A stretch of 64,000 nucleotides of DNA. Source: Peloplasma aerotolerans. Lineage in GTDB: Bacteria > Bacillota_I > Bacilli_A > Acholeplasmatales > Acholeplasmataceae. Positions 1 to 64,000 of the stretch are shown here, in pieces (within the stretch, counting starts at the first letter, position 1; each line of letters opens with the position of its first letter). Under the pieces are notes generated by a model. It was not told the DNA's origin, searched no databases, and was given only the letters and a program-made list of their open reading frames with translations. The position numbers and the translations under genes are program-made. The DNA lies in the NCBI RefSeq assembly GCF_030012175.1, contig NZ_JASCXW010000002.1, positions 62,001 to 126,000 of the forward strand, given 5' to 3'.

Positions 1-1
1 A

Positions 2-1417
2 TCAACTATTCACGACGTTACTGATTATTTAGTAACAGTCTATAATAGTATAACTCCAACTTTAGTTGTTCTATTAGATGATGTCATGGAAGAAGGCCCA
101 TCGATGGAAGAAATGTTCTTAATTAAAGATGAAGTTGTGGCTATTTTACATGCAACACTTCCTGATGCTGAATATTTCTCTGATATGTACTATTTCATGT
201 TTAATATCGCAAATGCATTAGGAGACTTTGATTTAGAGGACTTCTATGATTATACAGATTTTCTAGGTGAATTAGAACATGCTAAATTTGATCTATTCCT
301 AGCATTTGCAGCTGCGGTAGATCAACAAACTGTTGAAGATATCATGATGATTGCTGATGAAATGGTTATCCCTGGTGAAGAACTCTATGACCCAGAGTAT
401 CAATATTGGTATTATACAGATGATACTTATGATTTTGAGAAAGTGGTAGCTTTAGCAGTATATGTCGGAACATTCCTAGAAGACTTCAAACTGGATAATG
501 AAGCTAAGTTTACAACATTAGAAACATTACTTGGTGACGATGCGGTTAAAGAATTACTTCTTCTATTTGGTGATTTGGTCAAACAAGTCATGGCATTAGA
601 GATGGATGAAGATGAATATGCAATGGCGGAATTCGTTATTGATGAAGTTCTAGCTGATTATGATAACATTGTTGCTGGTTTGAGTACTATATATGGTTTA
701 GGTGCAGATGTGTTTGCTCAGTTTATTGCAACTGAAGGACAATTCTTCCTAGACTTCTATCAACTAACACAATCAGATATGGAAGTTATCGATCAAGCTA
801 CTGTTGCTCAAATCGAAAACGTATTTGCACAGCTTGTTGACTATAACAATATCTTAGCAGCAGGATTAACACAACCTGAAATCGAAAAGATTCTAACAGC
901 AATTCGTGTTCCATTGATGATGCAAAATATGATGGAAGATGAAATGTTTGATCAAACTGAGTTCAATCTAACATTTGCACAATTAGTAACTCCTGTATCA
1001 ACGGTGATTGCAAATGTAATTAATCTTGAAAACCAACTACTTACTATAGTTGTAGGTATGGATGTTGCTGAATTAATGTTTGACTCAAATTGGAATATTA
1101 CTGAACAACATGCTTTAATGGGTATTGTGATTCTTGCTCTAGATGATTTATTTACATTAGCTAATGAGACATTATTCTTTGACACAATTGGTATCATAGG
1201 TGATGATATTCTATCAAATTCATTTATTATGGACAAAATGGGAACAACTCAACAAGAAATCGATGATATGATTGGTGGTATTGAATCTCACTTCCAAGCA
1301 GTATTTACAGATCTTCATATGATCGCTGCTTATGATTTCACAGATTTAACTGAAGGTCAAATTTCAGAAATCGAACAATTCTTTGCTTCAATGTTTGCTC
1401 TATTTCCTGAAGATTAA
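2..1417 (+). CDS. Acidic all-helical protein of unknown function, 5' end cut by window
   Basis: The reading frame is open from base 2, with no stop before the first in-frame ATG at 86, so this is the last 471 codons of a longer gene. I do not recognise the family. The visible part is predicted helical and very rich in Asp, Glu, Phe, Met and Leu. It has essentially one arginine, few lysines and no cysteine, which is an extreme acidic bias. No membrane segment is obvious in the visible part. The missing N-terminus could carry a signal peptide, and a cysteine-free acidic composition would suit a secreted or surface protein, but that is inference. It ends at a clear terminator. It is one of only two genes left of the origin transcribed toward it. 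Confidence 0.7.
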   Translation, partial: STIHDVTDYLVTVYNSITPTLVVLLDDVMEEGPSMEEMFLIKDEVVAILHATLPDAEYFSDMYYFMFNIANALGDFDLEDFYDYTDFLGELEHAKFDLFLAFAAAVDQQTVEDIMMIADEMVIPGEELYDPEYQYWYYTDDTYDFEKVVALAVYVGTFLEDFKLDNEAKFTTLETLLGDDAVKELLLLFGDLVKQVMALEMDEDEYAMAEFVIDEVLADYDNIVAGLSTIYGLGADVFAQFIATEGQFFLDFYQLTQSDMEVIDQATVAQIENVFAQLVDYNNILAAGLTQPEIEKILTAIRVPLMMQNMMEDEMFDQTEFNLTFAQLVTPVSTVIANVINLENQLLTIVVGMDVAELMFDSNWNITEQHALMGIVILALDDLFTLANETLFFDTIGIIGDDILSNSFIMDKMGTTQQEIDDMIGGIESHFQAVFTDLHMIAAYDFTDLTEGQISEIEQFFASMFALFPED

Positions 1418-1448
1418 TCCTTGATTAAATAAAACATTCAATAAATTG

Positions 1449-1482
1449 AAAGAGGCTATATCAAATTAGCCTCTTTTTCTTT
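1449..1482 (+). terminator. Intrinsic terminator after the acidic protein gene
   Basis: A 10-bp perfect stem (1449-1458 with 1467-1476, arms AAAGAGGCTA and TAGCCTCTTT) with an 8-nt loop runs into a T-rich tract. It lies 32 nt after the stop codon. Confidence 0.88.
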
Positions 1483-1489
1483 TATTTGA

Positions 1490-1495
1490 TATAAT
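1490..1495 (+). promoter_or_regulatory. Extended -10 promoter of the SDR gene
   Basis: TATAAT preceded by TGA (TGnTATAAT) lies 28 nt upstream of the start codon. No good -35 is present because the preceding terminator occupies that spot, so an extended -10 promoter is the best reading. Confidence 0.5.
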
Positions 1496-1523
1496 GATAT
1501 TAACTAAATTCTTGAGGTGAGTC

Positions 1524-2456
1524 ATGTATATTATAACTGGAGCAACAGGACATATAGGTAATAACGTAACCAGATTTCTAGTAAATAAAAACCAAAAAGT
1601 TAGAGTCCTTGTTAGAAAAATAGATGACTCAATTAATGATTTGCCTATAGATATTAAAGTAGGTAATATTTTTGATGAAGATTTTTTAAATGAACATATT
1701 CTAGAAAATGATATTGTTATTCATTGTGCGGGATATATTGATTTACTTAACAAAGAAAAGATGCAGAGTTTTCGAACTAATTATCAAGGCACTAAAAAAA
1801 TAGCAGATCTTTGTTTAAGAAAAAAGAATCGCTTTATCTATATTAGTTCTGTTGATGTTATACCAAAAAGCAAACGAGGATTGGTTTATGAACCTATTTC
1901 ATTGACACCAAAAAAGATGAAAACATATTATGCAACCTCAAAGGCAATGGCAACAGATTATGTCTTAAATCAAATATCTAATGGCTTAAATGCGCTAGTA
2001 CTCTATCCATCAGCAGTTATTGGTGTCCATGATTATAAACCTTCAGCTGCAGGCAAAGAAATACTATCAGTACTCAATCATAAAATATTATTTTCATTAA
2101 ATGGTGGATATAACTTTATTGATGTGAAAGATGTTGCTAAAGCAATATTTATAGCAGCTAACTCATCATATAGAGGGCATATGATTTTATCTGGTGAGGA
2201 TCAAACGATTAAAAGTTTATATCGCTCAATAGAAAAAGCAACCACAGTGCCAAAATTAATCATACCATTGCCCACAATTATCGTTAGACTTGCTGTATTT
2301 TTTTCTCCAAAGTACTCACAAATGATGATTACAAAAATAAAAGAAAACTACCATTATAGTAACCAAGAGATGAAAAAACATTTAATACCTGAATTAACAC
2401 CATTTGATCAAACGATTAAAGAGTCTATTGAGTGGTTAGTCAAATATTATCTATAA
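1524..2456 (+). CDS. NAD(P)-dependent epimerase/dehydratase (extended SDR)
   Basis: This 310-residue protein has the N-terminal Rossmann motif TGATGHIG (residues 5-12). A serine-bearing strand (YISSVDV) and a YxxxK catalytic pair (YATSK, about residues 134-138) follow, the order seen in extended short-chain dehydrogenases of the NAD-dependent epimerase/dehydratase family. The substrate cannot be told from sequence; relatives act on nucleotide sugars, sterols or dihydroflavonols. The start is supported by an AGGTGA ribosome-binding site. The gene is monocistronic between two terminators and faces the oppositely transcribed gene beginning its 3' end at 2492. It lies on the lagging strand, unlike most of its neighbours. 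Confidence 0.85.
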   Translation: MYIITGATGHIGNNVTRFLVNKNQKVRVLVRKIDDSINDLPIDIKVGNIFDEDFLNEHILENDIVIHCAGYIDLLNKEKMQSFRTNYQGTKKIADLCLRKKNRFIYISSVDVIPKSKRGLVYEPISLTPKKMKTYYATSKAMATDYVLNQISNGLNALVLYPSAVIGVHDYKPSAAGKEILSVLNHKILFSLNGGYNFIDVKDVAKAIFIAANSSYRGHMILSGEDQTIKSLYRSIEKATTVPKLIIPLPTIIVRLAVFFSPKYSQMMITKIKENYHYSNQEMKKHLIPELTPFDQTIKESIEWLVKYYL

Positions 2457-2494
2457 AAAAAAGAATTTAGCAATTGCTAAACGCTCTTTTTTTA
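2455..2494. terminator. Bidirectional terminator between convergent genes
   Basis: The core hairpin TTTAGC-AATT-GCTAAA (2466-2481) is flanked by an A-run on the left and a T-run on the right. It can terminate transcription from both sides and overlaps the 3' ends of the two convergent genes. Confidence 0.75.
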
Positions 2495-3043
2495 TAGTAT
2501 ACCTAATTCATCTGCTATTTCTAAAAATATATCATTAATTGCATAATACTCAACATCAAGTCTCTTAAATAAATCAAATGTCATTTGATCCAATTTAACA
2601 AACATATCCATTGGCACTTCTTCTTTACTTTCAAGTTTTTTTAGAATATCTTGTTCAAACTGGACAAGACTATCCATATCTTTTTGCTCAAAATTTTCAA
2701 CACCTAATAATTCATTCTGAAAATCTATTGTGCTTAACAATAAATTGACATCCTTAGCTCTATTTTCTAAGTCTTTAATGTTGTTGTCATAAGCACGATT
2801 GAGTAATTCAACAATTTCATGAATCTGATCAGCAAGATAATAAAATCCTGTTTCAAATATATGATCTTCTTCATCAGTATATGTCGTATCGTCAATCAAT
2901 TTATCATATAGATGATCTGTTACGTCGATGACATGCTTAAAACGAATAATCAAGTCTGAGTTTTTATCAACTAAATACTTTAGCAACTCATGATGTTCAA
3001 GCTTCCAATTGGCATACTCGTGATAAACTTTTTCATCACGCAT
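2492..3043 (-). CDS. Conserved-looking helical cytoplasmic protein, function unknown
   Basis: This 183-residue acidic, mostly helical protein has no signal peptide or membrane segment. I do not recognise a family. The residue pattern (many Leu/Ile heptads, Asp/Glu/Lys rich) suggests a helical bundle. It lies 14 nt downstream of fba on the same strand with no terminator between, so it is probably cotranscribed with fba, and an AGGTG ribosome-binding site precedes the ATG. Its end overlaps the convergent terminator. A function in glycolysis should not be read into its position. Confidence 0.75.
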   Translation of the reverse strand: MRDEKVYHEYANWKLEHHELLKYLVDKNSDLIIRFKHVIDVTDHLYDKLIDDTTYTDEEDHIFETGFYYLADQIHEIVELLNRAYDNNIKDLENRAKDVNLLLSTIDFQNELLGVENFEQKDMDSLVQFEQDILKKLESKEEVPMDMFVKLDQMTFDLFKRLDVEYYAINDIFLEIADELGIL

Positions 3044-3057
3044 ACAATCACCTCTTC

Positions 3058-3924
3058 TTAAGCTTTATTAACCGAACCAAACATTTCAAGTTTTTCTCTA
3101 ATTGTTTGTTTGATTGCTTCATATCCTGGATTTAATAATTTTCTTGGGTCAAATCCCTTACCTTGACGGTCTTTACCTTCTTCAATGTATTTACGCGTAG
3201 CTGCTGCAAATGCTAATTGAAGTTCAGTATTCACATTGATTTTTGATACGCCTAATGAAATAGCCTTTTTTACCATTTCTTCAGGAATACCTGTTCCACC
3301 ATGTAAAACTAGAGGTACACCACCAGTAACACGTTGAACCTCTGCTAACACTTCAAAGTCTAAACCTTTCCAGTTTGGTGGGTATGTCCCATGAATATTA
3401 CCAATACCAGCTGCAAACATATCTACACCGGTTGCTGCAATTGCTGCACACTCTTTAGGATCTGCAATTTCTCCAGCTCCGATTACACCATCTTCTTCTC
3501 CACCAATTGATCCAACTTCAGCTTCAACAGAAACACCTTTTGCATGACATGCTTTTACGATTTCTTTTGTTTTCGCTAAATTTTCTTCAAATGGGTAATG
3601 TGAACCATCAAACATAATTGATGTGAATCCAGCTTCTAGAGCTTTATATGCTCCTTCATATGTTCCATGATCCAAATGAACAGCTACTGGTACGGAAACA
3701 TTATAATGCTCATCTAATGTTCTTACCATCGCCATAACATTCTTATATCCTCCCATGTATTTAGCTGCACCTTCAGATACACCTAAAATAACTGGTGATT
3801 TAAGTTCTTCTACAGTCGTTAAAACTGCTTTAATCCATTCTAAATTATTAATGTTTATTTGAGCAACACCATATCCTTCTTTGTGTGCTTTTAATAACAT
3901 TTCTTTTGCTGATACTACTGCCAT
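3058..3924 (-). CDS. fba: Class II fructose-1,6-bisphosphate aldolase
   Basis: It cleaves fructose 1,6-bisphosphate to dihydroxyacetone phosphate and glyceraldehyde 3-phosphate in the cytoplasmic glycolytic pathway. The 288 residues contain the class II zinc and substrate motifs in order: VHLDHG (about residue 80), EAEVGSIGGEEDG (about 135), GNIHGTYP (about 178) and LVLHGGTGIP (about 207). Length fits the bacterial FbaA family. An AAGGAGG-type ribosome-binding site supports the ATG. The linkage of fba with pyrG and rpoE is the same neighbourhood as in Bacillus subtilis. A separate promoter lies between pyrG and fba. Confidence 0.97.
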   Translation of the reverse strand: MAVVSAKEMLLKAHKEGYGVAQININNLEWIKAVLTTVEELKSPVILGVSEGAAKYMGGYKNVMAMVRTLDEHYNVSVPVAVHLDHGTYEGAYKALEAGFTSIMFDGSHYPFEENLAKTKEIVKACHAKGVSVEAEVGSIGGEEDGVIGAGEIADPKECAAIAATGVDMFAAGIGNIHGTYPPNWKGLDFEVLAEVQRVTGGVPLVLHGGTGIPEEMVKKAISLGVSKINVNTELQLAFAAATRKYIEEGKDRQGKGFDPRKLLNPGYEAIKQTIREKLEMFGSVNKA

Positions 3925-3957
3925 TATTATATTCCTCCTTGAATTTTGGTCAAATCT

Positions 3958-3986
3958 ATTATATTACAAAGTATTGCTTTTAGCAA
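3958..3986 (-). promoter_or_regulatory. fba promoter
   Basis: On the minus strand TTGCTA (3981-3986) and TATAAT (3958-3963) are separated by 17 bp. The -35 overlaps a small dyad (TATTGC/GCAATA, 3972-3988) that may be an operator or a weak pyrG terminator. Confidence 0.7.
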
Positions 3987-4030
3987 TAAAACTGGGCTTG
4001 TAATCGGTTGCATGAATCATTATGTGAAAC

Positions 4031-5629
<1,599 letters not shown>

Positions 5630-5646
5630 TTACCCTCCTACTTTTT

Positions 5647-5691
5647 AAAAGAAAAGAATCTCCTGTAATTAGGAGACTCTTTGGTGTGCCC
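5647..5691 (-). promoter_or_regulatory. pyrG leader: GGGC start and attenuator hairpin
   Basis: The predicted transcript starts with GGGC (5691 down to 5688), six nucleotides after the -10. About ten nucleotides later comes a 9-bp hairpin (arms GAGTCTCCT and AGGAGATTC, loop 6 nt, one G-U pair) followed by TTTTCTTTT. The 5' arm holds the pyrimidine run TCTCCT, which extra G residues added at the 5' end could pair with. In B. subtilis pyrG, low CTP causes reiterative G addition at a GGGC start, and the G-run disrupts the terminator. The same layout here makes that mechanism likely; it is inferred, not shown. Confidence 0.75.
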
Positions 5692-5697
5692 TTATCT

Positions 5698-5725
5698 ATT
5701 ATATCAAAAGATGGTTGAAACACAA
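5698..5725 (-). promoter_or_regulatory. pyrG promoter
   Basis: On the minus strand TATAAT (5698-5703) has a moderate -35 TTGTGT (5720-5725) with a 16-bp spacer. The first C after GGG is the fourth transcribed base, as required for CTP-dependent reiterative initiation. Confidence 0.75.
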
Positions 5726-5742
5726 CATATATTTAATTTTTT

Positions 5743-6357
5743 TCAGATTTCTTTTATGAATACATTATTGTTTTCGATAAAACCCATTTTCTTTAAATAT
5801 GCTTGGTGTTTTATGTTTCCAGGATGTGTTGTTAGTTTTTTAACACCTAATTTTGAAAAAAAGTCTTTTTTATCTTCATAGAGAAACTGTCCTACTTTAA
5901 AATCACGATATGTTGGAGTAACATAATCAATAAGAATTTTTAATGTATGCTTATCTTCATATTCACCTACAACTACACCTGCGGGTACTGTGTTTCTCAA
6001 AATAAATAATTTTAAATATTGATCATCTTCTAAATGATCATCAACATTCATAAAACTTTTCATGTTATCGCGATAAAAACTCATAAAATACTTAAAATAT
6101 TCTGTGTCTTTTTTCATTTCAATCAGTGTAAAGTAATCTTTTTTTGTATACATTTGAAATAAGTAGTAAACATTGATCATTGCAATACCGGTATTCATAA
6201 CTCCTACTGGGATTGCTCCAATTAAAAATCCATATACAGCAAAAACTAGAGACCCAAACAAGTTGATCCATCTCAACCTCTTTACAGAACTCATGAGCAA
6301 TGACACCAGAACAATAAAAGATGCCACATAACCTAATATTTCATAAAAATTTTCCAT
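5743..6357 (-). CDS. YgjV-like membrane protein fused to a GNAT-like domain
   Basis: Residues 1-75 hold about three hydrophobic segments with the YgjV-family pattern (GYVASFIVLVSLLMSSV, then LRWINLFGSLVFAVYGFLIG). Residues 90-204 look like an acetyltransferase of the GNAT fold, with a TPTYRDFKVGQFLY segment resembling motif A and a C-terminal HQAYLKKMGF typical of the family end. The acceptor is unknown, and the pyrophosphate-binding loop of GNAT is not canonical, so activity is uncertain. It has its own promoter (minus strand TTGATT at 6405-6410 and TATAAT at 6383-6388) after the rpoE terminator. The start has a GGTGGGG ribosome-binding site. Confidence 0.75.
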   Translation of the reverse strand: MENFYEILGYVASFIVLVSLLMSSVKRLRWINLFGSLVFAVYGFLIGAIPVGVMNTGIAMINVYYLFQMYTKKDYFTLIEMKKDTEYFKYFMSFYRDNMKSFMNVDDHLEDDQYLKLFILRNTVPAGVVVGEYEDKHTLKILIDYVTPTYRDFKVGQFLYEDKKDFFSKLGVKKLTTHPGNIKHQAYLKKMGFIENNNVFIKEI

Positions 6358-6382
6358 AAATAAACCCCACCTTCATTATTTA

Positions 6383-6410
6383 ATTATATTGATTATATCA
6401 ACTAAATCAA
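6383..6410 (-). promoter_or_regulatory. Promoter of the YgjV-GNAT gene
   Basis: TTGATT (6405-6410) and TATAAT (6383-6388) lie on the minus strand with a 16-bp spacer, between the rpoE terminator and the start codon. Confidence 0.6.
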
Positions 6411-6430
6411 ACTTTTTGTTTGATTCGATG

Positions 6431-6457
6431 AAAAAAGGGTATACGCAATGTATACCC
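6431..6457 (-). terminator. rpoE intrinsic terminator
   Basis: On the minus strand an 8-bp stem GGGTATAC/GTATACCC (6437-6444 with 6450-6457) and a 5-nt loop are followed directly by six Ts. Confidence 0.9.
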
Positions 6458-6487
6458 ATTAGAATACATTTTTATAGCTGATGTGTA

Positions 6488-7042
6488 TTACTCATCATAC
6501 ATATCTTCATAATCGTCCATGATTTCGTTATAATCGTCTTCGTCATAATCATCGTCGAATTCAATTTCAACATCATCATCTACATCGTCATCATCTGTTG
6601 ACTTCGTTGGTAGATCAATTTCGATATAAGCTTTTTCTTCCTTGATTTCTTCGTCGACTTCTTCATCTTCTTCATCATCATCTTTTTCAACTTTCACCTT
6701 AACTTCTTCTTCCTCTTCTTCAAGAGTATACTCAGTAAAGTCTAAGTCTTCTTCGACATCTTCTTCAATATCTTCAGCTTGAACAAAGGCGAAACCGTCT
6801 TTATCCCATAATTCTAAATTTCTTTCTTTCAAATCCCATTGGTCATCACCACAATACACAAACTTTGCGCTTTGTGTTATATCCATGTAAAGTTGCGTCA
6901 ATTTGTCAACATCTTCTAGTGAAATTTCTTTGATTTCAGCAACACTTTGAATTAATTGTTGGATGGTCATTGGCTTCTTGCTGTCTTTTAATAGAATTTC
7001 TGCTACATCAAGCATTGCTAATGATTTCATTTTATCGCTCAT
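6488..7042 (-). CDS. rpoE: DNA-directed RNA polymerase delta subunit
   Basis: Delta binds core RNA polymerase, raises initiation specificity and helps recycling. The N-terminal ~90 residues match the HARE-HTH fold of delta (the run from LDVAEILLKDSKKPMT to DQWDL). The C-terminal ~90 residues are an almost uninterrupted Asp/Glu tail, the disordered acidic region of this subunit. Length (184) is normal. Bacillus subtilis also has rpoE close to pyrG and fbaA, which supports the call. This is the Gram-positive delta subunit, not a sigma factor of the same name. Confidence 0.95.
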   Translation of the reverse strand: MSDKMKSLAMLDVAEILLKDSKKPMTIQQLIQSVAEIKEISLEDVDKLTQLYMDITQSAKFVYCGDDQWDLKERNLELWDKDGFAFVQAEDIEEDVEEDLDFTEYTLEEEEEEVKVKVEKDDDEEDEEVDEEIKEEKAYIEIDLPTKSTDDDDVDDDVEIEFDDDYDEDDYNEIMDDYEDMYDE

Positions 7043-7101
7043 TTCTGCCTCCTAAAACCGTATATATTGTATACTAATCATCTTGTTTTTGCAAGTGTTA
7101 T

Positions 7102-7371
7102 TTATCTTAATTGAGTAATTAATAAAACGATAGCAAGAATCACAGCAAGTACAATGAATAATTTTAGCATTTTCTTAACAAAACTCATAACGCCAAGAAC
7201 TAAAATAATTCCAGCAAACACAATACCGACAATCTTTATTAACTCTGGCAATGGTACGACAAACTCTTCATAGAGTCCGATTAACTTTTGATCAATGTTT
7301 AATGTTGTCTGCAAAAACTCGTTAAACCTACCATAAATAGATCCTAAAAATCCTTTAATTGTATCCCACAT
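7102..7371 (-). CDS. Small membrane protein with two C-terminal transmembrane helices
   Basis: This 89-residue protein has a soluble amphipathic N-terminal half (residues 1-40), then hydrophobic segments at about 44-64 and 67-87 separated by a KKMLK turn. I do not recognise a family. It starts 12 nt after recR with an AGGAGG ribosome-binding site, so it is translated as the last gene of the dnaX-ybaB-recR operon. The position is where Bacillota often carry small membrane proteins of the YaaL/BofA type, but similarity to those cannot be claimed here. Confidence 0.7.
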   Translation of the reverse strand: MWDTIKGFLGSIYGRFNEFLQTTLNIDQKLIGLYEEFVVPLPELIKIVGIVFAGIILVLGVMSFVKKMLKLFIVLAVILAIVLLITQLR

Positions 7372-7383
7372 CGTTTTTTCCTC

Positions 7384-7974
7384 CTAATACTTCAGTCTGT
7401 TTTCAACAGCCTTACTCAATGTTAATTCATCTGCATATTTCAAATCTGCTCCAACGGGTAGTCCATATGCTAATCTTGTTACTGAAAGTCTATTATCATC
7501 AAACAAAGATTTTAAATACTTAGCTGTCATCTCACCTTCAACAGTTCCACTTGTTGCTATAATCATCTCTTTAGCATTTTTTAAGCGTTCCTCTAAAGTA
7601 TCTATGTTTAAATCTTTATCTGTAATACCTCTTGAAAAATCTACTAAACCACCAAGAACATGATAAAGCCCATGGTATGTCTTCATCTTTTCCATAACAA
7701 ATACATCTTTTGCATCAGCAACCACCATGATGATATGATGATCTCTATTTGGGTTGCTGCAAATCTCGCAAACATCATGATCGGTAATCATATGACATTT
7801 ATTGCAGTATTTGATTTCCTCTTTAAGGTTTGCTAAATGGTTAGAAAATTGAATAATTTCATCATTATCAATTTTAGTAACAAGATGTAGTGCTAACCTT
7901 TCAGCAGTTTTTTCTCCAATACCTGGAAGTTTTTGAAAATCTTCAATGATTTTCTTTAGTATGTTAGGATACAT
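7384..7974 (-). CDS. recR: Recombination protein RecR
   Basis: RecR works with RecO (and RecF) to load RecA on gapped DNA. The 196 residues have the helix-hairpin-helix start (LPGIGEKTAERLALHL), a four-cysteine zinc motif (CNKC...CEIC, about residues 57-72), a Toprim segment and the C-terminal Walker-like GLPVGADLKYADE. The start codon overlaps the ybaB stop as TAATG, so the two are translationally coupled. Confidence 0.97.
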   Translation of the reverse strand: MYPNILKKIIEDFQKLPGIGEKTAERLALHLVTKIDNDEIIQFSNHLANLKEEIKYCNKCHMITDHDVCEICSNPNRDHHIIMVVADAKDVFVMEKMKTYHGLYHVLGGLVDFSRGITDKDLNIDTLEERLKNAKEMIIATSGTVEGEMTAKYLKSLFDDNRLSVTRLAYGLPVGADLKYADELTLSKAVENRLKY

Positions 7975-8264
7975 TAAAATCCAAACCCACCTAAACCACC
8001 ACTAAACTGTCCCATCGTTTCTTCTTGTTCTTTTTCAATCTGTTTCAATGCGTCATTCACTGCAAGCAAAATAGAATCTTGGAGTAAATCAACCTCTTCT
8101 AAAAACTCAGGATTGATTTGCACATCAATGACTTGTCTTGTGCCTTGCATAACGACTGTGACTCCAGATGCTTTACCAAAGAATTCTTTTCTTTCTAACG
8201 CTTCTTGAGCTTCCATCATTTGCTTTTGTATTTTTTTTAGTTTGCTTAACATATTTGGATTCAT
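7974..8264 (-). CDS. ybaB: YbaB/EbfC family nucleoid-associated protein
   Basis: This 96-residue small DNA-binding protein starts MNPNMLSKLKKIQKQMMEAQ and has the family core VTVVMQGTRQVIDVQINPE. It lies between dnaX and recR, the invariant neighbourhood of the family. Members form dimers that bind DNA with little sequence preference. It begins 4 nt after dnaX, so it is cotranscribed. Confidence 0.96.
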   Translation of the reverse strand: MNPNMLSKLKKIQKQMMEAQEALERKEFFGKASGVTVVMQGTRQVIDVQINPEFLEEVDLLQDSILLAVNDALKQIEKEQEETMGQFSGGLGGFGF

Positions 8265-8268
8265 TTTG

Positions 8269-9915
8269 TTACTCCTTTATTATCGCTTTTTCACCGAAAT
8301 AATCTTTTGCTAACGATATAATTTCGGGTTCTTTCTTTTCTTCGTCAACCAAATCAACATATAATTTAAGATCATATGGAGGTAATTTAGGTTTTTTGCT
8401 ACCTTTCTTCCAAAGATCTAAATAAACTTCTTTTATAACTAGCCAGTCTGTTTTAAGTATTGCTATATAATCATCTATTAAATGTTTTTTGCTATTAATG
8501 ATTTCTAGAACCATCTTTTTAGTTTCGGGTTCTAATATGCGTTTGCACAAGTTAATATCATCATATACAAGAAGCATTGAATCTGAGACAGCTTCTAACT
8601 CTGCTTGCGAAAGCAAGTATGCAACCATTTTCAAATGGTTCTTAGGGTAATCTTTTAAGTGCTCCCAACCTGTTTGTAATAGTTTCTTTTTTTCTTTATC
8701 GCTATGATTTAAAATGCTTTCCACTTGTTTGATTGATACGAGTGGTTTCTTACTACTTTGGACAACTGCTTTGGGTTGAATCTTCATTTGTTCTTTAATT
8801 TCTTGCATGCTATTTTTCAAGTCCATAATCGTTGCTTCATAATCGATAGCATGTAATGTTTGATGCTCCATCATTTTGATCAATGCTAATTCAACATAGG
8901 CTCTTTTTTGATGTGTCCATTTCATATCTTGTTGTAGACGATTTAAAATATCTAAGTAAAAGTATATTTTGTCAAATGAGAAGATACTCACTAAGTCTTT
9001 ATACTTCACATATTCAACCTTAACAGATTTTTCTAATAAGATATCACGAAGTGCTAAGATAAGATCGTTAACAATTCTGCTAATTTCTTTACCTTCAGCA
9101 AGTAAGTCTTTTAGAATAATCATTGCATTACTGATTTCTTTATTTGAAATCGCTGTTAATAATTTTATTAACGCTTTTTTTGAAACACTACCTGAGACTT
9201 GGTGTACATCATCTTCTGTGATTTCTCCATCTGCATAAGAAATGGTTTGGTCAAGCAAACTGATGGCATCTCTTAATCCACCTTCTGCATTTTCTGCAAC
9301 TGCATAGATTGCATCATGGGAAATCTTAATGTTTTCCTTTTCAGCAATATGTTTTAGTTTATCTACAATATCATTAGTTTCAATGTTTTTAAAATCGAAA
9401 CGCTGACATCTTGATAAAATTGTTGGTGGAATCTTATGAACTTCAGTGGTTGCTAAAATAAAGATGACGTGTTTTGGCGGTTCCTCTAAAGTTTTCAATA
9501 AAGCATTAAATGCTCCTGGTGTTAACATATGAACTTCATCGATGATGTATACTTTATAGCGACCAACACTTGGCATGTACTTAACTTTATCTCTTAACTC
9601 ACGGATTTCATCAACACCATTATTTGATGCAGCATCAATTTCTATAACATCAGGAATATCTCCTTTGTCGATGCCTTTACAAATACTGCATTCATTACAT
9701 GGTTCATTGTTAGGTTGATGTTCGCAATTTACTGCTTTAGCAAAAATCTTAGCGATACTTGTTTTACCAGTACCTCTGGGTCCACTAAATAAATATGCAT
9801 GGGCAACCTTATCATGCAACAACGTATTTTGAAGTGTTTTGATAATTACTTTTTGTCCTGATACTTCACTAAAAGCTTTTGGACGATAAGCACGATACAA
9901 TGCTACATATGCCAT
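8269..9915 (-). CDS. dnaX: DNA polymerase III subunit gamma/tau
   Basis: It is the clamp-loader ATPase of the replicative polymerase. In the 548 residues the Walker A is GPRGTGKT (about residue 45), a zinc-binding set includes CNECSIC (about 74-80), Walker B/DExH is IIDEVHML, and the sensor/SRC motif is ILSRCQRFDF. The C-terminal third is lower in similarity, as expected for tau. No frameshift slippery site is obvious. Upstream AT-rich DNA (9916-9998) has TATAAT sequences on the minus strand. dnaX-ybaB-recR is a conserved operon. Confidence 0.96.
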   Translation of the reverse strand: MAYVALYRAYRPKAFSEVSGQKVIIKTLQNTLLHDKVAHAYLFSGPRGTGKTSIAKIFAKAVNCEHQPNNEPCNECSICKGIDKGDIPDVIEIDAASNNGVDEIRELRDKVKYMPSVGRYKVYIIDEVHMLTPGAFNALLKTLEEPPKHVIFILATTEVHKIPPTILSRCQRFDFKNIETNDIVDKLKHIAEKENIKISHDAIYAVAENAEGGLRDAISLLDQTISYADGEITEDDVHQVSGSVSKKALIKLLTAISNKEISNAMIILKDLLAEGKEISRIVNDLILALRDILLEKSVKVEYVKYKDLVSIFSFDKIYFYLDILNRLQQDMKWTHQKRAYVELALIKMMEHQTLHAIDYEATIMDLKNSMQEIKEQMKIQPKAVVQSSKKPLVSIKQVESILNHSDKEKKKLLQTGWEHLKDYPKNHLKMVAYLLSQAELEAVSDSMLLVYDDINLCKRILEPETKKMVLEIINSKKHLIDDYIAILKTDWLVIKEVYLDLWKKGSKKPKLPPYDLKLYVDLVDEEKKEPEIISLAKDYFGEKAIIKE

Positions 9916-9998
9916 AAGAATACCCTCGCTTTCTTTCTTTTTTCATTATAACACATATTATACTTTATAATATGATAGATTCTTAAAAAGGAAATGAC

Positions 9999-11345
9999 TT
10001 ATTTACCTAGACAAAATTTAGAAAATAATTCATCTAATAAATCATCTTGATAATTTTCGCCTAAGATTTCACCTAATGCTCTCCATGCTGCTGTTAGATC
10101 AATTGCATACACATCTACTGGCATGTCTAACTCAATTGACTTTAAAACATTGATTAAAGATTCTTTAGCCTCTTTAACTTTCATAATATGTCTAACATTC
10201 GACAAATAATTAAAGTCCCTTTGTCCGATATCCTCTAGAGATAATAATCTTAGAATAGCTTTTTCGAGTTCTTTTAATCCCGACTTAGTAATCGTTGAAA
10301 CTTGAAGAACTTCTTCTAAAGATAACACTTTTTTTAGATCCGATTTGTTGCCAATTATTAAACGCTTTTTGTCTCTTGTAAGATCTAAAAGTCTCATGTC
10401 TTCTTCAGATAACGCTTTACTTTGATCTAAAACAAGCAAGACAAGCTCAGCATCCTGAAGTGCTTCAATTGAGCGATTTACACCAATTTTTTCAACGAAA
10501 TCTTCTGTGTTTCGTATACCTGCAGTGTCGATTAACTTAAGCGTAACACCACTGATATTTATATAGGCTTCAATTGTATCTCTAGTGGTTCCTTCTATAT
10601 CAGTTACGATAGCCTTTTCTTCATCTAAAAGTGCATTTAACAAACTACTTTTCCCTACGTTTGGTTTACCTACAATAACTGTCTTTACACCTTCGCGAAT
10701 AAGTTGGTTCTTTTGAGATTCTTTTAAGAGGTCGTTGATATCTTGAATGAGTTCTTCAGTTCTTGGCTTTATAATTTCTTTGCTCATAATGATTGCATCA
10801 TCATATTCAGGATAGTCAATATTAACTTCTATTTGTGCAACAATTGTAAGCAGTTTCGATCTTAGATTTCGGATTAATCTTGATGTTTCTTTTTGAACAC
10901 CAAGGTTAGCTATCTTTAAAGCTTGTTCACTTTTTGCATGAATAAGGTCCATGATTGACTCTGCTTCGACTAAGTCAATTCTTCCGTTAAGGTAAGCTCT
11001 TTGACTGAACTCACCTGGTTCAGCTAATCTGATATTTAAATCTAATATGCGCTCTAAAACTTTTTGCGTGATTAAAATACCGCCATGTGTTGATATCTCA
11101 ACTGTATCTTCAGCAGTAAATGATTTAGGGGCCTTTAAAACAGCGACCATAACTTCATCTATGATTGAACCATTCTCGTCGAGAATATGTCCATAGTTTA
11201 AAGTATGGCTTTTCACTTTATTTAAATTTTTCCCTTTAAATATTTTATTGAATTCAGAAATTGCATCTTCACCACTAATACGAATCACAGAAATACCTGC
11301 GGTTCCAAAAGCGGTTGAAATTGCTGCAATTGTATCAAAATTCAT
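9999..11345 (-). CDS. mnmE: tRNA modification GTPase MnmE (TrmE)
   Basis: With MnmG it installs carboxymethylaminomethyl on the wobble uridine of tRNAs. The 448 residues have the N-terminal folate-binding domain beginning with the TIAAISTA motif. The G domain (about 215-370) shows GKPNVGKSSLLN, DTAGI and NKSD. The C-terminal motif FCLGK supplies the essential cysteine. It lies 3 nt after the MgtC gene and is the last gene of the operon starting at 14609. mnmG is not in the window, so the usual mnmE-mnmG pairing beside jag is broken here. Confidence 0.97.
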   Translation of the reverse strand: MNFDTIAAISTAFGTAGISVIRISGEDAISEFNKIFKGKNLNKVKSHTLNYGHILDENGSIIDEVMVAVLKAPKSFTAEDTVEISTHGGILITQKVLERILDLNIRLAEPGEFSQRAYLNGRIDLVEAESIMDLIHAKSEQALKIANLGVQKETSRLIRNLRSKLLTIVAQIEVNIDYPEYDDAIIMSKEIIKPRTEELIQDINDLLKESQKNQLIREGVKTVIVGKPNVGKSSLLNALLDEEKAIVTDIEGTTRDTIEAYINISGVTLKLIDTAGIRNTEDFVEKIGVNRSIEALQDAELVLLVLDQSKALSEEDMRLLDLTRDKKRLIIGNKSDLKKVLSLEEVLQVSTITKSGLKELEKAILRLLSLEDIGQRDFNYLSNVRHIMKVKEAKESLINVLKSIELDMPVDVYAIDLTAAWRALGEILGENYQDDLLDELFSKFCLGK

Positions 11346-11348
11346 GTA

Positions 11349-11858
11349 TTATTCTCCATCTCTTGAATGGGTATGTTCACGGTTTGCTTTTGGTTTTAAT
11401 GGGTTGAATCCTCTCGCGATATCTCTTGATAAAACAAATATGACGATGAATACACCTAGGATTGTTCCTACAACCAAATAACCACTACCAAGAATTAATC
11501 CAATCATTGCTGTAAACCAAATGGTTGCGGCTGTTGTTATACCTTTAACAACATTTGCTTGATCTTTGATAATGACACCTGCTCCAACAAAACCAACACC
11601 AGTAATGACTTGTGCAATAACTCTTTGCTGTTCTGGGTCACTAAATCCTGCTGAAATTTGTTGTTCAAACATTAATCTTTGCATAACTGCGATACCTGCA
11701 CTTGCCATAGCAACTAAAATGTGTGAAGATAAACCTGCAGCCTTCCCTACATTTTGACGCTCAAGACCGACGAAAGCTGCAACAAAAAATGTAAGTGCTA
11801 ATGGAAGTATAACTTTAAGTATGATATCCGTTAAAGTTAAATTTGCATCTAATATCAT
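11349..11858 (-). CDS. MgtC/SapB family membrane protein
   Basis: This 169-residue hydrophobic protein has about four to five membrane segments and the MgtC N-terminal signature (FVGLERQNVGKAAGLSSHILVAMASA and GVGFVGAGVIIKD). MgtC relatives are linked to Mg2+ limitation and to inhibition of F-type ATP synthase, but members of this short clade lack a proven function. The stop is 3 nt from mnmE and the start overlaps the upstream TtcA-like gene by 4 nt, so it belongs to that operon. Confidence 0.9.
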   Translation of the reverse strand: MILDANLTLTDIILKVILPLALTFFVAAFVGLERQNVGKAAGLSSHILVAMASAGIAVMQRLMFEQQISAGFSDPEQQRVIAQVITGVGFVGAGVIIKDQANVVKGITTAATIWFTAMIGLILGSGYLVVGTILGVFIVIFVLSRDIARGFNPLKPKANREHTHSRDGE

Positions 11859-12721
11859 TTCTTTTTTCTCCTCTCATCATAGAGTTCATTAAAATGTACT
11901 CTCTTTGTATCATTACGATAGCCTAAGATAGCTTCCAAATTGACGTTGGTAGCAGAGTTGAATATTTGCTGATCAACGTCTGGGTTGACTTTTCTTAAGT
12001 TTTCGATTAATTCCTTAATTTCTCTTCTTTTCGAAGATGTCTTTTCAGCAACAACTGTACATCCACAGTTCATTGCTTGAATCCCACTATGTTTTATCCA
12101 CCTTATAATATCTTTTTCTCTAACAAACATCATAGGTCTAATTAATTCAATGTCTTCAAAATTCTCTGCCTGAATTTTGGGTACCATTGTCATAAATGCT
12201 CCATTATAGAAGATATTTAAGAGTGTTGTTTCAATAACATCATCCTTATGATGCCCTAATGCTAACTTGTTGCATCCTAGATCTTTAGCTGCTTTATAGA
12301 GAAATCCTCTTCTCATCCTTGCACACATATAGCAAGGATTTTCTTTTGCAATTTTTCCTATAACATCAAATATTTCAGATTCTTTAACAACAACTGGGAT
12401 GTCTAGGTAGCTACAATTATTAAGTAATAATTCTTTATTGACTTGTCTAAATCCAGGATCCATTGCAAGAAATACAAGTTCAAATGGTATTTTATTATGT
12501 CTTTTTAATTCTTGAAATAACTTCGCAAGGATTAAACTATCCTTGCCTCCTGATATACCAACGGCAATCTTATCTCCTGGTTGAATCAGATTATACTCGT
12601 TTATCGCTTGTACAAATGGTCTAAATATATCTTTTTTGTATGTTTTAATTAAACTTCTTTCAATTTCATTTAAAGGAAGCTTAGGGTTTTCTACAATAAT
12701 GGTCTTACATTCTTGTTGCAT
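11855..12721 (-). CDS. TtcA-like ATP-binding tRNA thiolation protein
   Basis: The PP-loop SGGKDS (about residue 56) identifies an N-type ATP pyrophosphatase. CYMCARMRR (about 142) supplies a CxxC pair and GHHKDDVIET follows, the pattern of the TtcA/TilS-like superfamily that makes 2-thiocytidine at tRNA position 32. A further cysteine pair occurs at NCGC (about 222), compatible with an Fe-S cluster. The 288-residue length fits. It could be another TtcA-clade sulfurtransferase, so no symbol is assigned. Confidence 0.85.
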   Translation of the reverse strand: MQQECKTIIVENPKLPLNEIERSLIKTYKKDIFRPFVQAINEYNLIQPGDKIAVGISGGKDSLILAKLFQELKRHNKIPFELVFLAMDPGFRQVNKELLLNNCSYLDIPVVVKESEIFDVIGKIAKENPCYMCARMRRGFLYKAAKDLGCNKLALGHHKDDVIETTLLNIFYNGAFMTMVPKIQAENFEDIELIRPMMFVREKDIIRWIKHSGIQAMNCGCTVVAEKTSSKRREIKELIENLRKVNPDVDQQIFNSATNVNLEAILGYRNDTKRVHFNELYDERRKKK

Positions 12722-12727
12722 GATTGA

Positions 12728-13669
12728 TTAAACCTCATGTTGATAAGCTTTGATCACTTCTTCAACATCTTTTATAAATTCGGGGAGTTGTTCCCAGTTT
12801 TCTAATTTAGCACCAGCAGCTTTGGCATGTCCACCACCACCATATTGATTTGCTAATTTGTCAATCGTAGGACCGTTTGATCTTAAACGTATTCTGATTT
12901 CTCCTGGATATTCAATAAACAACGCCCATACTGGAAATCCTTCAATACCCCCAATTAAACTAACAACAGAGGCTGCTTGTTCATCAGATACATCATATTT
13001 TTCAATAATGTCTCTTGTCATTTTGAGATATACAAAACCATTGGTTGTTACAAAATTGCTGTAAACATAACCTTTTAGTGCAATCATTTGTAAAGATTCT
13101 TTACCTAAATTTCCATCAATGTATTCAACATCTACACCTTTTTCAATCAACATCCCTGCTATTTGATGTGTGAGTTTTGAAACCCCTCTAAAACGGAATC
13201 TACCTGTATCAGTAACAATGCCCGTATATAAAGCATTAGCACCTTCTAATGTCATACTGAGTTCATTTTTAAACTTGTTATAGAAATAAGCAATCATTTG
13301 GGAACAAGCAGGAAATGATGTGTCAACCCAACGAAGGTCACCATAGTCATCTACTGGAATGTGATGATCTATTTTGATGACTTCTTTTCCTTTTGTATAT
13401 CTACTATCACTAATTCTATCTTGTACTGCTGTATCAACAACAATAGATAAAGCATTTTCATAAACATCATCGGTTATTGTATCTACTTTTCCTAAAAAAT
13501 CAACAAAATGGCTCGTCTCCCCCACAACATAAACTTTTTTGTTTGGAAATGATGTTTTAATAATATTTGATAGACCAAATTGAGAACCATAACAGTCTCC
13601 ATCTGGTCTTTTGTGTCCATGAATAATAATTGTGTCATATGACTTGATTTTATTTAATATTCTTTGCAT
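12728..13669 (-). CDS. DHH/DHHA1 phosphoesterase (NrnA-like), second of a tandem pair
   Basis: The N-terminal DHH domain has GHKRPDGDCYGS (about residue 20), VDTAVQ and KIDHHIP. The C-terminal DHHA1 domain ends with YGGGGHAKAAG. These place it with NrnA/PAP-phosphatase-like enzymes that degrade nanoRNA, pAp or cyclic dinucleotide products. I chose the ATG at 13669, 20 bp inside the upstream gene. It has an AAGGG site 9 nt away and aligns with the paralogue's start; a longer form from 13687 is possible. It is cotranscribed with the paralogue directly upstream. Confidence 0.9.
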   Translation of the reverse strand: MQRILNKIKSYDTIIIHGHKRPDGDCYGSQFGLSNIIKTSFPNKKVYVVGETSHFVDFLGKVDTITDDVYENALSIVVDTAVQDRISDSRYTKGKEVIKIDHHIPVDDYGDLRWVDTSFPACSQMIAYFYNKFKNELSMTLEGANALYTGIVTDTGRFRFRGVSKLTHQIAGMLIEKGVDVEYIDGNLGKESLQMIALKGYVYSNFVTTNGFVYLKMTRDIIEKYDVSDEQAASVVSLIGGIEGFPVWALFIEYPGEIRIRLRSNGPTIDKLANQYGGGGHAKAAGAKLENWEQLPEFIKDVEEVIKAYQHEV

Positions 13670-14609
13670 AGTCTTTTGCCCTTTCATCAAAATCTTTTAG
13701 TACAAGATCAACTTCATCCCAATTCTTGAGGCTTGCTCCACAAGCTTGGTTATGGCCACCACCACCATATTTTTTTGCAATATCTACAATGGTAATGCCT
13801 CTAGATCTAAACTCTCCAACGATAACATTGTTTTCAACATCTTCAGTAAAGTTCGCCCAAATAGGAATTTCCTTAATTCCAGCCATTTGATTAACCATAC
13901 CTCTAGATATAGCTTGAAACTCTAATCCACTTTTTTCAATTAACTCAACATCGTTTTTTCGATATGCAACACCGTTTGGTGTTATATCAAATGATGAGAA
14001 TAAATTTTTGGTCTGTCTTTTTTGTAATGTCTCTGTATAAATATAATCATAAAAATTTTGATACGATGGATTGAATTTGGTTATATATGCCGCAAGCTCA
14101 AATGTTTTACTCGCATTGTTTAAGTATAAAAATCTTCCTGTATCTGTTACCATGCCACCATATAAATAAGTTGCTGCTTCTGGTGATACTCTAAGACCGT
14201 ATTCTTTGATTAAATCGATAATCATCTCTGATGCTGATGCAAAAGTTGCATCTTTATAAAATATGGAGACATCAGGTAAATCAGTGTCATTTTGATGATG
14301 GTCAATAATGATGATTTCCTTAGCGAGTTTGTATCGATCATCACTAATTAATTTGGACACAGACACATCAGTAATAATCGCTAATGCATCTTGGTAATAT
14401 TCATCTGGTATTACGTCCATTGATGCAAGATACACCATGTCGTTTACATCACCGACGATGTAAACTCTTTTATTTGGATAGTTCTCTTTGATGGTCAAAT
14501 ATAAACCATACTGTGAACCAATAGCATCCATATCTGGTCTTATATGTCTATGGATAATTATTTTATCATATGCTTCAATTTTTTTGATAATTTTTTGTTT
14601 AATATTCAT
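13650..14609 (-). CDS. DHH/DHHA1 phosphoesterase (NrnA-like), first of a tandem pair
   Basis: This 319-residue paralogue of the next gene has HRHIRPDMDAIGSQYGL, ITDVS, IIDHHQND and a C-terminal KYGGGGHNQACGASL. The metal ligands of the DHH domain are present, as is the GGGH substrate loop. It heads the operon DHH-DHH-ttcA-like-mgtC-mnmE. An AGGAG site precedes the ATG. The two copies have clearly diverged (for example the replacement of DGD by DMD in the first motif), so they probably differ in substrate or form a heteromer. Confidence 0.9.
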   Translation of the reverse strand: MNIKQKIIKKIEAYDKIIIHRHIRPDMDAIGSQYGLYLTIKENYPNKRVYIVGDVNDMVYLASMDVIPDEYYQDALAIITDVSVSKLISDDRYKLAKEIIIIDHHQNDTDLPDVSIFYKDATFASASEMIIDLIKEYGLRVSPEAATYLYGGMVTDTGRFLYLNNASKTFELAAYITKFNPSYQNFYDYIYTETLQKRQTKNLFSSFDITPNGVAYRKNDVELIEKSGLEFQAISRGMVNQMAGIKEIPIWANFTEDVENNVIVGEFRSRGITIVDIAKKYGGGGHNQACGASLKNWDEVDLVLKDFDERAKDYAKNIK

Positions 14610-14657
14610 GGTGAACTCCTTTTTTTAGTGATTAGAATAGTATATCATAACTTGAGT

Positions 14658-14687
14658 AAAAAAGCGATTTTTATTTATCGCTTTTTC
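14658..14687 (-). terminator. Intrinsic terminator after the 278-residue membrane protein gene
   Basis: A 10-bp stem AAAAAGCGAT/ATCGCTTTTT (14659-14668 with 14677-14686) has an 8-nt AT-rich loop. Its T-run is on the minus strand. Confidence 0.85.
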
Positions 14688-14690
14688 AAA

Positions 14691-15527
14691 TTATTTATGC
14701 TTTTTTTGTTCGGTATTATCTTGGTGTATTCTTTTAATATCTTTTTGTAAATTACTTGATGGTCTTGCTTTCCCAAGTTTTCTTCTTGGTCTAACAGAAT
14801 AGATATAGTAAGTATATAATACAATAAGTACTAATGTGATTCCTCCTGAAATAACTAAAGCAGGAAAAGTGTTAATTTCGACATGTTGATGTAATTTTAT
14901 CTCATCTGTTTCTAATGTAGGATAATTATTATCATGATTATTGTAATAATCTATGATTATATTTGCAAACACAAAATCCGCTTCTTGTTTTTGAACATCG
15001 ATGATGATTTCTGTTTCAGATGTAGCATTTTCAGGCGTATAGCTTAGTATTAAAGATTCTAAAACCGTTGCTCCATCTTTAAAAATATCTGATACTTCAA
15101 AAACTTTATAACTTGATGAATCAGTCACCACTGTATAAACTTCTAAATTAAAATATTTTAAAAACCAAATTGGTATTTCTTCAGTATCCGTTTTAAGGGT
15201 AGCGGCCATATCAGTTAACCCGATTTCACCATCAATGGTGACGATTGTGAACTCAAAATAATGCTTTAACTCACTATTAACTACCGCTGCTGTTTCAAAA
15301 CCTCTAATGTTTAAAGTGAACTCATCTGTTGTGATAACTTCATTTATCATTGGCTCTTTACTTTGAAAGTTTGCTCTTAATAAGACATGATAGTTATCTT
15401 CTTCTAATGCAGTATTGATGACATCTGCCATTTTTCTAGCTGCAAAAACACCTTCTACAAAAATGATGACACCAAAAAATATTAAAGCCATTAATAATGT
15501 AAATAAAATTGCCTTGAAATACTTCAT
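14691..15527 (-). CDS. Bitopic membrane protein with extracytoplasmic domain, function unknown
   Basis: Hydrophobic segments lie at about residues 7-29 and 213-235, enclosing a roughly 185-residue extracytoplasmic domain rich in beta-type sequence. The C-terminal tail is basic and cytoplasmic (VRPRRKLGKARPSSN onwards). I do not recognise a family. It starts 3 nt after the upstream nuclease lipoprotein gene and ends at a terminator, so the two form one transcription unit. This suggests a partner role at the membrane, but no function can be assigned. Confidence 0.75.
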   Translation of the reverse strand: MKYFKAILFTLLMALIFFGVIIFVEGVFAARKMADVINTALEEDNYHVLLRANFQSKEPMINEVITTDEFTLNIRGFETAAVVNSELKHYFEFTIVTIDGEIGLTDMAATLKTDTEEIPIWFLKYFNLEVYTVVTDSSSYKVFEVSDIFKDGATVLESLILSYTPENATSETEIIIDVQKQEADFVFANIIIDYYNNHDNNYPTLETDEIKLHQHVEINTFPALVISGGITLVLIVLYTYYIYSVRPRRKLGKARPSSNLQKDIKRIHQDNTEQKKHK

Positions 15528-15530
15528 TCC

Positions 15531-17000
15531 TTATGCCCAAATTCCTATTCTTTGTGCTCTAGCGCTTGCCTCTGCTCTTCTAAACCACTCATTTAATGTA
15601 ACTCCATTATATATAAAGTGCTCATTTGGATCTGCATAGTTGTTTTCGCTATGACCCATTAACATCATTTGATAGTTCGTAAGAACACCATCGGCCCATA
15701 CTAAACCTAAACTTCTACCATAGTGTTCGACTGGTCCCAAATATGGATCATGTTGAACATAGATTGCTGATGCATTTGAAAGTAAGCTATCCAGATAGTT
15801 TTTCGCTTGTTCAGCTAGAGCTCTATCTTTTGGATCTGGTGCGCTTATTTCTCGAGCATTAATACCACCAAATCTTACTCTTTCATCTCCCATGAATCCA
15901 GGGCTAAAATATGCAGTATCACCATCAACGACTCCAGCTCCATCCAAGACAACTAGCGACATACCTCTTGGTGTATCAAATCCACCAGGAAGTTCTAAAT
16001 CTTCTTGTAAAAACGTAAATGATTGTGGGAATGGTGTTGGATGACTATCTAGAATCTCAAAATAATCTCTGTGATAAGTATCCCATTCGCTATTAACAAA
16101 CTCTAAATTAGATTCAACTATATTCTGATTTCTAACCATAATTCGATTAGCAAAAAACATCACATAGACTTTATAAAATCCGAATTCATCAATAAATGAC
16201 CCTTTGTGATCGAGTAGTTTAATATAATCTTTACCCACAAACGTGAGTTCATCTGACAAGATATCTGCTTTTTGTTTCATCTCATTTGATGCGTCCGGAT
16301 GCACAATCAGTAATGTATCATTAGCACCAAGTTTTGTTCCCTCTGGAATAACAAAAGCATTAGATTCTTCTTCAGCACCATCTAAATAGAATGATAGTTT
16401 ATATCCCTCTAGTGATACTTCTTTATCCAATGAGTTATATATTTCAATAGCACGATTAAATCCAGTACCTGATGCATATTTAGATATATATATTGGTGAT
16501 CGATAAGCACTAGGATATCTAGCGATAACAATTGATACTATCGAACCTGCTTGTAGTTCTTGACCAACTTCAAATGTTCCGCCATACTCAATAACAGTCC
16601 CTTCATTGTGTTCAGTTGAATCACGATATGTAACGTTATATTGCAGATTAAGATTGGTAAGTGCTACAGCTGCTTGAATTTCTGTTCGACCTGACAAATC
16701 AGGTAAAAGAATCTTATGTATTGAAATATAGATTAAAAGATCAGTTTCAGATAAATTTACCAACATGCCTGCTGATAATCCGTTACCATATCTAATAAAT
16801 GAATCTTCAGGGATATTAAAGTTAATCTCTTCAGTAAACTCGTAGTTTGCTCCCAAACTATCAAGTTCAGCTATTATTTGTGTTTTTGTTAAGCCATTTA
16901 AAACTGGTAATTGTACTTCTTTATTTGTATTGCCATTACATGCAACAAGCGTTAATCCAATAATTAATATGGATAATATGCTATAAATTCTCTTTAGCAT
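15531..17000 (-). CDS. Surface lipoprotein with PASTA-like, LTD-like and thermonuclease (SNase) domains
   Basis: The signal peptide ends in the lipobox LVAC (Cys21). Two PASTA-like repeats (about 30-95 and 98-160) follow, then an LTD-like beta domain (about 168-330). A C-terminal staphylococcal-nuclease domain (about 350-489) has VVDGDT (Asp359/361), Arg376, Glu384 and YGR with Arg429. The calcium-ligand aspartate expected in RxxxxDxxE reads Asn381 here. It is predicted to be an anchored extracellular nuclease. An extended -10 (TGTTATAAT, minus strand 17036-17044) and a terminator upstream show that it is transcribed separately from the ABC operon. The next gene downstream is 3 nt away. Confidence 0.85.
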   Translation of the reverse strand: MLKRIYSILSILIIGLTLVACNGNTNKEVQLPVLNGLTKTQIIAELDSLGANYEFTEEINFNIPEDSFIRYGNGLSAGMLVNLSETDLLIYISIHKILLPDLSGRTEIQAAVALTNLNLQYNVTYRDSTEHNEGTVIEYGGTFEVGQELQAGSIVSIVIARYPSAYRSPIYISKYASGTGFNRAIEIYNSLDKEVSLEGYKLSFYLDGAEEESNAFVIPEGTKLGANDTLLIVHPDASNEMKQKADILSDELTFVGKDYIKLLDHKGSFIDEFGFYKVYVMFFANRIMVRNQNIVESNLEFVNSEWDTYHRDYFEILDSHPTPFPQSFTFLQEDLELPGGFDTPRGMSLVVLDGAGVVDGDTAYFSPGFMGDERVRFGGINAREISAPDPKDRALAEQAKNYLDSLLSNASAIYVQHDPYLGPVEHYGRSLGLVWADGVLTNYQMMLMGHSENNYADPNEHFIYNGVTLNEWFRRAEASARAQRIGIWA

Positions 17001-17035
17001 TTCATATTCCTCTTTTCTTTGCTTCTTGTGTAATT

Positions 17036-17044
17036 ATTATAACA
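17036..17044 (-). promoter_or_regulatory. Extended -10 promoter of the nuclease lipoprotein gene
   Basis: TGTTATAAT on the minus strand lies 36 nt upstream of the ATG. No strong -35 is present. Confidence 0.5.
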
Positions 17045-17110
17045 TATTTAGTGAGAATTTTTATTATATAATTACTTATGTAATAAGTAACTCAGGATTA
17101 TATTGAAAGA

Positions 17111-17151
17111 AAAAGACTTGGTTCTTACGAGGTGTAAGTACCAAGTCTTTT
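17111..17151 (-). terminator. Terminator of the ABC importer/surface protein operon
   Basis: Arms AAAAGACTTGG (17111-17121) and CCAAGTCTTTT (17141-17151) form a long stem with further inner pairing (CTTAC with GTAAG). T-rich DNA follows on the minus strand. Confidence 0.9.
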
Positions 17152-17180
17152 GATTGTTTGTAAATAAATGTGCTAATTAA

Positions 17181-20100
17181 CTATTCTGTAAATCCATAAA
17201 GCTTGATTCCGTCGATGTTCATTCTTGAGTTATTTCCATCTGGTCCACTAAATACCCATTGAACCATTAAGCTGTCACCATATTCAACATCAGTTAAATC
17301 TTCATAATCTAATACAACAACAACTTCTTCTAGAGTGCTTTGAGTACCTTCAGGCATTGTCCAAACATTAATCCATGTTGTCCCACCATCTGCTGAAACT
17401 TCAAATGATAAAACTCCTAATGTAAGACTTCCATAGTGAGCATAATTGAACTCAATTTGTGTTAAATTATTGTATGCATTATTAATTCTTGCATATCCAG
17501 GACCACGTCCTCTAATAGCCCAACTTCCAATTTTCTTATCATCAGCTAAGTTCCCTCTTACAGCCTCACTTAGGGTCCATTCTGTACCTTCATCATCCAT
17601 GGTTCCTGTAGCATACGAAGTTTTAGCTGTTGAAGTCTCAAAACTTGTTTCATATAATACTACGGCTTGTGGTTCAGATGAATCAACATAATTAACTGTT
17701 ACAGTTACAGAAACAGCTAACTCTTCTACACCTAATTTAAGTGTTAATGAAATTGTATAAACTGTGTTTTCAGTAACATCATCCCATACTTGTACTTCTT
17801 CAACAACAACGATTGCTCCAATTGGATCAGATATGATATCTTCAACTGTTATTGCTTCATCACCTAGTGAAGGTGTAGGAACTGCTGTTCCCATATCAAA
17901 AGTTTTACCTTCAAAAGTTTCTTCCATAATAACTTTTGCTGCTTCTAATTTTTCCATATCTGTTAATTCAACAAATTCGAATTGATTAACTGATATTGGG
18001 AAAAGTCTTGGCCCAAAATTCCAATCTACATGAATTTCAGTAATGTTAACGGTTTGTCCAACTACAGCATCTTTAAATAAGTCATTGATGACGCCTGAAG
18101 AGGTTCTTGCTCTAACGGTAATTGTTTTACCATCAAGTTCTATAACCATTTCTTGTCCGCTTGTAGTTACACTTACTACTTCACCACTTAAACTAACTCT
18201 TCTTCCTTGATATAAAACATTATCAAGAACATCTAGATCAGTAATTACTTCTGGTGCTGGTAATACAAAATCACCTTCTGCTGGTGTATATGTAGCACCT
18301 TGGGCAACCTGTATCAATCCATTGAAGTTACCAATTTTACCATCGACATGGAATATATCTCCAATTTCAACATCGATTGGTAGTGCTGGGTTGTGTAGAA
18401 CAATTGTTCCAGTCTCATCTTCCATAAAAGCTTTGGACCAGTTTAGGAAAGTAGTATTCCATCCATCAAATCCAGTCACAACACCAACAAATAAAACTTC
18501 TTCATTAACTTCTTTAGCTGCTGCTTCAGCAATTGTCATAATAACAATTTCTTCCCATAAAGCAACTAAAGTTATATCTTCAGTTATAGGTGTATTGAAA
18601 TCAAATAAATCTGTTTCTCCAAATAATGCCCAACCTAAGAAAGTAAAGCCTGCTCTTGTTGGGTCTGAAGGTTGAGTAACTAGTTCATCTTTTTCAATAG
18701 TTACGATTGTAGGCTCATCTGCATCATCATAATTTAAATCAAATGTCACGTCAACTGGCTCATCAACAGTAATAAACTTATGAACTTCAATAGACTTAAC
18801 AGCTAATCTTAATGAGAAAGTTCCTGATTGTACTCCAGCAGATCTTACAAATAATCGAACATATACGTCACCTGTTAGATCAACTGAAATGATATTAGAT
18901 GCTGAACTAGCAGTATCCCAAGTATCTTTAAAGTTCGTTCCATCTGTCCAAGTGATTCCATCATCTGAAGTTTGAATATAAATGCCCTCTGCAAAATCTA
19001 TATTGTATTGTGCATCCGTTGTCCAGTTTTCAATATTGAATACTACTTTGTGTGCTCCGACAACTTGATTTTGAATTAACAAGTATGGACTGTTCCAACT
19101 ATTTCCAGATCTAATTCCTAGTACAATTGCTGAATAGCTTGTGCCAGTCGGAGTACTAATGTTTGCATTCAATCTTGTAAATGTTTCTCCATTTACAATT
19201 GCATCCGTTGGTACTGTTACATATGAGGTCGCATTATCTAAATCATTAAAATCATAAGTCGTAACTTGATTGATAGCTGCTACCCATTTAGCATATAATG
19301 TTAAATCAGCTTCAACTTCTGTATCAACATCCCATTCTAATGTTAATTCAGCATCAGTAAACCAACCATCAAATGCGAAATCTTCTTTTATCATTGTTGG
19401 ATATTCTAAAATTTTTCTTCCATCAACAACTTGAATTGTTTCAACTACATCTTCACCATCCATGAAAACAACATCGTGTCTTTCAAGATTAGGATCTGCT
19501 TCTACTGTAACTTGGCCAGAAACATAATAGCCAATTTGTGGGTTGTTGCTTGCCCAAGTTAATGGCGCATCAATAACATCAATTAAGTCGTCTACTTCAG
19601 CATTTGCTAATATGTTAGCTCCGCCTGTGATTGCAACTCTTGCATCCCATCTAATAACAATAGATTTTTCACCTAATGTAATTGTTACTGCAATGTTTCC
19701 ATGTTGATCAACAGCTACATCACTAACTGTACCACCTGTAATTGAAACTAATTTACTTTGGTGAGTCAATAGTGCTGCTGGAGTCCAATCTAAATCTGTA
19801 ATGTCAACTTTTAGAATATGAGCAGCTTCTGTTGTTACTTCAACCTCTACGATATTTCTCAATTGCTCTAATCCATTAAATGTAGATCTATATCCTTCAA
19901 TAACAACAACTTTACCGAAAGCTGCTCTAATAGCATCAGCATTGTCAGTAGGGGTTCCACTACCAATAAATAATGCCATTGCTCCAGTTTCATCATGAAG
20001 GATAACGGTATCATTACCACTATAACCCACGACTGTACCTTTAACTTTAATATTATCAGTACTTGTTATCGCTAGTGCTTCTTCAATCGTTAATACTGGT

Positions 20101-22022
20101 AGTTCACCAACAAGAATTACTTTTTCAAATTCTTCTACTGCATCACCTCTAGTAATTGCTGCTGTTAATGTAACTGCAATTCTTTCACCTTCTACCGGTG
20201 TTACTACACCATCTGTCGAAATAACATCTTCATTATCAGATGACCACACAATCGTAGTACCAAATAATTCTGTTATTAAATCGATTGTCGTTTCTTCAAC
20301 GGCTGTATTAGGTGTTGTCATCTGTAATGTTTGCTTAACTGCTGCTACTGCTTGTTCATCTGTCATTTCATGAACAATAACATCACCAATAGTACCTAAG
20401 AATACTGCGTTATAAATTAATCTGTCATCTCTTAATCCATACATAACAACATCAATAGTAACTGTTAATCCGTTTAATGGGGCTAATGCGGTATTATTTG
20501 AAGAGTAATAAACAACTATAGCTTGATCAGTATATGGTGGGTTACCTGCTCTTCTTTGAGCATCTATATCAGAATAATCTCCATCATAATCAACATCTAC
20601 TAGGAATATACCATAATCATCAGCAGCATTTTGAACGTAAACTTTAGCTTCTAACGTTAAGTATTCCATTTCAAATATACTAGTAAGTGAATAAGTTGGC
20701 ATTGTATCTGGTAAGTAAGCCGCAAGACTTTCGACAACAGTTGGGTTAACAGTTACTGGATCGCCTTCTTTTTCAATCAAAATGGTTGGTTGACGGCTAG
20801 ATAAAGTGCCCGTACCATTAATCTGAATTACTCCATAGTAGTAAGCAAAGTTCCCGATAACATCATATAATTGGTCTTGTTTAGCGTTTCTATATGCATT
20901 GCTTTGACTACCGAATGCAAAGAATACACTACCTTCGCTATCAACAAACATTAATCCGTCATCTAAAATACCGATGACTGAAACATCTGTAATCTTAACG
21001 TATCTACGTTCGTTTGTTCCATCAACATCATCTAAATAATAAGCTTGAGCAGCTAAGAATGAATCGAACTCTTCGTATGGTTCTGCTTCAGCTAAAACTC
21101 TAATTTGAATTTCTTTTGTAGTTGTTTGTTCCTGATATGAAATTGTTGCTGTTAGAGTAACAATTTCATCAGATGCTTCTAAACCAGGTCTTGTGACCAC
21201 ACCAGTATTCGTAATATAGTTCGTATTAGAAGAAGACCATGTAACGCTTGCGTTATATAGTTCATCATAAATACCTTCAACTACGATGGTTGTAGGAAGC
21301 GTCATATTTTCAACAACTTCTGTCGGAGATAAGATTAATTGAGTACTTGCCGTATTTAATATATCTGTTACAGGCATATCAGTAATTGCTAATACGTCAA
21401 CAATAAACTCTTTCTCTAAACTACCAATATATGCAGTTAAAATAACTCTAGCTGTACTTTGGCCATAAACTGGTCTTGTTACTGTACCATTGACTGCAAT
21501 CGCCGCTGCAGATGATTCCCAGTTTACTGCTAAACCTAACGAAGTTGCTGGTAAAACAACATTTTTAGTAGTAGAATAAATACCCTCATCTTCTTCTAGG
21601 TCTTCACCGGTAATCACAAGTGCATCAATTGCTTCTTGTGGTGTTGTCGTCGCAGGTGCCATAATAACTTTAACGGTAAACTCTTTTGTATCACTTTCCT
21701 CACCTTTTGTTAAGGTTGCAGTCAATGTTACATTCGTGTCTACTGCCGGTCTTGTTACCACGCCAGTTTGAGTCACTATAGCAGGATGAGAAGTTGCCCA
21801 AGTAATCACAACTTCATTAATTCCGCTGGTAGGTAAAACCAAGTTTTGTGTAACACTGTTTGCATTATCGTTACTTGCGTACACGATTGCTAAAACTGTT
21901 TTCGCTTCTGCAACATCAGCTTCATCAGTGTTTCTACCTGAACAACCAGCAATTACAAAAACCGTAGTTAGTGTTAATATCATCATTAACAATAACTTAA
22001 ATACTTTTGTTTGCCCTTTCAT
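17181..22022 (-). CDS. Giant multidomain surface lipoprotein with Ig-like, OB-like and InlB-like repeats
   Basis: This 1613-residue protein has a lipobox VIAGC (Cys27). Domains in order are three atrophied bacterial-Ig repeats ending in the TGVVTRP motif (about 35-310) and a long beta region with OB-like strands (about 315-550). A fourth Ig repeat (about 560-640) and OB-like domains (about 645-850) follow. An InlB-type B-repeat (FDGWFTDAEL...LYAKW), a jelly-roll-like segment, a second InlB repeat, another OB-like region and a C-terminal jelly-roll complete it. No catalytic motif is visible, so it looks like a binding scaffold. Such modules accompany extracellular nucleases in other bacteria. 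It is probably the last gene of the ABC operon, 73 nt after the binding-protein gene. Confidence 0.8.
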   Translation of the reverse strand: MKGQTKVFKLLLMMILTLTTVFVIAGCSGRNTDEADVAEAKTVLAIVYASNDNANSVTQNLVLPTSGINEVVITWATSHPAIVTQTGVVTRPAVDTNVTLTATLTKGEESDTKEFTVKVIMAPATTTPQEAIDALVITGEDLEEDEGIYSTTKNVVLPATSLGLAVNWESSAAAIAVNGTVTRPVYGQSTARVILTAYIGSLEKEFIVDVLAITDMPVTDILNTASTQLILSPTEVVENMTLPTTIVVEGIYDELYNASVTWSSSNTNYITNTGVVTRPGLEASDEIVTLTATISYQEQTTTKEIQIRVLAEAEPYEEFDSFLAAQAYYLDDVDGTNERRYVKITDVSVIGILDDGLMFVDSEGSVFFAFGSQSNAYRNAKQDQLYDVIGNFAYYYGVIQINGTGTLSSRQPTILIEKEGDPVTVNPTVVESLAAYLPDTMPTYSLTSIFEMEYLTLEAKVYVQNAADDYGIFLVDVDYDGDYSDIDAQRRAGNPPYTDQAIVVYYSSNNTALAPLNGLTVTIDVVMYGLRDDRLIYNAVFLGTIGDVIVHEMTDEQAVAAVKQTLQMTTPNTAVEETTIDLITELFGTTIVWSSDNEDVISTDGVVTPVEGERIAVTLTAAITRGDAVEEFEKVILVGELPVLTIEEALAITSTDNIKVKGTVVGYSGNDTVILHDETGAMALFIGSGTPTDNADAIRAAFGKVVVIEGYRSTFNGLEQLRNIVEVEVTTEAAHILKVDITDLDWTPAALLTHQSKLVSITGGTVSDVAVDQHGNIAVTITLGEKSIVIRWDARVAITGGANILANAEVDDLIDVIDAPLTWASNNPQIGYYVSGQVTVEADPNLERHDVVFMDGEDVVETIQVVDGRKILEYPTMIKEDFAFDGWFTDAELTLEWDVDTEVEADLTLYAKWVAAINQVTTYDFNDLDNATSYVTVPTDAIVNGETFTRLNANISTPTGTSYSAIVLGIRSGNSWNSPYLLIQNQVVGAHKVVFNIENWTTDAQYNIDFAEGIYIQTSDDGITWTDGTNFKDTWDTASSASNIISVDLTGDVYVRLFVRSAGVQSGTFSLRLAVKSIEVHKFITVDEPVDVTFDLNYDDADEPTIVTIEKDELVTQPSDPTRAGFTFLGWALFGETDLFDFNTPITEDITLVALWEEIVIMTIAEAAAKEVNEEVLFVGVVTGFDGWNTTFLNWSKAFMEDETGTIVLHNPALPIDVEIGDIFHVDGKIGNFNGLIQVAQGATYTPAEGDFVLPAPEVITDLDVLDNVLYQGRRVSLSGEVVSVTTSGQEMVIELDGKTITVRARTSSGVINDLFKDAVVGQTVNITEIHVDWNFGPRLFPISVNQFEFVELTDMEKLEAAKVIMEETFEGKTFDMGTAVPTPSLGDEAITVEDIISDPIGAIVVVEEVQVWDDVTENTVYTISLTLKLGVEELAVSVTVTVNYVDSSEPQAVVLYETSFETSTAKTSYATGTMDDEGTEWTLSEAVRGNLADDKKIGSWAIRGRGPGYARINNAYNNLTQIEFNYAHYGSLTLGVLSFEVSADGGTTWINVWTMPEGTQSTLEEVVVVLDYEDLTDVEYGDSLMVQWVFSGPDGNNSRMNIDGIKLYGFTE

Positions 22023-22095
22023 TTTTTAACCTCCATTTTTTATAAAAATCTGTTACCTTGTTTTATATGTTTTAAACCTTATTGCTTAAACTAAT

Positions 22096-24042
22096 TTATG
22101 AACCTAAACTTGCCTCTGAATAGGCCCTATCTAGTGCTGCTTGAATATTACCATCACCAGTAATAATCATTTCGAACGCTAGACCAACTTCAGTTCTTGC
22201 TCTTGAAGATCCAACAAATGCAGGATCAAAGAAGAAATAATCTCTTTGTTGGAAAGCTGCTTGTGCAGATAATGCATTAGCTTTTTGAAGATCCGTCATC
22301 CCTGGTAAGGTTTGATTAAGGAAATTAGTATATCTTTCACTTGTAATTCCGCTTTCTCTAACTGGAATATATCCTGTTTGAATTGCAAAATCAACAGTAA
22401 CATCTGCTCTCATCAAATATTTCAAGAATAACCAAGAAACAAGTTTTTGTTCCCTCGTACCTGAATCAGTTAAACTAATATTTGTCCCTTGTTGAATGAC
22501 TGCTCTGTTATTAGGACTAAGTGCATTGTACGGTATTGGTGCTGTGCCTAATTCAAATTGATCTGCAACTGGTAAGCGTCCAATCTCGATTTGATTGTGG
22601 CGAACACCTGCAGATGATGAAATTGCAAATGCAACTTTTTGTTGTGCGAATGGAGTCGTTGCGTATTGTTGATCCCAAAAGTCAGGAACAACAAAAATAT
22701 CTCTATTATCTTTCACAAACTGCATTGCAGCAAATGTATTTGCATTAGTATTCCATAGATATTGCCCACGGTATGTTTGTGGATTAATTGCTGTGTATGC
22801 ACCATTAAATTGACGAGTAAATGTAATAAAACCATTACCATTTGAATCATATGCACCAGCTTTAACTAAATTTTGTTCAGTTGGATTTTTTGATTTACCA
22901 AATTCAATGAGTTGTGGTGCGATTGCAAACCATTCTTGCCATGTTTTCGGTAGATCTTCTGGATCAGTAATACCTGCATATGCTAAAGCATCCTTGTTAT
23001 AGATTAATACTTCAGTAGACTTATTAAACGGTAACGAATAATATGTTCCACCTTGCAAGTACTGTTGGTTTTCTAAACGATAAGACTCTATAATGTCACT
23101 TAATGCATCAGCACCGTGTAATCCAAAAGTTCCATGTTCGATATATGGATTAAGATTCAAAATTGCTCCACCGTTTAAATATTCAGCTACATGATCCGGA
23201 TAACCTTGAATCATATTTGGTAATTTTCTTTCAATAATTGCATTACTCATGTTTGCCTTAAGTGTGTCGTAATTTCCAGTTCCGTTTGGAACAATAACTT
23301 CAAAATCATAACCTAATGCTTGATATTCAGCTCTAAAATCTAGTGCTGCTTGTCTCATCCAAGTCGTAATATCTCCACCCATAGCATGCCATATTTCAAC
23401 TTTAACAGGACCAGTTGGTAATGATGTTGGAATATCTGGACGAATAACACGTAGTGTGATCGCGATGTTTGCTTGAATTCCAGCTGCGTTGGTTACTCTT
23501 ATTCTTACAGTATAAGTTCCAGGAACATCAAGGTCATAATGAACACCTTCTGTATCTCTGACTACAATATTCTCTGTAATATCTAATTCTTTATCTTCAT
23601 TTTCCCAAGCAATTATATTTGCAAGTGGATTCCAAGTTCCGCTTCCAATATAGTATGTTTGGTTTAAATTAACACCTTCAATAATTGGTGGGCGAGCACT
23701 AGGGTCTTCTGACCTAACGGTTAATTCAATTGTTAAGGTTGCTTCTAACCCTTCTTTATCGCTAACAGTCAAAGTAATTGTATGAGTCCCTGGGCTGTCG
23801 TTTGTTTCTTCATCCCATCCTCTGACTATAATTGAACCTGTCAAATTACCATCACGGTCATCGTTTGCTGTAACACCTTCGAGTGGATCAAAATCATCTC
23901 CAACATCAATAACAACAGTTTTTCTACCGTCTGCATCGAAACCTTCACCAGTTAGCACTGGTGGTTTGTTTGCCACCGTAACACACGCTACTAAAACTAA
24001 TGTAGAGAGTACTACAGTTAATAAAGTAAATATTTTTTTCAT
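22096..24042 (-). CDS. ABC importer substrate-binding lipoprotein with N-terminal Ig-like domains
   Basis: The lipobox is LVAC (Cys20). Two Ig-like domains of the DUF5011/PKD type (about 28-112 and 115-205) precede a family 1 extracellular solute-binding domain. That domain begins VKVEIWHAMGGD (about 218) and contains LPNMIQGYPDHVAEYL, typical of UgpB/MalE-like sugar or glycerophosphodiester binders. At 648 residues it is about 200 longer than usual because of the Ig modules. Substrate is not predictable. It is encoded 14 nt downstream of the permease, in the usual operon context. Confidence 0.92.
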   Translation of the reverse strand: MKKIFTLLTVVLSTLVLVACVTVANKPPVLTGEGFDADGRKTVVIDVGDDFDPLEGVTANDDRDGNLTGSIIVRGWDEETNDSPGTHTITLTVSDKEGLEATLTIELTVRSEDPSARPPIIEGVNLNQTYYIGSGTWNPLANIIAWENEDKELDITENIVVRDTEGVHYDLDVPGTYTVRIRVTNAAGIQANIAITLRVIRPDIPTSLPTGPVKVEIWHAMGGDITTWMRQAALDFRAEYQALGYDFEVIVPNGTGNYDTLKANMSNAIIERKLPNMIQGYPDHVAEYLNGGAILNLNPYIEHGTFGLHGADALSDIIESYRLENQQYLQGGTYYSLPFNKSTEVLIYNKDALAYAGITDPEDLPKTWQEWFAIAPQLIEFGKSKNPTEQNLVKAGAYDSNGNGFITFTRQFNGAYTAINPQTYRGQYLWNTNANTFAAMQFVKDNRDIFVVPDFWDQQYATTPFAQQKVAFAISSSAGVRHNQIEIGRLPVADQFELGTAPIPYNALSPNNRAVIQQGTNISLTDSGTREQKLVSWLFLKYLMRADVTVDFAIQTGYIPVRESGITSERYTNFLNQTLPGMTDLQKANALSAQAAFQQRDYFFFDPAFVGSSRARTEVGLAFEMIITGDGNIQAALDRAYSEASLGS

Positions 24043-24056
24043 TATTTTCCTCCTTT

Positions 24057-25748
24057 TTATCCTTTCGTACCACTACGCCCGACGCCAGCCAAAATGTATT
24101 TCTTCAAAGAAAAGAATACAATTAATAAGGGGACTGTAACGACTGTTGTAGCAGCTAACTGCAAATTATACATCGGTCTTTGGTCAGCACCAACGCCGAT
24201 TGAAAAATTCTCATTTCTTAATGCAACAGAAACTAATCTTGTTGCCTCCGTTCTACCAACTAATTGTGGCCAAATATATGCATCCCATGCACCAATTGAA
24301 CTTAAAATAATAATCGTGATAATTGTTGGTGAAGCAATTGGGATCATAACTCTTGTTAAATACTTAAAATCACTACACCCATCAACTTTAGCTGCTCTAT
24401 ATAATGAGTCAGGTATTTGTCTAAAGGTTTGTCTTAAGAAGAATATATAAAATACACTTGCTGAGAATGGAACGATTAATGCATAAAATGTATCAATCCA
24501 TCCAAGTCTACTTACAGTAATATAGTTTGTAATTGTGTACAATTCTCCTGGAATCATCATTGTCATTAGTAATAAGGAGAAAATGAAATCTTTTCCTTTA
24601 AAATCTAGTCTTGAGAATGCAAAAGCGGCTAGTACTGTAGTTATCACTGTGAAAAACATTGAAGTCAATCCAACAAAAACAGTATTTCCGATATATCTTA
24701 AAAAGTTGAATTCAGTTAATGCAATTTTGAAGTTAACCCATTGCATATCTGACAAACTAACAAAGAATGATGGGTTACTTGACATCGAAGACTCAGCATA
24801 AGTTTTTAATGCTGTAATAATCATCCAATAAAACGGAATAAAGATGAACAAGGCAGTAAATGATAGTGTCCCATATGTTAAAACCATTCTTACTATCTTC
24901 ATGACAACATCTTTTCTTGTAATTTCATCTAATTCATCTTGTGTTCTAGTTTTATCTTTTCCGCTTTCTATTAAAGCATCTAGAGCAATTTTTTGATCAA
25001 TACGCTCTTGCTTGCGTTTTTCACGATAAGCAATTAAAGCTTTCTTATCTTTTTCTTTTGTCTTCAAATACTTCTCATACTTCTCCGAGCCTTTGCTGAC
25101 AAATAAATAAATTAGTGCCAAAGCAATAACCTTCAATCGTATTAATATCCACTTAAATACAAAGATAATCGCATTGAATATATTTAGAATTATTTGAATT
25201 ATTTGTTTTGTAAGTATTCGTATAAATTTCCAAAATTTAATGCTTGTACTTTTTATAACTTGATAGGTTGAGATTAATCCTACTTTGATTGATTTCCCAG
25301 AATTAATAAACCCTTGTTTCATACCATACTCAGCAACATATAATTGAACGTGTCTTCCTAAATAAATTCTAACACTAGCGCTGAATGGATTTAAAGTTGC
25401 AATTTCAAAAGCTGATAATAAATATTGATGGCGATACGACCATTCATCAACTTCAATTGTCTTTTTATCTAGATATCTTTGAAAAGATTTGAATGTCATT
25501 GGAATTGTAACGATTAAAAACCCTACGAGTAAAGAAATTATTATATTCATTGTGGTTTGCACAAGATTAATACCAAAAATCAGTTCGTATTCGTAATTAA
25601 TTGGATTTCTTTCCCATTGGGATCTTTCTGGAACATACATTACTGTAAATAAATAAATCACTAGTGTGATTGCAACCGCTATATATAGTAAATTGATTAG
25701 AGAGGCAACCAAATCAAGTTTTTTGATCTTAGGCGTAATACGTTTCAT
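24057..25748 (-). CDS. ABC importer permease (MalG type) with long N-terminal extension
   Basis: The C-terminal ~275 residues are a canonical MalG-type permease with six membrane segments and the EAA loop YRAAKVDGCSDFKYLTRVMIPIASP split around about residue 450. The first ~285 residues are extra. They comprise two membrane segments (about 13-36 and 60-85), a basic amphipathic part, another hydrophobic stretch (about 180-215) and a Lys/Glu-rich probable coiled coil (about 220-280). Usual MalG-type permeases have about 280 residues, so this one is twice the normal length. It is 15 nt from the upstream permease gene. Confidence 0.9.
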   Translation of the reverse strand: MKRITPKIKKLDLVASLINLLYIAVAITLVIYLFTVMYVPERSQWERNPINYEYELIFGINLVQTTMNIIISLLVGFLIVTIPMTFKSFQRYLDKKTIEVDEWSYRHQYLLSAFEIATLNPFSASVRIYLGRHVQLYVAEYGMKQGFINSGKSIKVGLISTYQVIKSTSIKFWKFIRILTKQIIQIILNIFNAIIFVFKWILIRLKVIALALIYLFVSKGSEKYEKYLKTKEKDKKALIAYREKRKQERIDQKIALDALIESGKDKTRTQDELDEITRKDVVMKIVRMVLTYGTLSFTALFIFIPFYWMIITALKTYAESSMSSNPSFFVSLSDMQWVNFKIALTEFNFLRYIGNTVFVGLTSMFFTVITTVLAAFAFSRLDFKGKDFIFSLLLMTMMIPGELYTITNYITVSRLGWIDTFYALIVPFSASVFYIFFLRQTFRQIPDSLYRAAKVDGCSDFKYLTRVMIPIASPTIITIIILSSIGAWDAYIWPQLVGRTEATRLVSVALRNENFSIGVGADQRPMYNLQLAATTVVTVPLLIVFFSLKKYILAGVGRSGTKG

Positions 25749-25763
25749 ATTGATTTCCTCCTA

Positions 25764-26831
25764 TTAATAGTGAACTCTACGTTTACCAACTTGAAGTTGG
25801 ATCACTGTAAAGAACAATATAATGACGAACAAAATAATTGATGCAGCTGCGGCTAATGATAAATTACCTGGTTGCCCTGGATTTTCGAGGAAACTATAGA
25901 CATAGAAAACAATAGTTCTCATATCAATAAATCCCGCACTCCCTGATGTGATTCGCCCTGTTACACCAATAATAGCAACGACCGATGAGTAAGTCTTAAA
26001 AGCTCCAATTAAAGAAGTAATTAAGATGTAGAAAATCATCGGTGAAATAAGTGGTACTGTTACTCTTCTAAAAGTTCTATATTTTGATGCTCCATCTATT
26101 TGAGCTGCTTGATAATATTGCTTATCAATACTTTGAATACCCGTTAAAAATACGATAATCTTAAAAGCTAATCCATTCCAAATTGTGTATAGTAATACCA
26201 CGCTCATCGCATACCAGTAAATTGTTCCAATCCCTAACCATGGTATTGGTCCAAATCCTAACCATTTCAAGACCGCGTTTGCTAAACTTACTTGAGTATG
26301 CATCGTATGAATGTTTCCACTGAACATATAAGCAAATACAAGGCCTAAAGCAATGGAGTTCGTTACATAAGGAAGGAAATAAACTGTTTGAAAAAGTCCT
26401 TTTAGCGGTTTGATTGCGGCTAAAGCAACTGAAATTGCTAATGATAAAATAATCGTAATTGGCACGGAGATAAATGCAATAACTGCAGTGTTAATTACAG
26501 CTTGATAAAAATCTCGATGACTTAAAACGCGAAGATAGTTGTCAAACAATGTATATCCTGAAATTTCTCCAGTATAGATATTATATTGAGATAAAAATGA
26601 AATAAAGACTGAGTTGAATATTGGGTAAAAAGTGAAAATACCTAATACAATTAGGGCTGGTGACAAGTATATCATCGCACGGATGAAAGGTGGTAATTTA
26701 AAAAGGAATCCCAAACCTATTTTCATTAATCCTTTTTTTATGCCTTCACCAATTGACTGAGAGAAGTTTCTAACGTGCCATCTAGCAGAGGCAAGTTTAA
26801 CTCTAAAACGAGTTTGCCTTTTTTGCATCAT
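25764..26831 (-). CDS. ABC importer permease (MalF type)
   Basis: This 355-residue protein has six predicted membrane segments and the cytoplasmic EAA loop around YYQAAQIDGASKYRTFRRVTVP (about residue 250), which contacts the ATPase. The N-terminal ~50 residues are basic and amphipathic. It pairs with the MalG-type permease downstream. Its start overlaps the ATPase gene stop by 4 nt (ATGA), showing translational coupling. Confidence 0.93.
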   Translation of the reverse strand: MMQKRQTRFRVKLASARWHVRNFSQSIGEGIKKGLMKIGLGFLFKLPPFIRAMIYLSPALIVLGIFTFYPIFNSVFISFLSQYNIYTGEISGYTLFDNYLRVLSHRDFYQAVINTAVIAFISVPITIILSLAISVALAAIKPLKGLFQTVYFLPYVTNSIALGLVFAYMFSGNIHTMHTQVSLANAVLKWLGFGPIPWLGIGTIYWYAMSVVLLYTIWNGLAFKIIVFLTGIQSIDKQYYQAAQIDGASKYRTFRRVTVPLISPMIFYILITSLIGAFKTYSSVVAIIGVTGRITSGSAGFIDMRTIVFYVYSFLENPGQPGNLSLAAAASIILFVIILFFTVIQLQVGKRRVHY

Positions 26832-27916
26832 ACAACAACACGCCCAGTTTCAATGTCAAATAATAACACTTTTCCTTTTTTAACACCTATTGATAGTTCA
26901 TCTTTATCTAGAATACTGTCAGAATCAACAATTGCACGCACTTGAGAACCACCAAAATTAAATCGAATCATCGTGTCACGACCAATGACTTCAATTTCAA
27001 CTTCATCATGTTTAAAATTAAAAACACCATTTTGGACGATTCTAAAGTCTTCTGGTCTAATTCCAATATTATACTTTCCGTCTTTAGCATTAGTTTTATC
27101 CAAGACTAATCCGTTAATTTTGATTTCTTTGTTAATAACTTCAGCTGTCGAAGTGTTAATCGGTGGACTTCCTAAGAATTTCGCAACAAACATGTTTTTT
27201 GGATTGTAATATATTTGTTGAGGACTATCCATTTGTTGTTCTTTACCAAAATCAAGAACAATCATTAAATCACTAATACTCATTGCTTCTTCTTGGTCGT
27301 GGGTTACAAAGATTGTTGTAATTCCCGTTTCCCTTTGAATCCTTTTAATTTCTTCACGCATCTGAAGTCTTAAACGTGCATCTAAGTTTGAAAGAGGTTC
27401 ATCAAGTAATAACACGTCTGGTTTTTTCACTAAAGCTCGTGCAATTGCAACACGTTGTTGTTGACCACCTGAGAGTTCTGCAGGTTTTTTATCTAGTTGA
27501 TCACTAATACCTACTAATTCTGCCATTTCTAGAGCTAGTTTTAATGCTTCTTCACGTTGAATATTCATGTTTTCTAACGGAAAAAGAATGTTTTGACGTA
27601 CTGTCATATGTGGATACAAAGCGTAGTTTTGGAAAACTAACCCAATACCTCTTTTATCTGGTGAGACACGGGTGACATCATTATCCCCAAAATAGATTTT
27701 TCCATCTGATGGTCTTAAGAGCCCTGCAATCATATAGAGGGTTGTAGATTTACCACAACCAGATGGACCTAGTAAACTTACTAGTTGTCCAGGTGGAATA
27801 ACAACATTTAGGGCGTCTACAGCTAAAGTCTCATTTCCTCGTTTATCAGTAAAGATTTTTGTCAGGTTTTCAAGTTTGATTGATAAACCAGCATTTTTTT
27901 CATTAATGTCGTTCAC
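26828..27916 (-). CDS. ABC importer ATPase (MalK/UgpC/MsmK family)
   Basis: Motifs in the 362 residues are Walker A GPSGCGKST, signature LSGGQQQRVAIARAL, Walker B VLLLDEP and switch FVTHDQEE. A C-terminal TOBE/regulatory domain (about 240-362) is typical of MalK-like subunits. The start is GTG at 27916 with an AAAGGAG site. An ATG overlapping it by frame shift runs straight into TGA (ATGTGA) and is not used. This is the first protein-coding gene of the ABC operon after a 330-nt leader. Confidence 0.94.
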   Translation of the reverse strand: MNDINEKNAGLSIKLENLTKIFTDKRGNETLAVDALNVVIPPGQLVSLLGPSGCGKSTTLYMIAGLLRPSDGKIYFGDNDVTRVSPDKRGIGLVFQNYALYPHMTVRQNILFPLENMNIQREEALKLALEMAELVGISDQLDKKPAELSGGQQQRVAIARALVKKPDVLLLDEPLSNLDARLRLQMREEIKRIQRETGITTIFVTHDQEEAMSISDLMIVLDFGKEQQMDSPQQIYYNPKNMFVAKFLGSPPINTSTAEVINKEIKINGLVLDKTNAKDGKYNIGIRPEDFRIVQNGVFNFKHDEVEIEVIGRDTMIRFNFGGSQVRAIVDSDSILDKDELSIGVKKGKVLLFDIETGRVVV

Positions 27917-27975
27917 ATCGAATACTCCTTTTCGTTTTTCTTAAAGTTCATAATTACAGCCAATCAAACCTACTT

Positions 27976-27991
27976 TACTCTCGCGAGAGTA
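27976..27991. promoter_or_regulatory. Perfect 16-bp palindrome, candidate operator
   Basis: TACTCTCGCGAGAGTA is perfectly self-complementary and unusually GC-rich for this region. It lies 60 nt upstream of the ATPase GTG and just downstream of TATTAT on the minus strand. It could be a repressor site or form an RNA hairpin. No known regulator family is assigned. Confidence 0.5.
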
Positions 27992-28024
27992 TAATATTTC
28001 ATACATTTTATTGATTTTTTTTAG

Positions 28025-28054
28025 CAAAAAACGCTTATAGGACTCCCCATAAGC
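28025..28054 (-). terminator. Leader terminator (attenuator) of the ABC operon
   Basis: On the minus strand GCTTAT (28049-28054) pairs with ATAAGC (28033-28038), with extra inner GG/CC pairs, followed by GTTTTTTG. It lies inside the leader, downstream of two promoters and 10 nt after the stop of a short ORF. The speE gene upstream has its own separate terminator, so this one most likely acts as an attenuator. Confidence 0.7.
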
Positions 28055-28063
28055 AGAATTTTA

Positions 28064-28117
28064 TTAAAAATATTTACACATGTTTTGTGGTTGAAATATA
28101 ATTAGTTCTTTACACAT
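28064..28117 (-). CDS. Candidate 17-residue leader peptide of the ABC operon
   Basis: An ATG at 28117 is preceded by GAGGTG at 8-nt spacing and reads 17 codons (MCKELIIFQPQNMCKYF) to TAA. The peptide contains the repeated tripeptide MCK. The stop lies 10 nt upstream of the attenuator hairpin, so a ribosome pausing at or near the end would mask the hairpin's 5' arm. Expression and regulatory role are inferred. It is too short for composition tests, but the ribosome-binding site is as good as those of proven genes here. Confidence 0.5.
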   Translation of the reverse strand: MCKELIIFQPQNMCKYF

Positions 28118-28143
28118 TAATCATTCACCTCATGTTTACATTT

Positions 28144-28172
28144 ATTATACAACAATGAGCATAAAAAAACAA
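28144..28172 (-). promoter_or_regulatory. Second promoter of the ABC operon leader (P2)
   Basis: TTGTTT (28167-28172) and TATAAT (28144-28149) lie on the minus strand with a 17-bp spacer. A start near 28137 would give a transcript beginning about 20 nt before the leader ORF. Confidence 0.6.
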
Positions 28173-28226
28173 TTGAAATTGGCTGTTATAAAATGGATTT
28201 TTACGCTTTTTTTCAAAATTAAAAAT

Positions 28227-28240
28227 TGAAAGCGCTTTTA
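28227..28240. promoter_or_regulatory. cre-like catabolite response element
   Basis: TGAAAGCGCTTTTA differs from the CcpA consensus TGWAARCGYTWNCW at one position. It covers about +5 to +18 relative to the start expected from the consensus promoter P1, a repressing position. ccpA itself is not in the window. Confidence 0.65.
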
Positions 28241-28251
28241 GTGGTAATTAA

Positions 28252-28280
28252 ATTATAGTATGTTGATATCACTTTGTCAA
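28252..28280 (-). promoter_or_regulatory. Consensus promoter of the ABC operon (P1)
   Basis: TTGACA (28275-28280) and TATAAT (28252-28257) lie on the minus strand with a 17-bp spacer, a perfect match to the housekeeping sigma factor consensus. Confidence 0.88.
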
Positions 28281-28311
28281 TTAAATAAGTTTATTTATGC
28301 TACTCTTTATT

Positions 28312-28334
28312 AAAAAAACACCTTTCGGTGTTTT
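28312..28334 (-). terminator. speD-speE operon terminator
   Basis: An 8-bp stem AAAACACC/GGTGTTTT with a 4-nt loop is followed by a T-run on the minus strand, just after the speE stop. Confidence 0.88.
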
Positions 28335-28344
28335 CTTTTCATTT

Positions 28345-29190
28345 TCATACTTCTTTCAGTGCATTTCTAACGTAGTTAGGCAAGGCAAATGATCCTTGAT
28401 GGACATCACCATTATAATATTTAGTTTCTAAACCTAAACTTGTAATATGTGCTTTTTTAAAATCTTTAATTGGATGATATTTTTTTGATGCAAATCCGAA
28501 TAACCAATGTCCCGATGGATATGTTGGTATAAATGCTTGGTATACCTCAGCAATTGGGAACAAAGACTTAATCTTTTTATGTGCACGTTTCATTTCAGTA
28601 GATTCTTTTTCAAAATATGGACTTTCATGTTGATTGATTAAGATGCCATCTTCAGCAAGAACCCTCTTGCAGTTGGTGTAAAATTCCATTGAAAACAATC
28701 CTTCACCTGGTCCAATTGGATCTGTTGAATCTACGATAATGAGGTCATATACCTTTTGTGTGTTTTTGACATAAGCTAACCCGTCTTCAAATTTCAAAGA
28801 GACTCTAGGGTCATTTAGACCTGTTGTTGTGATTGTAAAGTACTCTTGGCAAACTCTGACAACTCGTTCATCAATCTCAACCATATCAATCGACTCGATT
28901 GTTTGATATTTTGTCAGTTCTCTAACACTGCCACCATCTCCACCACCTATAACCAGTACATGCTTTATGTTTTGATTAATTGACATTGGTGTATGAACAA
29001 TCATTTCATGGTATATAAATTCATCTTTTTCATTTGCCATCATAATGCCGTCTAACGTGAAGAATCGTCCCAACTCAAAAGAATCATAAACTTCTAGCTG
29101 CTGAAATGGTGTAGTTTCACTATGCAAATGTTCTTTAATTCTCACTGAAAACTTGATATTTGGTGTCCAATTCTCTGTAAACCACTCCAT
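28345..29190 (-). CDS. speE: Spermidine synthase (polyamine aminopropyltransferase)
   Basis: It transfers the aminopropyl group from decarboxylated S-adenosylmethionine to putrescine. The 281 residues show the N-terminal beta region (LEVYDSFELGRFFTLDGIMM), the SAM-binding GGGDGGSVRE (about residue 81) and the catalytic IVDSTDPIGPGEGLF (about 150). Length is typical. It is 12 nt downstream of speD with an AGGAGG site, so the two enzymes of spermidine synthesis are cotranscribed. No gene for putrescine synthesis is nearby. Confidence 0.97.
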   Translation of the reverse strand: MEWFTENWTPNIKFSVRIKEHLHSETTPFQQLEVYDSFELGRFFTLDGIMMANEKDEFIYHEMIVHTPMSINQNIKHVLVIGGGDGGSVRELTKYQTIESIDMVEIDERVVRVCQEYFTITTTGLNDPRVSLKFEDGLAYVKNTQKVYDLIIVDSTDPIGPGEGLFSMEFYTNCKRVLAEDGILINQHESPYFEKESTEMKRAHKKIKSLFPIAEVYQAFIPTYPSGHWLFGFASKKYHPIKDFKKAHITSLGLETKYYNGDVHQGSFALPNYVRNALKEV

Positions 29191-29202
29191 ATATCTTACC
29201 TC

Positions 29203-30006
29203 CTATATCATGTGTGGGATGTTCATACCGTAAAAGATTTCTGCAATCTCTCTATTGATATCTGTACGTATTTTTTCTTTTTCTAAATCCGATAAATCAT
29301 CGCTAGTTATATTAAAAATATAATTGTTTAGAACAAATTGGTTTAACATCATTTTTGTGTGAAATATATTTGAATGATCTAAATTAATATCAATCGATGT
29401 GTACTTTTTCAATACGTCTGAATCTATATAATCCTGTATTGAACTTATTTGATGATCCATATAATGTTTATTACCTTCTAGGTCACGTGTAAATCCACGA
29501 ACACGATAATCCATAATAATAACATCTGAATCAAAACTATTAATTAAGTAATTTAAAGCTTTGATTGGTGATATTTTACCACATGTAGAAACATCAATGT
29601 CGACTCTAAACGTTGAAATGTTCTGATCTGGGTGACTTTCAGGGTAAGTATGCACGGTTAAATGGCTCTTATCCAAATGTCCTACAACACTTTCTTTTTT
29701 GGGTACACAACCTTGATTGCAAGATGGGTCTAGAGAAGTTGTTGTTAAAGGCTCTTCTGAAATCAAAATTGTAACACTTGCACCTTGTGGATCGTAATCT
29801 TGTTTAGCTATGTTTAAAACATTGGCGTCAATAATGTTTGTAACGTCAGTGAGTATTCTTGTAAGTCTTTCAGAATTATATTGCTCATCTATATATTCGA
29901 TATAAGCTTTTCTTTCAGCTTCTGTTCTTGTATAGCAAACATCATAGATGTTGAAACTAAGTGTTTTTGTTAAATTATTGAATCCATATAATTTTAGTTT
30001 TTCCAT
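29203..30006 (-). CDS. speD: S-adenosylmethionine decarboxylase proenzyme
   Basis: It supplies decarboxylated SAM for spermidine synthesis. The 267-residue length matches the long E. coli-type SpeD rather than the short Bacillus SpeH type. The self-cleavage site that yields the pyruvoyl cofactor is visible as [15 protein letters not shown], with Ser114 the expected new N-terminus. A cysteine-containing [10 protein letters not shown] segment follows, as in the family. Promoter TTGCAT/TAAAAT lies upstream. Confidence 0.95.
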
Positions 30007-30063
30007 TTGTTTTTTGTGCTCCTGTTTAGTATATTTAAACCCTGTGTTTAGTAGACCGAAACT

Positions 30064-30091
30064 ATTTTATCACAAATCAAAATAAATGCAA
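30064..30091 (-). promoter_or_regulatory. speD promoter
   Basis: TTGCAT (30086-30091) and TAAAAT (30064-30069) lie on the minus strand, spacer 16, with TGA before the -10. Confidence 0.6.
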
Positions 30092-30104
30092 TCCTTTTAT
30101 TAAA

Positions 30105-30127
30105 AATAAAAAGGCCAATCGGCCTTT
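30105..30127 (-). terminator. asnS intrinsic terminator
   Basis: The stem AAAGGCC/GGCCTTT (30110-30116 with 30121-30127) has loop AATC and a T-run on the minus strand, directly after the asnS stop. Confidence 0.88.
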
Positions 30128-31519
30128 CTAGAATTCACAATTTTTTGGTGTTCTTGGAAATGGTATAACATCTCTAATGTTTTCAACACCAGATAGATAC
30201 ATAATCAATCTTTCAAATCCAAGTCCATACCCAGCGTGAACACAACCACCGTATCTTCTTAAATCAGTGTACCATTTAAGATCCTCTTTAGGTATGTCCA
30301 TTTCTTCCATACGCTTCATGAGCATATCATAGCGTTCTTCTCTTTGAGAACCGCCAATTAACTCGCCACTACCTGGAACTAAAAGATCCATAGCTGCAAC
30401 CGTTTCATTATCATCATTCATTCTCATGTAAAATGCTTTTATACCTTTAGGCCAATCTGTTATAAAAACAGGGCAATCAAAATGTTTTTCAGTCAAGTAT
30501 TTTTCGTGTTCAGTATTAATATCTTGTCCATGCTTTGGTAGGTTTTCAAATTTAGTATTGCTTTTAATAAGGATGTCAATCGCCTCTTTATGCGTAATTT
30601 TAACAAACGGTTGTGTTAAGACTTTCAACAGTCTATCCGTCAAACCTGGCTCGACAAACTTATCGAAAAACACCATTTCCTCAGGAAGTTTTTCAAAGAC
30701 ATATTTAATGATGAATTTGACCATATCTTCAGCAACATCCATATTTTTATTTAAATCTGCAAATGCCATTTCTGGTTCAATCATCCAAAACTCTGAAGCA
30801 TGTCGAGTTGTATTAGAGTTTTCAGCTCTAAAGGTTGGCCCAAATGTATAAACATTCTTAAATGCTAATGCAAAAGCTTCAGCCTCTAATTGACCGGTTA
30901 CGGTTAAGTTTGTTCTTTTTCCAAAGAAATCTTTTTTGTAATCAACTTGTTGATCTTCATTCATCGGTACTTTGTCTAGCGGAAGTGTAGTGACGTTAAA
31001 CATTTGCCCTGCACCTTCCCCATCGTTACCGGTAATAATTGGCGTATGAGTGTATATAAAACCTTGACTTTGGAAAAACTCATGAACTGCAAATGCAGCT
31101 ACGCTTCTTAATCTAAAAACAGCATGAAAAAGATTGGTGCGCATTCTTAAATGCGCAACCTCTCTTAAAAATTCTCTAGAGTGTCTTTTTGGTTGTATTG
31201 GATAATCTTCTGGAGAATCACCTAGCAATTCAATATAGGTTGCTTTAACCTCAATAGGCTGTTTTGCATCAGGGGTTAAAATTAACTCACCTTTAACTAG
31301 GATTGAACTTCCGACTCTTATTTTTTGAACATCCTTAAAATTTTTCAACTTTGAGTCTTCATAAACCACTTGAACACTGTCAAAAAATGTTCCATCATGA
31401 AAATTGATAAACCCAAACTCTTTTTGAGCTCTATTGTTTCGTACCCAACCAAACAATGTTATTTCTTTCCCTATATATTTTTCTGTTGTTCTAAACAATC
31501 CTTTAACTGTTGTTTCCAT
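30128..31519 (-). CDS. asnS: Asparaginyl-tRNA synthetase
   Basis: It charges tRNA-Asn. The 463 residues have an N-terminal OB-fold anticodon-binding domain (KEITLFGWVRNNRAQKEFGFINFHDG) and a class IIb catalytic core. Motif 2 is in FRAENSNTTRHASEFWMIEPE (split around residue 235). Motif 3 is GYGLGFERLIMYLSG near the C-terminus, ending in the IPFPRTP signature of AsnRS. The residues distinguish it from AspRS, and the T-box specifier AAC agrees. It is controlled by a T-box leader upstream. Confidence 0.97.
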   Translation of the reverse strand: METTVKGLFRTTEKYIGKEITLFGWVRNNRAQKEFGFINFHDGTFFDSVQVVYEDSKLKNFKDVQKIRVGSSILVKGELILTPDAKQPIEVKATYIELLGDSPEDYPIQPKRHSREFLREVAHLRMRTNLFHAVFRLRSVAAFAVHEFFQSQGFIYTHTPIITGNDGEGAGQMFNVTTLPLDKVPMNEDQQVDYKKDFFGKRTNLTVTGQLEAEAFALAFKNVYTFGPTFRAENSNTTRHASEFWMIEPEMAFADLNKNMDVAEDMVKFIIKYVFEKLPEEMVFFDKFVEPGLTDRLLKVLTQPFVKITHKEAIDILIKSNTKFENLPKHGQDINTEHEKYLTEKHFDCPVFITDWPKGIKAFYMRMNDDNETVAAMDLLVPGSGELIGGSQREERYDMLMKRMEEMDIPKEDLKWYTDLRRYGGCVHAGYGLGFERLIMYLSGVENIRDVIPFPRTPKNCEF

Positions 31520-31556
31520 ATAATACTCCTTTGTTATGCGATTCTATTTAAAAAAT

Positions 31557-31650
31557 AAAAGCCCCTAGATTAATATCTAAGGACGTAATTATACGCGGTA
31601 CCACCTTAGTTCTAGAATAAAATTCTAGCCCTTAAAACCTTTAACGCAGG
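31557..31650 (-). repeat. 94-nt segment shared with the serS T-box (inverted copy)
   Basis: From CCTGCGTTAAAGG through the terminator stem this segment matches 51368-51461 with about six differences. The two copies are in opposite orientation on either side of oriC. Confidence 0.85.
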
Positions 31651-31786
31651 TGTACGGATAGTTCTACTTTCCAGTGGATTTCTTCTATCTCTCAGAGTGT
31701 TTTTCATGATTTGGTTTTGATTGGGCTTACACCATCCCCAACTCGCTAACAAAACGATAAATCATTACTCTCTCGTCATTGATTTC
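31557..31786 (-). ncRNA. T-box riboswitch of asnS, specifier AAC
   Basis: The conserved T-box core AAGGTGGTACCGCG is on the minus strand around 31592-31605. The terminator stem CCTTAGAT/ATCTAGGG plus T-run lies at about 31557-31583. Stem I begins near 31775. Aligning the base of stem I with that of the serS leader puts the specifier at AAC (31701-31699), an Asn codon, followed by A. Uncharged tRNA-Asn is expected to stabilise the antiterminator and raise asnS expression. Confidence 0.93.
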
Positions 31787-31792
31787 CTATTT

Positions 31793-31821
31793 ATTATATA
31801 TTTTTTTATAGCGTTTGTCAA
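31793..31821 (-). promoter_or_regulatory. Consensus promoter of the asnS T-box transcript
   Basis: TTGACA (31816-31821) and TATAAT (31793-31798) lie on the minus strand with a 17-bp spacer. The -35 overlaps the stop codon region of rmuC. Confidence 0.9.
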
Positions 31822-32981
31822 TTGTCAGTATCTTCTATTTCTTCTTCGATTTCTTCAACTTCATCTTCTTCAATTAAATCGAATTTTGCGCTTGAAATAT
31901 GCTCAAATCGACGATTAATCTTAGAGCTTGTTGTATGAACTTGGTCAGCTGTTTTAGAGACGCTTTCAATTGATCTTTTGAGTTTGTCCCATCTATCAGT
32001 ATAGCGTTTAAATTCTTCACCCAATTTTGCTAATTCTTCGATAATAACTTTTGCTTGTTTGTCTCTTTCAAGATTATTAACAACAAGTTGAATCATCGTC
32101 AATGTGGAAATAAGTGTTGTAGGGGAAACCAACCATACCTTGTTCTTTGATGCATACTCAATCAAATCATCGTGATATGCAGATATTTCAGCGAATATCG
32201 CTTCAGCCGGGATAAACATAAACGCTTGATCTCCAGTCTCGTTAAAAATAATATATTTATTTTTAATATCGTTAATATGTTTTTTTACATCATTTTTAAA
32301 CTCTTTTTCTGCTGTTTTGCGGTCAGCATCTCCTAAAGCACGATTGACCATACGCTTATAATTGTCAAGTGGAAATTTAGAATCGATTGCAACCATATTG
32401 ATTGGGTCTGGTGCGTAAACGACTGCATCGGCAATAAACCCGTTACTCATGGTTTTTTGTTTTTCATAAAGTTCTTTGTTATCGCCTAAAACTGCTGATA
32501 GCAATGAATATAATTGAACTTCTCCATAAATACCTCTTGTTTTTTTATCCGTTAATAGCGTATTTAAAGAAACAACTTCAGTTGATAAACTTTCAATTTT
32601 CTTTTGTGCTTCATCAATTTTACTTAATCTTTCAACGACATTTACGAAAGTTGCTTCTGTTTTTTTAAATCCTTCTCCAAGTCTATTTTCAACTCGATCG
32701 TTAATCTCTTTCATTTGTCGATCTATATGAAGCATCATGTGATCCTTAAATGTATTTAAATCGTTTTGATTACTCTTATTGGCTTCGCTAAATAATTTGC
32801 CCATTTCAAATTTTAACTCTCCATATTCTTTTTGAAAGTAAATTTTTAGGTCGCTTTGATTTTCTCTTTGGTCTTCTGACATATCAATTTTGTTGTTTTT
32901 GCTTTTATGCATAACAATAATAATATATATTGCTAAAACAACTAGAATCGCTAATAAACCAATAATAATATAGTCTTCCAT
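31818..32981 (-). CDS. rmuC: RmuC family DNA recombination protein
   Basis: This 387-residue protein has an N-terminal membrane anchor (residues 4-25) and a long coiled coil (about 30-140). The RmuC nuclease-like domain contains TRGIYGEVQLYSLL, VVYAPDPINMVAIDSKFPLDNYKRM (split at about residue 200) and FMFIPAEAIFAEI. RmuC limits recombination at inverted repeats in E. coli; the biochemical activity is not settled. An acidic C-terminal tail (EEDEVEEIEEEIED) is present. It is 14 nt downstream of the YiiX-like gene, probably one operon. Confidence 0.93.
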   Translation of the reverse strand: MEDYIIIGLLAILVVLAIYIIIVMHKSKNNKIDMSEDQRENQSDLKIYFQKEYGELKFEMGKLFSEANKSNQNDLNTFKDHMMLHIDRQMKEINDRVENRLGEGFKKTEATFVNVVERLSKIDEAQKKIESLSTEVVSLNTLLTDKKTRGIYGEVQLYSLLSAVLGDNKELYEKQKTMSNGFIADAVVYAPDPINMVAIDSKFPLDNYKRMVNRALGDADRKTAEKEFKNDVKKHINDIKNKYIIFNETGDQAFMFIPAEAIFAEISAYHDDLIEYASKNKVWLVSPTTLISTLTMIQLVVNNLERDKQAKVIIEELAKLGEEFKRYTDRWDKLKRSIESVSKTADQVHTTSSKINRRFEHISSAKFDLIEEDEVEEIEEEIEDTDN

Positions 32982-32995
32982 ACTTGCCGCCCTCC

Positions 32996-33934
32996 TTAAA
33001 TATCTTCAAGATAATAGATATGCACAATATCGTCTCTAATTTCTACATAAAATGCAATATATGTTTCTCTTGATAGAATGATGTCATTTACCGATGTAAT
33101 AAAGCCATCGTCATTTAATGCTCTTGAGTAGTTTCTTTGATCTTTTTCATCAACTAAAGCGTGTTGATATGCTCTACTGACTAAATCTGTACAATAGTAC
33201 TTATATGACATATCTAAGAAATATAAGAAATTGTATAGATTCTTGTCAACTTTATCTGTTGCATAGTCAACTGCATCATCAAGTTGAGTTTGTGTAACAC
33301 CTTTAACTCTTAATCCGATAAACTCTCTTCGATATGTTGACCCATAATACTGATAATCGGGGTCGCTTTCATTTCTATACATTGGGTTTAACCAATAATT
33401 AGATCTTGTTAAATTAACGGTCGCACTATAATCGTGTGGTTGATCTCCAGGATGCTTTATAAAATCCCATACGGTTTCATCTTCATCAGGAAATCCAACA
33501 GCCTCAACAAATCTATTATCTCCGTTGTTTATAGCGGCATGTCCCCCAAAATAAAAAGTTATAAACTGATGAACAACTGGTATACCAGGAAATGGAGATT
33601 TATCTGTCATGAAAATATCACCCTTTTGTCCTAGGTATTTTCTTGACTCATCATAAAATACACTTCGTGTATCTTCTAGCTCATAGGATGTTTCACGTGA
33701 AACTTTATAGTATCTTCTTGTTTGAAAAATGTTACTGACATATTCGAATTCTTCTTCATATTCAAACACTGCTCTACTTTTGAATGCTTCTATAGCTCGA
33801 TTGCTTCTAATATTTTCAGAAACAGCGACACCAAGAGAATAAATCATCCCAGCAACGATTAAAATCAAGATTAATTTTAATACTCTTAAAAAATTGAATC
33901 TTCTTTTTTTTCTAGACTTCATGCTCATCACCAA
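32996..33934 (-). CDS. Membrane-anchored YiiX/NlpC-P60-like permuted papain-fold hydrolase
   Basis: An N-terminal membrane segment (about residues 18-38, after a run of basic residues) anchors an extracytoplasmic domain. The domain begins LGQKGDIFMTD, has FGGHAAINNG with a likely catalytic His (about 140) and later YYCTDLVSRAYQH with a likely catalytic Cys (about 255). The His-before-Cys order is that of circularly permuted NlpC/P60-like enzymes such as YiiX. Relatives cleave amide bonds in peptides or lipids. With no visible peptidoglycan genes here the substrate is open. Confidence 0.75.
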   Translation of the reverse strand: MVMSMKSRKKRRFNFLRVLKLILILIVAGMIYSLGVAVSENIRSNRAIEAFKSRAVFEYEEEFEYVSNIFQTRRYYKVSRETSYELEDTRSVFYDESRKYLGQKGDIFMTDKSPFPGIPVVHQFITFYFGGHAAINNGDNRFVEAVGFPDEDETVWDFIKHPGDQPHDYSATVNLTRSNYWLNPMYRNESDPDYQYYGSTYRREFIGLRVKGVTQTQLDDAVDYATDKVDKNLYNFLYFLDMSYKYYCTDLVSRAYQHALVDEKDQRNYSRALNDDGFITSVNDIILSRETYIAFYVEIRDDIVHIYYLEDI

Positions 33935-34012
33935 TTTTGATAATCTATGTTTTTACAATATTTCATTGTCTACATTATACCACTGATATTGTTTTATATG
34001 AAACATCATACT

Positions 34013-34042
34013 AATAAAAAAAGTAGTCAAAATTGACTACCT
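34013..34042 (-). terminator. Terminator of the rpmH-rnpA-yidC-jag cluster
   Basis: The stem GTAGTCAA/TTGACTAC (34023-34030 with 34033-34040) is followed by seven Ts on the minus strand. It overlaps the jag stop codon. Confidence 0.85.
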
Positions 34043-34657
34043 TTTAGGTTTGATTACTAGTGCTCTTTCTTCGCCATCACCTTCTGATTCGGTGACAACG
34101 TCTCTCCATTCACTTAACTTCGTATGAATAATGCGACGATCAAATGCGTTCATTGGGTCCAATTTAACTGCAATTTTAGTTTGTGCAACTTCTTTTGCTG
34201 TCTTGGTTGCTAATATTTCTAGTTGTTTTCTTCTATTTTCATGATAGTTCCCAATATCAAGAGATACGATGATATGTCCATCAACATATGTATTCAAGAA
34301 ATTGCGTAACATAAATTGTAAAGCTAACAGTGTGCGTCCTTCTCTACCAATTAGAAGTGCATTTTCATCACTTTCGACATTGTAATGAACTTCGTCACCA
34401 TCGGATAACGTTCTAACTTCCATTCTAGTCTTTATACCAAGATTTTGGAATATGCCTTCTAAAAAGACCTTCCCTTCGGTTGCTAGATTAATATTGGGTG
34501 TCGCTTCATACAAAGCTGATGATCCAATTCCAATAAATCCTTTTTTCTCTTTTAAAACAGTTAGTTTAATCTTATCCTTTTGAATTTTTAATTGTTCTAC
34601 AGCAATCGCTTCAGCTTCCTGAAGAGATTTTGCTTCAAATTCTACTCTTTTTAACAT
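34037..34657 (-). CDS. jag: RNA-binding protein Jag/KhpB
   Basis: This 206-residue protein has the Jag-N domain at the start (VEFEAKSLQEAEAIAVEQL and the KKGFIGIGS motif). A KH-like domain with IGREGRTLLALQFMLR lies at about 105-120. A C-terminal R3H domain includes AFDRRIIHTKLSEWRDVVTESEGDGEERAL around residue 170. KhpB forms an RNA chaperone with KhpA and influences envelope growth in cocci. It lies 5 nt after yidC in the conserved cluster. Confidence 0.95.
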   Translation of the reverse strand: MLKRVEFEAKSLQEAEAIAVEQLKIQKDKIKLTVLKEKKGFIGIGSSALYEATPNINLATEGKVFLEGIFQNLGIKTRMEVRTLSDGDEVHYNVESDENALLIGREGRTLLALQFMLRNFLNTYVDGHIIVSLDIGNYHENRRKQLEILATKTAKEVAQTKIAVKLDPMNAFDRRIIHTKLSEWRDVVTESEGDGEERALVIKPKR

Positions 34658-34662
34658 TCAAT

Positions 34663-36072
34663 TCACCCCATCAATTGTTTTTGTTTCAATTGCTCGTGTT
34701 TTTTCTCGTTAAGTCTTCTATTAAATAATGTTTGTCCTAGTGAATATATATTACCAAATATCCAGTAAAGTGCTAGTGCATTGCTTTGATAAGATGCAAA
34801 AGCCATCATAATCACCATAAAATAACTGACAAACTTCATTGTTTTCTCTGTTTGCGCTGCTTGTGGATTTGGATTATGTTTCGCTGTATTCTTAGCATAA
34901 CTTGGTTTCTTCATGGAAATTTTTTGCAATAAATACATCGTTCCACCTACGATACCAGCTAAAACCATCCCTATAATACCATCTTGTGTGTTTGCTAGAT
35001 TAATACCTAAGAAGTTAGTATTTGATACACCTTCTGTGTACATACCGCCTTCAATAGTAATACGTCTAACTACCCCATACATAGCAATGAAAATAGGCAT
35101 TTGTAGGAATGGGAATAAACATCCTAAAACATTAATTCCATGTTTTTTATAAACCTGCATCATTTCCATCTGTTGTTGTTGTTGAGACTGTGGATCTTTT
35201 TTAGTTGCATATTTTGCTTGAACACGTTGCATATCTGGTTGAGCAAGATTCATCTTAATCGACATATCATTACTCTTAGCATAAATTGGCCATGCAATGG
35301 TTCTTACAACTAAAGTTGTAAAAAGAATCCCAATTGCAAAACTATTTCCCATAAGTGAACCAAAAAAGTTCATTAAAAATGCTACTGGAATAACTAAGAT
35401 CCAATCAAAGAAGTTTGCATCATGTGTTGATAGAGGTCTTTCTCCTCCAGCAACATAAACTGAAAAGTCTTGCTCGAACCCTTGATATGTAAATGTAACT
35501 GTGTATTCGTGTTGATCTTTAAATCCGTCTTCATCATAAGTTACATAATCATGATCATCAAATAGATCAGCAACTTCTTCACCTTTTAACTCAATGATAC
35601 TACCATCTCTTTGAACAACTAAGATTAGCATCCCTGTTGGATCAAATGTTTGTCCTTTGCGGTATAAAACATTTTCTACTTCATAACGAAATGCAATCAT
35701 GACAATATCGTTAGGATCTCCAACGATTGTTTCTGGTTTAATGTAAACTTGAAAACTTGGTGTAAACCCTTCTACATTAAACGTGTACGTGCGTACACCA
35801 TCATCATTTGTTACTACATTACTTGGTAAGGAACCTTCAAAATTTGTTAAAGTTCCATTTCCTGATTTTGTCAAACTCCAGTAAGAAAGTCCATTATCGC
35901 CTTTAAATATAATTTGGTCGGCTTTATCATGGTCAAAAACAAGTTTTTCACCTGCTTCTCCATATGGATTGTTAACTGCAATTAAATCCACAGTGTTATC
36001 TGCTCTTCCACATGCTGCTAAACTGAAGATAAGCATCAAAATCATGGCTAAAAAGAATATTTTCTTATTCAT
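34663..36072 (-). CDS. yidC: Membrane protein insertase YidC with extra N-terminal Ig-like domain
   Basis: The lipobox LAAC (Cys21) fits the lipoprotein YidC/SpoIIIJ of Gram-positives. Residues ~30-215 form an added extracytoplasmic beta region resembling a bacterial Ig domain (YRKGQTFDPTGMLILV...EYTVTFTYQGFEQDFSVYV). The insertase core (about 225-440) contains LVVRTIAWPIYAKSNDMS with the membrane arginine and a QPDMQRVQAKY coiled loop. At 469 residues it is about 200 longer than typical Gram-positive YidC. The start overlaps rnpA by 8 nt. Confidence 0.95.
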   Translation of the reverse strand: MNKKIFFLAMILMLIFSLAACGRADNTVDLIAVNNPYGEAGEKLVFDHDKADQIIFKGDNGLSYWSLTKSGNGTLTNFEGSLPSNVVTNDDGVRTYTFNVEGFTPSFQVYIKPETIVGDPNDIVMIAFRYEVENVLYRKGQTFDPTGMLILVVQRDGSIIELKGEEVADLFDDHDYVTYDEDGFKDQHEYTVTFTYQGFEQDFSVYVAGGERPLSTHDANFFDWILVIPVAFLMNFFGSLMGNSFAIGILFTTLVVRTIAWPIYAKSNDMSIKMNLAQPDMQRVQAKYATKKDPQSQQQQQMEMMQVYKKHGINVLGCLFPFLQMPIFIAMYGVVRRITIEGGMYTEGVSNTNFLGINLANTQDGIIGMVLAGIVGGTMYLLQKISMKKPSYAKNTAKHNPNPQAAQTEKTMKFVSYFMVIMMAFASYQSNALALYWIFGNIYSLGQTLFNRRLNEKKHEQLKQKQLMG

Positions 36073-36415
36073 TATCGTTCTCCACTAGTTTTGATTTTTT
36101 AAATAAATTTGATAATCTTGTTTTGATATCTGTATATGATAACTCAGAAGCTTGAGGTTTAATCACAATAACAAACAATTTATTTTTAATAAATTGTTTT
36201 TGATTCTCATTCACAATCATTCTAATTCTTCTTTTGACTAGATTTCTAGCTACAGCATTACCATACTTTTTCCCAATAGATAATGCGAATCTAAAATGTG
36301 TGCCTTCTGGATCATCTGATTGATAGATAGCAAAATAACTGTCACCTTTAATTTTTTTATGTTTGAAAATCGCATCGATTTCGCTATTCTTCTTTATGCG
36401 ATATCTTTTTTTCAT
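36065..36415 (-). CDS. rnpA: Ribonuclease P protein component
   Basis: It assists the RNase P RNA in removing tRNA 5' leaders. The 116 residues include KKRYRIKKNSEIDAIFK at the start and the family signature around AVARNLVKRRIRMIV (about residue 58). Its 3' end overlaps yidC. A hairpin with a T-run lies between rpmH and this gene. Confidence 0.96.
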   Translation of the reverse strand: MKKRYRIKKNSEIDAIFKHKKIKGDSYFAIYQSDDPEGTHFRFALSIGKKYGNAVARNLVKRRIRMIVNENQKQFIKNKLFVIVIKPQASELSYTDIKTRLSNLFKKSKLVENDNE

Positions 36416-36425
36416 AGTTTTAAAT

Positions 36426-36474
36426 AAAAAGATTACTCAAAAATAACAAACGTTATTATTTTAATCGAGTAATC
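36426..36474 (-). terminator. Terminator-like hairpin between rpmH and rnpA
   Basis: Outer arms GATTACTC (36431-36438) and GAGTAATC (36467-36474) enclose an inner AATAAC/GTTATT stem. Five Ts follow on the minus strand. It is likely a partial terminator or processing site that lets rpmH be expressed above rnpA-yidC-jag. Confidence 0.7.
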
Positions 36475-36496
36475 CTGGTATTTTAAAATAATTAAA

Positions 36497-36631
36497 TTAT
36501 ACAGTTAATTCTGCGCGGCCTTTCAATCTGCGACGAGCAAGTACGCGACGCCCACCGGCTGTTGCCATTCTAGCTCTAAAGCCATGAGTCTTTATGCGCT
36601 TTCTCTTACTTGGTTGATATGTTCTTTTCAC
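36497..36631 (-). CDS. rpmH: 50S ribosomal protein L34
   Basis: The 44-residue protein is strongly basic and begins (M)[17 protein letters not shown], the family signature. The start is GTG at 36631, preceded by AAAGGTGG with 8-nt spacing. An upstream in-frame ATG would add 37 unrelated residues and is rejected. It is the first gene left of oriC in the standard Bacillota order. Confidence 0.97.
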
Positions 36632-36668
36632 AAATAAAACCACCTTTCCTGCGAAACCATGCTTTTTA

Positions 36669-36697
36669 ATTATATATAAAGACATTGTTTTTGTCAA
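36669..36697 (-). promoter_or_regulatory. Consensus rpmH promoter
   Basis: TTGACA (36692-36697) and TATAAT (36669-36674) lie on the minus strand with a 17-bp spacer. The leader is about 30 nt. Confidence 0.9.
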
Positions 36698-36742
36698 CAA
36701 TAAACTTTGTATTTTGAGATAAAATATTTCCTTTTCATACAA

Positions 36743-37017
36743 CTAGGGTTTAACAATGTGATTTTGTGTCTTTTTCATTATAAATTTAAATTATAGAATG
36801 TGGGAAACTTAGTCACAATTTTGGGGATTTGTGGATAAATGGGCAATTTTACTTCTCGGCTTAATAAAGTCGTAAGAATTAAAGGGTTATCCACAATCTA
36901 TCAACATATCCACATACTAAATTTTAAAGTTATCCACAAAAAGTGTTGATAAGTTCTTTGCTCTAAATCTTTATTATATGATATTCTAATTGTACATCAA
37001 TTGAGGGGTAATTTTAT
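36743..37017. other. Replication origin region (oriC) with DnaA boxes
   Basis: The intergenic region between rpmH and dnaA carries DnaA boxes. Perfect TTATCCACA occurs at 36887-36895 and 36930-36938, and its reverse complement TGTGGATAA at 36830-36838. One-mismatch boxes are at 36906-36914 (ATATCCACA) and 36944-36952 (TGTTGATAA, reverse). The stretch just before dnaA is very AT-rich. Divergent gene orientation on both sides supports an active origin. A degenerate box (TTACCCACA, 38442-38450) lies between dnaA and dnaN. I could not place a DUE or DnaA-trio with confidence. Confidence 0.93.
36979..36987 (+). promoter_or_regulatory. Possible dnaA promoter (extended -10)
   Basis: TGATATTCT with a weak upstream TTGCTC (36958-36963) lies downstream of the DnaA boxes and 30 nt before the start. 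The nearby boxes suggest autoregulation by DnaA. Confidence 0.4.
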
Positions 37018-38382
37018 ATGAATACGTACGACCTTTTGTGGCAAAAGATTTTGAATGAACTCGAATCGACTTTTAATGAAGAAACATACACCGATGTTTT
37101 CGAACCTTTGAAGTCCACACACAAGTATGCAAACGATCATGTTTATGTCCTTGTACCAAATGAATTTATTAAAAATAGAATCAATCGATTATACTTGTCG
37201 AAGATTAATGAATTGGCTACGAAATTTAATAATGCGCCGATTCGTTTTAAGTTTGTAACTGAATCTGAATTATTACCTGAAGAAACACTTGTAAGCCCAG
37301 AAAGAAATTTAAGCTTGAAGTATAGACCTGGTAATTTAAATGCAACTTACACGTTTGATAACTTTGTTGTTGGTAAAAGTAATATGTTTGCTTTTAGGAT
37401 GGCAATGAAAGTTGCTGATCAACCTGGAGCTGTAGCAAATCCTTTATATATTTTTGGTGATGTTGGATTAGGTAAAACCCACTTAATGCAAGGTATAGGT
37501 AATTATATTCTAGATCAAGATATTAATCAAAAAGTGATGTATGTAAAAGCTGATGGTTTTATTGAAGATTTTGCGAATCTTTTAAAAAGAGAAAAAATGG
37601 AAGATTTTAATGCAAAATATCGTGAAATTGATGTCTTACTTGTTGATGATATCCAAATTATGGGTGGTGCAACAAGAACACAGATGGAATTTTTTAAATT
37701 ATTTGATTATTTATATCAACAAAACAAACAAATTGTTATTACTAGTGATAAACCTGCATCAGAACTAAAGAATATAATGACTCGTCTTACTTCACGATTT
37801 GAAGTTGGATTAACTGTCGATATTCAAGTTCCTGATTTGGAACATCGGATTGAAATATTAAAAAGAAAATTAGCTTCTGAATCATCAGATGTTCATGATA
37901 TACCTGCTGATGTTTTAGAATTTATAGCATCTTCGTTTGTAACAAATATTCGGGAGCTTGAAGGAGCACTAAAACGTGTCTTATTTTATTGTTTAACGAA
38001 TAACCTTGATTTAACTATTGAATGTGTTAATGAAGCCCTAGAACCCCTTTTAAAAACAAAGAGAAAAAGTGATTCATTAAACGAAAATAACTATGATAGA
38101 ATTCAAAGTATTGTTAGTGATTTTTATGGGATTTCATTAGAAGATTTAATTGGTAAAAAACGTCATTCTAAATACATACTTCCAAGACATATCGCTATGT
38201 ATCTTATTAAAACACGTTATAATATTCCATATAAGACAATTGGAAATTTATTTGGTGATCGGGATCATTCAACTGTATTAGCTGCTTGTGAAAAAATAGA
38301 TAATGAGATTAAACAAGATTCATCATTAAAACTTGCAGTCGATACAATTGTCAAAAAAATAGATGCATTTAATAAAAAATAA
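37018..38382 (+). CDS. dnaA: Chromosomal replication initiator DnaA
   Basis: It is an AAA+ protein that binds DnaA boxes and opens oriC. The 454 residues comprise domain I (about 1-85), AAA+ domain III with Walker A GDVGLGKTHL (about 150) and Walker B LLVDDIQ (about 212). C-terminal domain IV has the DNA-binding signature GDRDHSTVLAACEKI (about 418). Start ATG is preceded by GAGGGG. It lies directly beside the origin and reads away from it. Confidence 0.98.
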   Translation: MNTYDLLWQKILNELESTFNEETYTDVFEPLKSTHKYANDHVYVLVPNEFIKNRINRLYLSKINELATKFNNAPIRFKFVTESELLPEETLVSPERNLSLKYRPGNLNATYTFDNFVVGKSNMFAFRMAMKVADQPGAVANPLYIFGDVGLGKTHLMQGIGNYILDQDINQKVMYVKADGFIEDFANLLKREKMEDFNAKYREIDVLLVDDIQIMGGATRTQMEFFKLFDYLYQQNKQIVITSDKPASELKNIMTRLTSRFEVGLTVDIQVPDLEHRIEILKRKLASESSDVHDIPADVLEFIASSFVTNIRELEGALKRVLFYCLTNNLDLTIECVNEALEPLLKTKRKSDSLNENNYDRIQSIVSDFYGISLEDLIGKKRHSKYILPRHIAMYLIKTRYNIPYKTIGNLFGDRDHSTVLAACEKIDNEIKQDSSLKLAVDTIVKKIDAFNKK

Positions 38383-38385
38383 ATG

Positions 38386-38414
38386 TTCATAGATTGTTGA
38401 AAATATGTTATAAT
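38386..38414 (+). promoter_or_regulatory. dnaN promoter
   Basis: TTCATA (38386-38391) and TATAAT (38409-38414) have a 17-bp spacer, in the 130-bp dnaA-dnaN intergenic region. Confidence 0.6.
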
Positions 38415-38512
38415 TATAGCAGTATAAAGCCTTTCTAAGATTTACCCACAAACCCACATTTGTAATAACAATAATTAAAGATTTAAACTATTAAAATAAA
38501 AGGAGCCCCATT

Positions 38513-39643
38513 ATGATTTTCAGTATTGATCGTGATGTTTTATTAAACCAATTATTAATCATTCAAAAAGGATTACCTTCAAAAACTCCATTGCCAATTT
38601 TGTTTGCAATAAAATTTGAAGTTCATGAAGATTACATGCTACTTACATCTAGTAACACAGATGTTGCTATACAAGTTATGATCGATGACCACTCATTATC
38701 AATTAAAGAATCAGGTAATGTAGCTATTCCAGGTCGTTATTTAATTGAGATTATGAGAAAAATTACTTCACAACGTGTTGAATTTGCACTTATCGAAGAT
38801 AAATTAATCGTTATTAAAGCAGATCGTTCTGAATTTAAATTAAGATTAATGGATGTTGAAGATTATCCTGAGATTGATTTTCTTGATTTAGATGATCCAA
38901 TTGTTTTAGATAGTCAATTAATTAAAACGATAATTAAAGAGACAAATTTCGCAACCGCAACAAGTGAAAAAAGACCGATATTAACAGGTGTTAATTTTAA
39001 ATATCATGATAATCATTTATACTGTGTTGCTACTGATAGTTATCGTTTAAGTCAAAAGAATGTTAAATTAAGAACACATAGTAAAATGTTTGATATTGTT
39101 ATTCCAAATAAAAGTTTGGATGAATTAAATAAAATTCTAGATGGAATTAATGATGATGTTGAGTTATACATCAATCCAAATAAAGTATTATTTAAGATGA
39201 ATAAAGTATTGTTTCAAACAAGATTATTAGAGGGAACTTATCCAGATACATTAAGAATTATTCCAACTGAATTTCCAGTTGTTATTCCATTTAATAAAGA
39301 AGAATTATTAGCTGCAGTTGAACGTGTTTCATTACTTTCTCCAAGAGATCGAGAAACAAATTATAATATTATAAAATTGAGTCTTCGTCAAGACAAAGTT
39401 GTGGAGATAAGTTCAACAAATAACGAAGTTGGTGATGCAAATGAAGAAATCATTCCATCATCTGATGTTATTGGACCTATGATTCGAATTGCTTTTAGTT
39501 CAAGATATTTAGTGGAAGCGTTAAAATCTTTTAGTTCAAGTGAAGTTTTAATTCAATTTGCTGGTGAAGTAAAACCATTTGTTATTAAGGGAAATTTAGA
39601 TCAAGATTTATTACACTTAATTTTGCCGGTAAGAATTGACTGA
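38513..39643 (+). CDS. dnaN: DNA polymerase III beta subunit (sliding clamp)
   Basis: The 376 residues form the three-domain clamp that tethers the polymerase. Family segments include TPLPILFAIKFEV, NFATATSEKRPILTGVNF and VATDSYRLSQK, and the C-terminus LHLILPVRID matches the usual ending (LILPVR). An AAAGGAGCC site supports the start. It ends with TGA, which shows that TGA is a stop codon in this organism. Confidence 0.98.
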   Translation: MIFSIDRDVLLNQLLIIQKGLPSKTPLPILFAIKFEVHEDYMLLTSSNTDVAIQVMIDDHSLSIKESGNVAIPGRYLIEIMRKITSQRVEFALIEDKLIVIKADRSEFKLRLMDVEDYPEIDFLDLDDPIVLDSQLIKTIIKETNFATATSEKRPILTGVNFKYHDNHLYCVATDSYRLSQKNVKLRTHSKMFDIVIPNKSLDELNKILDGINDDVELYINPNKVLFKMNKVLFQTRLLEGTYPDTLRIIPTEFPVVIPFNKEELLAAVERVSLLSPRDRETNYNIIKLSLRQDKVVEISSTNNEVGDANEEIIPSSDVIGPMIRIAFSSRYLVEALKSFSSSEVLIQFAGEVKPFVIKGNLDQDLLHLILPVRID

Positions 39644-39654
39644 TAAAAAGATTG

Positions 39655-39684
39655 AGCCTTAATTTAAAGTTTAAGGCTTTTTTT
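39655..39684 (+). terminator. dnaN terminator
   Basis: The stem AGCCTTAA/TTAAGGCT (39655-39662 with 39671-39678) is followed by eight Ts, so dnaN is separated from yaaA-recF. Confidence 0.9.
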
Positions 39685-39754
39685 TATGCCTACTTTCGCT
39701 TAGGACTATAGTTCAAAAAATATGCTAAAAATGGATGTTTTTTTTGTTATATTA

Positions 39755-39763
39755 TGTTATAAT
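39755..39763 (+). promoter_or_regulatory. Extended -10 promoter of yaaA-recF
   Basis: TGTTATAAT (TGnTATAAT) lies 25 nt upstream of the yaaA start. The -35 region is weak. Confidence 0.55.
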
Positions 39764-39785
39764 ATAAATAGATACAGAGGGAAAT

Positions 39786-39993
39786 GTGATGATAAAATTT
39801 AAAATTAACTCAGAATTTATAACTTTAGGACAATTTTTAAAAGCGAACAGTTATATTGGTTCCGGAGGAGAAGCCAAGTTTTTTTTATTAGAAAATGACG
39901 TTTTTGTTAATCGAGAAAAACGAACTGAACGAGGAAAAAAACTTTATAATGGTGACCAAGTTTCTTATGGAAAAGATGAGTATTTAATCGTAT

Positions 39994-40016
<23 letters not shown>
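39786..40016 (+). CDS. yaaA: S4 domain protein YaaA
   Basis: This 76-residue S4-like RNA-binding domain has FITLGQFLKANSYIGSGGEAKFFLLENDVFVNREKRTERGKKLYNGD split through residues 10-60, the YaaA family pattern. It lies between dnaN and recF, its fixed place in Bacillota. It overlaps recF by 23 nt, so translation is coupled. The RNA target is unknown. Confidence 0.93.
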
Positions 40017-42922
<2,906 letters not shown>

Positions 42923-42936
42923 GAAGGAGATTTCAA

Positions 42937-45543
42937 ATGGACAATCAAAGCTCAAAAACAACTGAAGGATTTGTTAAAGAAATAAATATATCAACAGAAA
43001 TGAAGACATCCTTTCTAAATTACGCAATGAGTGTAATCGTTTCTCGTGCGCTTCCTGATATTCGTGATGGACTAAAACCTGTTCAAAGACGTATTTTATA
43101 CGCAATGAATGATTTGGGCATGGGATCAGATAAAGCACATAAAAAATCTGCTAGAATCGTCGGAGAAGTTATTGGTAAGTATCACCCTCATGGTGATTCA
43201 AGTGTATACGAAGCAATGGTAAGAATGGCTCAACCATTCAGCTATAGAATGCCTTTAATTGATGGACACGGAAATTTCGGTTCTGTCGATGGTGATGGTG
43301 CAGCAGCAATGCGATACACTGAAGCGAGAATGTCAAAACTTGCAGGTGAACTCGTAAGAGATCTTGAAAAAAATACAGTTAATTTTATAGATAATTATGA
43401 TGGTTCAGAGCATGAACCAAGTGTACTTCCTGCAAGATATCCAAATTTATTAGTCAATGGATCTACAGGTATTGCCGTTGGTATGGCAACGAATATTCCA
43501 CCACATAATTTAGGCGAGGTTATTGAGGGTTTATTAGCTTATATGGATAACGAAGAAATAACGAACACTGAGTTAATGGAATTTATTCAAGGTCCAGACT
43601 TTCCAACTGGTGGGCAAATTTTAGGATTAACTGGATTAAGACAAGCATATGAAACAGGTAAAGGTATTATTGCAGTTCGTGCAACAGCTGAGATTATCAG
43701 TCACAAAAATAGAAACAGTATTATTGTAACTGCAATCCCATATCAAGTTAACAAAACAACTTTAATTGAAAGAATTGCAGATATAGCAAAAGATAAAATC
43801 GTAGAAGGTATAACAGACTTAAGAGATGAATCAAATCGTAAAGGTATGCGTATTGTTATTGAACTCAGAAGAGATGTCAATCCACACGTCATGTTAAATA
43901 ATCTTTATAAGTACACACAACTACAACAATCATTTGGTATTAATATGATTGCTCTTGTCAATGGACAACCTAAAATGGTTACGTTGAAAGACACATTGAA
44001 ATATTATCTAGAACATCAAATTGAAGTTATCCAAAGAAGAACAATCTACGATCTAGAAAAAGCAGAAGCTAGACAACATATTTTAGATGGATTAACCATT
44101 GCACTTCACGATATCGATCGTGCGATTGAAATTATTAAACAGTCTAAAACTGGTGAGGAAGCTAGAGAAGCTTTAATTGCAGAATACAATTTTACGGATA
44201 TTCAATCCAGAGCAATTCTTGACATGAGACTTCAAAGATTAACAGGTCTTGAAATTGAAAAAATTGAAAATGAATTACAAGAACTCATAATCAAAATCAC
44301 TGACTTTAAAGAAATCATCGAAAGTCATGAACGTAAGATTGGAATCATCAAAGAAGAACTTTCAGAAATTAAACAAACATATTCAACACCTAGAATGTCT
44401 GAAATCAATTTACATGAAGATTTGAGTATTGAAAATGAAGACTTAATTCCAGTAGAAGATGTCATTATTACAGTAACTAATAATGGATATATTAAACGAA
44501 TGAAAGTTGATCATTATAAAACTCAAAATCGTGGTGGAGTTGGTATGTCGGGTATCAAGGTCCATGAAGATGATTATGTCGAACACATCTTAATGACATC
44601 AACACACGACTACCATTTATTCTTTACGAACAAGGGTCGAGTATATAAAATAAAAGGATATCAAATTCCTGAAGGTTCAAGACAATCAAAAGGATTACCA
44701 ATTGTCAATTTACTAGACTTTGATAAAGATGAAAAACTTGCATCATTTACGAATGTCAAAGACTTTGAATCTGATGAAGAATATCTAACGTTTGTTACTA
44801 AAAAAGGTATCGTTAAACGGACGAAAATTTGCGATTACCAAAACATTAGAACAAATGGAATTATTGCAATTAATCTACGTGAAGATGATGAATTAATGAG
44901 TGTTAGATTGACCGATGGAAACCAAGAAATCATTCTTGGAGCATCAAATGGGAAAGCGATTCGCTTCGCTGAAACTGATGTTAGATTTATGGGAAGAACA
45001 GCTAGTGGTGTTCGAGGAATGAGCATTGGACCTGATGACGAAGTTGTTGGAGTTGCCGTCGTGGATAATGACCAACAAGAGATTTTAGTAATCACGGAAA
45101 AAGGCTTTGGAAAGCGAACTATCGTTGCTGAGTACCGCAAACAAATCCGCGGTGGTAAAGGTGTTAAGACAGTTAATGTAACAGAAAAAAATGGACGTCT
45201 TTCAACGCTTAGAACTGTTTCTAACGATCAAGATTTAATCGTTGTTTCTGATAAAGGTGTCGTGATACGTACACACGTTGATCAAATATCTCAAACGAAG
45301 AGAGCGACTCAAGGTGTAAGAATAATACGTCTACGTCCAGACCATAAAGTTTCAACAATTGCATTGATTCCAAAACAAGAAGAAATTGAAGAAGAAGAAA
45401 TGATTGATGATCATCAATTTGTTCAAGAGACAATTGAAGTTAATCAACAAAAAAAGGTTGTCGAAGCAGCCGAATTAGCACCTGATGAAATTGAAGAGGA
45501 TGAAGAGGAAATCATCACTACAGACAGTTTATTTGATGAATAA
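42937..45543 (+). CDS. gyrA: DNA gyrase subunit A
   Basis: The 868 residues have the catalytic tyrosine in [10 protein letters not shown] (about residue 125) and the quinolone-region [16 protein letters not shown]-terminal six-bladed pinwheel carries a GyrA-box of the form QIRGGKG (about residue 735), needed for DNA wrapping and negative supercoiling. The extreme C-terminus is an acidic tail. gyrB and gyrA are 14 nt apart and cotranscribed, ending at a terminator. Confidence 0.98.
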
Positions 45544-45561
45544 AATATAACCAATTTTATA

Positions 45562-45597
45562 GGGGAGTTCACCTTAAAAAGGTAGCTCCTTTTTTTA
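45562..45597 (+). terminator. gyrBA terminator
   Basis: The hairpin GGAG...CACCTT/AAGGT...CTCC is followed by seven Ts, 20 nt after the gyrA stop. Confidence 0.88.
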
Positions 45598-45669
45598 TTT
45601 TTCACAGGTATTTTTATCGTGTGAAAGTAAGTAGTATTTTACATATTTATATTTTCACGTTCTATATTT

Positions 45670-45698
45670 TTTACTATATATTAAAAATAGAGTATAAT
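45670..45698 (+). promoter_or_regulatory. Promoter of the LtaS-like gene
   Basis: TTTACT (45670-45675) and TATAAT (45693-45698) have a 17-bp spacer. Confidence 0.65.
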
Positions 45699-45730
45699 AT
45701 GAAATAAGGTTAACAAAAGGGGGCAACCAT

Positions 45731-47860
45731 ATGAAAAACAAAAATCCATGGCATATTTACTTTATATTTATTGGAGCCTTTTTTTTACTCAATATCTTAA
45801 ATACATATATGTTGACAGTTCAAGGATTGAATCGATATATAGCACCTTTTAAACATACATTTTTAGGTGAAATTAATGCATTTTTTGGGAACTTCTCAGT
45901 TCTATTTTTAATGTTATTACTTCTATTTATATTTATTAAAAAAGCTAAATCAAGAATGATATCTCTAATTATTTTAACGCTCATTCTCAACTTGTTCATC
46001 TTTTCGTTGGGTGTTTTTAATCTATTTTTTGGGACTGCATTTTCATTACCCGCAAGTACGATATTTAATAATCCAGCAGATGGATTTGCGATGGGAACAT
46101 TCCTTCAAGCGATACTTGAATTAATTACATATTACCGTATCATCGTTTTTTTACCAACCATCATATTGACCATCCTATACTTTATGGCAGATCGTGTAAG
46201 GCTTAAAGAAATGCAATTTCAAGTAACTATAAAAAAGACAGTATCTGGTCTACTTATAGTTGTATTATTTATGTTCTCTGCAGTCACTACATACTATGAT
46301 GAGTTCGCAAAAACACTACCTTTAAATTCTGCTAAAAGTACATTTGCAATTCAAAATTTAGGAGTATATCCGTATTATTTAGGTGAATTCTTTGGGCAAC
46401 CTTTAGATATCGATTTAGTTAGATTTCTTGAATTAAACGATGAACAAAAGCTTGCTACAGCATACCAAGAATATAATAAAAACCAATCCTCATACACTAA
46501 TTTTTTTGATGGTAATACATATAGCAATCGACTTCATTTAAGTCAAGCTGTTGATGGATTATATGTTGATCCAGCTATAGCAAATGGAAACAATCTACAT
46601 GGTATTCTCGAAGGTAAAAATCTAGTTTTAATTCATCTAGAATCGTTAAACTCATTTTTGCTTGAGAACCAATATACAAATGAAAGGCTTATCTTTTTAA
46701 ATAGATTGATGTCTCAAAGCTTTGTGTTCAATAACTTTTATAACAACGTTGGTATGGGTGTAAGTTCAGATGGAGAGTTAGCGGTTCTTACCGGTTTATA
46801 TCCAATGGGTGATCGTACTTTATATTGGGAGTTCGATAAGATTCAATATGTCCTAAACACAATACCTAAATATTTCAATCAATTAGATTACCATACAGAA
46901 GTTATACATGGGGATAATGAAAGATTTTACAATAGAGATCATGTGTATCCAGAGTTGATGATGTTTGACAACTTCTATTCATTAGAAGATTATATAGAAG
47001 ATGGTTATATTATTGATGAAGGATATGTCTATGACACAATCAATCAAAAAGTACATCACAGCCCATGGATCAGTGATTATCATCTAGCTGAGACAACAAA
47101 TACTTTCGGGCAACAACTGATTCAACAAAGTAAACCATTTATGTTGTTTTCTATTACGATGATGCCTCATACACCTTATGAATTTGATCCTAATGGATTA
47201 AGAACAGATATATATCCACAGTATGCCGAAACCATTAATCCAATTACACTTAGATATATCAATTATGTCGATTATGTTGACGACATCATCAAAAGATTCT
47301 TGTTAACTGAGTTCAACGAAGATCAAACATTAGATAATTCAGTTTACGTTTTCTATAGTGATCACGGATCAGGATTAAAAAACGGTGATATAAATGTTTT
47401 GTTAGATCGCGATATTAGCGTTATGGAAACGAGAAAAATCTTACAACAAGTACCTGCATTTATCTATGTACCTGGAGATGAATTCATTGATTATGGCGAT
47501 TACCAAATTAGAAAAGGTCTTTTAACTGGAGAACAAAATCTTGTCAGAAGTCAAGTTGATTTATATCGAACAATTATTGAACTTTTCAATCTTCCAGTCG
47601 GTCAAGATGCATATTATGGTGTTCACGGAATGAGTACTGAACCGACATTTGCATTAGATAATAGATTGATGGATGTTGTTTTAGATCAATATTTTTATTC
47701 AATGAGGAATAAAGAAAAAACACATCCTGAAGCTGCAATAGTTTCAAATGATGTGTATGATTATATTTTAAGATTTAAAATATTAAGCGATATTTTAATT
47801 TCAACAGCAGATATGCAGAAACAAGTTAATCAAGCGATAGTTAATATCTACGGAGACTAA
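45731..47860 (+). CDS. LTA synthase-family membrane phosphoglycerol transferase
   Basis: This 709-residue protein has five N-terminal membrane helices (about 10-185) and an extracellular sulfatase-fold domain (about 295-640). The metal-site motifs are HLESLNSF (Glu304), VSSDGE (expected nucleophile at Ser345, where S. aureus LtaS has Thr in KTSD) and VFYSDHGSG (Asp and His near 535). Family members polymerise or transfer glycerol phosphate from phosphatidylglycerol to glycolipids. Whether it makes lipoteichoic acid or decorates a glycolipid is open. It is followed 2 nt later by the DUF1361 gene. Confidence 0.85.
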   Translation: MKNKNPWHIYFIFIGAFFLLNILNTYMLTVQGLNRYIAPFKHTFLGEINAFFGNFSVLFLMLLLLFIFIKKAKSRMISLIILTLILNLFIFSLGVFNLFFGTAFSLPASTIFNNPADGFAMGTFLQAILELITYYRIIVFLPTIILTILYFMADRVRLKEMQFQVTIKKTVSGLLIVVLFMFSAVTTYYDEFAKTLPLNSAKSTFAIQNLGVYPYYLGEFFGQPLDIDLVRFLELNDEQKLATAYQEYNKNQSSYTNFFDGNTYSNRLHLSQAVDGLYVDPAIANGNNLHGILEGKNLVLIHLESLNSFLLENQYTNERLIFLNRLMSQSFVFNNFYNNVGMGVSSDGELAVLTGLYPMGDRTLYWEFDKIQYVLNTIPKYFNQLDYHTEVIHGDNERFYNRDHVYPELMMFDNFYSLEDYIEDGYIIDEGYVYDTINQKVHHSPWISDYHLAETTNTFGQQLIQQSKPFMLFSITMMPHTPYEFDPNGLRTDIYPQYAETINPITLRYINYVDYVDDIIKRFLLTEFNEDQTLDNSVYVFYSDHGSGLKNGDINVLLDRDISVMETRKILQQVPAFIYVPGDEFIDYGDYQIRKGLLTGEQNLVRSQVDLYRTIIELFNLPVGQDAYYGVHGMSTEPTFALDNRLMDVVLDQYFYSMRNKEKTHPEAAIVSNDVYDYILRFKILSDILISTADMQKQVNQAIVNIYGD

Positions 47861-47862
47861 CC

Positions 47863-48513
47863 ATGCGATTGAAAATAAAGTTCCATCCTTATTATTTGAT
47901 GACAGGAGTATATGTATTAGTTTCAATGATTTTAGGAATGATTTTAAGTGATGGATTGGTTATCTTTTTGGGGTGGAATATCATTTTAGCAACACTTGTA
48001 TTTGTTATGAGCAAAATTATTCATAATCAATATCAAAATAACGTTAAAAAAGTATATTTGATCATCCTTTGTGGGATATATGTCCTTTTATTTCCAAACA
48101 CAATCTATGTTTTAACAGACTTTATTCACTTTCAAAATTATCATTTCTTTATTGATTATCCAAATACTTATGCATTACAAGTAAGTGATTGGTTGGTTTA
48201 CGGACATATCGTGATTGGAGCGCTTTACGCAACCAAACTTGGAGTTACATCTTTAGAGAATATTAACATTCTTTTCAAGTCATATCATATTAAGTTCTAT
48301 TATTTAGGATTATCGTTTCTATTTTTATTATCAAGTTTAGGTATTTATATCGGAAGATTTTTAAGATTTAATTCATGGAACGTTTTAAAATTTTTCGATA
48401 TTATTAAAGAAGTATTTTCACAGGGGATATTTATGCTCTACTTTGTACTTATATTTTTCGTGATTCATTGGACTAGTTATTTTTTACTAAAGGAATATTA
48501 TAAGAAAACATAA
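47863..48513 (+). CDS. DUF1361 family membrane protein
   Basis: This 216-residue protein with about six membrane segments has the DUF1361 signatures FPNTIYVLTDFIHF (about 84-97) and GIYIGRFLRFNSWN (about 165-178). The function of the family is unknown. It is translationally linked to the LtaS-like gene (2-nt gap) and ends at a terminator, so the pair is likely functionally coupled in the envelope. Confidence 0.85.
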   Translation: MRLKIKFHPYYLMTGVYVLVSMILGMILSDGLVIFLGWNIILATLVFVMSKIIHNQYQNNVKKVYLIILCGIYVLLFPNTIYVLTDFIHFQNYHFFIDYPNTYALQVSDWLVYGHIVIGALYATKLGVTSLENINILFKSYHIKFYYLGLSFLFLLSSLGIYIGRFLRFNSWNVLKFFDIIKEVFSQGIFMLYFVLIFFVIHWTSYFLLKEYYKKT

Positions 48514-48536
48514 AAAAAGCCAAATCGGCTTTTTCT
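48512..48536. terminator. Bidirectional terminator between DUF1361 gene and uppP
   Basis: AAAAGCC/GGCTTTT with a 5-nt loop is flanked by A- and T-runs and separates two convergent genes. Confidence 0.85.
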
Positions 48537-49346
48537 TTATATGATGTATAGAATAATCGATAATACCCCAACGACCAAACAATAGATTGAAAAATAAATC
48601 AAATTTTTCACCTTAACATAATAATATAAAAATTTAACTGCTATAAAACTAAAAATAAAACTAAATATAAATGCTAATGAATAACCTATAAAGTGAATAC
48701 TTTCAGAAGCATTAAGCGCTTCAATAAGACCTAAAAATGAAACTGGTATAGAAATCAAAATATAGCTTAAGAATGAAAACTTAAGAATTTTCTTTAACTC
48801 TATTTTTTGAGTTAGACCACCAGCTACTGTAATACCACTTCGAGAGATACCTGGAAAGATTGCGAACATTTGAAATGCACCAATAACGATTGCATTTTTC
48901 CATGTGACATCTTTCTTCCATTGAATATCTCGTTGGATATAGACATAAAATAATAATAAACCGGTTAAAATTAATGCGAAACCTACAGACAATAAGTCTG
49001 AGGGAAGCTTATCTTTAAATAATAACCCAAATATTCCAATCGGAATGATTGCTATGAATAGCTTTAAAACATATTGGAAATCTTCTTTTGTTGTTTCATC
49101 TCTTTGCACAAGGTATTTCCATGTTCCTGTTGCAAGCTGACCTACATCTTTTCTAAAGAAATACACTAAAGCTAAGAAAGATCCAGTGTTCGTAATCATT
49201 AAAAAGATGGTTAGATGTGTTAAATCCATATTAAAAAAATGACTAAATAAAGTCAAATGTCCGCTACTTGATACTGGAAAGATTTCTGTGACACCTTGTA
49301 TTATTCCTAAGAGTATATATTTTAATATTTCTATGAACTGTTCCAT
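48537..49346 (-). CDS. uppP: Undecaprenyl-diphosphatase UppP (BacA)
   Basis: It dephosphorylates undecaprenyl diphosphate to the carrier lipid Und-P. The 269 residues have the two family motifs GVTEIFPVSSSGHL (about 18) and FPGISRSGITV (about 165) and about eight membrane segments. The start at 49346 has a GGTGAT site. A longer form from 49442 would overlap the divergent promoter region and is rejected. An extended -10 (TGCTATAAT, minus strand 49362-49370) precedes it. It is on the lagging strand, divergent from the DUF368 gene. Confidence 0.95.
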   Translation of the reverse strand: MEQFIEILKYILLGIIQGVTEIFPVSSSGHLTLFSHFFNMDLTHLTIFLMITNTGSFLALVYFFRKDVGQLATGTWKYLVQRDETTKEDFQYVLKLFIAIIPIGIFGLLFKDKLPSDLLSVGFALILTGLLLFYVYIQRDIQWKKDVTWKNAIVIGAFQMFAIFPGISRSGITVAGGLTQKIELKKILKFSFLSYILISIPVSFLGLIEALNASESIHFIGYSLAFIFSFIFSFIAVKFLYYYVKVKNLIYFSIYCLVVGVLSIILYII

Positions 49347-49361
49347 TTTATCACCATCTAC

Positions 49362-49370
49362 ATTATAGCA
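49362..49370 (-). promoter_or_regulatory. Extended -10 promoter of uppP
   Basis: TGCTATAAT on the minus strand lies 16 nt upstream of the uppP start codon. Confidence 0.55.
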
Positions 49371-49444
49371 CACCAGAACTCTAAAAAATATGATAAAATA
49401 GAAACAATCAAAAATGAAATATGAAACACATCGAAGGAGCATAT

Positions 49445-50329
49445 ATGAATCACTTAATTAAAATCATTAAGGGTATATTTGTTGGTATCGGAAGTATCCT
49501 TCCTGGTATCAGCGGTTCTATGATTGCTGCTATCTTAAAAATATATCAAGATTTAATTCAAGCTTTAAACAAATTTACTAAACAGCCACTTAAAGCAATT
49601 TCAGATGTATGGCAGTACATTGTTGGTGTCATTGTTGGCTTAATGATGGGTTTCTTGTTTATTAGTACAGTATTAGAATTATTTCCAATACCACTTACTC
49701 TACTTTTTATTGGATTTATTTTAGGCGCAGTACCTGGGATTATTAATGAGTTTAAAACGGATCATTATCGTTGGCATCATTTTTTAGTAATGTTTATTGC
49801 CATGGCATCAATGATTGGATTTTTATTCGTTAAAGAGCAAACAGCAGATGTCAATAGTTGGTACTATTATTTCGTGATATTCATGATAGGTGTCATTACA
49901 GCTGCATCATTAATTACGCCTGGTTTAAGCGCAGCAACCATGTTGATGGCACTCGGCTATTTTAGAACATTAATAGAGTTAGGTGATGGTTTTATACAAG
50001 CATTTCTTTCCTTTAATTTCAGTGAAATTGGACCTCAACTACCTATGTTAGGGTTACTTATAATAGGTGTTGTTGTAGGATTATTAATTATAGGGAAGAT
50101 CATGTATCAATTACTCATACGATATAAAGCACATTTTTATTTTGCAGTATTAGGGATAGTCATCATTACACCGTTTAATATTTTATTTACTTTACAAGGA
50201 AATACTTCTGAAAATGTATTTCAAGTACAATGGTATATATGGGGAGTTGGACTAATCTTATTTATTTTAGGATTGTTTATAACCTATAAAATTTCCGATA
50301 TAGGACAAAAAGAGGAGGATTTTGAATGA
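49445..50329 (+). CDS. DUF368 polyprenyl-phosphate transporter family protein (PopT-like)
   Basis: This 294-residue polytopic membrane protein has two inverted half-repeats, each with a PGxS motif (LPGISGSMIAA near residue 22 and TPGLSAATML near 160). DUF368 proteins have been identified as undecaprenyl-phosphate translocases (PopT) that return the carrier to the cytoplasmic face. The ATG at 49445 with GGAG is chosen over 49421. It is divergent from uppP and overlaps galU by 4 nt. Together these suggest an Und-P recycling unit. Confidence 0.85.
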   Translation: MNHLIKIIKGIFVGIGSILPGISGSMIAAILKIYQDLIQALNKFTKQPLKAISDVWQYIVGVIVGLMMGFLFISTVLELFPIPLTLLFIGFILGAVPGIINEFKTDHYRWHHFLVMFIAMASMIGFLFVKEQTADVNSWYYYFVIFMIGVITAASLITPGLSAATMLMALGYFRTLIELGDGFIQAFLSFNFSEIGPQLPMLGLLIIGVVVGLLIIGKIMYQLLIRYKAHFYFAVLGIVIITPFNILFTLQGNTSENVFQVQWYIWGVGLILFILGLFITYKISDIGQKEEDFE

Positions 50330-51192
50330 TTAAAAAAGCAGTAATACCTGCAGCAGGATATGGAACAAGATTTTTACCAATAACAAAATCTTTACCAAAA
50401 GAATTATTACCTATTATAGACCACCCAACAATTGAATATATTGTTAATGAGGCAATTGAAAGTGGGATTACTGATATTTTGCTTATTGTAAGCAGTAATA
50501 AAAATGCAATTATCGACTATTTTGATTACAATTTGGAGTTAGAAACAATATTGTTAAGTAAAAACAAACACGAAGAATATGGCATTATTAGAAATATTGC
50601 TGTGGGTGCTAATATTCACTATATTAGACAAAGAGAACAACTTGGACTCGGACATGCTGTTTTACAAGCTGAAGCATTTATTGGAAATGATCCTTTTGCT
50701 GTATTACTAGGTGATGATATGTATGTTGGGAAACCCGAACCTGCAATCAAGCAATTGATTGATGTTTATGAAAAAGTACAATCTAGTGTATTAGGGACAA
50801 TTGAAGTTGATTTAAAAGACACATACAAATACGGTATATGTATTCCAAAAGCAGAGAAAAAAGGACCTTTAGTTGAACTCAAAGGTGTTGTCGAAAAGCC
50901 TAAAGTTGAAGATGCACCATCTAGAAGTGCAATTGGTGGACGATACATACTGACACCAGCAATATTCTCTTATTTGAAAAATCAAACAAGAGGGGCTGGA
51001 AATGAAATTCAGTTAACTGACGCGATTTTAAGGTTGATGGAAAAAGAGAAAGTTTTTGCATATGATATATCAGGTAAGCGATATGATGTAGGTAATAAGA
51101 TCGACTATATTGAGGCAATCCTTGATTTTGGACTTGAAAAAGATGAAATTAAAGAGGACCTTCAAAAACTTATTAATAGAAAAAGCAAGTAA
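50326..51192 (+). CDS. galU: UTP-glucose-1-phosphate uridylyltransferase
   Basis: It makes UDP-glucose for glycolipid and polysaccharide synthesis. The 288 residues include AVIPAAGYGTRFLPITKSLPKELLPI split around residues 5-28 (nucleotide-binding motif), LGLGHAVLQAE, LLGDDMY and GVVEKP, all typical of GalU/GtaB. It overlaps the DUF368 gene stop (ATGA), so it is coupled. UDP-glucose could feed the glycolipid anchor used by the LtaS-like enzyme nearby. Confidence 0.96.
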   Translation: MIKKAVIPAAGYGTRFLPITKSLPKELLPIIDHPTIEYIVNEAIESGITDILLIVSSNKNAIIDYFDYNLELETILLSKNKHEEYGIIRNIAVGANIHYIRQREQLGLGHAVLQAEAFIGNDPFAVLLGDDMYVGKPEPAIKQLIDVYEKVQSSVLGTIEVDLKDTYKYGICIPKAEKKGPLVELKGVVEKPKVEDAPSRSAIGGRYILTPAIFSYLKNQTRGAGNEIQLTDAILRLMEKEKVFAYDISGKRYDVGNKIDYIEAILDFGLEKDEIKEDLQKLINRKSK

Positions 51193-51216
51193 TTGAATGT
51201 ACCTATCATTTCAGTG

Positions 51217-51245
51217 TTTACAATTACACTCAAAAAACATATAAT
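51217..51245 (+). promoter_or_regulatory. serS T-box promoter
   Basis: TTTACA (51217-51222) and TATAAT (51240-51245) have a 17-bp spacer. A second overlapping TATAAT starts at 51245. Confidence 0.75.
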
Positions 51246-51251
51246 ATAATT

Positions 51252-51470
51252 AACACGTATAAGAGACTAGTAATCAATGCTATTTGTCTAGAGAGTTCGC
51301 GGAAGGTGAAAGCGAATCAAAGAGCTTGATGAATCTACTCTTTAGTGATGCTAACCACATCCGTATGCCTGCGTTAAAGGTTTTAAGGGCTAGAATCTAA
51401 TTCTAGAACTAAGGTGGTACCGCGTATATTTACGTCCTTAGATGATAATCTAGGGACTTTTTATTATTTA
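51252..51470 (+). ncRNA. T-box riboswitch of serS, specifier UCU
   Basis: The core AAGGTGGTACCGCG is at 51411-51424 and the terminator stem CCTTAGAT/ATCTAGGG at about 51436-51456 plus a T-run. At the base of stem I the 3' strand reads GAA-TCT-ACTCTT (specifier 51334-51336), directly comparable with GAA(A)-AAC-ACTCT in the asnS leader. UCU is a serine codon, matching the downstream gene. Confidence 0.93.
51368..51461 (+). repeat. 94-nt segment shared with the asnS T-box
   Basis: This copy covers stem III, the antiterminator and the terminator and matches the reverse complement of 31557-31650 with about six differences. Confidence 0.85.
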
Positions 51471-51485
51471 AAGGAGGAAAGTAAA

Positions 51486-52763
51486 ATGTTGGATTTAAGA
51501 TGGGTAATAGAAAATATTGAAGAGGTTATTAAGAAACTATCAACTAGGAATGCTGATTTTTCTTATTTGAATGAGTTGGTTTTATTACAAGAACAAAGAA
51601 AAATAGTAATTGCAGATGTTGAAACCAAAAAAGCATTAAGAAACACGCAATCAAAGAAAATTGGTGAACTAAAAAGAAATAAACAAGATGCATCACATTT
51701 TCTCGATGAAGTTGCTAGTCTCGGAGATGAAATCAAAGATTTAGACGATCAATTGAAAAATATTGAAGATAAAATCTTCAATATACTTTCGGTTACACCA
51801 AATATACCTCATGAAAGTACACCAATTGGAAAAGATGAAAATGATAATATTGAAATCAAAAAGGTTGGGACACCAAGAGTTTTCAATTTTCCTATTAAAG
51901 ATCATATTGAGCTGGGAGAGAAACTTAACATACTAGACTTTGAACGTGCGGCTAAAATAACAGGAGCAAGATTTATTGTTGATAAGGGTTTAGGAGCAAG
52001 ATTAGAACGTTCTTTAATTCAATTCATGATGGACTTGCATGCACATCAACATGGGTACACTGAAATTATTCCACCATACATTGTAAATGAAAAAAGCATG
52101 TTTGCAACAGGGCAATTCCCTAAATTTAGAGAAGATTCATTTAAAGTTACAGCCGGAGAAAATGTTTGGTATTTGAATCCCACAGCAGAAGTTCCAACGA
52201 TTAATTTACATCGTGATGAAATTATAGATGGCAATCAACTACCTTTTAATTACTGTGCATTTACAACAGCGTTCCGCTCAGAAGCTGGATCTGCTGGACG
52301 TGATACTAGAGGTATTTTAAGACAACATCAATTCAATAAGGTCGAACTGATTAAGTTTACAAAACCTGAAGAATCATATCAGGAACTTGATAAAATGTTA
52401 TTACATTCAGAAGAAGTTTTAAAACAATTAGAGATTCCTTATCGTATTGTCACTTTATCAACTGGTGATTTAGGTTTTGGAATGGCAAAAACATATGATC
52501 TTGAAGTATGGTTGCCAGGACAAAATATGTATCGAGAAATAGGATCCATTTCAAATGCTGAAGATTTTCAAGCTAGACGTGCAAACATAAGATTTAAAAG
52601 ATCAAAAGAGAGTAAAACTGAATATGTACATACACTCAATGGTTCAGGACTTGCCGTAGGTAGAACGATGATTGCTATTATGGAAAACTATCAAAACAAA
52701 GATGGAACAATCACTGTCCCTAAAGTATTAATTCCTTATATGAAAGTTTCCGTTATTGAATAA
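51486..52763 (+). CDS. serS: Seryl-tRNA synthetase
   Basis: The 425-residue enzyme starts [19 protein letters not shown], with the N-terminal coiled-coil arm (about 30-100) that binds the tRNA-Ser variable arm. Class II motif 2 ([25 protein letters not shown] split around residue 265) and motif 3 ([19 protein letters not shown] near 385) follow. The ATG at 51486 has AAGGAGG. An in-frame GTG at 51414 lies inside the T-box core and is not a real start. Confidence 0.97.
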
Positions 52764-52851
52764 CATAATTTCACATCAAAAAAACACAGACTTCACACAC
52801 ATTTTTGTTAATATAGAGGTACTTCAATTTTCTCTTTCTAAAATTTCTCTA

Positions 52852-52880
52852 TGGTATAATAAGTGTGCGAAGGCACGCTT
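52852..52880 (+). promoter_or_regulatory. Extended -10 promoter with adjacent dyad before the two-component operon
   Basis: TGGTATAAT (52852-52860) runs directly into an 8-bp dyad AAGTGTGC/GCACGCTT (52861-52868 with 52873-52880). The dyad overlaps the expected start point, so it may be an operator (possibly for autoregulation) or form a 5' stem-loop. Confidence 0.5.
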
Positions 52881-52905
52881 ATTTTACTAATTAAAGGTGG
52901 GTACA

Positions 52906-53568
52906 ATGAAAATATATTACGTTGAAGACGAAAAAGATTTGTCTGAAATTATTAGGAAGTATTTGGTTAGAGAAGGTTATGAGACGACCGTTTTTCATGA
53001 TGGAGAAAGCGCAATGGAGCATATTAATGATCGTGTTGACCTTTGGATTTTAGACATTATGTTGACCGGTGAAATTAGCGGATATGACCTTATTAAAGCC
53101 CTTAAACAAAGAGGAAACCCAGCAGCAGTTATTTTCACTTCAGCTAGAGATCAAGACCTAGATAAGATTATGGGTCTAGAATTAGGTAGTGATGATTACT
53201 TAGCAAAACCTTACTCACCAAGAGAACTAATTCTTCGTGTTAAAGCTGTATTGAAAAGAAGAAATACGGGGCAGCAATCAGAGTTGGTTCATTATGCAAA
53301 TTATGAAATTAACTTAACAAGAAGAGAAATTAAAGATAAAGAAAAAGAAAAAATGATAGATTTGACTAACAAGGAATTTGAGTTATTATTGTTTTTCTTG
53401 AAGAATATCAACACCGCATTTGGGCGTGATGATATTTTAAGACACGTTTGGGGAGACAATTACTATGGTAGTGATAGAGTTGTCGACGACCTATTGCGTA
53501 GATTAAGACATAAAATGCCAGAATTAAAAATAGAAACAATTTACGGATTTGGATATAGATTATTATGA
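52906..53568 (+). CDS. OmpR/PhoB-type response regulator
   Basis: The receiver domain (about 1-118) has the acidic pocket YVEDE, the phospho-acceptor Asp50 in WILDIM, Thr in FTSA and Lys in LAKPYSP. A winged-helix domain with LTNKEFELLLFF and RVVDDLLRRLRHK follows. The start is the ATG at 52906 after AAAGGTGGG, rather than the in-frame GTG at 52897. It overlaps the kinase gene by 4 nt. Target genes are unknown. Confidence 0.95.
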   Translation: MKIYYVEDEKDLSEIIRKYLVREGYETTVFHDGESAMEHINDRVDLWILDIMLTGEISGYDLIKALKQRGNPAAVIFTSARDQDLDKIMGLELGSDDYLAKPYSPRELILRVKAVLKRRNTGQQSELVHYANYEINLTRREIKDKEKEKMIDLTNKEFELLLFFLKNINTAFGRDDILRHVWGDNYYGSDRVVDDLLRRLRHKMPELKIETIYGFGYRLL

Positions 53569-54833
53569 AAGAGATTAAGTTAACGACACAACTTAATCTT
53601 ATCTTTACAATTGTGACTTTGTTAACAAGCCTTGTTTTTATTATTGCCCTAAACAGGGCTTTTTCTTCATTCCGAGAAGAACAAAATGCTTTTCAATTGA
53701 ATTCATATTTGCAGGAAATAGAGTTAAATTTATCAAATCCACCTACAACGAATGAGTATAACGGATATATTATCGTTGAAAATGGACAAGTAGTACGCAT
53801 GTACAATTTTGAAATATTAAATAATAACTATACGCCATCTACACTATATAACAAACTAAGAGTTGTTCCAGGGACCTCATTGGAAGAAAATATTAATGGA
53901 GAGAATTATTACTATCGAATGAGTAGAAGGTCTTCAAATAGTATGACGATTGTGTTTACAAGTGAAGATTATCTACAAAGTTTTGGTAATTCATTTAGTT
54001 TACTGATGAGAATAAGTTTTATTGCATTAGTGTTATTAGGTAACTTGATTATTTTAATGTGGTCACGAATTACAGTAGACCGCGTGCGTAGAATTCAAAG
54101 TGAAGTTGCTTTGCTTTCAAAGAATAATTATCAGGTTCCAATTGATATTGATGGGAATGATGAAATTTCAGAACTAGCTAGAACCATAGAGAGAATGAGA
54201 CAAGAAATTCAACATAGTGAAAAAACAAAACAAGAAATGTTGCAAAATATATCACATGATTTTAAAACACCAATCGCGGTTATACAGTCTTATGCAGAAG
54301 CAATTGGTGATGGTATATCAGACATTTCAGAAGCTGATGTCATTGTTAGACAAGCAGATATATTAAATCAAAAAGTTAAGCAACTTCTAGAACTCAACAA
54401 ACTAGAGTATCTAAAAGATCAAAATGAATTTGAAGATGTCGTCATAAAAGATATTATTATCAATATTGTTAACAATCAAAAATACAGAAGCACTCATATT
54501 GAGTTTAAACTGGATTTAGATGATTCGACATATTTTGGAGTTAAAGAAAATTTTTATACAGCATTTAATAATATCATTGATAATGCAATGAGATATGCAC
54601 AAACAGAGATTGTGATAACTTTAGAAAACAAAAAGCTCACCTTCTATAATGATGGCGAGCCAATTAGTGAACGATTCATTAATCAAATTTTTAAACCATA
54701 TGAAAAAGGACAAAAAGGGCAGTTTGGTTTAGGAATGAGCATTGTCCAAAAAACATGCGCATACTTCAACCTTCAACTCAAAGTTGAAAATATTGATAAG
54801 GGAGTTATGATTACGATAGAGCCGCTTTTATAA
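53565..54833 (+). CDS. Sensor histidine kinase
   Basis: The 422 residues have membrane segments at about 10-30 and 146-167 enclosing a ~115-residue extracellular sensor domain. A HAMP-like linker leads to His231 in NISHDFKTPI, and the ATPase domain has NIIDNAMRYA (N box) and FGLGMSIVQK (G box). The sensor domain matches nothing I recognise. Its last 23 nt overlap the 3' end of the convergent HIT gene. Confidence 0.94.
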   Translation: MKEIKLTTQLNLIFTIVTLLTSLVFIIALNRAFSSFREEQNAFQLNSYLQEIELNLSNPPTTNEYNGYIIVENGQVVRMYNFEILNNNYTPSTLYNKLRVVPGTSLEENINGENYYYRMSRRSSNSMTIVFTSEDYLQSFGNSFSLLMRISFIALVLLGNLIILMWSRITVDRVRRIQSEVALLSKNNYQVPIDIDGNDEISELARTIERMRQEIQHSEKTKQEMLQNISHDFKTPIAVIQSYAEAIGDGISDISEADVIVRQADILNQKVKQLLELNKLEYLKDQNEFEDVVIKDIIINIVNNQKYRSTHIEFKLDLDDSTYFGVKENFYTAFNNIIDNAMRYAQTEIVITLENKKLTFYNDGEPISERFINQIFKPYEKGQKGQFGLGMSIVQKTCAYFNLQLKVENIDKGVMITIEPLL

Positions 54834-55227
54834 GTTTGGCTCTTTCTCTATAATCATCCGTAGATAGGCTACCCATATTATTCTTTAGTAAGAAAGTTAC
54901 ATCTGATTTTTCATATCTTGGAATGATGTGCATGTGAAAATGAAAAACTGTTTGTCCAGCTGTTTCTCCATTATTACTTAGAATATTTACTCCTTGAGGA
55001 TTAAAGGCTTTTGTTATAGCCTTTGATAAAATAGTCACAACCTTAAATAAGTGTGCTGATAACTCCTCTGGCATTCCGAGTATATCAGTATATTCTTCCT
55101 TTGTAACAACGAGTGTATGACCTTTAGTTGCTTGAGATATATCAAGGAAAGCAACGACGCGGTCATCTTCATAAACGAAATGCGCAGGAATTTCTTTAGC
55201 TATAATTTTTGAGAAAATACTTGGCAT
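54811..55227 (-). CDS. HIT family nucleotide hydrolase (HinT-like)
   Basis: This 138-residue protein begins MPSIFSKIIAKEIPAHFVYED and has the histidine triad HFHMHIIPRY (about residue 96). Family members hydrolyse AMP-lysine or related adenosine phosphoramidates. The gene is on the lagging strand, its 3' end overlaps the histidine kinase gene, and its promoter region overlaps that of the divergent pduL-like gene. Confidence 0.95.
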   Translation of the reverse strand: MPSIFSKIIAKEIPAHFVYEDDRVVAFLDISQATKGHTLVVTKEEYTDILGMPEELSAHLFKVVTILSKAITKAFNPQGVNILSNNGETAGQTVFHFHMHIIPRYEKSDVTFLLKNNMGSLSTDDYRERAKLIKAALS

Positions 55228-55268
55228 AAATACACCCCTTTCTTAGGTCTTATTCTATCATAAATACA

Positions 55269-55297
55269 TTGAAAACAACCATAAAAAATGATATAAT
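55269..55297 (+). promoter_or_regulatory. Promoter of the PduL-like gene
   Basis: TTGAAA (55269-55274) and TATAAT (55292-55297) have a 17-bp spacer. Confidence 0.75.
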
Positions 55298-55323
55298 CAT
55301 TTCGTATGCAGGAGGAATCATAT

Positions 55324-55914
55324 ATGAAAAAAATACCAGTAGGAATTTCAGGACGTCATCTTCATGTCTCAAGAGAGCATCTAGATATACTTTTTGGAAA
55401 TGATTATCAATTAACCGTATTAAAGGATTTAAGTCAACCAGGGCAATATGCCGCGAATGAAAAAGTCGACATAATGAGCCCTCAAGGGAAGTTATTAGAA
55501 GGTGTTCGAATTCTTGGACCTGTACGACCAGCATCTCAATTGGAAATTTCTAGAAGTGATGCGATTCGTTATAAGTTTGATGCTCCAGTTCGTTCATCGG
55601 GAGACATTAAAGGTTCTGGTGCAGCAACACTGATCGGACCAAAAGGTGAAGTGAAAATAGATCAAGGTGTAATCATTGCTGATCGCCATATTCATTTTTC
55701 ACCCGAAGAAGCAAAAGAATATGGTGTTAAAGATCGTGAAACTGTAAGTTTAAAAGTTGGCGGAATTAAAGCAGGCATCATGGATAATGTTTTATGTCGT
55801 GTTCACCCTGAGTTTAGACTAGATTGTCATCTTGATACGGACGATGGAAGTGCATTCATGTTAACAACTGGAGATCTTGTTGAACTGATTAAATCATATA
55901 CAGTAAATCAATAG
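55324..55914 (+). CDS. PduL-type phosphate acyltransferase (phosphotransacetylase)
   Basis: It converts acyl-CoA and phosphate to acyl phosphate. The 196 residues carry the two zinc-binding segments of the PduL beta-barrels, SGRHLHVS (about residue 10) and ADRHIHFSPEEA (about 120), and the C-terminal HLDTDD. There is no N-terminal encapsulation peptide and no microcompartment gene nearby, so it is probably the housekeeping phosphotransacetylase for acetate and ATP production. Start ATG 55324 follows CAGGAGG. Confidence 0.93.
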   Translation: MKKIPVGISGRHLHVSREHLDILFGNDYQLTVLKDLSQPGQYAANEKVDIMSPQGKLLEGVRILGPVRPASQLEISRSDAIRYKFDAPVRSSGDIKGSGAATLIGPKGEVKIDQGVIIADRHIHFSPEEAKEYGVKDRETVSLKVGGIKAGIMDNVLCRVHPEFRLDCHLDTDDGSAFMLTTGDLVELIKSYTVNQ

Positions 55915-55932
55915 TGCCTTAGGCACTTTTTT
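55913..55932 (+). terminator. Terminator after the PduL-like gene
   Basis: AGTGCC/GGCACT with a 3-nt loop and six Ts overlaps the stop codon. Confidence 0.85.
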
Positions 55933-55948
55933 ACCATAGGAGGTACTT

Positions 55949-57154
55949 GTGAAAAAGCTCGAAAAGCAACAGGTATTTAAAGATCCATTATATGGATATA
56001 TTCATGTTGATTTTGAATTAATTAAAAAGCTAATAGATTCTTCGCTTTTTCAAAGATTGAGAAGAGTAAGACAGCTAAGTGGTGTTCAAATGGTATTCCA
56101 TGGGGCAGAGCATTCGCGGTTCAGTCATAGTTTAGGTGTCTATGAAATAGCCAATAGATTTTTAACTGTTCCAGATATCAAAAAAGCTTTAAGCGAGAGA
56201 GATAAATTAGTATTTTTAAGTGCAGCTTTACTACATGATATTGGCCATGGTGCTTACTCTCATGCTTTTGAGGATATCTTTGGTGTCAATCACGAAACAA
56301 TAGGTGCAGCTCTAATCATTGAAAATGAAGAGTTACGCTCTATATTAGATGCAATCGATAAAGACTTTGCGTGGGATATTGCATCAGTATTAAAAAAGAA
56401 AAACAAGTTTCCTCTAATCGAGCAATTAATTTCAAGTCAACTCGACGTTGATCGACTAGATTATCTTGAAAGAGATGCTTATTTTACTGGAGCTGCTTAT
56501 GGACATATTGATTTAGATCGTCTTATTCGTGTCTTATATATTAAAGACGGACAAGTTGTATTTAAATTAAGCGGTATTCACGCTATAGAAAATTACCTGA
56601 TTAGTAGATATCATATGTATTGGCAAGTTTATTACCACCCCGTTTCAAGAGCATATGAAGTTGTTCTTGAAAAAATATACTTAAGAGTCAAGGATTTATT
56701 GCTAAGTGGGTTTAAGTTTGAAGGTAACGTTGATCCATTAAAGAGAGTGATTGACAATCCCAATGATTTATCAAGTTATATTGAGATTGATGATTTTTAC
56801 ATTAATGGCCTTATAGCAAGTTTTACTAAATCAAAGGACAATATATTAAAAGAGTTATCACTTGATTTCCTAAATCGAAGAATTTGGGGTTATATTAACG
56901 ATACTTTGGAAAACAAGAATAAAATTGAAGAGTTAAAAAATTATTTTAAACCTGAAGAGTTAAAGTATTTCACTAGTCATCGAACTGTTGAAAATAGCAC
57001 ATATAAAGACGATGAAGAAAAATTTGGAGATAAAATATATATCTTATTAGACAATGGGAAAATTTCAACACTTAAAGAACAATCTAAAATTATTGAGAGT
57101 TTAATGTTAAGTGGAACAAAAACAGACCCAAAATTCTTTTATAGAAAACGATGA
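55949..57154 (+). CDS. HD superfamily phosphohydrolase (YwfO/SAMHD1-like)
   Basis: This 401-residue protein starts at GTG after AGGAGG. HD-domain residues are seen in HSRFSHSLGVYEIA (about 54), LLHDIGHGAYSHAFE (about 93) and SSQLDVDRLDYLERDAYFTG (split near 165), the pattern of dNTP triphosphohydrolase-like enzymes. Relatives such as B. subtilis YwfO hydrolyse nucleotides, but its substrate cannot be assigned. The next gene, rnmV, overlaps by 4 nt. Confidence 0.9.
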   Translation: MKKLEKQQVFKDPLYGYIHVDFELIKKLIDSSLFQRLRRVRQLSGVQMVFHGAEHSRFSHSLGVYEIANRFLTVPDIKKALSERDKLVFLSAALLHDIGHGAYSHAFEDIFGVNHETIGAALIIENEELRSILDAIDKDFAWDIASVLKKKNKFPLIEQLISSQLDVDRLDYLERDAYFTGAAYGHIDLDRLIRVLYIKDGQVVFKLSGIHAIENYLISRYHMYWQVYYHPVSRAYEVVLEKIYLRVKDLLLSGFKFEGNVDPLKRVIDNPNDLSSYIEIDDFYINGLIASFTKSKDNILKELSLDFLNRRIWGYINDTLENKNKIEELKNYFKPEELKYFTSHRTVENSTYKDDEEKFGDKIYILLDNGKISTLKEQSKIIESLMLSGTKTDPKFFYRKR

Positions 57155-57696
57155 AAAATCAAGTTATCGTTGTTGAGGGAAGAAATGATGCTTCAAGACT
57201 TAAACAAATATTTCCCCAAACAACCATCATTACAACCAATGGAAGTGCAATTGACGAAAATTCGATAGAAATACTTATTGAACTTGATAAAACACATGAT
57301 ATCATTTTGTTTCTAGATCCAGATCATGCTGGTGAGAGAATTAGAAGACTATTGAGTAAAAAAATTAATCATGTTCATCATGCTTTTCTTGATCAAGAAA
57401 AGGCATATAGTAAAAATAAGAAAAAAATCGGTATCGAGCATGCCACTGATGAAGATATTATTAAAGCATTAAGTGAAATGAAAATTGTTGCCCATGAATC
57501 TAATAGTGACATCACACACACATTTTTATATGAAATCAAGTTAAAAGGTCACAAAGACAGTAAAAATCTTCGCCACATCCTATCAACAAAAATGAAAATA
57601 GGTTATGTTAACGGTAAAACATTATATCAAAGATTAAAAACGTTTAACATAATGAAACAAGAAGTAATCGAGGTATTGCGTGAATCATCAAGCTAA
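57151..57696 (+). CDS. rnmV: Ribonuclease M5
   Basis: It matures the 5' and 3' ends of 5S rRNA precursor. The 181 residues begin with a TOPRIM domain (VVEGRNDASRL, about 7-17, and ILFLDPDHAGERIRR, about 52) and contain KKIGIEHATDEDI. Both ends overlap neighbours (4 nt with the HD gene, 17 nt with rsmA), so the operon is tightly coupled. rnmV-rsmA linkage is conserved in Bacillota. Confidence 0.95.
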   Translation: MKNQVIVVEGRNDASRLKQIFPQTTIITTNGSAIDENSIEILIELDKTHDIILFLDPDHAGERIRRLLSKKINHVHHAFLDQEKAYSKNKKKIGIEHATDEDIIKALSEMKIVAHESNSDITHTFLYEIKLKGHKDSKNLRHILSTKMKIGYVNGKTLYQRLKTFNIMKQEVIEVLRESSS

Positions 57697-58465
57697 AAAG
57701 AAATTCGGACAAAACTTCATTAGAGATAAAAATTTACTTATGAAGATTGTCAGGGAGTCAAACATTGAAGATAAGAATGTCATTGAAGTAGGACCGGGAC
57801 AGGGAGCCCTAACTACTTTTTTAGCATCAAATGCAAAAAAAGTTATTGCATATGAAATCGATCACTCACTCAAACCATTTTTAGATGCTATTAAAAATGA
57901 GTACGAAAATTTAGAAATCATTTATGAAGATTTCTTAGAAGCTGATATATCTCAATACACGGAAGATTTACATGTGGTTGCTAACGTACCGTATTATATT
58001 ACAACGCCTATTTTATTTAAAATCCTCGAAACAGATAATATAAAAACTGCATCGCTAATGATACAAAAAGAAGTATGTGATCGATTGTTAGCTAAGCCCA
58101 ATCATAAACAATATAATGCTTTGTCTATCATACTGCAATATCAAGCACATGTAAGCAAAATGATGGATGTAAAAAGACAAATGTTTTTCCCAATTCCTAA
58201 TGTCGACAGCGCTGTAATTAGAATTGTTAAAAGAGATGAACCATTAATCGAAAAGGATAAGGAACTCGTCTTTGTTAGGCTAGTTAAAGAAGCGTTTAAG
58301 CAAAAAAGAAAAACTTTAGTTAATAATTGGTACGAAGCTTATCATGTAAATAAACAAGAACTTGAGATGTTTCTAAAATCAAATGGTTATTCACCCAATG
58401 TTCGGGCTGAAGCATTAGCTGTTGAGGATTTCATTAAGCTCGCAAGGATGTGGTCGTATGATTAA
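57680..58465 (+). CDS. rsmA: 16S rRNA (adenine1518-N6/adenine1519-N6)-dimethyltransferase
   Basis: It dimethylates two adjacent adenines near the 3' end of 16S rRNA. The 261 residues have KKFGQNFIRD, the SAM-binding EVGPGQGALTTFL (about 37) and VANVPYYITTPI (about 98). The start is GTG at 57680 with GAGGT 7 nt upstream, inside the end of rnmV. It was formerly called ksgA. Confidence 0.97.
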   Translation: MNHQAKKKFGQNFIRDKNLLMKIVRESNIEDKNVIEVGPGQGALTTFLASNAKKVIAYEIDHSLKPFLDAIKNEYENLEIIYEDFLEADISQYTEDLHVVANVPYYITTPILFKILETDNIKTASLMIQKEVCDRLLAKPNHKQYNALSIILQYQAHVSKMMDVKRQMFFPIPNVDSAVIRIVKRDEPLIEKDKELVFVRLVKEAFKQKRKTLVNNWYEAYHVNKQELEMFLKSNGYSPNVRAEALAVEDFIKLARMWSYD

Positions 58466-59279
58466 GGAAAAAGCATATGCAAAAATCAATTTGGCATTAG
58501 ATGTTGTCGGAAAAAGAGCGGATGGATACCATGATCTAAAAATGATTATGATGCCAGTTGATCTACATGACATTCTTGAATTTGAATTATCAGATCATCT
58601 TACTTTAGTCTCAAATGTTGAAATTGATGACAATGCAATTATTCATGCAGCACAAAAATTAAAAGCTCTATATAAAGTGCAGCAAGGGGCAACGATTAAA
58701 CTCACAAAAAATATTCCTATAGGGGCAGGTCTTGGTGGGGGATCAGCAGATATCGCTGCAACCTTAAGAGGACTAAATAGGTTATGGGAATTGAAACTAA
58801 AAGTAAATGAGCTAGAAGAAATTGCGCTTAGTTTAGGTTCTGACACCCTATTTTGTTTATACAATAAAACAGCATATGTATATGGACGTGGAGAAAATTT
58901 GTTATATGTACATAAGCCAGACATCGATGAAATCTATTTAGTAACCTCAGATATCAGTTCATCAACAAAGACTATATTTGAAAATCACGTTATAAAGTAT
59001 AAAGATAAGCAGTTTGATAGAGTATTTAAATTATATTTAAATGAGAAGTATAATGTATTTTTTAACAGGACATACAATGCTTTATTAAAAACAACATTGA
59101 ATCAATATCCACAACTAAAAGACACATATAAAACATTAAAAAAAATAACCAAAGATGTTTTCATGACAGGAAGTGGATCGACATTCTTTATATTATCAAT
59201 TAACGAAAAAAGAGATGTTTTAGAAGAAAAACTGAAAGAATACGGCATTCAGTATATCAAAACAAAGCCAAAAACTTAA
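58458..59279 (+). CDS. ispE: 4-diphosphocytidyl-2-C-methyl-D-erythritol kinase
   Basis: It phosphorylates CDP-ME in the non-mevalonate (MEP) isoprenoid pathway that supplies undecaprenyl carriers. The 273 residues include AYAKINLALDVVGKRADGYH (at the start) and the GHMP kinase ATP motif PIGAGLGGGSADIAA (about 90). The C-terminal MTGSGSTFF is conserved. Start ATG at 58458 overlaps the rsmA stop by 8 nt. It shows this organism makes isoprenoids by the MEP route. Confidence 0.96.
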   Translation: MIKEKAYAKINLALDVVGKRADGYHDLKMIMMPVDLHDILEFELSDHLTLVSNVEIDDNAIIHAAQKLKALYKVQQGATIKLTKNIPIGAGLGGGSADIAATLRGLNRLWELKLKVNELEEIALSLGSDTLFCLYNKTAYVYGRGENLLYVHKPDIDEIYLVTSDISSSTKTIFENHVIKYKDKQFDRVFKLYLNEKYNVFFNRTYNALLKTTLNQYPQLKDTYKTLKKITKDVFMTGSGSTFFILSINEKRDVLEEKLKEYGIQYIKTKPKT

Positions 59280-59305
59280 AAAAACTTTAATATTTTAAAT
59301 GATTA

Positions 59306-59314
59306 TGCTATAAT
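59306..59314 (+). promoter_or_regulatory. Extended -10 promoter of spoVG
   Basis: TGCTATAAT, with TTTAAT about 17 bp upstream of the hexamer (59286-59291). Confidence 0.6.
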
Positions 59315-59347
59315 TTATGTATAATAAAGGACGTCTTGGAGGGCAAA

Positions 59348-59629
59348 ATGAAGATTACTGATGTAAGAGTAAAGCTTGTTAGTAGCGAAAGCAGACTTAG
59401 GGGAGTAGCAACGATTACTTTCGACGAAAGTTTTGTTGTGCATGATATTCGTATCATTGAAGGCGAAAATGGCATCTTTGTTGCGATGCCAAGTAAAAAG
59501 ACACCAAATGGTACCTTTAGAGACATAGCTCACCCAATTCATGGAGAGATGCGTAAAGTAATTGAAGATGCAATAGTTGTAGCTTATAACGAAGCACTTT
59601 CTGAAACATCTGAGCCAGAAGAAGAATAA
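59348..59629 (+). CDS. spoVG: SpoVG family RNA/DNA-binding regulator
   Basis: The 93 residues begin MKITDVRVKLV and include SRLRGVATITFDESFVVHDIRII (about 15-37) and the basic MPSKKTPNG...DIAHPI core that binds nucleic acid. The start at 59348 has GGAGGG. It carries an acidic C-terminal tail. In non-sporulating bacteria SpoVG is a global post-transcriptional regulator, so its presence does not imply sporulation. It is followed by a strong terminator. Confidence 0.96.
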   Translation: MKITDVRVKLVSSESRLRGVATITFDESFVVHDIRIIEGENGIFVAMPSKKTPNGTFRDIAHPIHGEMRKVIEDAIVVAYNEALSETSEPEEE

Positions 59630-59654
59630 AAAATTTAAGAAAAACGATTTAATG

Positions 59655-59694
59655 AAAATCTTTTTTGCACAACCATGCAAAAAGATTTTTTTTT
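59655..59694 (+). terminator. spoVG terminator
   Basis: A long stem AAAATC...TTGCA / TGCAA...GATTTT with a 6-nt loop is followed by a run of Ts. Confidence 0.9.
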
Positions 59695-59706
59695 GAAGGA
59701 AAACCG

Positions 59707-59735
59707 TTAAATTTTTAGCCTAAATCATGTATAAT
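59707..59735 (+). promoter_or_regulatory. prs promoter
   Basis: TATAAT (59730-59735) has a weak -35 TTAAAT (59707-59712) at 17 bp. Confidence 0.5.
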
Positions 59736-59769
59736 AAAATTGAGAGAAATCGAAGGAGTTGTAAATTAC

Positions 59770-60750
59770 ATGTCAATAATAGATGGAAAGAAAATAAAAC
59801 TTTTTGCACTTAACTCAAATCGTCCGTTAGCGGAAGAAATATCTAAGGCAGCAAATATCGGAATATGTCCAGCTGATGTTGTTAAATTTGCGGATGGTGA
59901 AATCTCTATTAATATAGAGGAAAGTGTTAGAGGACATGATTGTTTTGTTATACAATCCACATCTGCACCTGCGAATGAACACGTTATGGAATTGTTAATC
60001 ATGGCAGACGCTCTTAAGAGAGCTTCAGCAAAAACGTTAACAGTTATTATGCCATATTATGGGTATTCTAGACAAGATAGAAAATCAAAGTCTAGACAAC
60101 CAATTACTGCTAAACTAGTTGCAGATATGCTTCAAATAGCAGGCATTGATCGTGTTATTTCAATCGATCTTCATGCAGCTCAAATTCAAGGGTTTTTCAA
60201 TATTCCGATTGATAATTTTCCAGCATCACCATTATTAGCAGATTACTTCCTGTATACGAAAAAATTAGAGAATATAGTTATTGTATCTCCAGATCACGGT
60301 GGTGTTACACGAGCAAGACTGTTTGCTAGAATTCTTGATGCACCTCTTGCTATTATTGATAAGAGACGTCCAGAACCAAATAAAGCAGAAGTTCAAAATA
60401 TAATTGGGGATGTAAAAGGTAAGATAGCAATTATGGTAGATGATATTATTGATACTGCAGGAACGCTTGTTGCAGGAGCTGAAGCTTTAATTGAAGCTGG
60501 TGCGATAAAAGTTTATGCTGCAGCAACTCACCCTGTTTTATCAGGACCTGCTGTACAAAGAATTAATGAATCTGTAATTACAGAAGTAGTTGTTACTGAC
60601 ACGATCATGTTACCTGAAGAAAAAAAATCACCAAAAATTGTCCAACTATCTATTGGCCCATTACTTGGACAATCCATACTTCATATTGTGAAGGATGAAC
60701 CTATCAGCCAAATATTTGATAAAATCACGCATCACGAGAGTAAAGAATGA
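59770..60750 (+). CDS. prs: Ribose-phosphate pyrophosphokinase
   Basis: It makes PRPP for nucleotide, histidine and NAD synthesis. The 326 residues include [20 protein letters not shown] (early), [11 protein letters not shown] (about 95), the catalytic [12 protein letters not shown] region and the PRPP loop [10 protein letters not shown] (about 225). The ATG at 59770 follows AAGGAG at 11 nt. It ends with TGA overlapping pth by 4 nt. Confidence 0.97.
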
Positions 60751-61316
60751 AGCTTGTTGTTGGATTAGGTAACCCCGGGTTAAAGTATCAAAAAACTAGA
60801 CATAACATTGGGTTTATGGTTATTGATGAAGTATTAAAAATGATAGGTCAGCAAGCAAAATTTGATTCAAAGTTTAATGCGGAAATTTTGGTAACAAGCA
60901 TCAAAGGGGAGAAAGTAATTTTAGCAAAGCCATCAACTTTTATGAACTTATCTGGTGAGTCAATCTCAAAACTAATGAAGTATTATGATATTGTTATAGA
61001 GGATATTTTGATCATAGTTGATGATGTTAATTTGGAAACTGGGAAATTAAGGTTAAGAGAACTAGGTGGGCATGGCGGACATAATGGATTGAGAAACATT
61101 ATTGGTTTATTACATGATGAGTCATTTAAACGTGTTCGCATAGGTATTGATCAAAATCATGCAATTCCATTGGATCAATATGTACTCGGACAATTTACTA
61201 AAGAGCAGTTAATAACCCTTCAAAATACTATACTGTTAACAACCGAAATAATAGATTTATTTATTCAAGGTGTATCCTTTATGGATATTATGACAAAGTA
61301 TAATACCCAAACATAG
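60747..61316 (+). CDS. pth: Peptidyl-tRNA hydrolase
   Basis: It recycles peptidyl-tRNAs released from stalled ribosomes. The 189 residues include [19 protein letters not shown] (near residue 5, with the catalytic His in RHNIG), [12 protein letters not shown] (about 62) and [27 protein letters not shown] split around residue 95. prs-pth-mfd is the Bacillus order. A weak hairpin (61305-61324) spans the stop codon. Confidence 0.97.
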
Positions 61317-61327
61317 GTTTGGGTTTT
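61305..61327 (+). terminator. Weak terminator-like hairpin at the end of pth
   Basis: ACCCAAAC/GTTTGGGT with a 4-nt loop is followed by only three more Ts, so it may partly separate pth from mfd. Confidence 0.45.
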
Positions 61328-61347
61328 ACTGTCTTAGAGGAAAAACA

Positions 61348-64000
61348 ATGATTGAGTATCTTCGAAAGAAATCAAATATTTTAAAAATAATTAAAAAAAC
61401 ATCGATATCGATGTTTTTTAAGTCTTCTAACGATACATATAATGTTTATCTAGCTGCACTAGATTATTTAGAAAACAAAACATCTATTTTTATCGTAACT
61501 CCGAATTTATACGAAGCACAAAAATATTACGACATCATGAGCCAAATCATTGATGCAGAGGATGTATTATTTTATCCAGCTGATCAAACATTGACAAGTA
61601 TTATGGCTTTAGGAAGTCCAGAGTTTAAGAGTGAGAGATTGTATACTTTAAAACAATTGATGACAGGAAAACCATTTATAGTCATTACAACTTTGCAAGG
61701 TTTGTGTCAAAGACAATTAACTCCAACTGATTATCATAATAGTGTGAAAATGCTTCACAAAGGGAAATCATATGATTTAGAGAAGCTTGTCCAGTATCTT
61801 GTTTACAGCGGTTATGCTAGAACCTATACCGTTGAAAAACCTGGAGAATTTAGTATACGTGGACATATTTTAGATATATATACATTAAACAATGAACAAC
61901 CATATCGGTTAGATTTTTTCGATGATGTATTAGACCAAATTAAAATGTTTGATGTTGAAACACAAAGATCATTTGCTGAAATAGAAACATTAGAAATAGC
62001 GCCGATGAATGAACTTTTCTATACGGATCAAATGAAAGAAGATGTAATCTCAAAAGTTAAAAAGTACTTTGATAATATGACGTTATCTGAAAGAGAGACC
62101 GAAAAACTTAATCAAGACATTGAGTCCCTTGAAATGAGAACAAAGCTTGATGCACTCACAATCTATATACCTTTTTTCAATCAAGAGGAGACAACACTTT
62201 TAGACTTCAGTCAAGATAAAAAAGTTTATATGATTGATGTTCATAAAATGAGAGTTAATGAAACTTCAATACAAAGTGATTTAGAAACATATGCGACTAC
62301 GATGAATGGGTCTGCTTTTTTAAGTATTCCTTTTAGGGTGTCTTTAGAAAAACAATTAAAACAAGAACACATTGAAGTTGATAATTTTGGACTTAATAGT
62401 CCACCTAATGCAATTGATTTAGGTGTAATATCTCCCAACAACTATCAAGGGAATCTCGCATTATTGCATTTAGATATTAAAGACTTGCTAAGTAATTATC
62501 AAATATTGATGTCCATATCAACTGATATTTATAGAGAAGAACTAATCGATTTCCTCGAAGAAAAATCACTTCCTTATAGACTTGATGAAAGTGATGAACC
62601 AGGGATATACTTATTCAATCAGCCAAGTTTTGGGTCATTTTTATCGCGCTCTGATAAGGCTCTTTTGCTCGATGAATCACAATTATTTTCATATAGAACA
62701 CGTCCTGCAATCCGTTATCGAAGTGTATTGAATCAGTCAACAAAAATAAGAAGGATTGAAGATTTAACTGTTGGTGATTTTGTTGTTCATTACGATTATG
62801 GTATTGGACAATATGTAGGCTTGAAGACCATGGAATTAAGTCATGAAAAGCGTGATTACTTACACATCATCTATGCGAATCAAGAGGTTTTATATGTACC
62901 AATGGATCAAATTGATATGGTACTTAAATATAGTAGTTACGATGGCATGCATCCTAAGTTATCTAAACTTGGCGGTAAGCAATGGACGAAAACAAAAGCT
63001 AGTGTTCGCATGAAAATTAAAGATCTTAGCGACCGATTAATAATGCTTTATGCTCAGAGACAACAAAGTGTAGGTTTTGCATTTAATAAAGATAACGATA
63101 TGGAAAAATCGTTTGAAAGAGATTTCGAGTATGAGGCAACCGTCGATCAACAAAAGGCAATTTTAGATACGAAACATGATATGGAAATGGAACGTCCAAT
63201 GGACCGCTTGATTTGTGGCGATGTTGGATTTGGTAAAACAGAGGTTGCTCTAAGAGCTGCATTCAAAGCAGTCATCAATGCAAAACAAGTATTATATCTT
63301 GTACCTACAACTGTGCTTGCAAGACAACATTACTATACTTTTAAAGAACGTTTTGAAAAATATGGAGCAAATATTGCTCTATTGAGCCGTTTTTTGACAT
63401 CAAAAAAACAGAAAGATACGCTCGAAAAACTTAAAAAAGGTTTTGTCGATGTCGTTATTGGTACACACAGATTATTATCTAAAGATGTTAAGTTCAAGGA
63501 TTTAGGCTTACTCATTATTGATGAAGAACAAAGATTTGGCGTTGAGCATAAAGAGAAAATTAGAGAAATAAAAATCAATGTAGATACATTAACATTAAGT
63601 GCAACACCTATACCAAGAACTTTGCAAATGTCTATGATGGGGTTAAAAGATTTATCAATGATTGACACACCACCTAGAAATAGATATCCAGTTCAAACAT
63701 ATGTTGTGGAGCGGCAAGATGCACTCATTAAAGAAGCAATCACAAGAGAACTCGCAAGAGGTGGACAAGTCTTTTATTTATTCAATACAGTTCAAGGTAT
63801 CGAAGGTATGGTTCATAGATTGCAAAAACTTGTCCCAGAAGCAAGAGTTGCTTATGCTCATGGACAAATGAATCGCAATCAACTTGAAAGTGTTTTAAGT
63901 GATTTTATTGATCATGAGTATGACATATTAGTTTCAACAACAATTATTGAAACTGGTGTGGATATTCCAAACACAAATACACTAGTTATTCATGATGCAG
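61348..64000 (+). CDS. mfd: Transcription-repair coupling factor Mfd, 3' end cut by window
   Basis: The first 884 codons are visible and no stop occurs before the window end. An AGAGG site precedes the ATG. The N-terminal UvrB-homology domain begins with IFIVTPNLYEAQKYYD (about 48) and the RNAP-interacting domain with the VGDFVVHYDYGIGQYVG signature (about 474). The SF2 translocase domain shows CGDVGFGKTEVALRAAF (about 625), PTTVLARQH, IIDEEQRFG and LSATPIPRTLQ, then STTIIETGVDIPN. Mfd removes stalled RNA polymerase and recruits UvrA. Confidence 0.97.
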   Translation, partial: MIEYLRKKSNILKIIKKTSISMFFKSSNDTYNVYLAALDYLENKTSIFIVTPNLYEAQKYYDIMSQIIDAEDVLFYPADQTLTSIMALGSPEFKSERLYTLKQLMTGKPFIVITTLQGLCQRQLTPTDYHNSVKMLHKGKSYDLEKLVQYLVYSGYARTYTVEKPGEFSIRGHILDIYTLNNEQPYRLDFFDDVLDQIKMFDVETQRSFAEIETLEIAPMNELFYTDQMKEDVISKVKKYFDNMTLSERETEKLNQDIESLEMRTKLDALTIYIPFFNQEETTLLDFSQDKKVYMIDVHKMRVNETSIQSDLETYATTMNGSAFLSIPFRVSLEKQLKQEHIEVDNFGLNSPPNAIDLGVISPNNYQGNLALLHLDIKDLLSNYQILMSISTDIYREELIDFLEEKSLPYRLDESDEPGIYLFNQPSFGSFLSRSDKALLLDESQLFSYRTRPAIRYRSVLNQSTKIRRIEDLTVGDFVVHYDYGIGQYVGLKTMELSHEKRDYLHIIYANQEVLYVPMDQIDMVLKYSSYDGMHPKLSKLGGKQWTKTKASVRMKIKDLSDRLIMLYAQRQQSVGFAFNKDNDMEKSFERDFEYEATVDQQKAILDTKHDMEMERPMDRLICGDVGFGKTEVALRAAFKAVINAKQVLYLVPTTVLARQHYYTFKERFEKYGANIALLSRFLTSKKQKDTLEKLKKGFVDVVIGTHRLLSKDVKFKDLGLLIIDEEQRFGVEHKEKIREIKINVDTLTLSATPIPRTLQMSMMGLKDLSMIDTPPRNRYPVQTYVVERQDALIKEAITRELARGGQVFYLFNTVQGIEGMVHRLQKLVPEARVAYAHGQMNRNQLESVLSDFIDHEYDILVSTTIIETGVDIPNTNTLVIHDA
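61394..61419. other. 26-bp perfect palindrome inside the mfd 5' coding region
   Basis: AAAAAACATCGAT is followed immediately by its reverse complement, covering codons 16-24 of mfd and ending in six Ts. It has the shape of an intrinsic terminator but with a small GC core. Confidence 0.6.

Follow-up and report, generated by a model that had tools for sequence, protein, structure and literature searches.

The pyrG leader and its neighbourhood

The stretch of DNA analysed here (the window, 64 kb) carries pyrG on its minus strand, within the gene order rpoE, a GNAT/membrane protein gene, pyrG and fructose-bisphosphate aldolase. The gene directly behind the leader encodes CTP synthase, as judged from its match to the TIGR00337 equivalog (2e-236), and its product is 95% identical to PyrG of 'Tenericutes bacterium M17C-02', with the next kin named Acholeplasmataceae. 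The gene between rpoE and pyrG encodes an N-terminal membrane part (a weak Imp-YgjV match) fused to a GNAT acetyltransferase domain; in some relatives rpoE and pyrG appear to be adjacent. Elsewhere in the window there are two T-box leaders (RF00230), which score 122 and 118 bits against Rfam. The first (31576–31788, minus strand) precedes a gene that reads as asparaginyl-tRNA synthetase (30128–31519, minus), and the second (51249–51442, plus strand) one that reads as seryl-tRNA synthetase (51414–52763, plus).

Read 5′ to 3′, the pyrG leader consists of a weak -35, an extended -10, AGATAA, GGGC, ACACC, the hairpin, UCUUUU, AGGAGGG and the ATG at 5626 (Table 1). The preliminary description had proposed a layout of TATAAT, six nucleotides, GGGC, a hairpin with TCTCCT in its 5′ arm and a T-run, and every one of these elements is present on the minus strand of the window. 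The TTGTGT hexamer scores under the threshold of our promoter scan and, with a -35 this weak, promoter function would depend on the extended -10. A general terminator scan called the hairpin terminator-like and, folded together with the start, it reaches -17.2 kcal/mol (z = -4.22), a value that none of the shuffled sequences equalled.

Table 1. Positions of the pyrG leader elements and adjacent genes in the window.
Feature	Positions	Strand	Remarks
rpoE, RNA polymerase delta	6488–7042		
Membrane part/GNAT gene	5743–6357	-	between rpoE and pyrG
-35-like TTGTGT	5720–5725	-	16-nt spacer; 3/6 bases match TTGACA
Extended -10, TGA TATAAT (TGATATAAT)	5698–5706	-	kept in relatives
TATAAT of extended -10	5703–5698	-	
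AGATAA, between -10 and GGGC	5697–5692	-	6 nt
GGGC	5688–5691	-	presumed +1 to +4, predicted G-slippage site; 6 nt past -10
Terminator hairpin, AAAGAGUCUCCU-AAUUAC-AGGAGAUUCUUU	5682–5653	-	12 bp
Terminator 5′ arm, AAAGAGUCUCCU (DNA AAAGAGTCTCCT)	5671–5682	-	UCUCCU half could pair with a slipped G run
Terminator 3′ arm, AGGAGAUUCUUU	5653–5664	-	
T-run of intrinsic terminator, TCTTTT	5647–5652	-	
Shine-Dalgarno, AGGAGGG	5633–5639	-	not within hairpin
pyrG, CTP synthase	4031–5626	-	presumed regulated gene; 531 aa; PF06418 1.8e-127; TIGR00337 2e-236

No Rfam family matches the pyrG leader; the best sub-threshold match scores 30 bits where the cut-off is 55. The exact motif TATAAT-N6-GGGC occurs once in the 64-kb window. 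With the spacing relaxed to five to seven nucleotides there are three occurrences in the 2.04-Mb genome, compared with five for a reversed control, so that the chance of such a site falling within a given 150-nt leader is about 1e-4; at the other two sites (L349 and L350) the 200 nt inspected showed no obvious attenuator. On the sequences compared, the retention of start, spacing and hairpin in relatives is a stronger argument against chance than the rarity of the motif.

Conservation of the start and of the terminator arms

We collected 253 distinct pyrG leaders from named relatives and from a sample taken across the window's class, in which families and genera carry code labels (f5, f6, f12, g10 and so on). 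A start motif, counted only where a -10 was present, was found in 193 leaders: 119 have GGGC and 74 have AGAGC at the corresponding place, while 60 have neither. The start lies exactly 6 nt past the -10 in 102/119 GGGC and 66/74 AGAGC leaders, and this common distance indicates that both starts share one register. The kin belong to Acholeplasmataceae, Anaeroplasmataceae, Izemoplasma and Haloplasma, and the suggestion that the pyrG attenuator anatomy extends to a Mollicutes-like lineage therefore holds. A further 20 leaders from the window's order comprise 17 with GGGC, one with AGAGC and two without either motif, both of the latter belonging to genus g10. No sampled member of the small-genome families f6 and f16 has a start motif, and the attenuator seems, from these leaders, to have been lost in the sampled f6 and f16 and in g10 (0.6–0.9 Mb). 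In pyrG of several f6 genomes, TGA serves as a sense codon.

The two terminator arms are not equally constrained. Across the survey, 111/116 GGGC and 62/70 AGAGC leaders have a 5′ arm whose loop-near half is rich in pyrimidines, as against 48/164 background terminators (other terminators at the same loci). Among the 18 leaders of the window's own family GGGCA is invariant, and in the helix it is the 3′ arm that drifts, via wobble pairs, with the 5′ arm kept: at six loop-near positions there are four minority letters in the 5′ arm versus 13 in the 3′ arm, and U19 of the 5′ arm is invariant with a partner that is A in 10 leaders and G in eight. This asymmetry is what would be expected if the 5′ arm had a second partner, of which a terminator alone has no need. 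Covariation of base pairs in the hairpin did not exceed that of shuffles (a single pair with changes on both sides; 253/500). Because the -10, the start and the hairpin lie close together, part of the conservation could perhaps reflect constraint on promoter and terminator alone.

Taken on its own, the hairpin is a good terminator, and intergenic intrinsic terminators are common; it might accordingly serve the upstream gene, or act as a constant damper of pyrG, and lie behind a promoter by chance with no sensing of CTP. We consider this very unlikely. The conserved unit opens with its own promoter, 3′ of the upstream gene's stop codon, its best-kept letters are GGGC and the 6-nt register, the 3′ arm has drifted against a stable 5′ arm, and 5′ arms so rich in pyrimidines are unusual among background terminators.

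A predicted CTP-sensing attenuator

The pyrG attenuator of Bacillus subtilis was reportedly described by Meng, Turnbough and Switzer in 2004 as working by CTP-sensitive reiterative transcription. Two later papers likewise place B. subtilis pyrG under CTP-sensitive reiterative-transcription attenuation (PMC4403831, PMC4448216), and one of them states that four extra 5′ Gs give ~325-fold more pyrG mRNA (PMC4403831). Reiteration of G at the pyrG start has been detected by 5′-end sequencing in Streptococcus agalactiae (PMC4448216) and S. pyogenes (PMC6431027), with a terminator ahead of pyrG reported for S. agalactiae (PMC4448216, PMC6431027). The window leader resembles the B. subtilis attenuator in the gene concerned, the GGGC start, the terminator ahead of the gene and a pyrimidine-rich 5′ arm that Gs could cover. 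It differs in its occurrence in a far, Acholeplasmataceae-like lineage, in its conserved arm AAAGAGUCUCCU and in its promoter, where an extended -10 accompanies a weak -35; slippage of the B. subtilis type is a prediction for the window leader, as is the addition of G at the start that has been shown in the two streptococci.

The capacity of the 5′ arm for an alternative pairing was assessed in a folding model. With the 3′ arm absent, the transcript's own 5′ end occupies 42% of the seven loop-near positions in the 5′ arm when unslipped, and 99% once four Gs have been added. At full length the terminator wins at equilibrium whatever the addition (probability 0.95–0.97), and thus the switch must act during transcription, with the antiterminator forming first.

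The window leader is very probably a CTP-sensing reiterative-transcription attenuator of the B. subtilis pyrG kind, as predicted from its sequence. Every sequence feature of the B. subtilis attenuator that we checked is present and relatives keep exactly those features, which supports the Bacillus-type reading first offered. The anatomy, the conservation and the pairing potential are observed in the leaders themselves; initiation at GGGC, slippage and the response to CTP are predictions by analogy with the Bacillus and streptococcal precedents. In the proposed mechanism, the level of CTP would be read through the start of the transcript. Polymerase would start at GGGC and, with CTP ample, C would be added at +4, elongation would continue and the terminator hairpin would form ahead of pyrG. 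With CTP low, the enzyme would pause after GGG, the RNA would slip back and extra Gs would be added; this G run would pair with UCUCC(U) of the 5′ arm once that arm is made, and the terminator would then fail to form in time, allowing pyrG to be read.

Regulation by some other signal (a protein, a small molecule or the choice of start site), in which the 5′ purines would serve as a fixed antiterminator, is also very unlikely: the leaders have no further conserved domain and no Rfam family, little is conserved between families except the start and the arm, and the base following the purines is C. In favour of such regulation, the start site of Escherichia coli pyrC is chosen by CTP, and in some AGAGC leaders (L255) CUCU pairs with the 5′ end even before any slippage, so that either a fixed antiterminator or the selection of a start site is possible there.

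AGAGC leaders and a two-nucleotide slippage proposal

The replacement of GGGC by AGAGC, in the same register, affects 74 of the 193 motif-bearing leaders and had been missed in the preliminary description. AGAGC is found in all motif-bearing leaders of f5, f12, f13 and f22, in most of those of f17 and in one of f7, and within the window's own family in L021 (strain zrk7, a complete genome) and L379 (genome G033). The AGAGC leaders (L021, L379 and those of f5, f12, f13, f17 and f22) have no GGG run before the C, which sets them apart from the B. subtilis type; they are not GGGC-type members, and may work alike. Despite lacking a G run, they keep the register, the following C and the pyrimidine arm.

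The letter before the motif is A in 74/75 cases for GAGC and in 90/118 for GGGC, and in 16/16 leaders of f22 (AGAGC) versus 7/23 of f14 (GGGC). The near constancy of this A before GAGC indicates that the unit is AGAG, with two copies of AG ahead of the C; some f12 leaders have three copies (AGAGAGC). Downstream, all 74 AGAGC leaders contain at least four alternating C/U letters (CUCU/UCUC). The mean length of the alternating stretch is 4.69 in AGAGC leaders, compared with 3.28 ± 0.07 in dinucleotide shuffles, and 3.68 in GGGC leaders, compared with 3.21. In some f12 leaders the CUCU element extends into the hairpin loop, where pairing of the stem would not preserve it. Exchanging G6 for (AG)3 in energy calculations gave a relative shift of ~3.1 versus 1.6 kcal/mol in favour of G, which agrees with the AG idea; as a discriminator these swaps were set aside, since G pairs with any pyrimidine and they hardly separate the alternatives.

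Six f12 leaders (L254, L255, L264, L266, L268 and L269) have an AGAGC start and no evident terminator ahead of pyrG, and in these CUCUC can pair with the Shine-Dalgarno sequence GAGGUG or similar. Their sequences suggest a translational version of the switch. Two further leaders depart from both start types. L232 (G173, f12; AAGAGAGUCAC) has U where the other leaders have C after the AG repeat, and GUUCUC further on; a start of this kind would, on the same reasoning, sense UTP, or else it would be a decayed copy. In L161 (G002, f5) TATAAT-ATTGA-GGGT is accompanied by a strong terminator arm (CUCUCUCU), and it may be read as a mixed form having a G run then U and an AG-type target arm.

Weighed against decayed slippage, a fixed antiterminator and start-site choice, we lean, by a little, towards the view that AGAGC leaders sense CTP by two-nucleotide (AG)n slippage, a change from the one-letter GGGC form that would have taken place in several branches of the class. 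When CTP is scarce, polymerase halted between AGAG and C would slip back two nucleotides and append (AG)n. These added repeats would find a partner in the CUCU/UCUC of the terminator arm or, for some f12 leaders, in an element that masks the ribosome site. On this view the repeat that slips and the stretch it pairs with would have evolved together, with CTP unchanged as the signal sensed. We infer that AGAG after a two-nucleotide slip keeps two template base pairs, equal to GGG after a slip of one. The chemistry would not be exotic, because bacterial starts that reiterate a two-nucleotide unit (AU) have been recorded; among the reiterated starts of S. agalactiae, AU accounts for 15% (PMC4448216). 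These starts resemble the present proposal in showing that two-nucleotide slippage during initiation is within the reach of a bacterial polymerase, and are unlike it in that the repeat is AU and is not tied to CTP or pyrG. A literature search returned no description of an AG-type pyrG start, which is weak evidence as most subscription papers lay outside its scope.

Alternatively, the AGAGC leaders could be decayed GGGC leaders that no longer slip, which we regard as a substantial possibility that falls short of an even chance. GAGC arises from GGGC by a single G-to-A change, and an A already stands ahead of GGGC in many leaders. Decay fits poorly with the retention of AGAGC in exact register across whole families, with the almost universal A before GAGC and its lengthening to AGAGAGC in some, with a CUCU/UCUC element in every AGAGC leader, or with the fact that this element faces the Shine-Dalgarno sequence instead of a terminator in several f12 leaders.

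The history of the switch bears on the two-nucleotide proposal as well. On PyrG trees there are about seven changes (7–8) between GGGC and AGAGC, at least five of them forced by well-supported branches. One change falls within the window's own family, where L021 and L379 group together with support of 98 in a clade of 30 whose other members have GGGC. In the arms of these two, UCUCUU and CUCUUC take the place of the UCUCCU found in most GGGC kin; a C-to-U change in the arm would weaken pairing to G and create the U needed by the A of (AG)n. Across ~8 independent pairs, the AGAGC member has the longer alternating stretch in 5.4 and the shorter one in 0.1 on average. A test of correlated evolution leans in the predicted direction (median sign p ~0.06) and is underpowered with 5–8 independent switches; restricted to supported branches it comprises five pairs only, too few for significance.

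Discussion

The window element joins the known CTP-sensing pyrG attenuators, at the strength of prediction given above, and the AGAGC leaders would form a new variant of them if slippage were shown. They would then be, to our knowledge, the first case of two-nucleotide reiteration with a role in gene control. For the cell-wall-less branch of the Firmicutes, in which few controls of nucleotide synthesis have been described, the window leader would mean that a protein-free, polymerase-based sensor of CTP has been carried over from the setting of Bacillus and Streptococcus. Should the AG variant prove true, the class would offer a naturally occurring series in which the unit of slippage and its target change in pairs, and on which it could be tested directly which starts slip, by how many letters, and how a sensor can alter its chemistry yet keep its signal.
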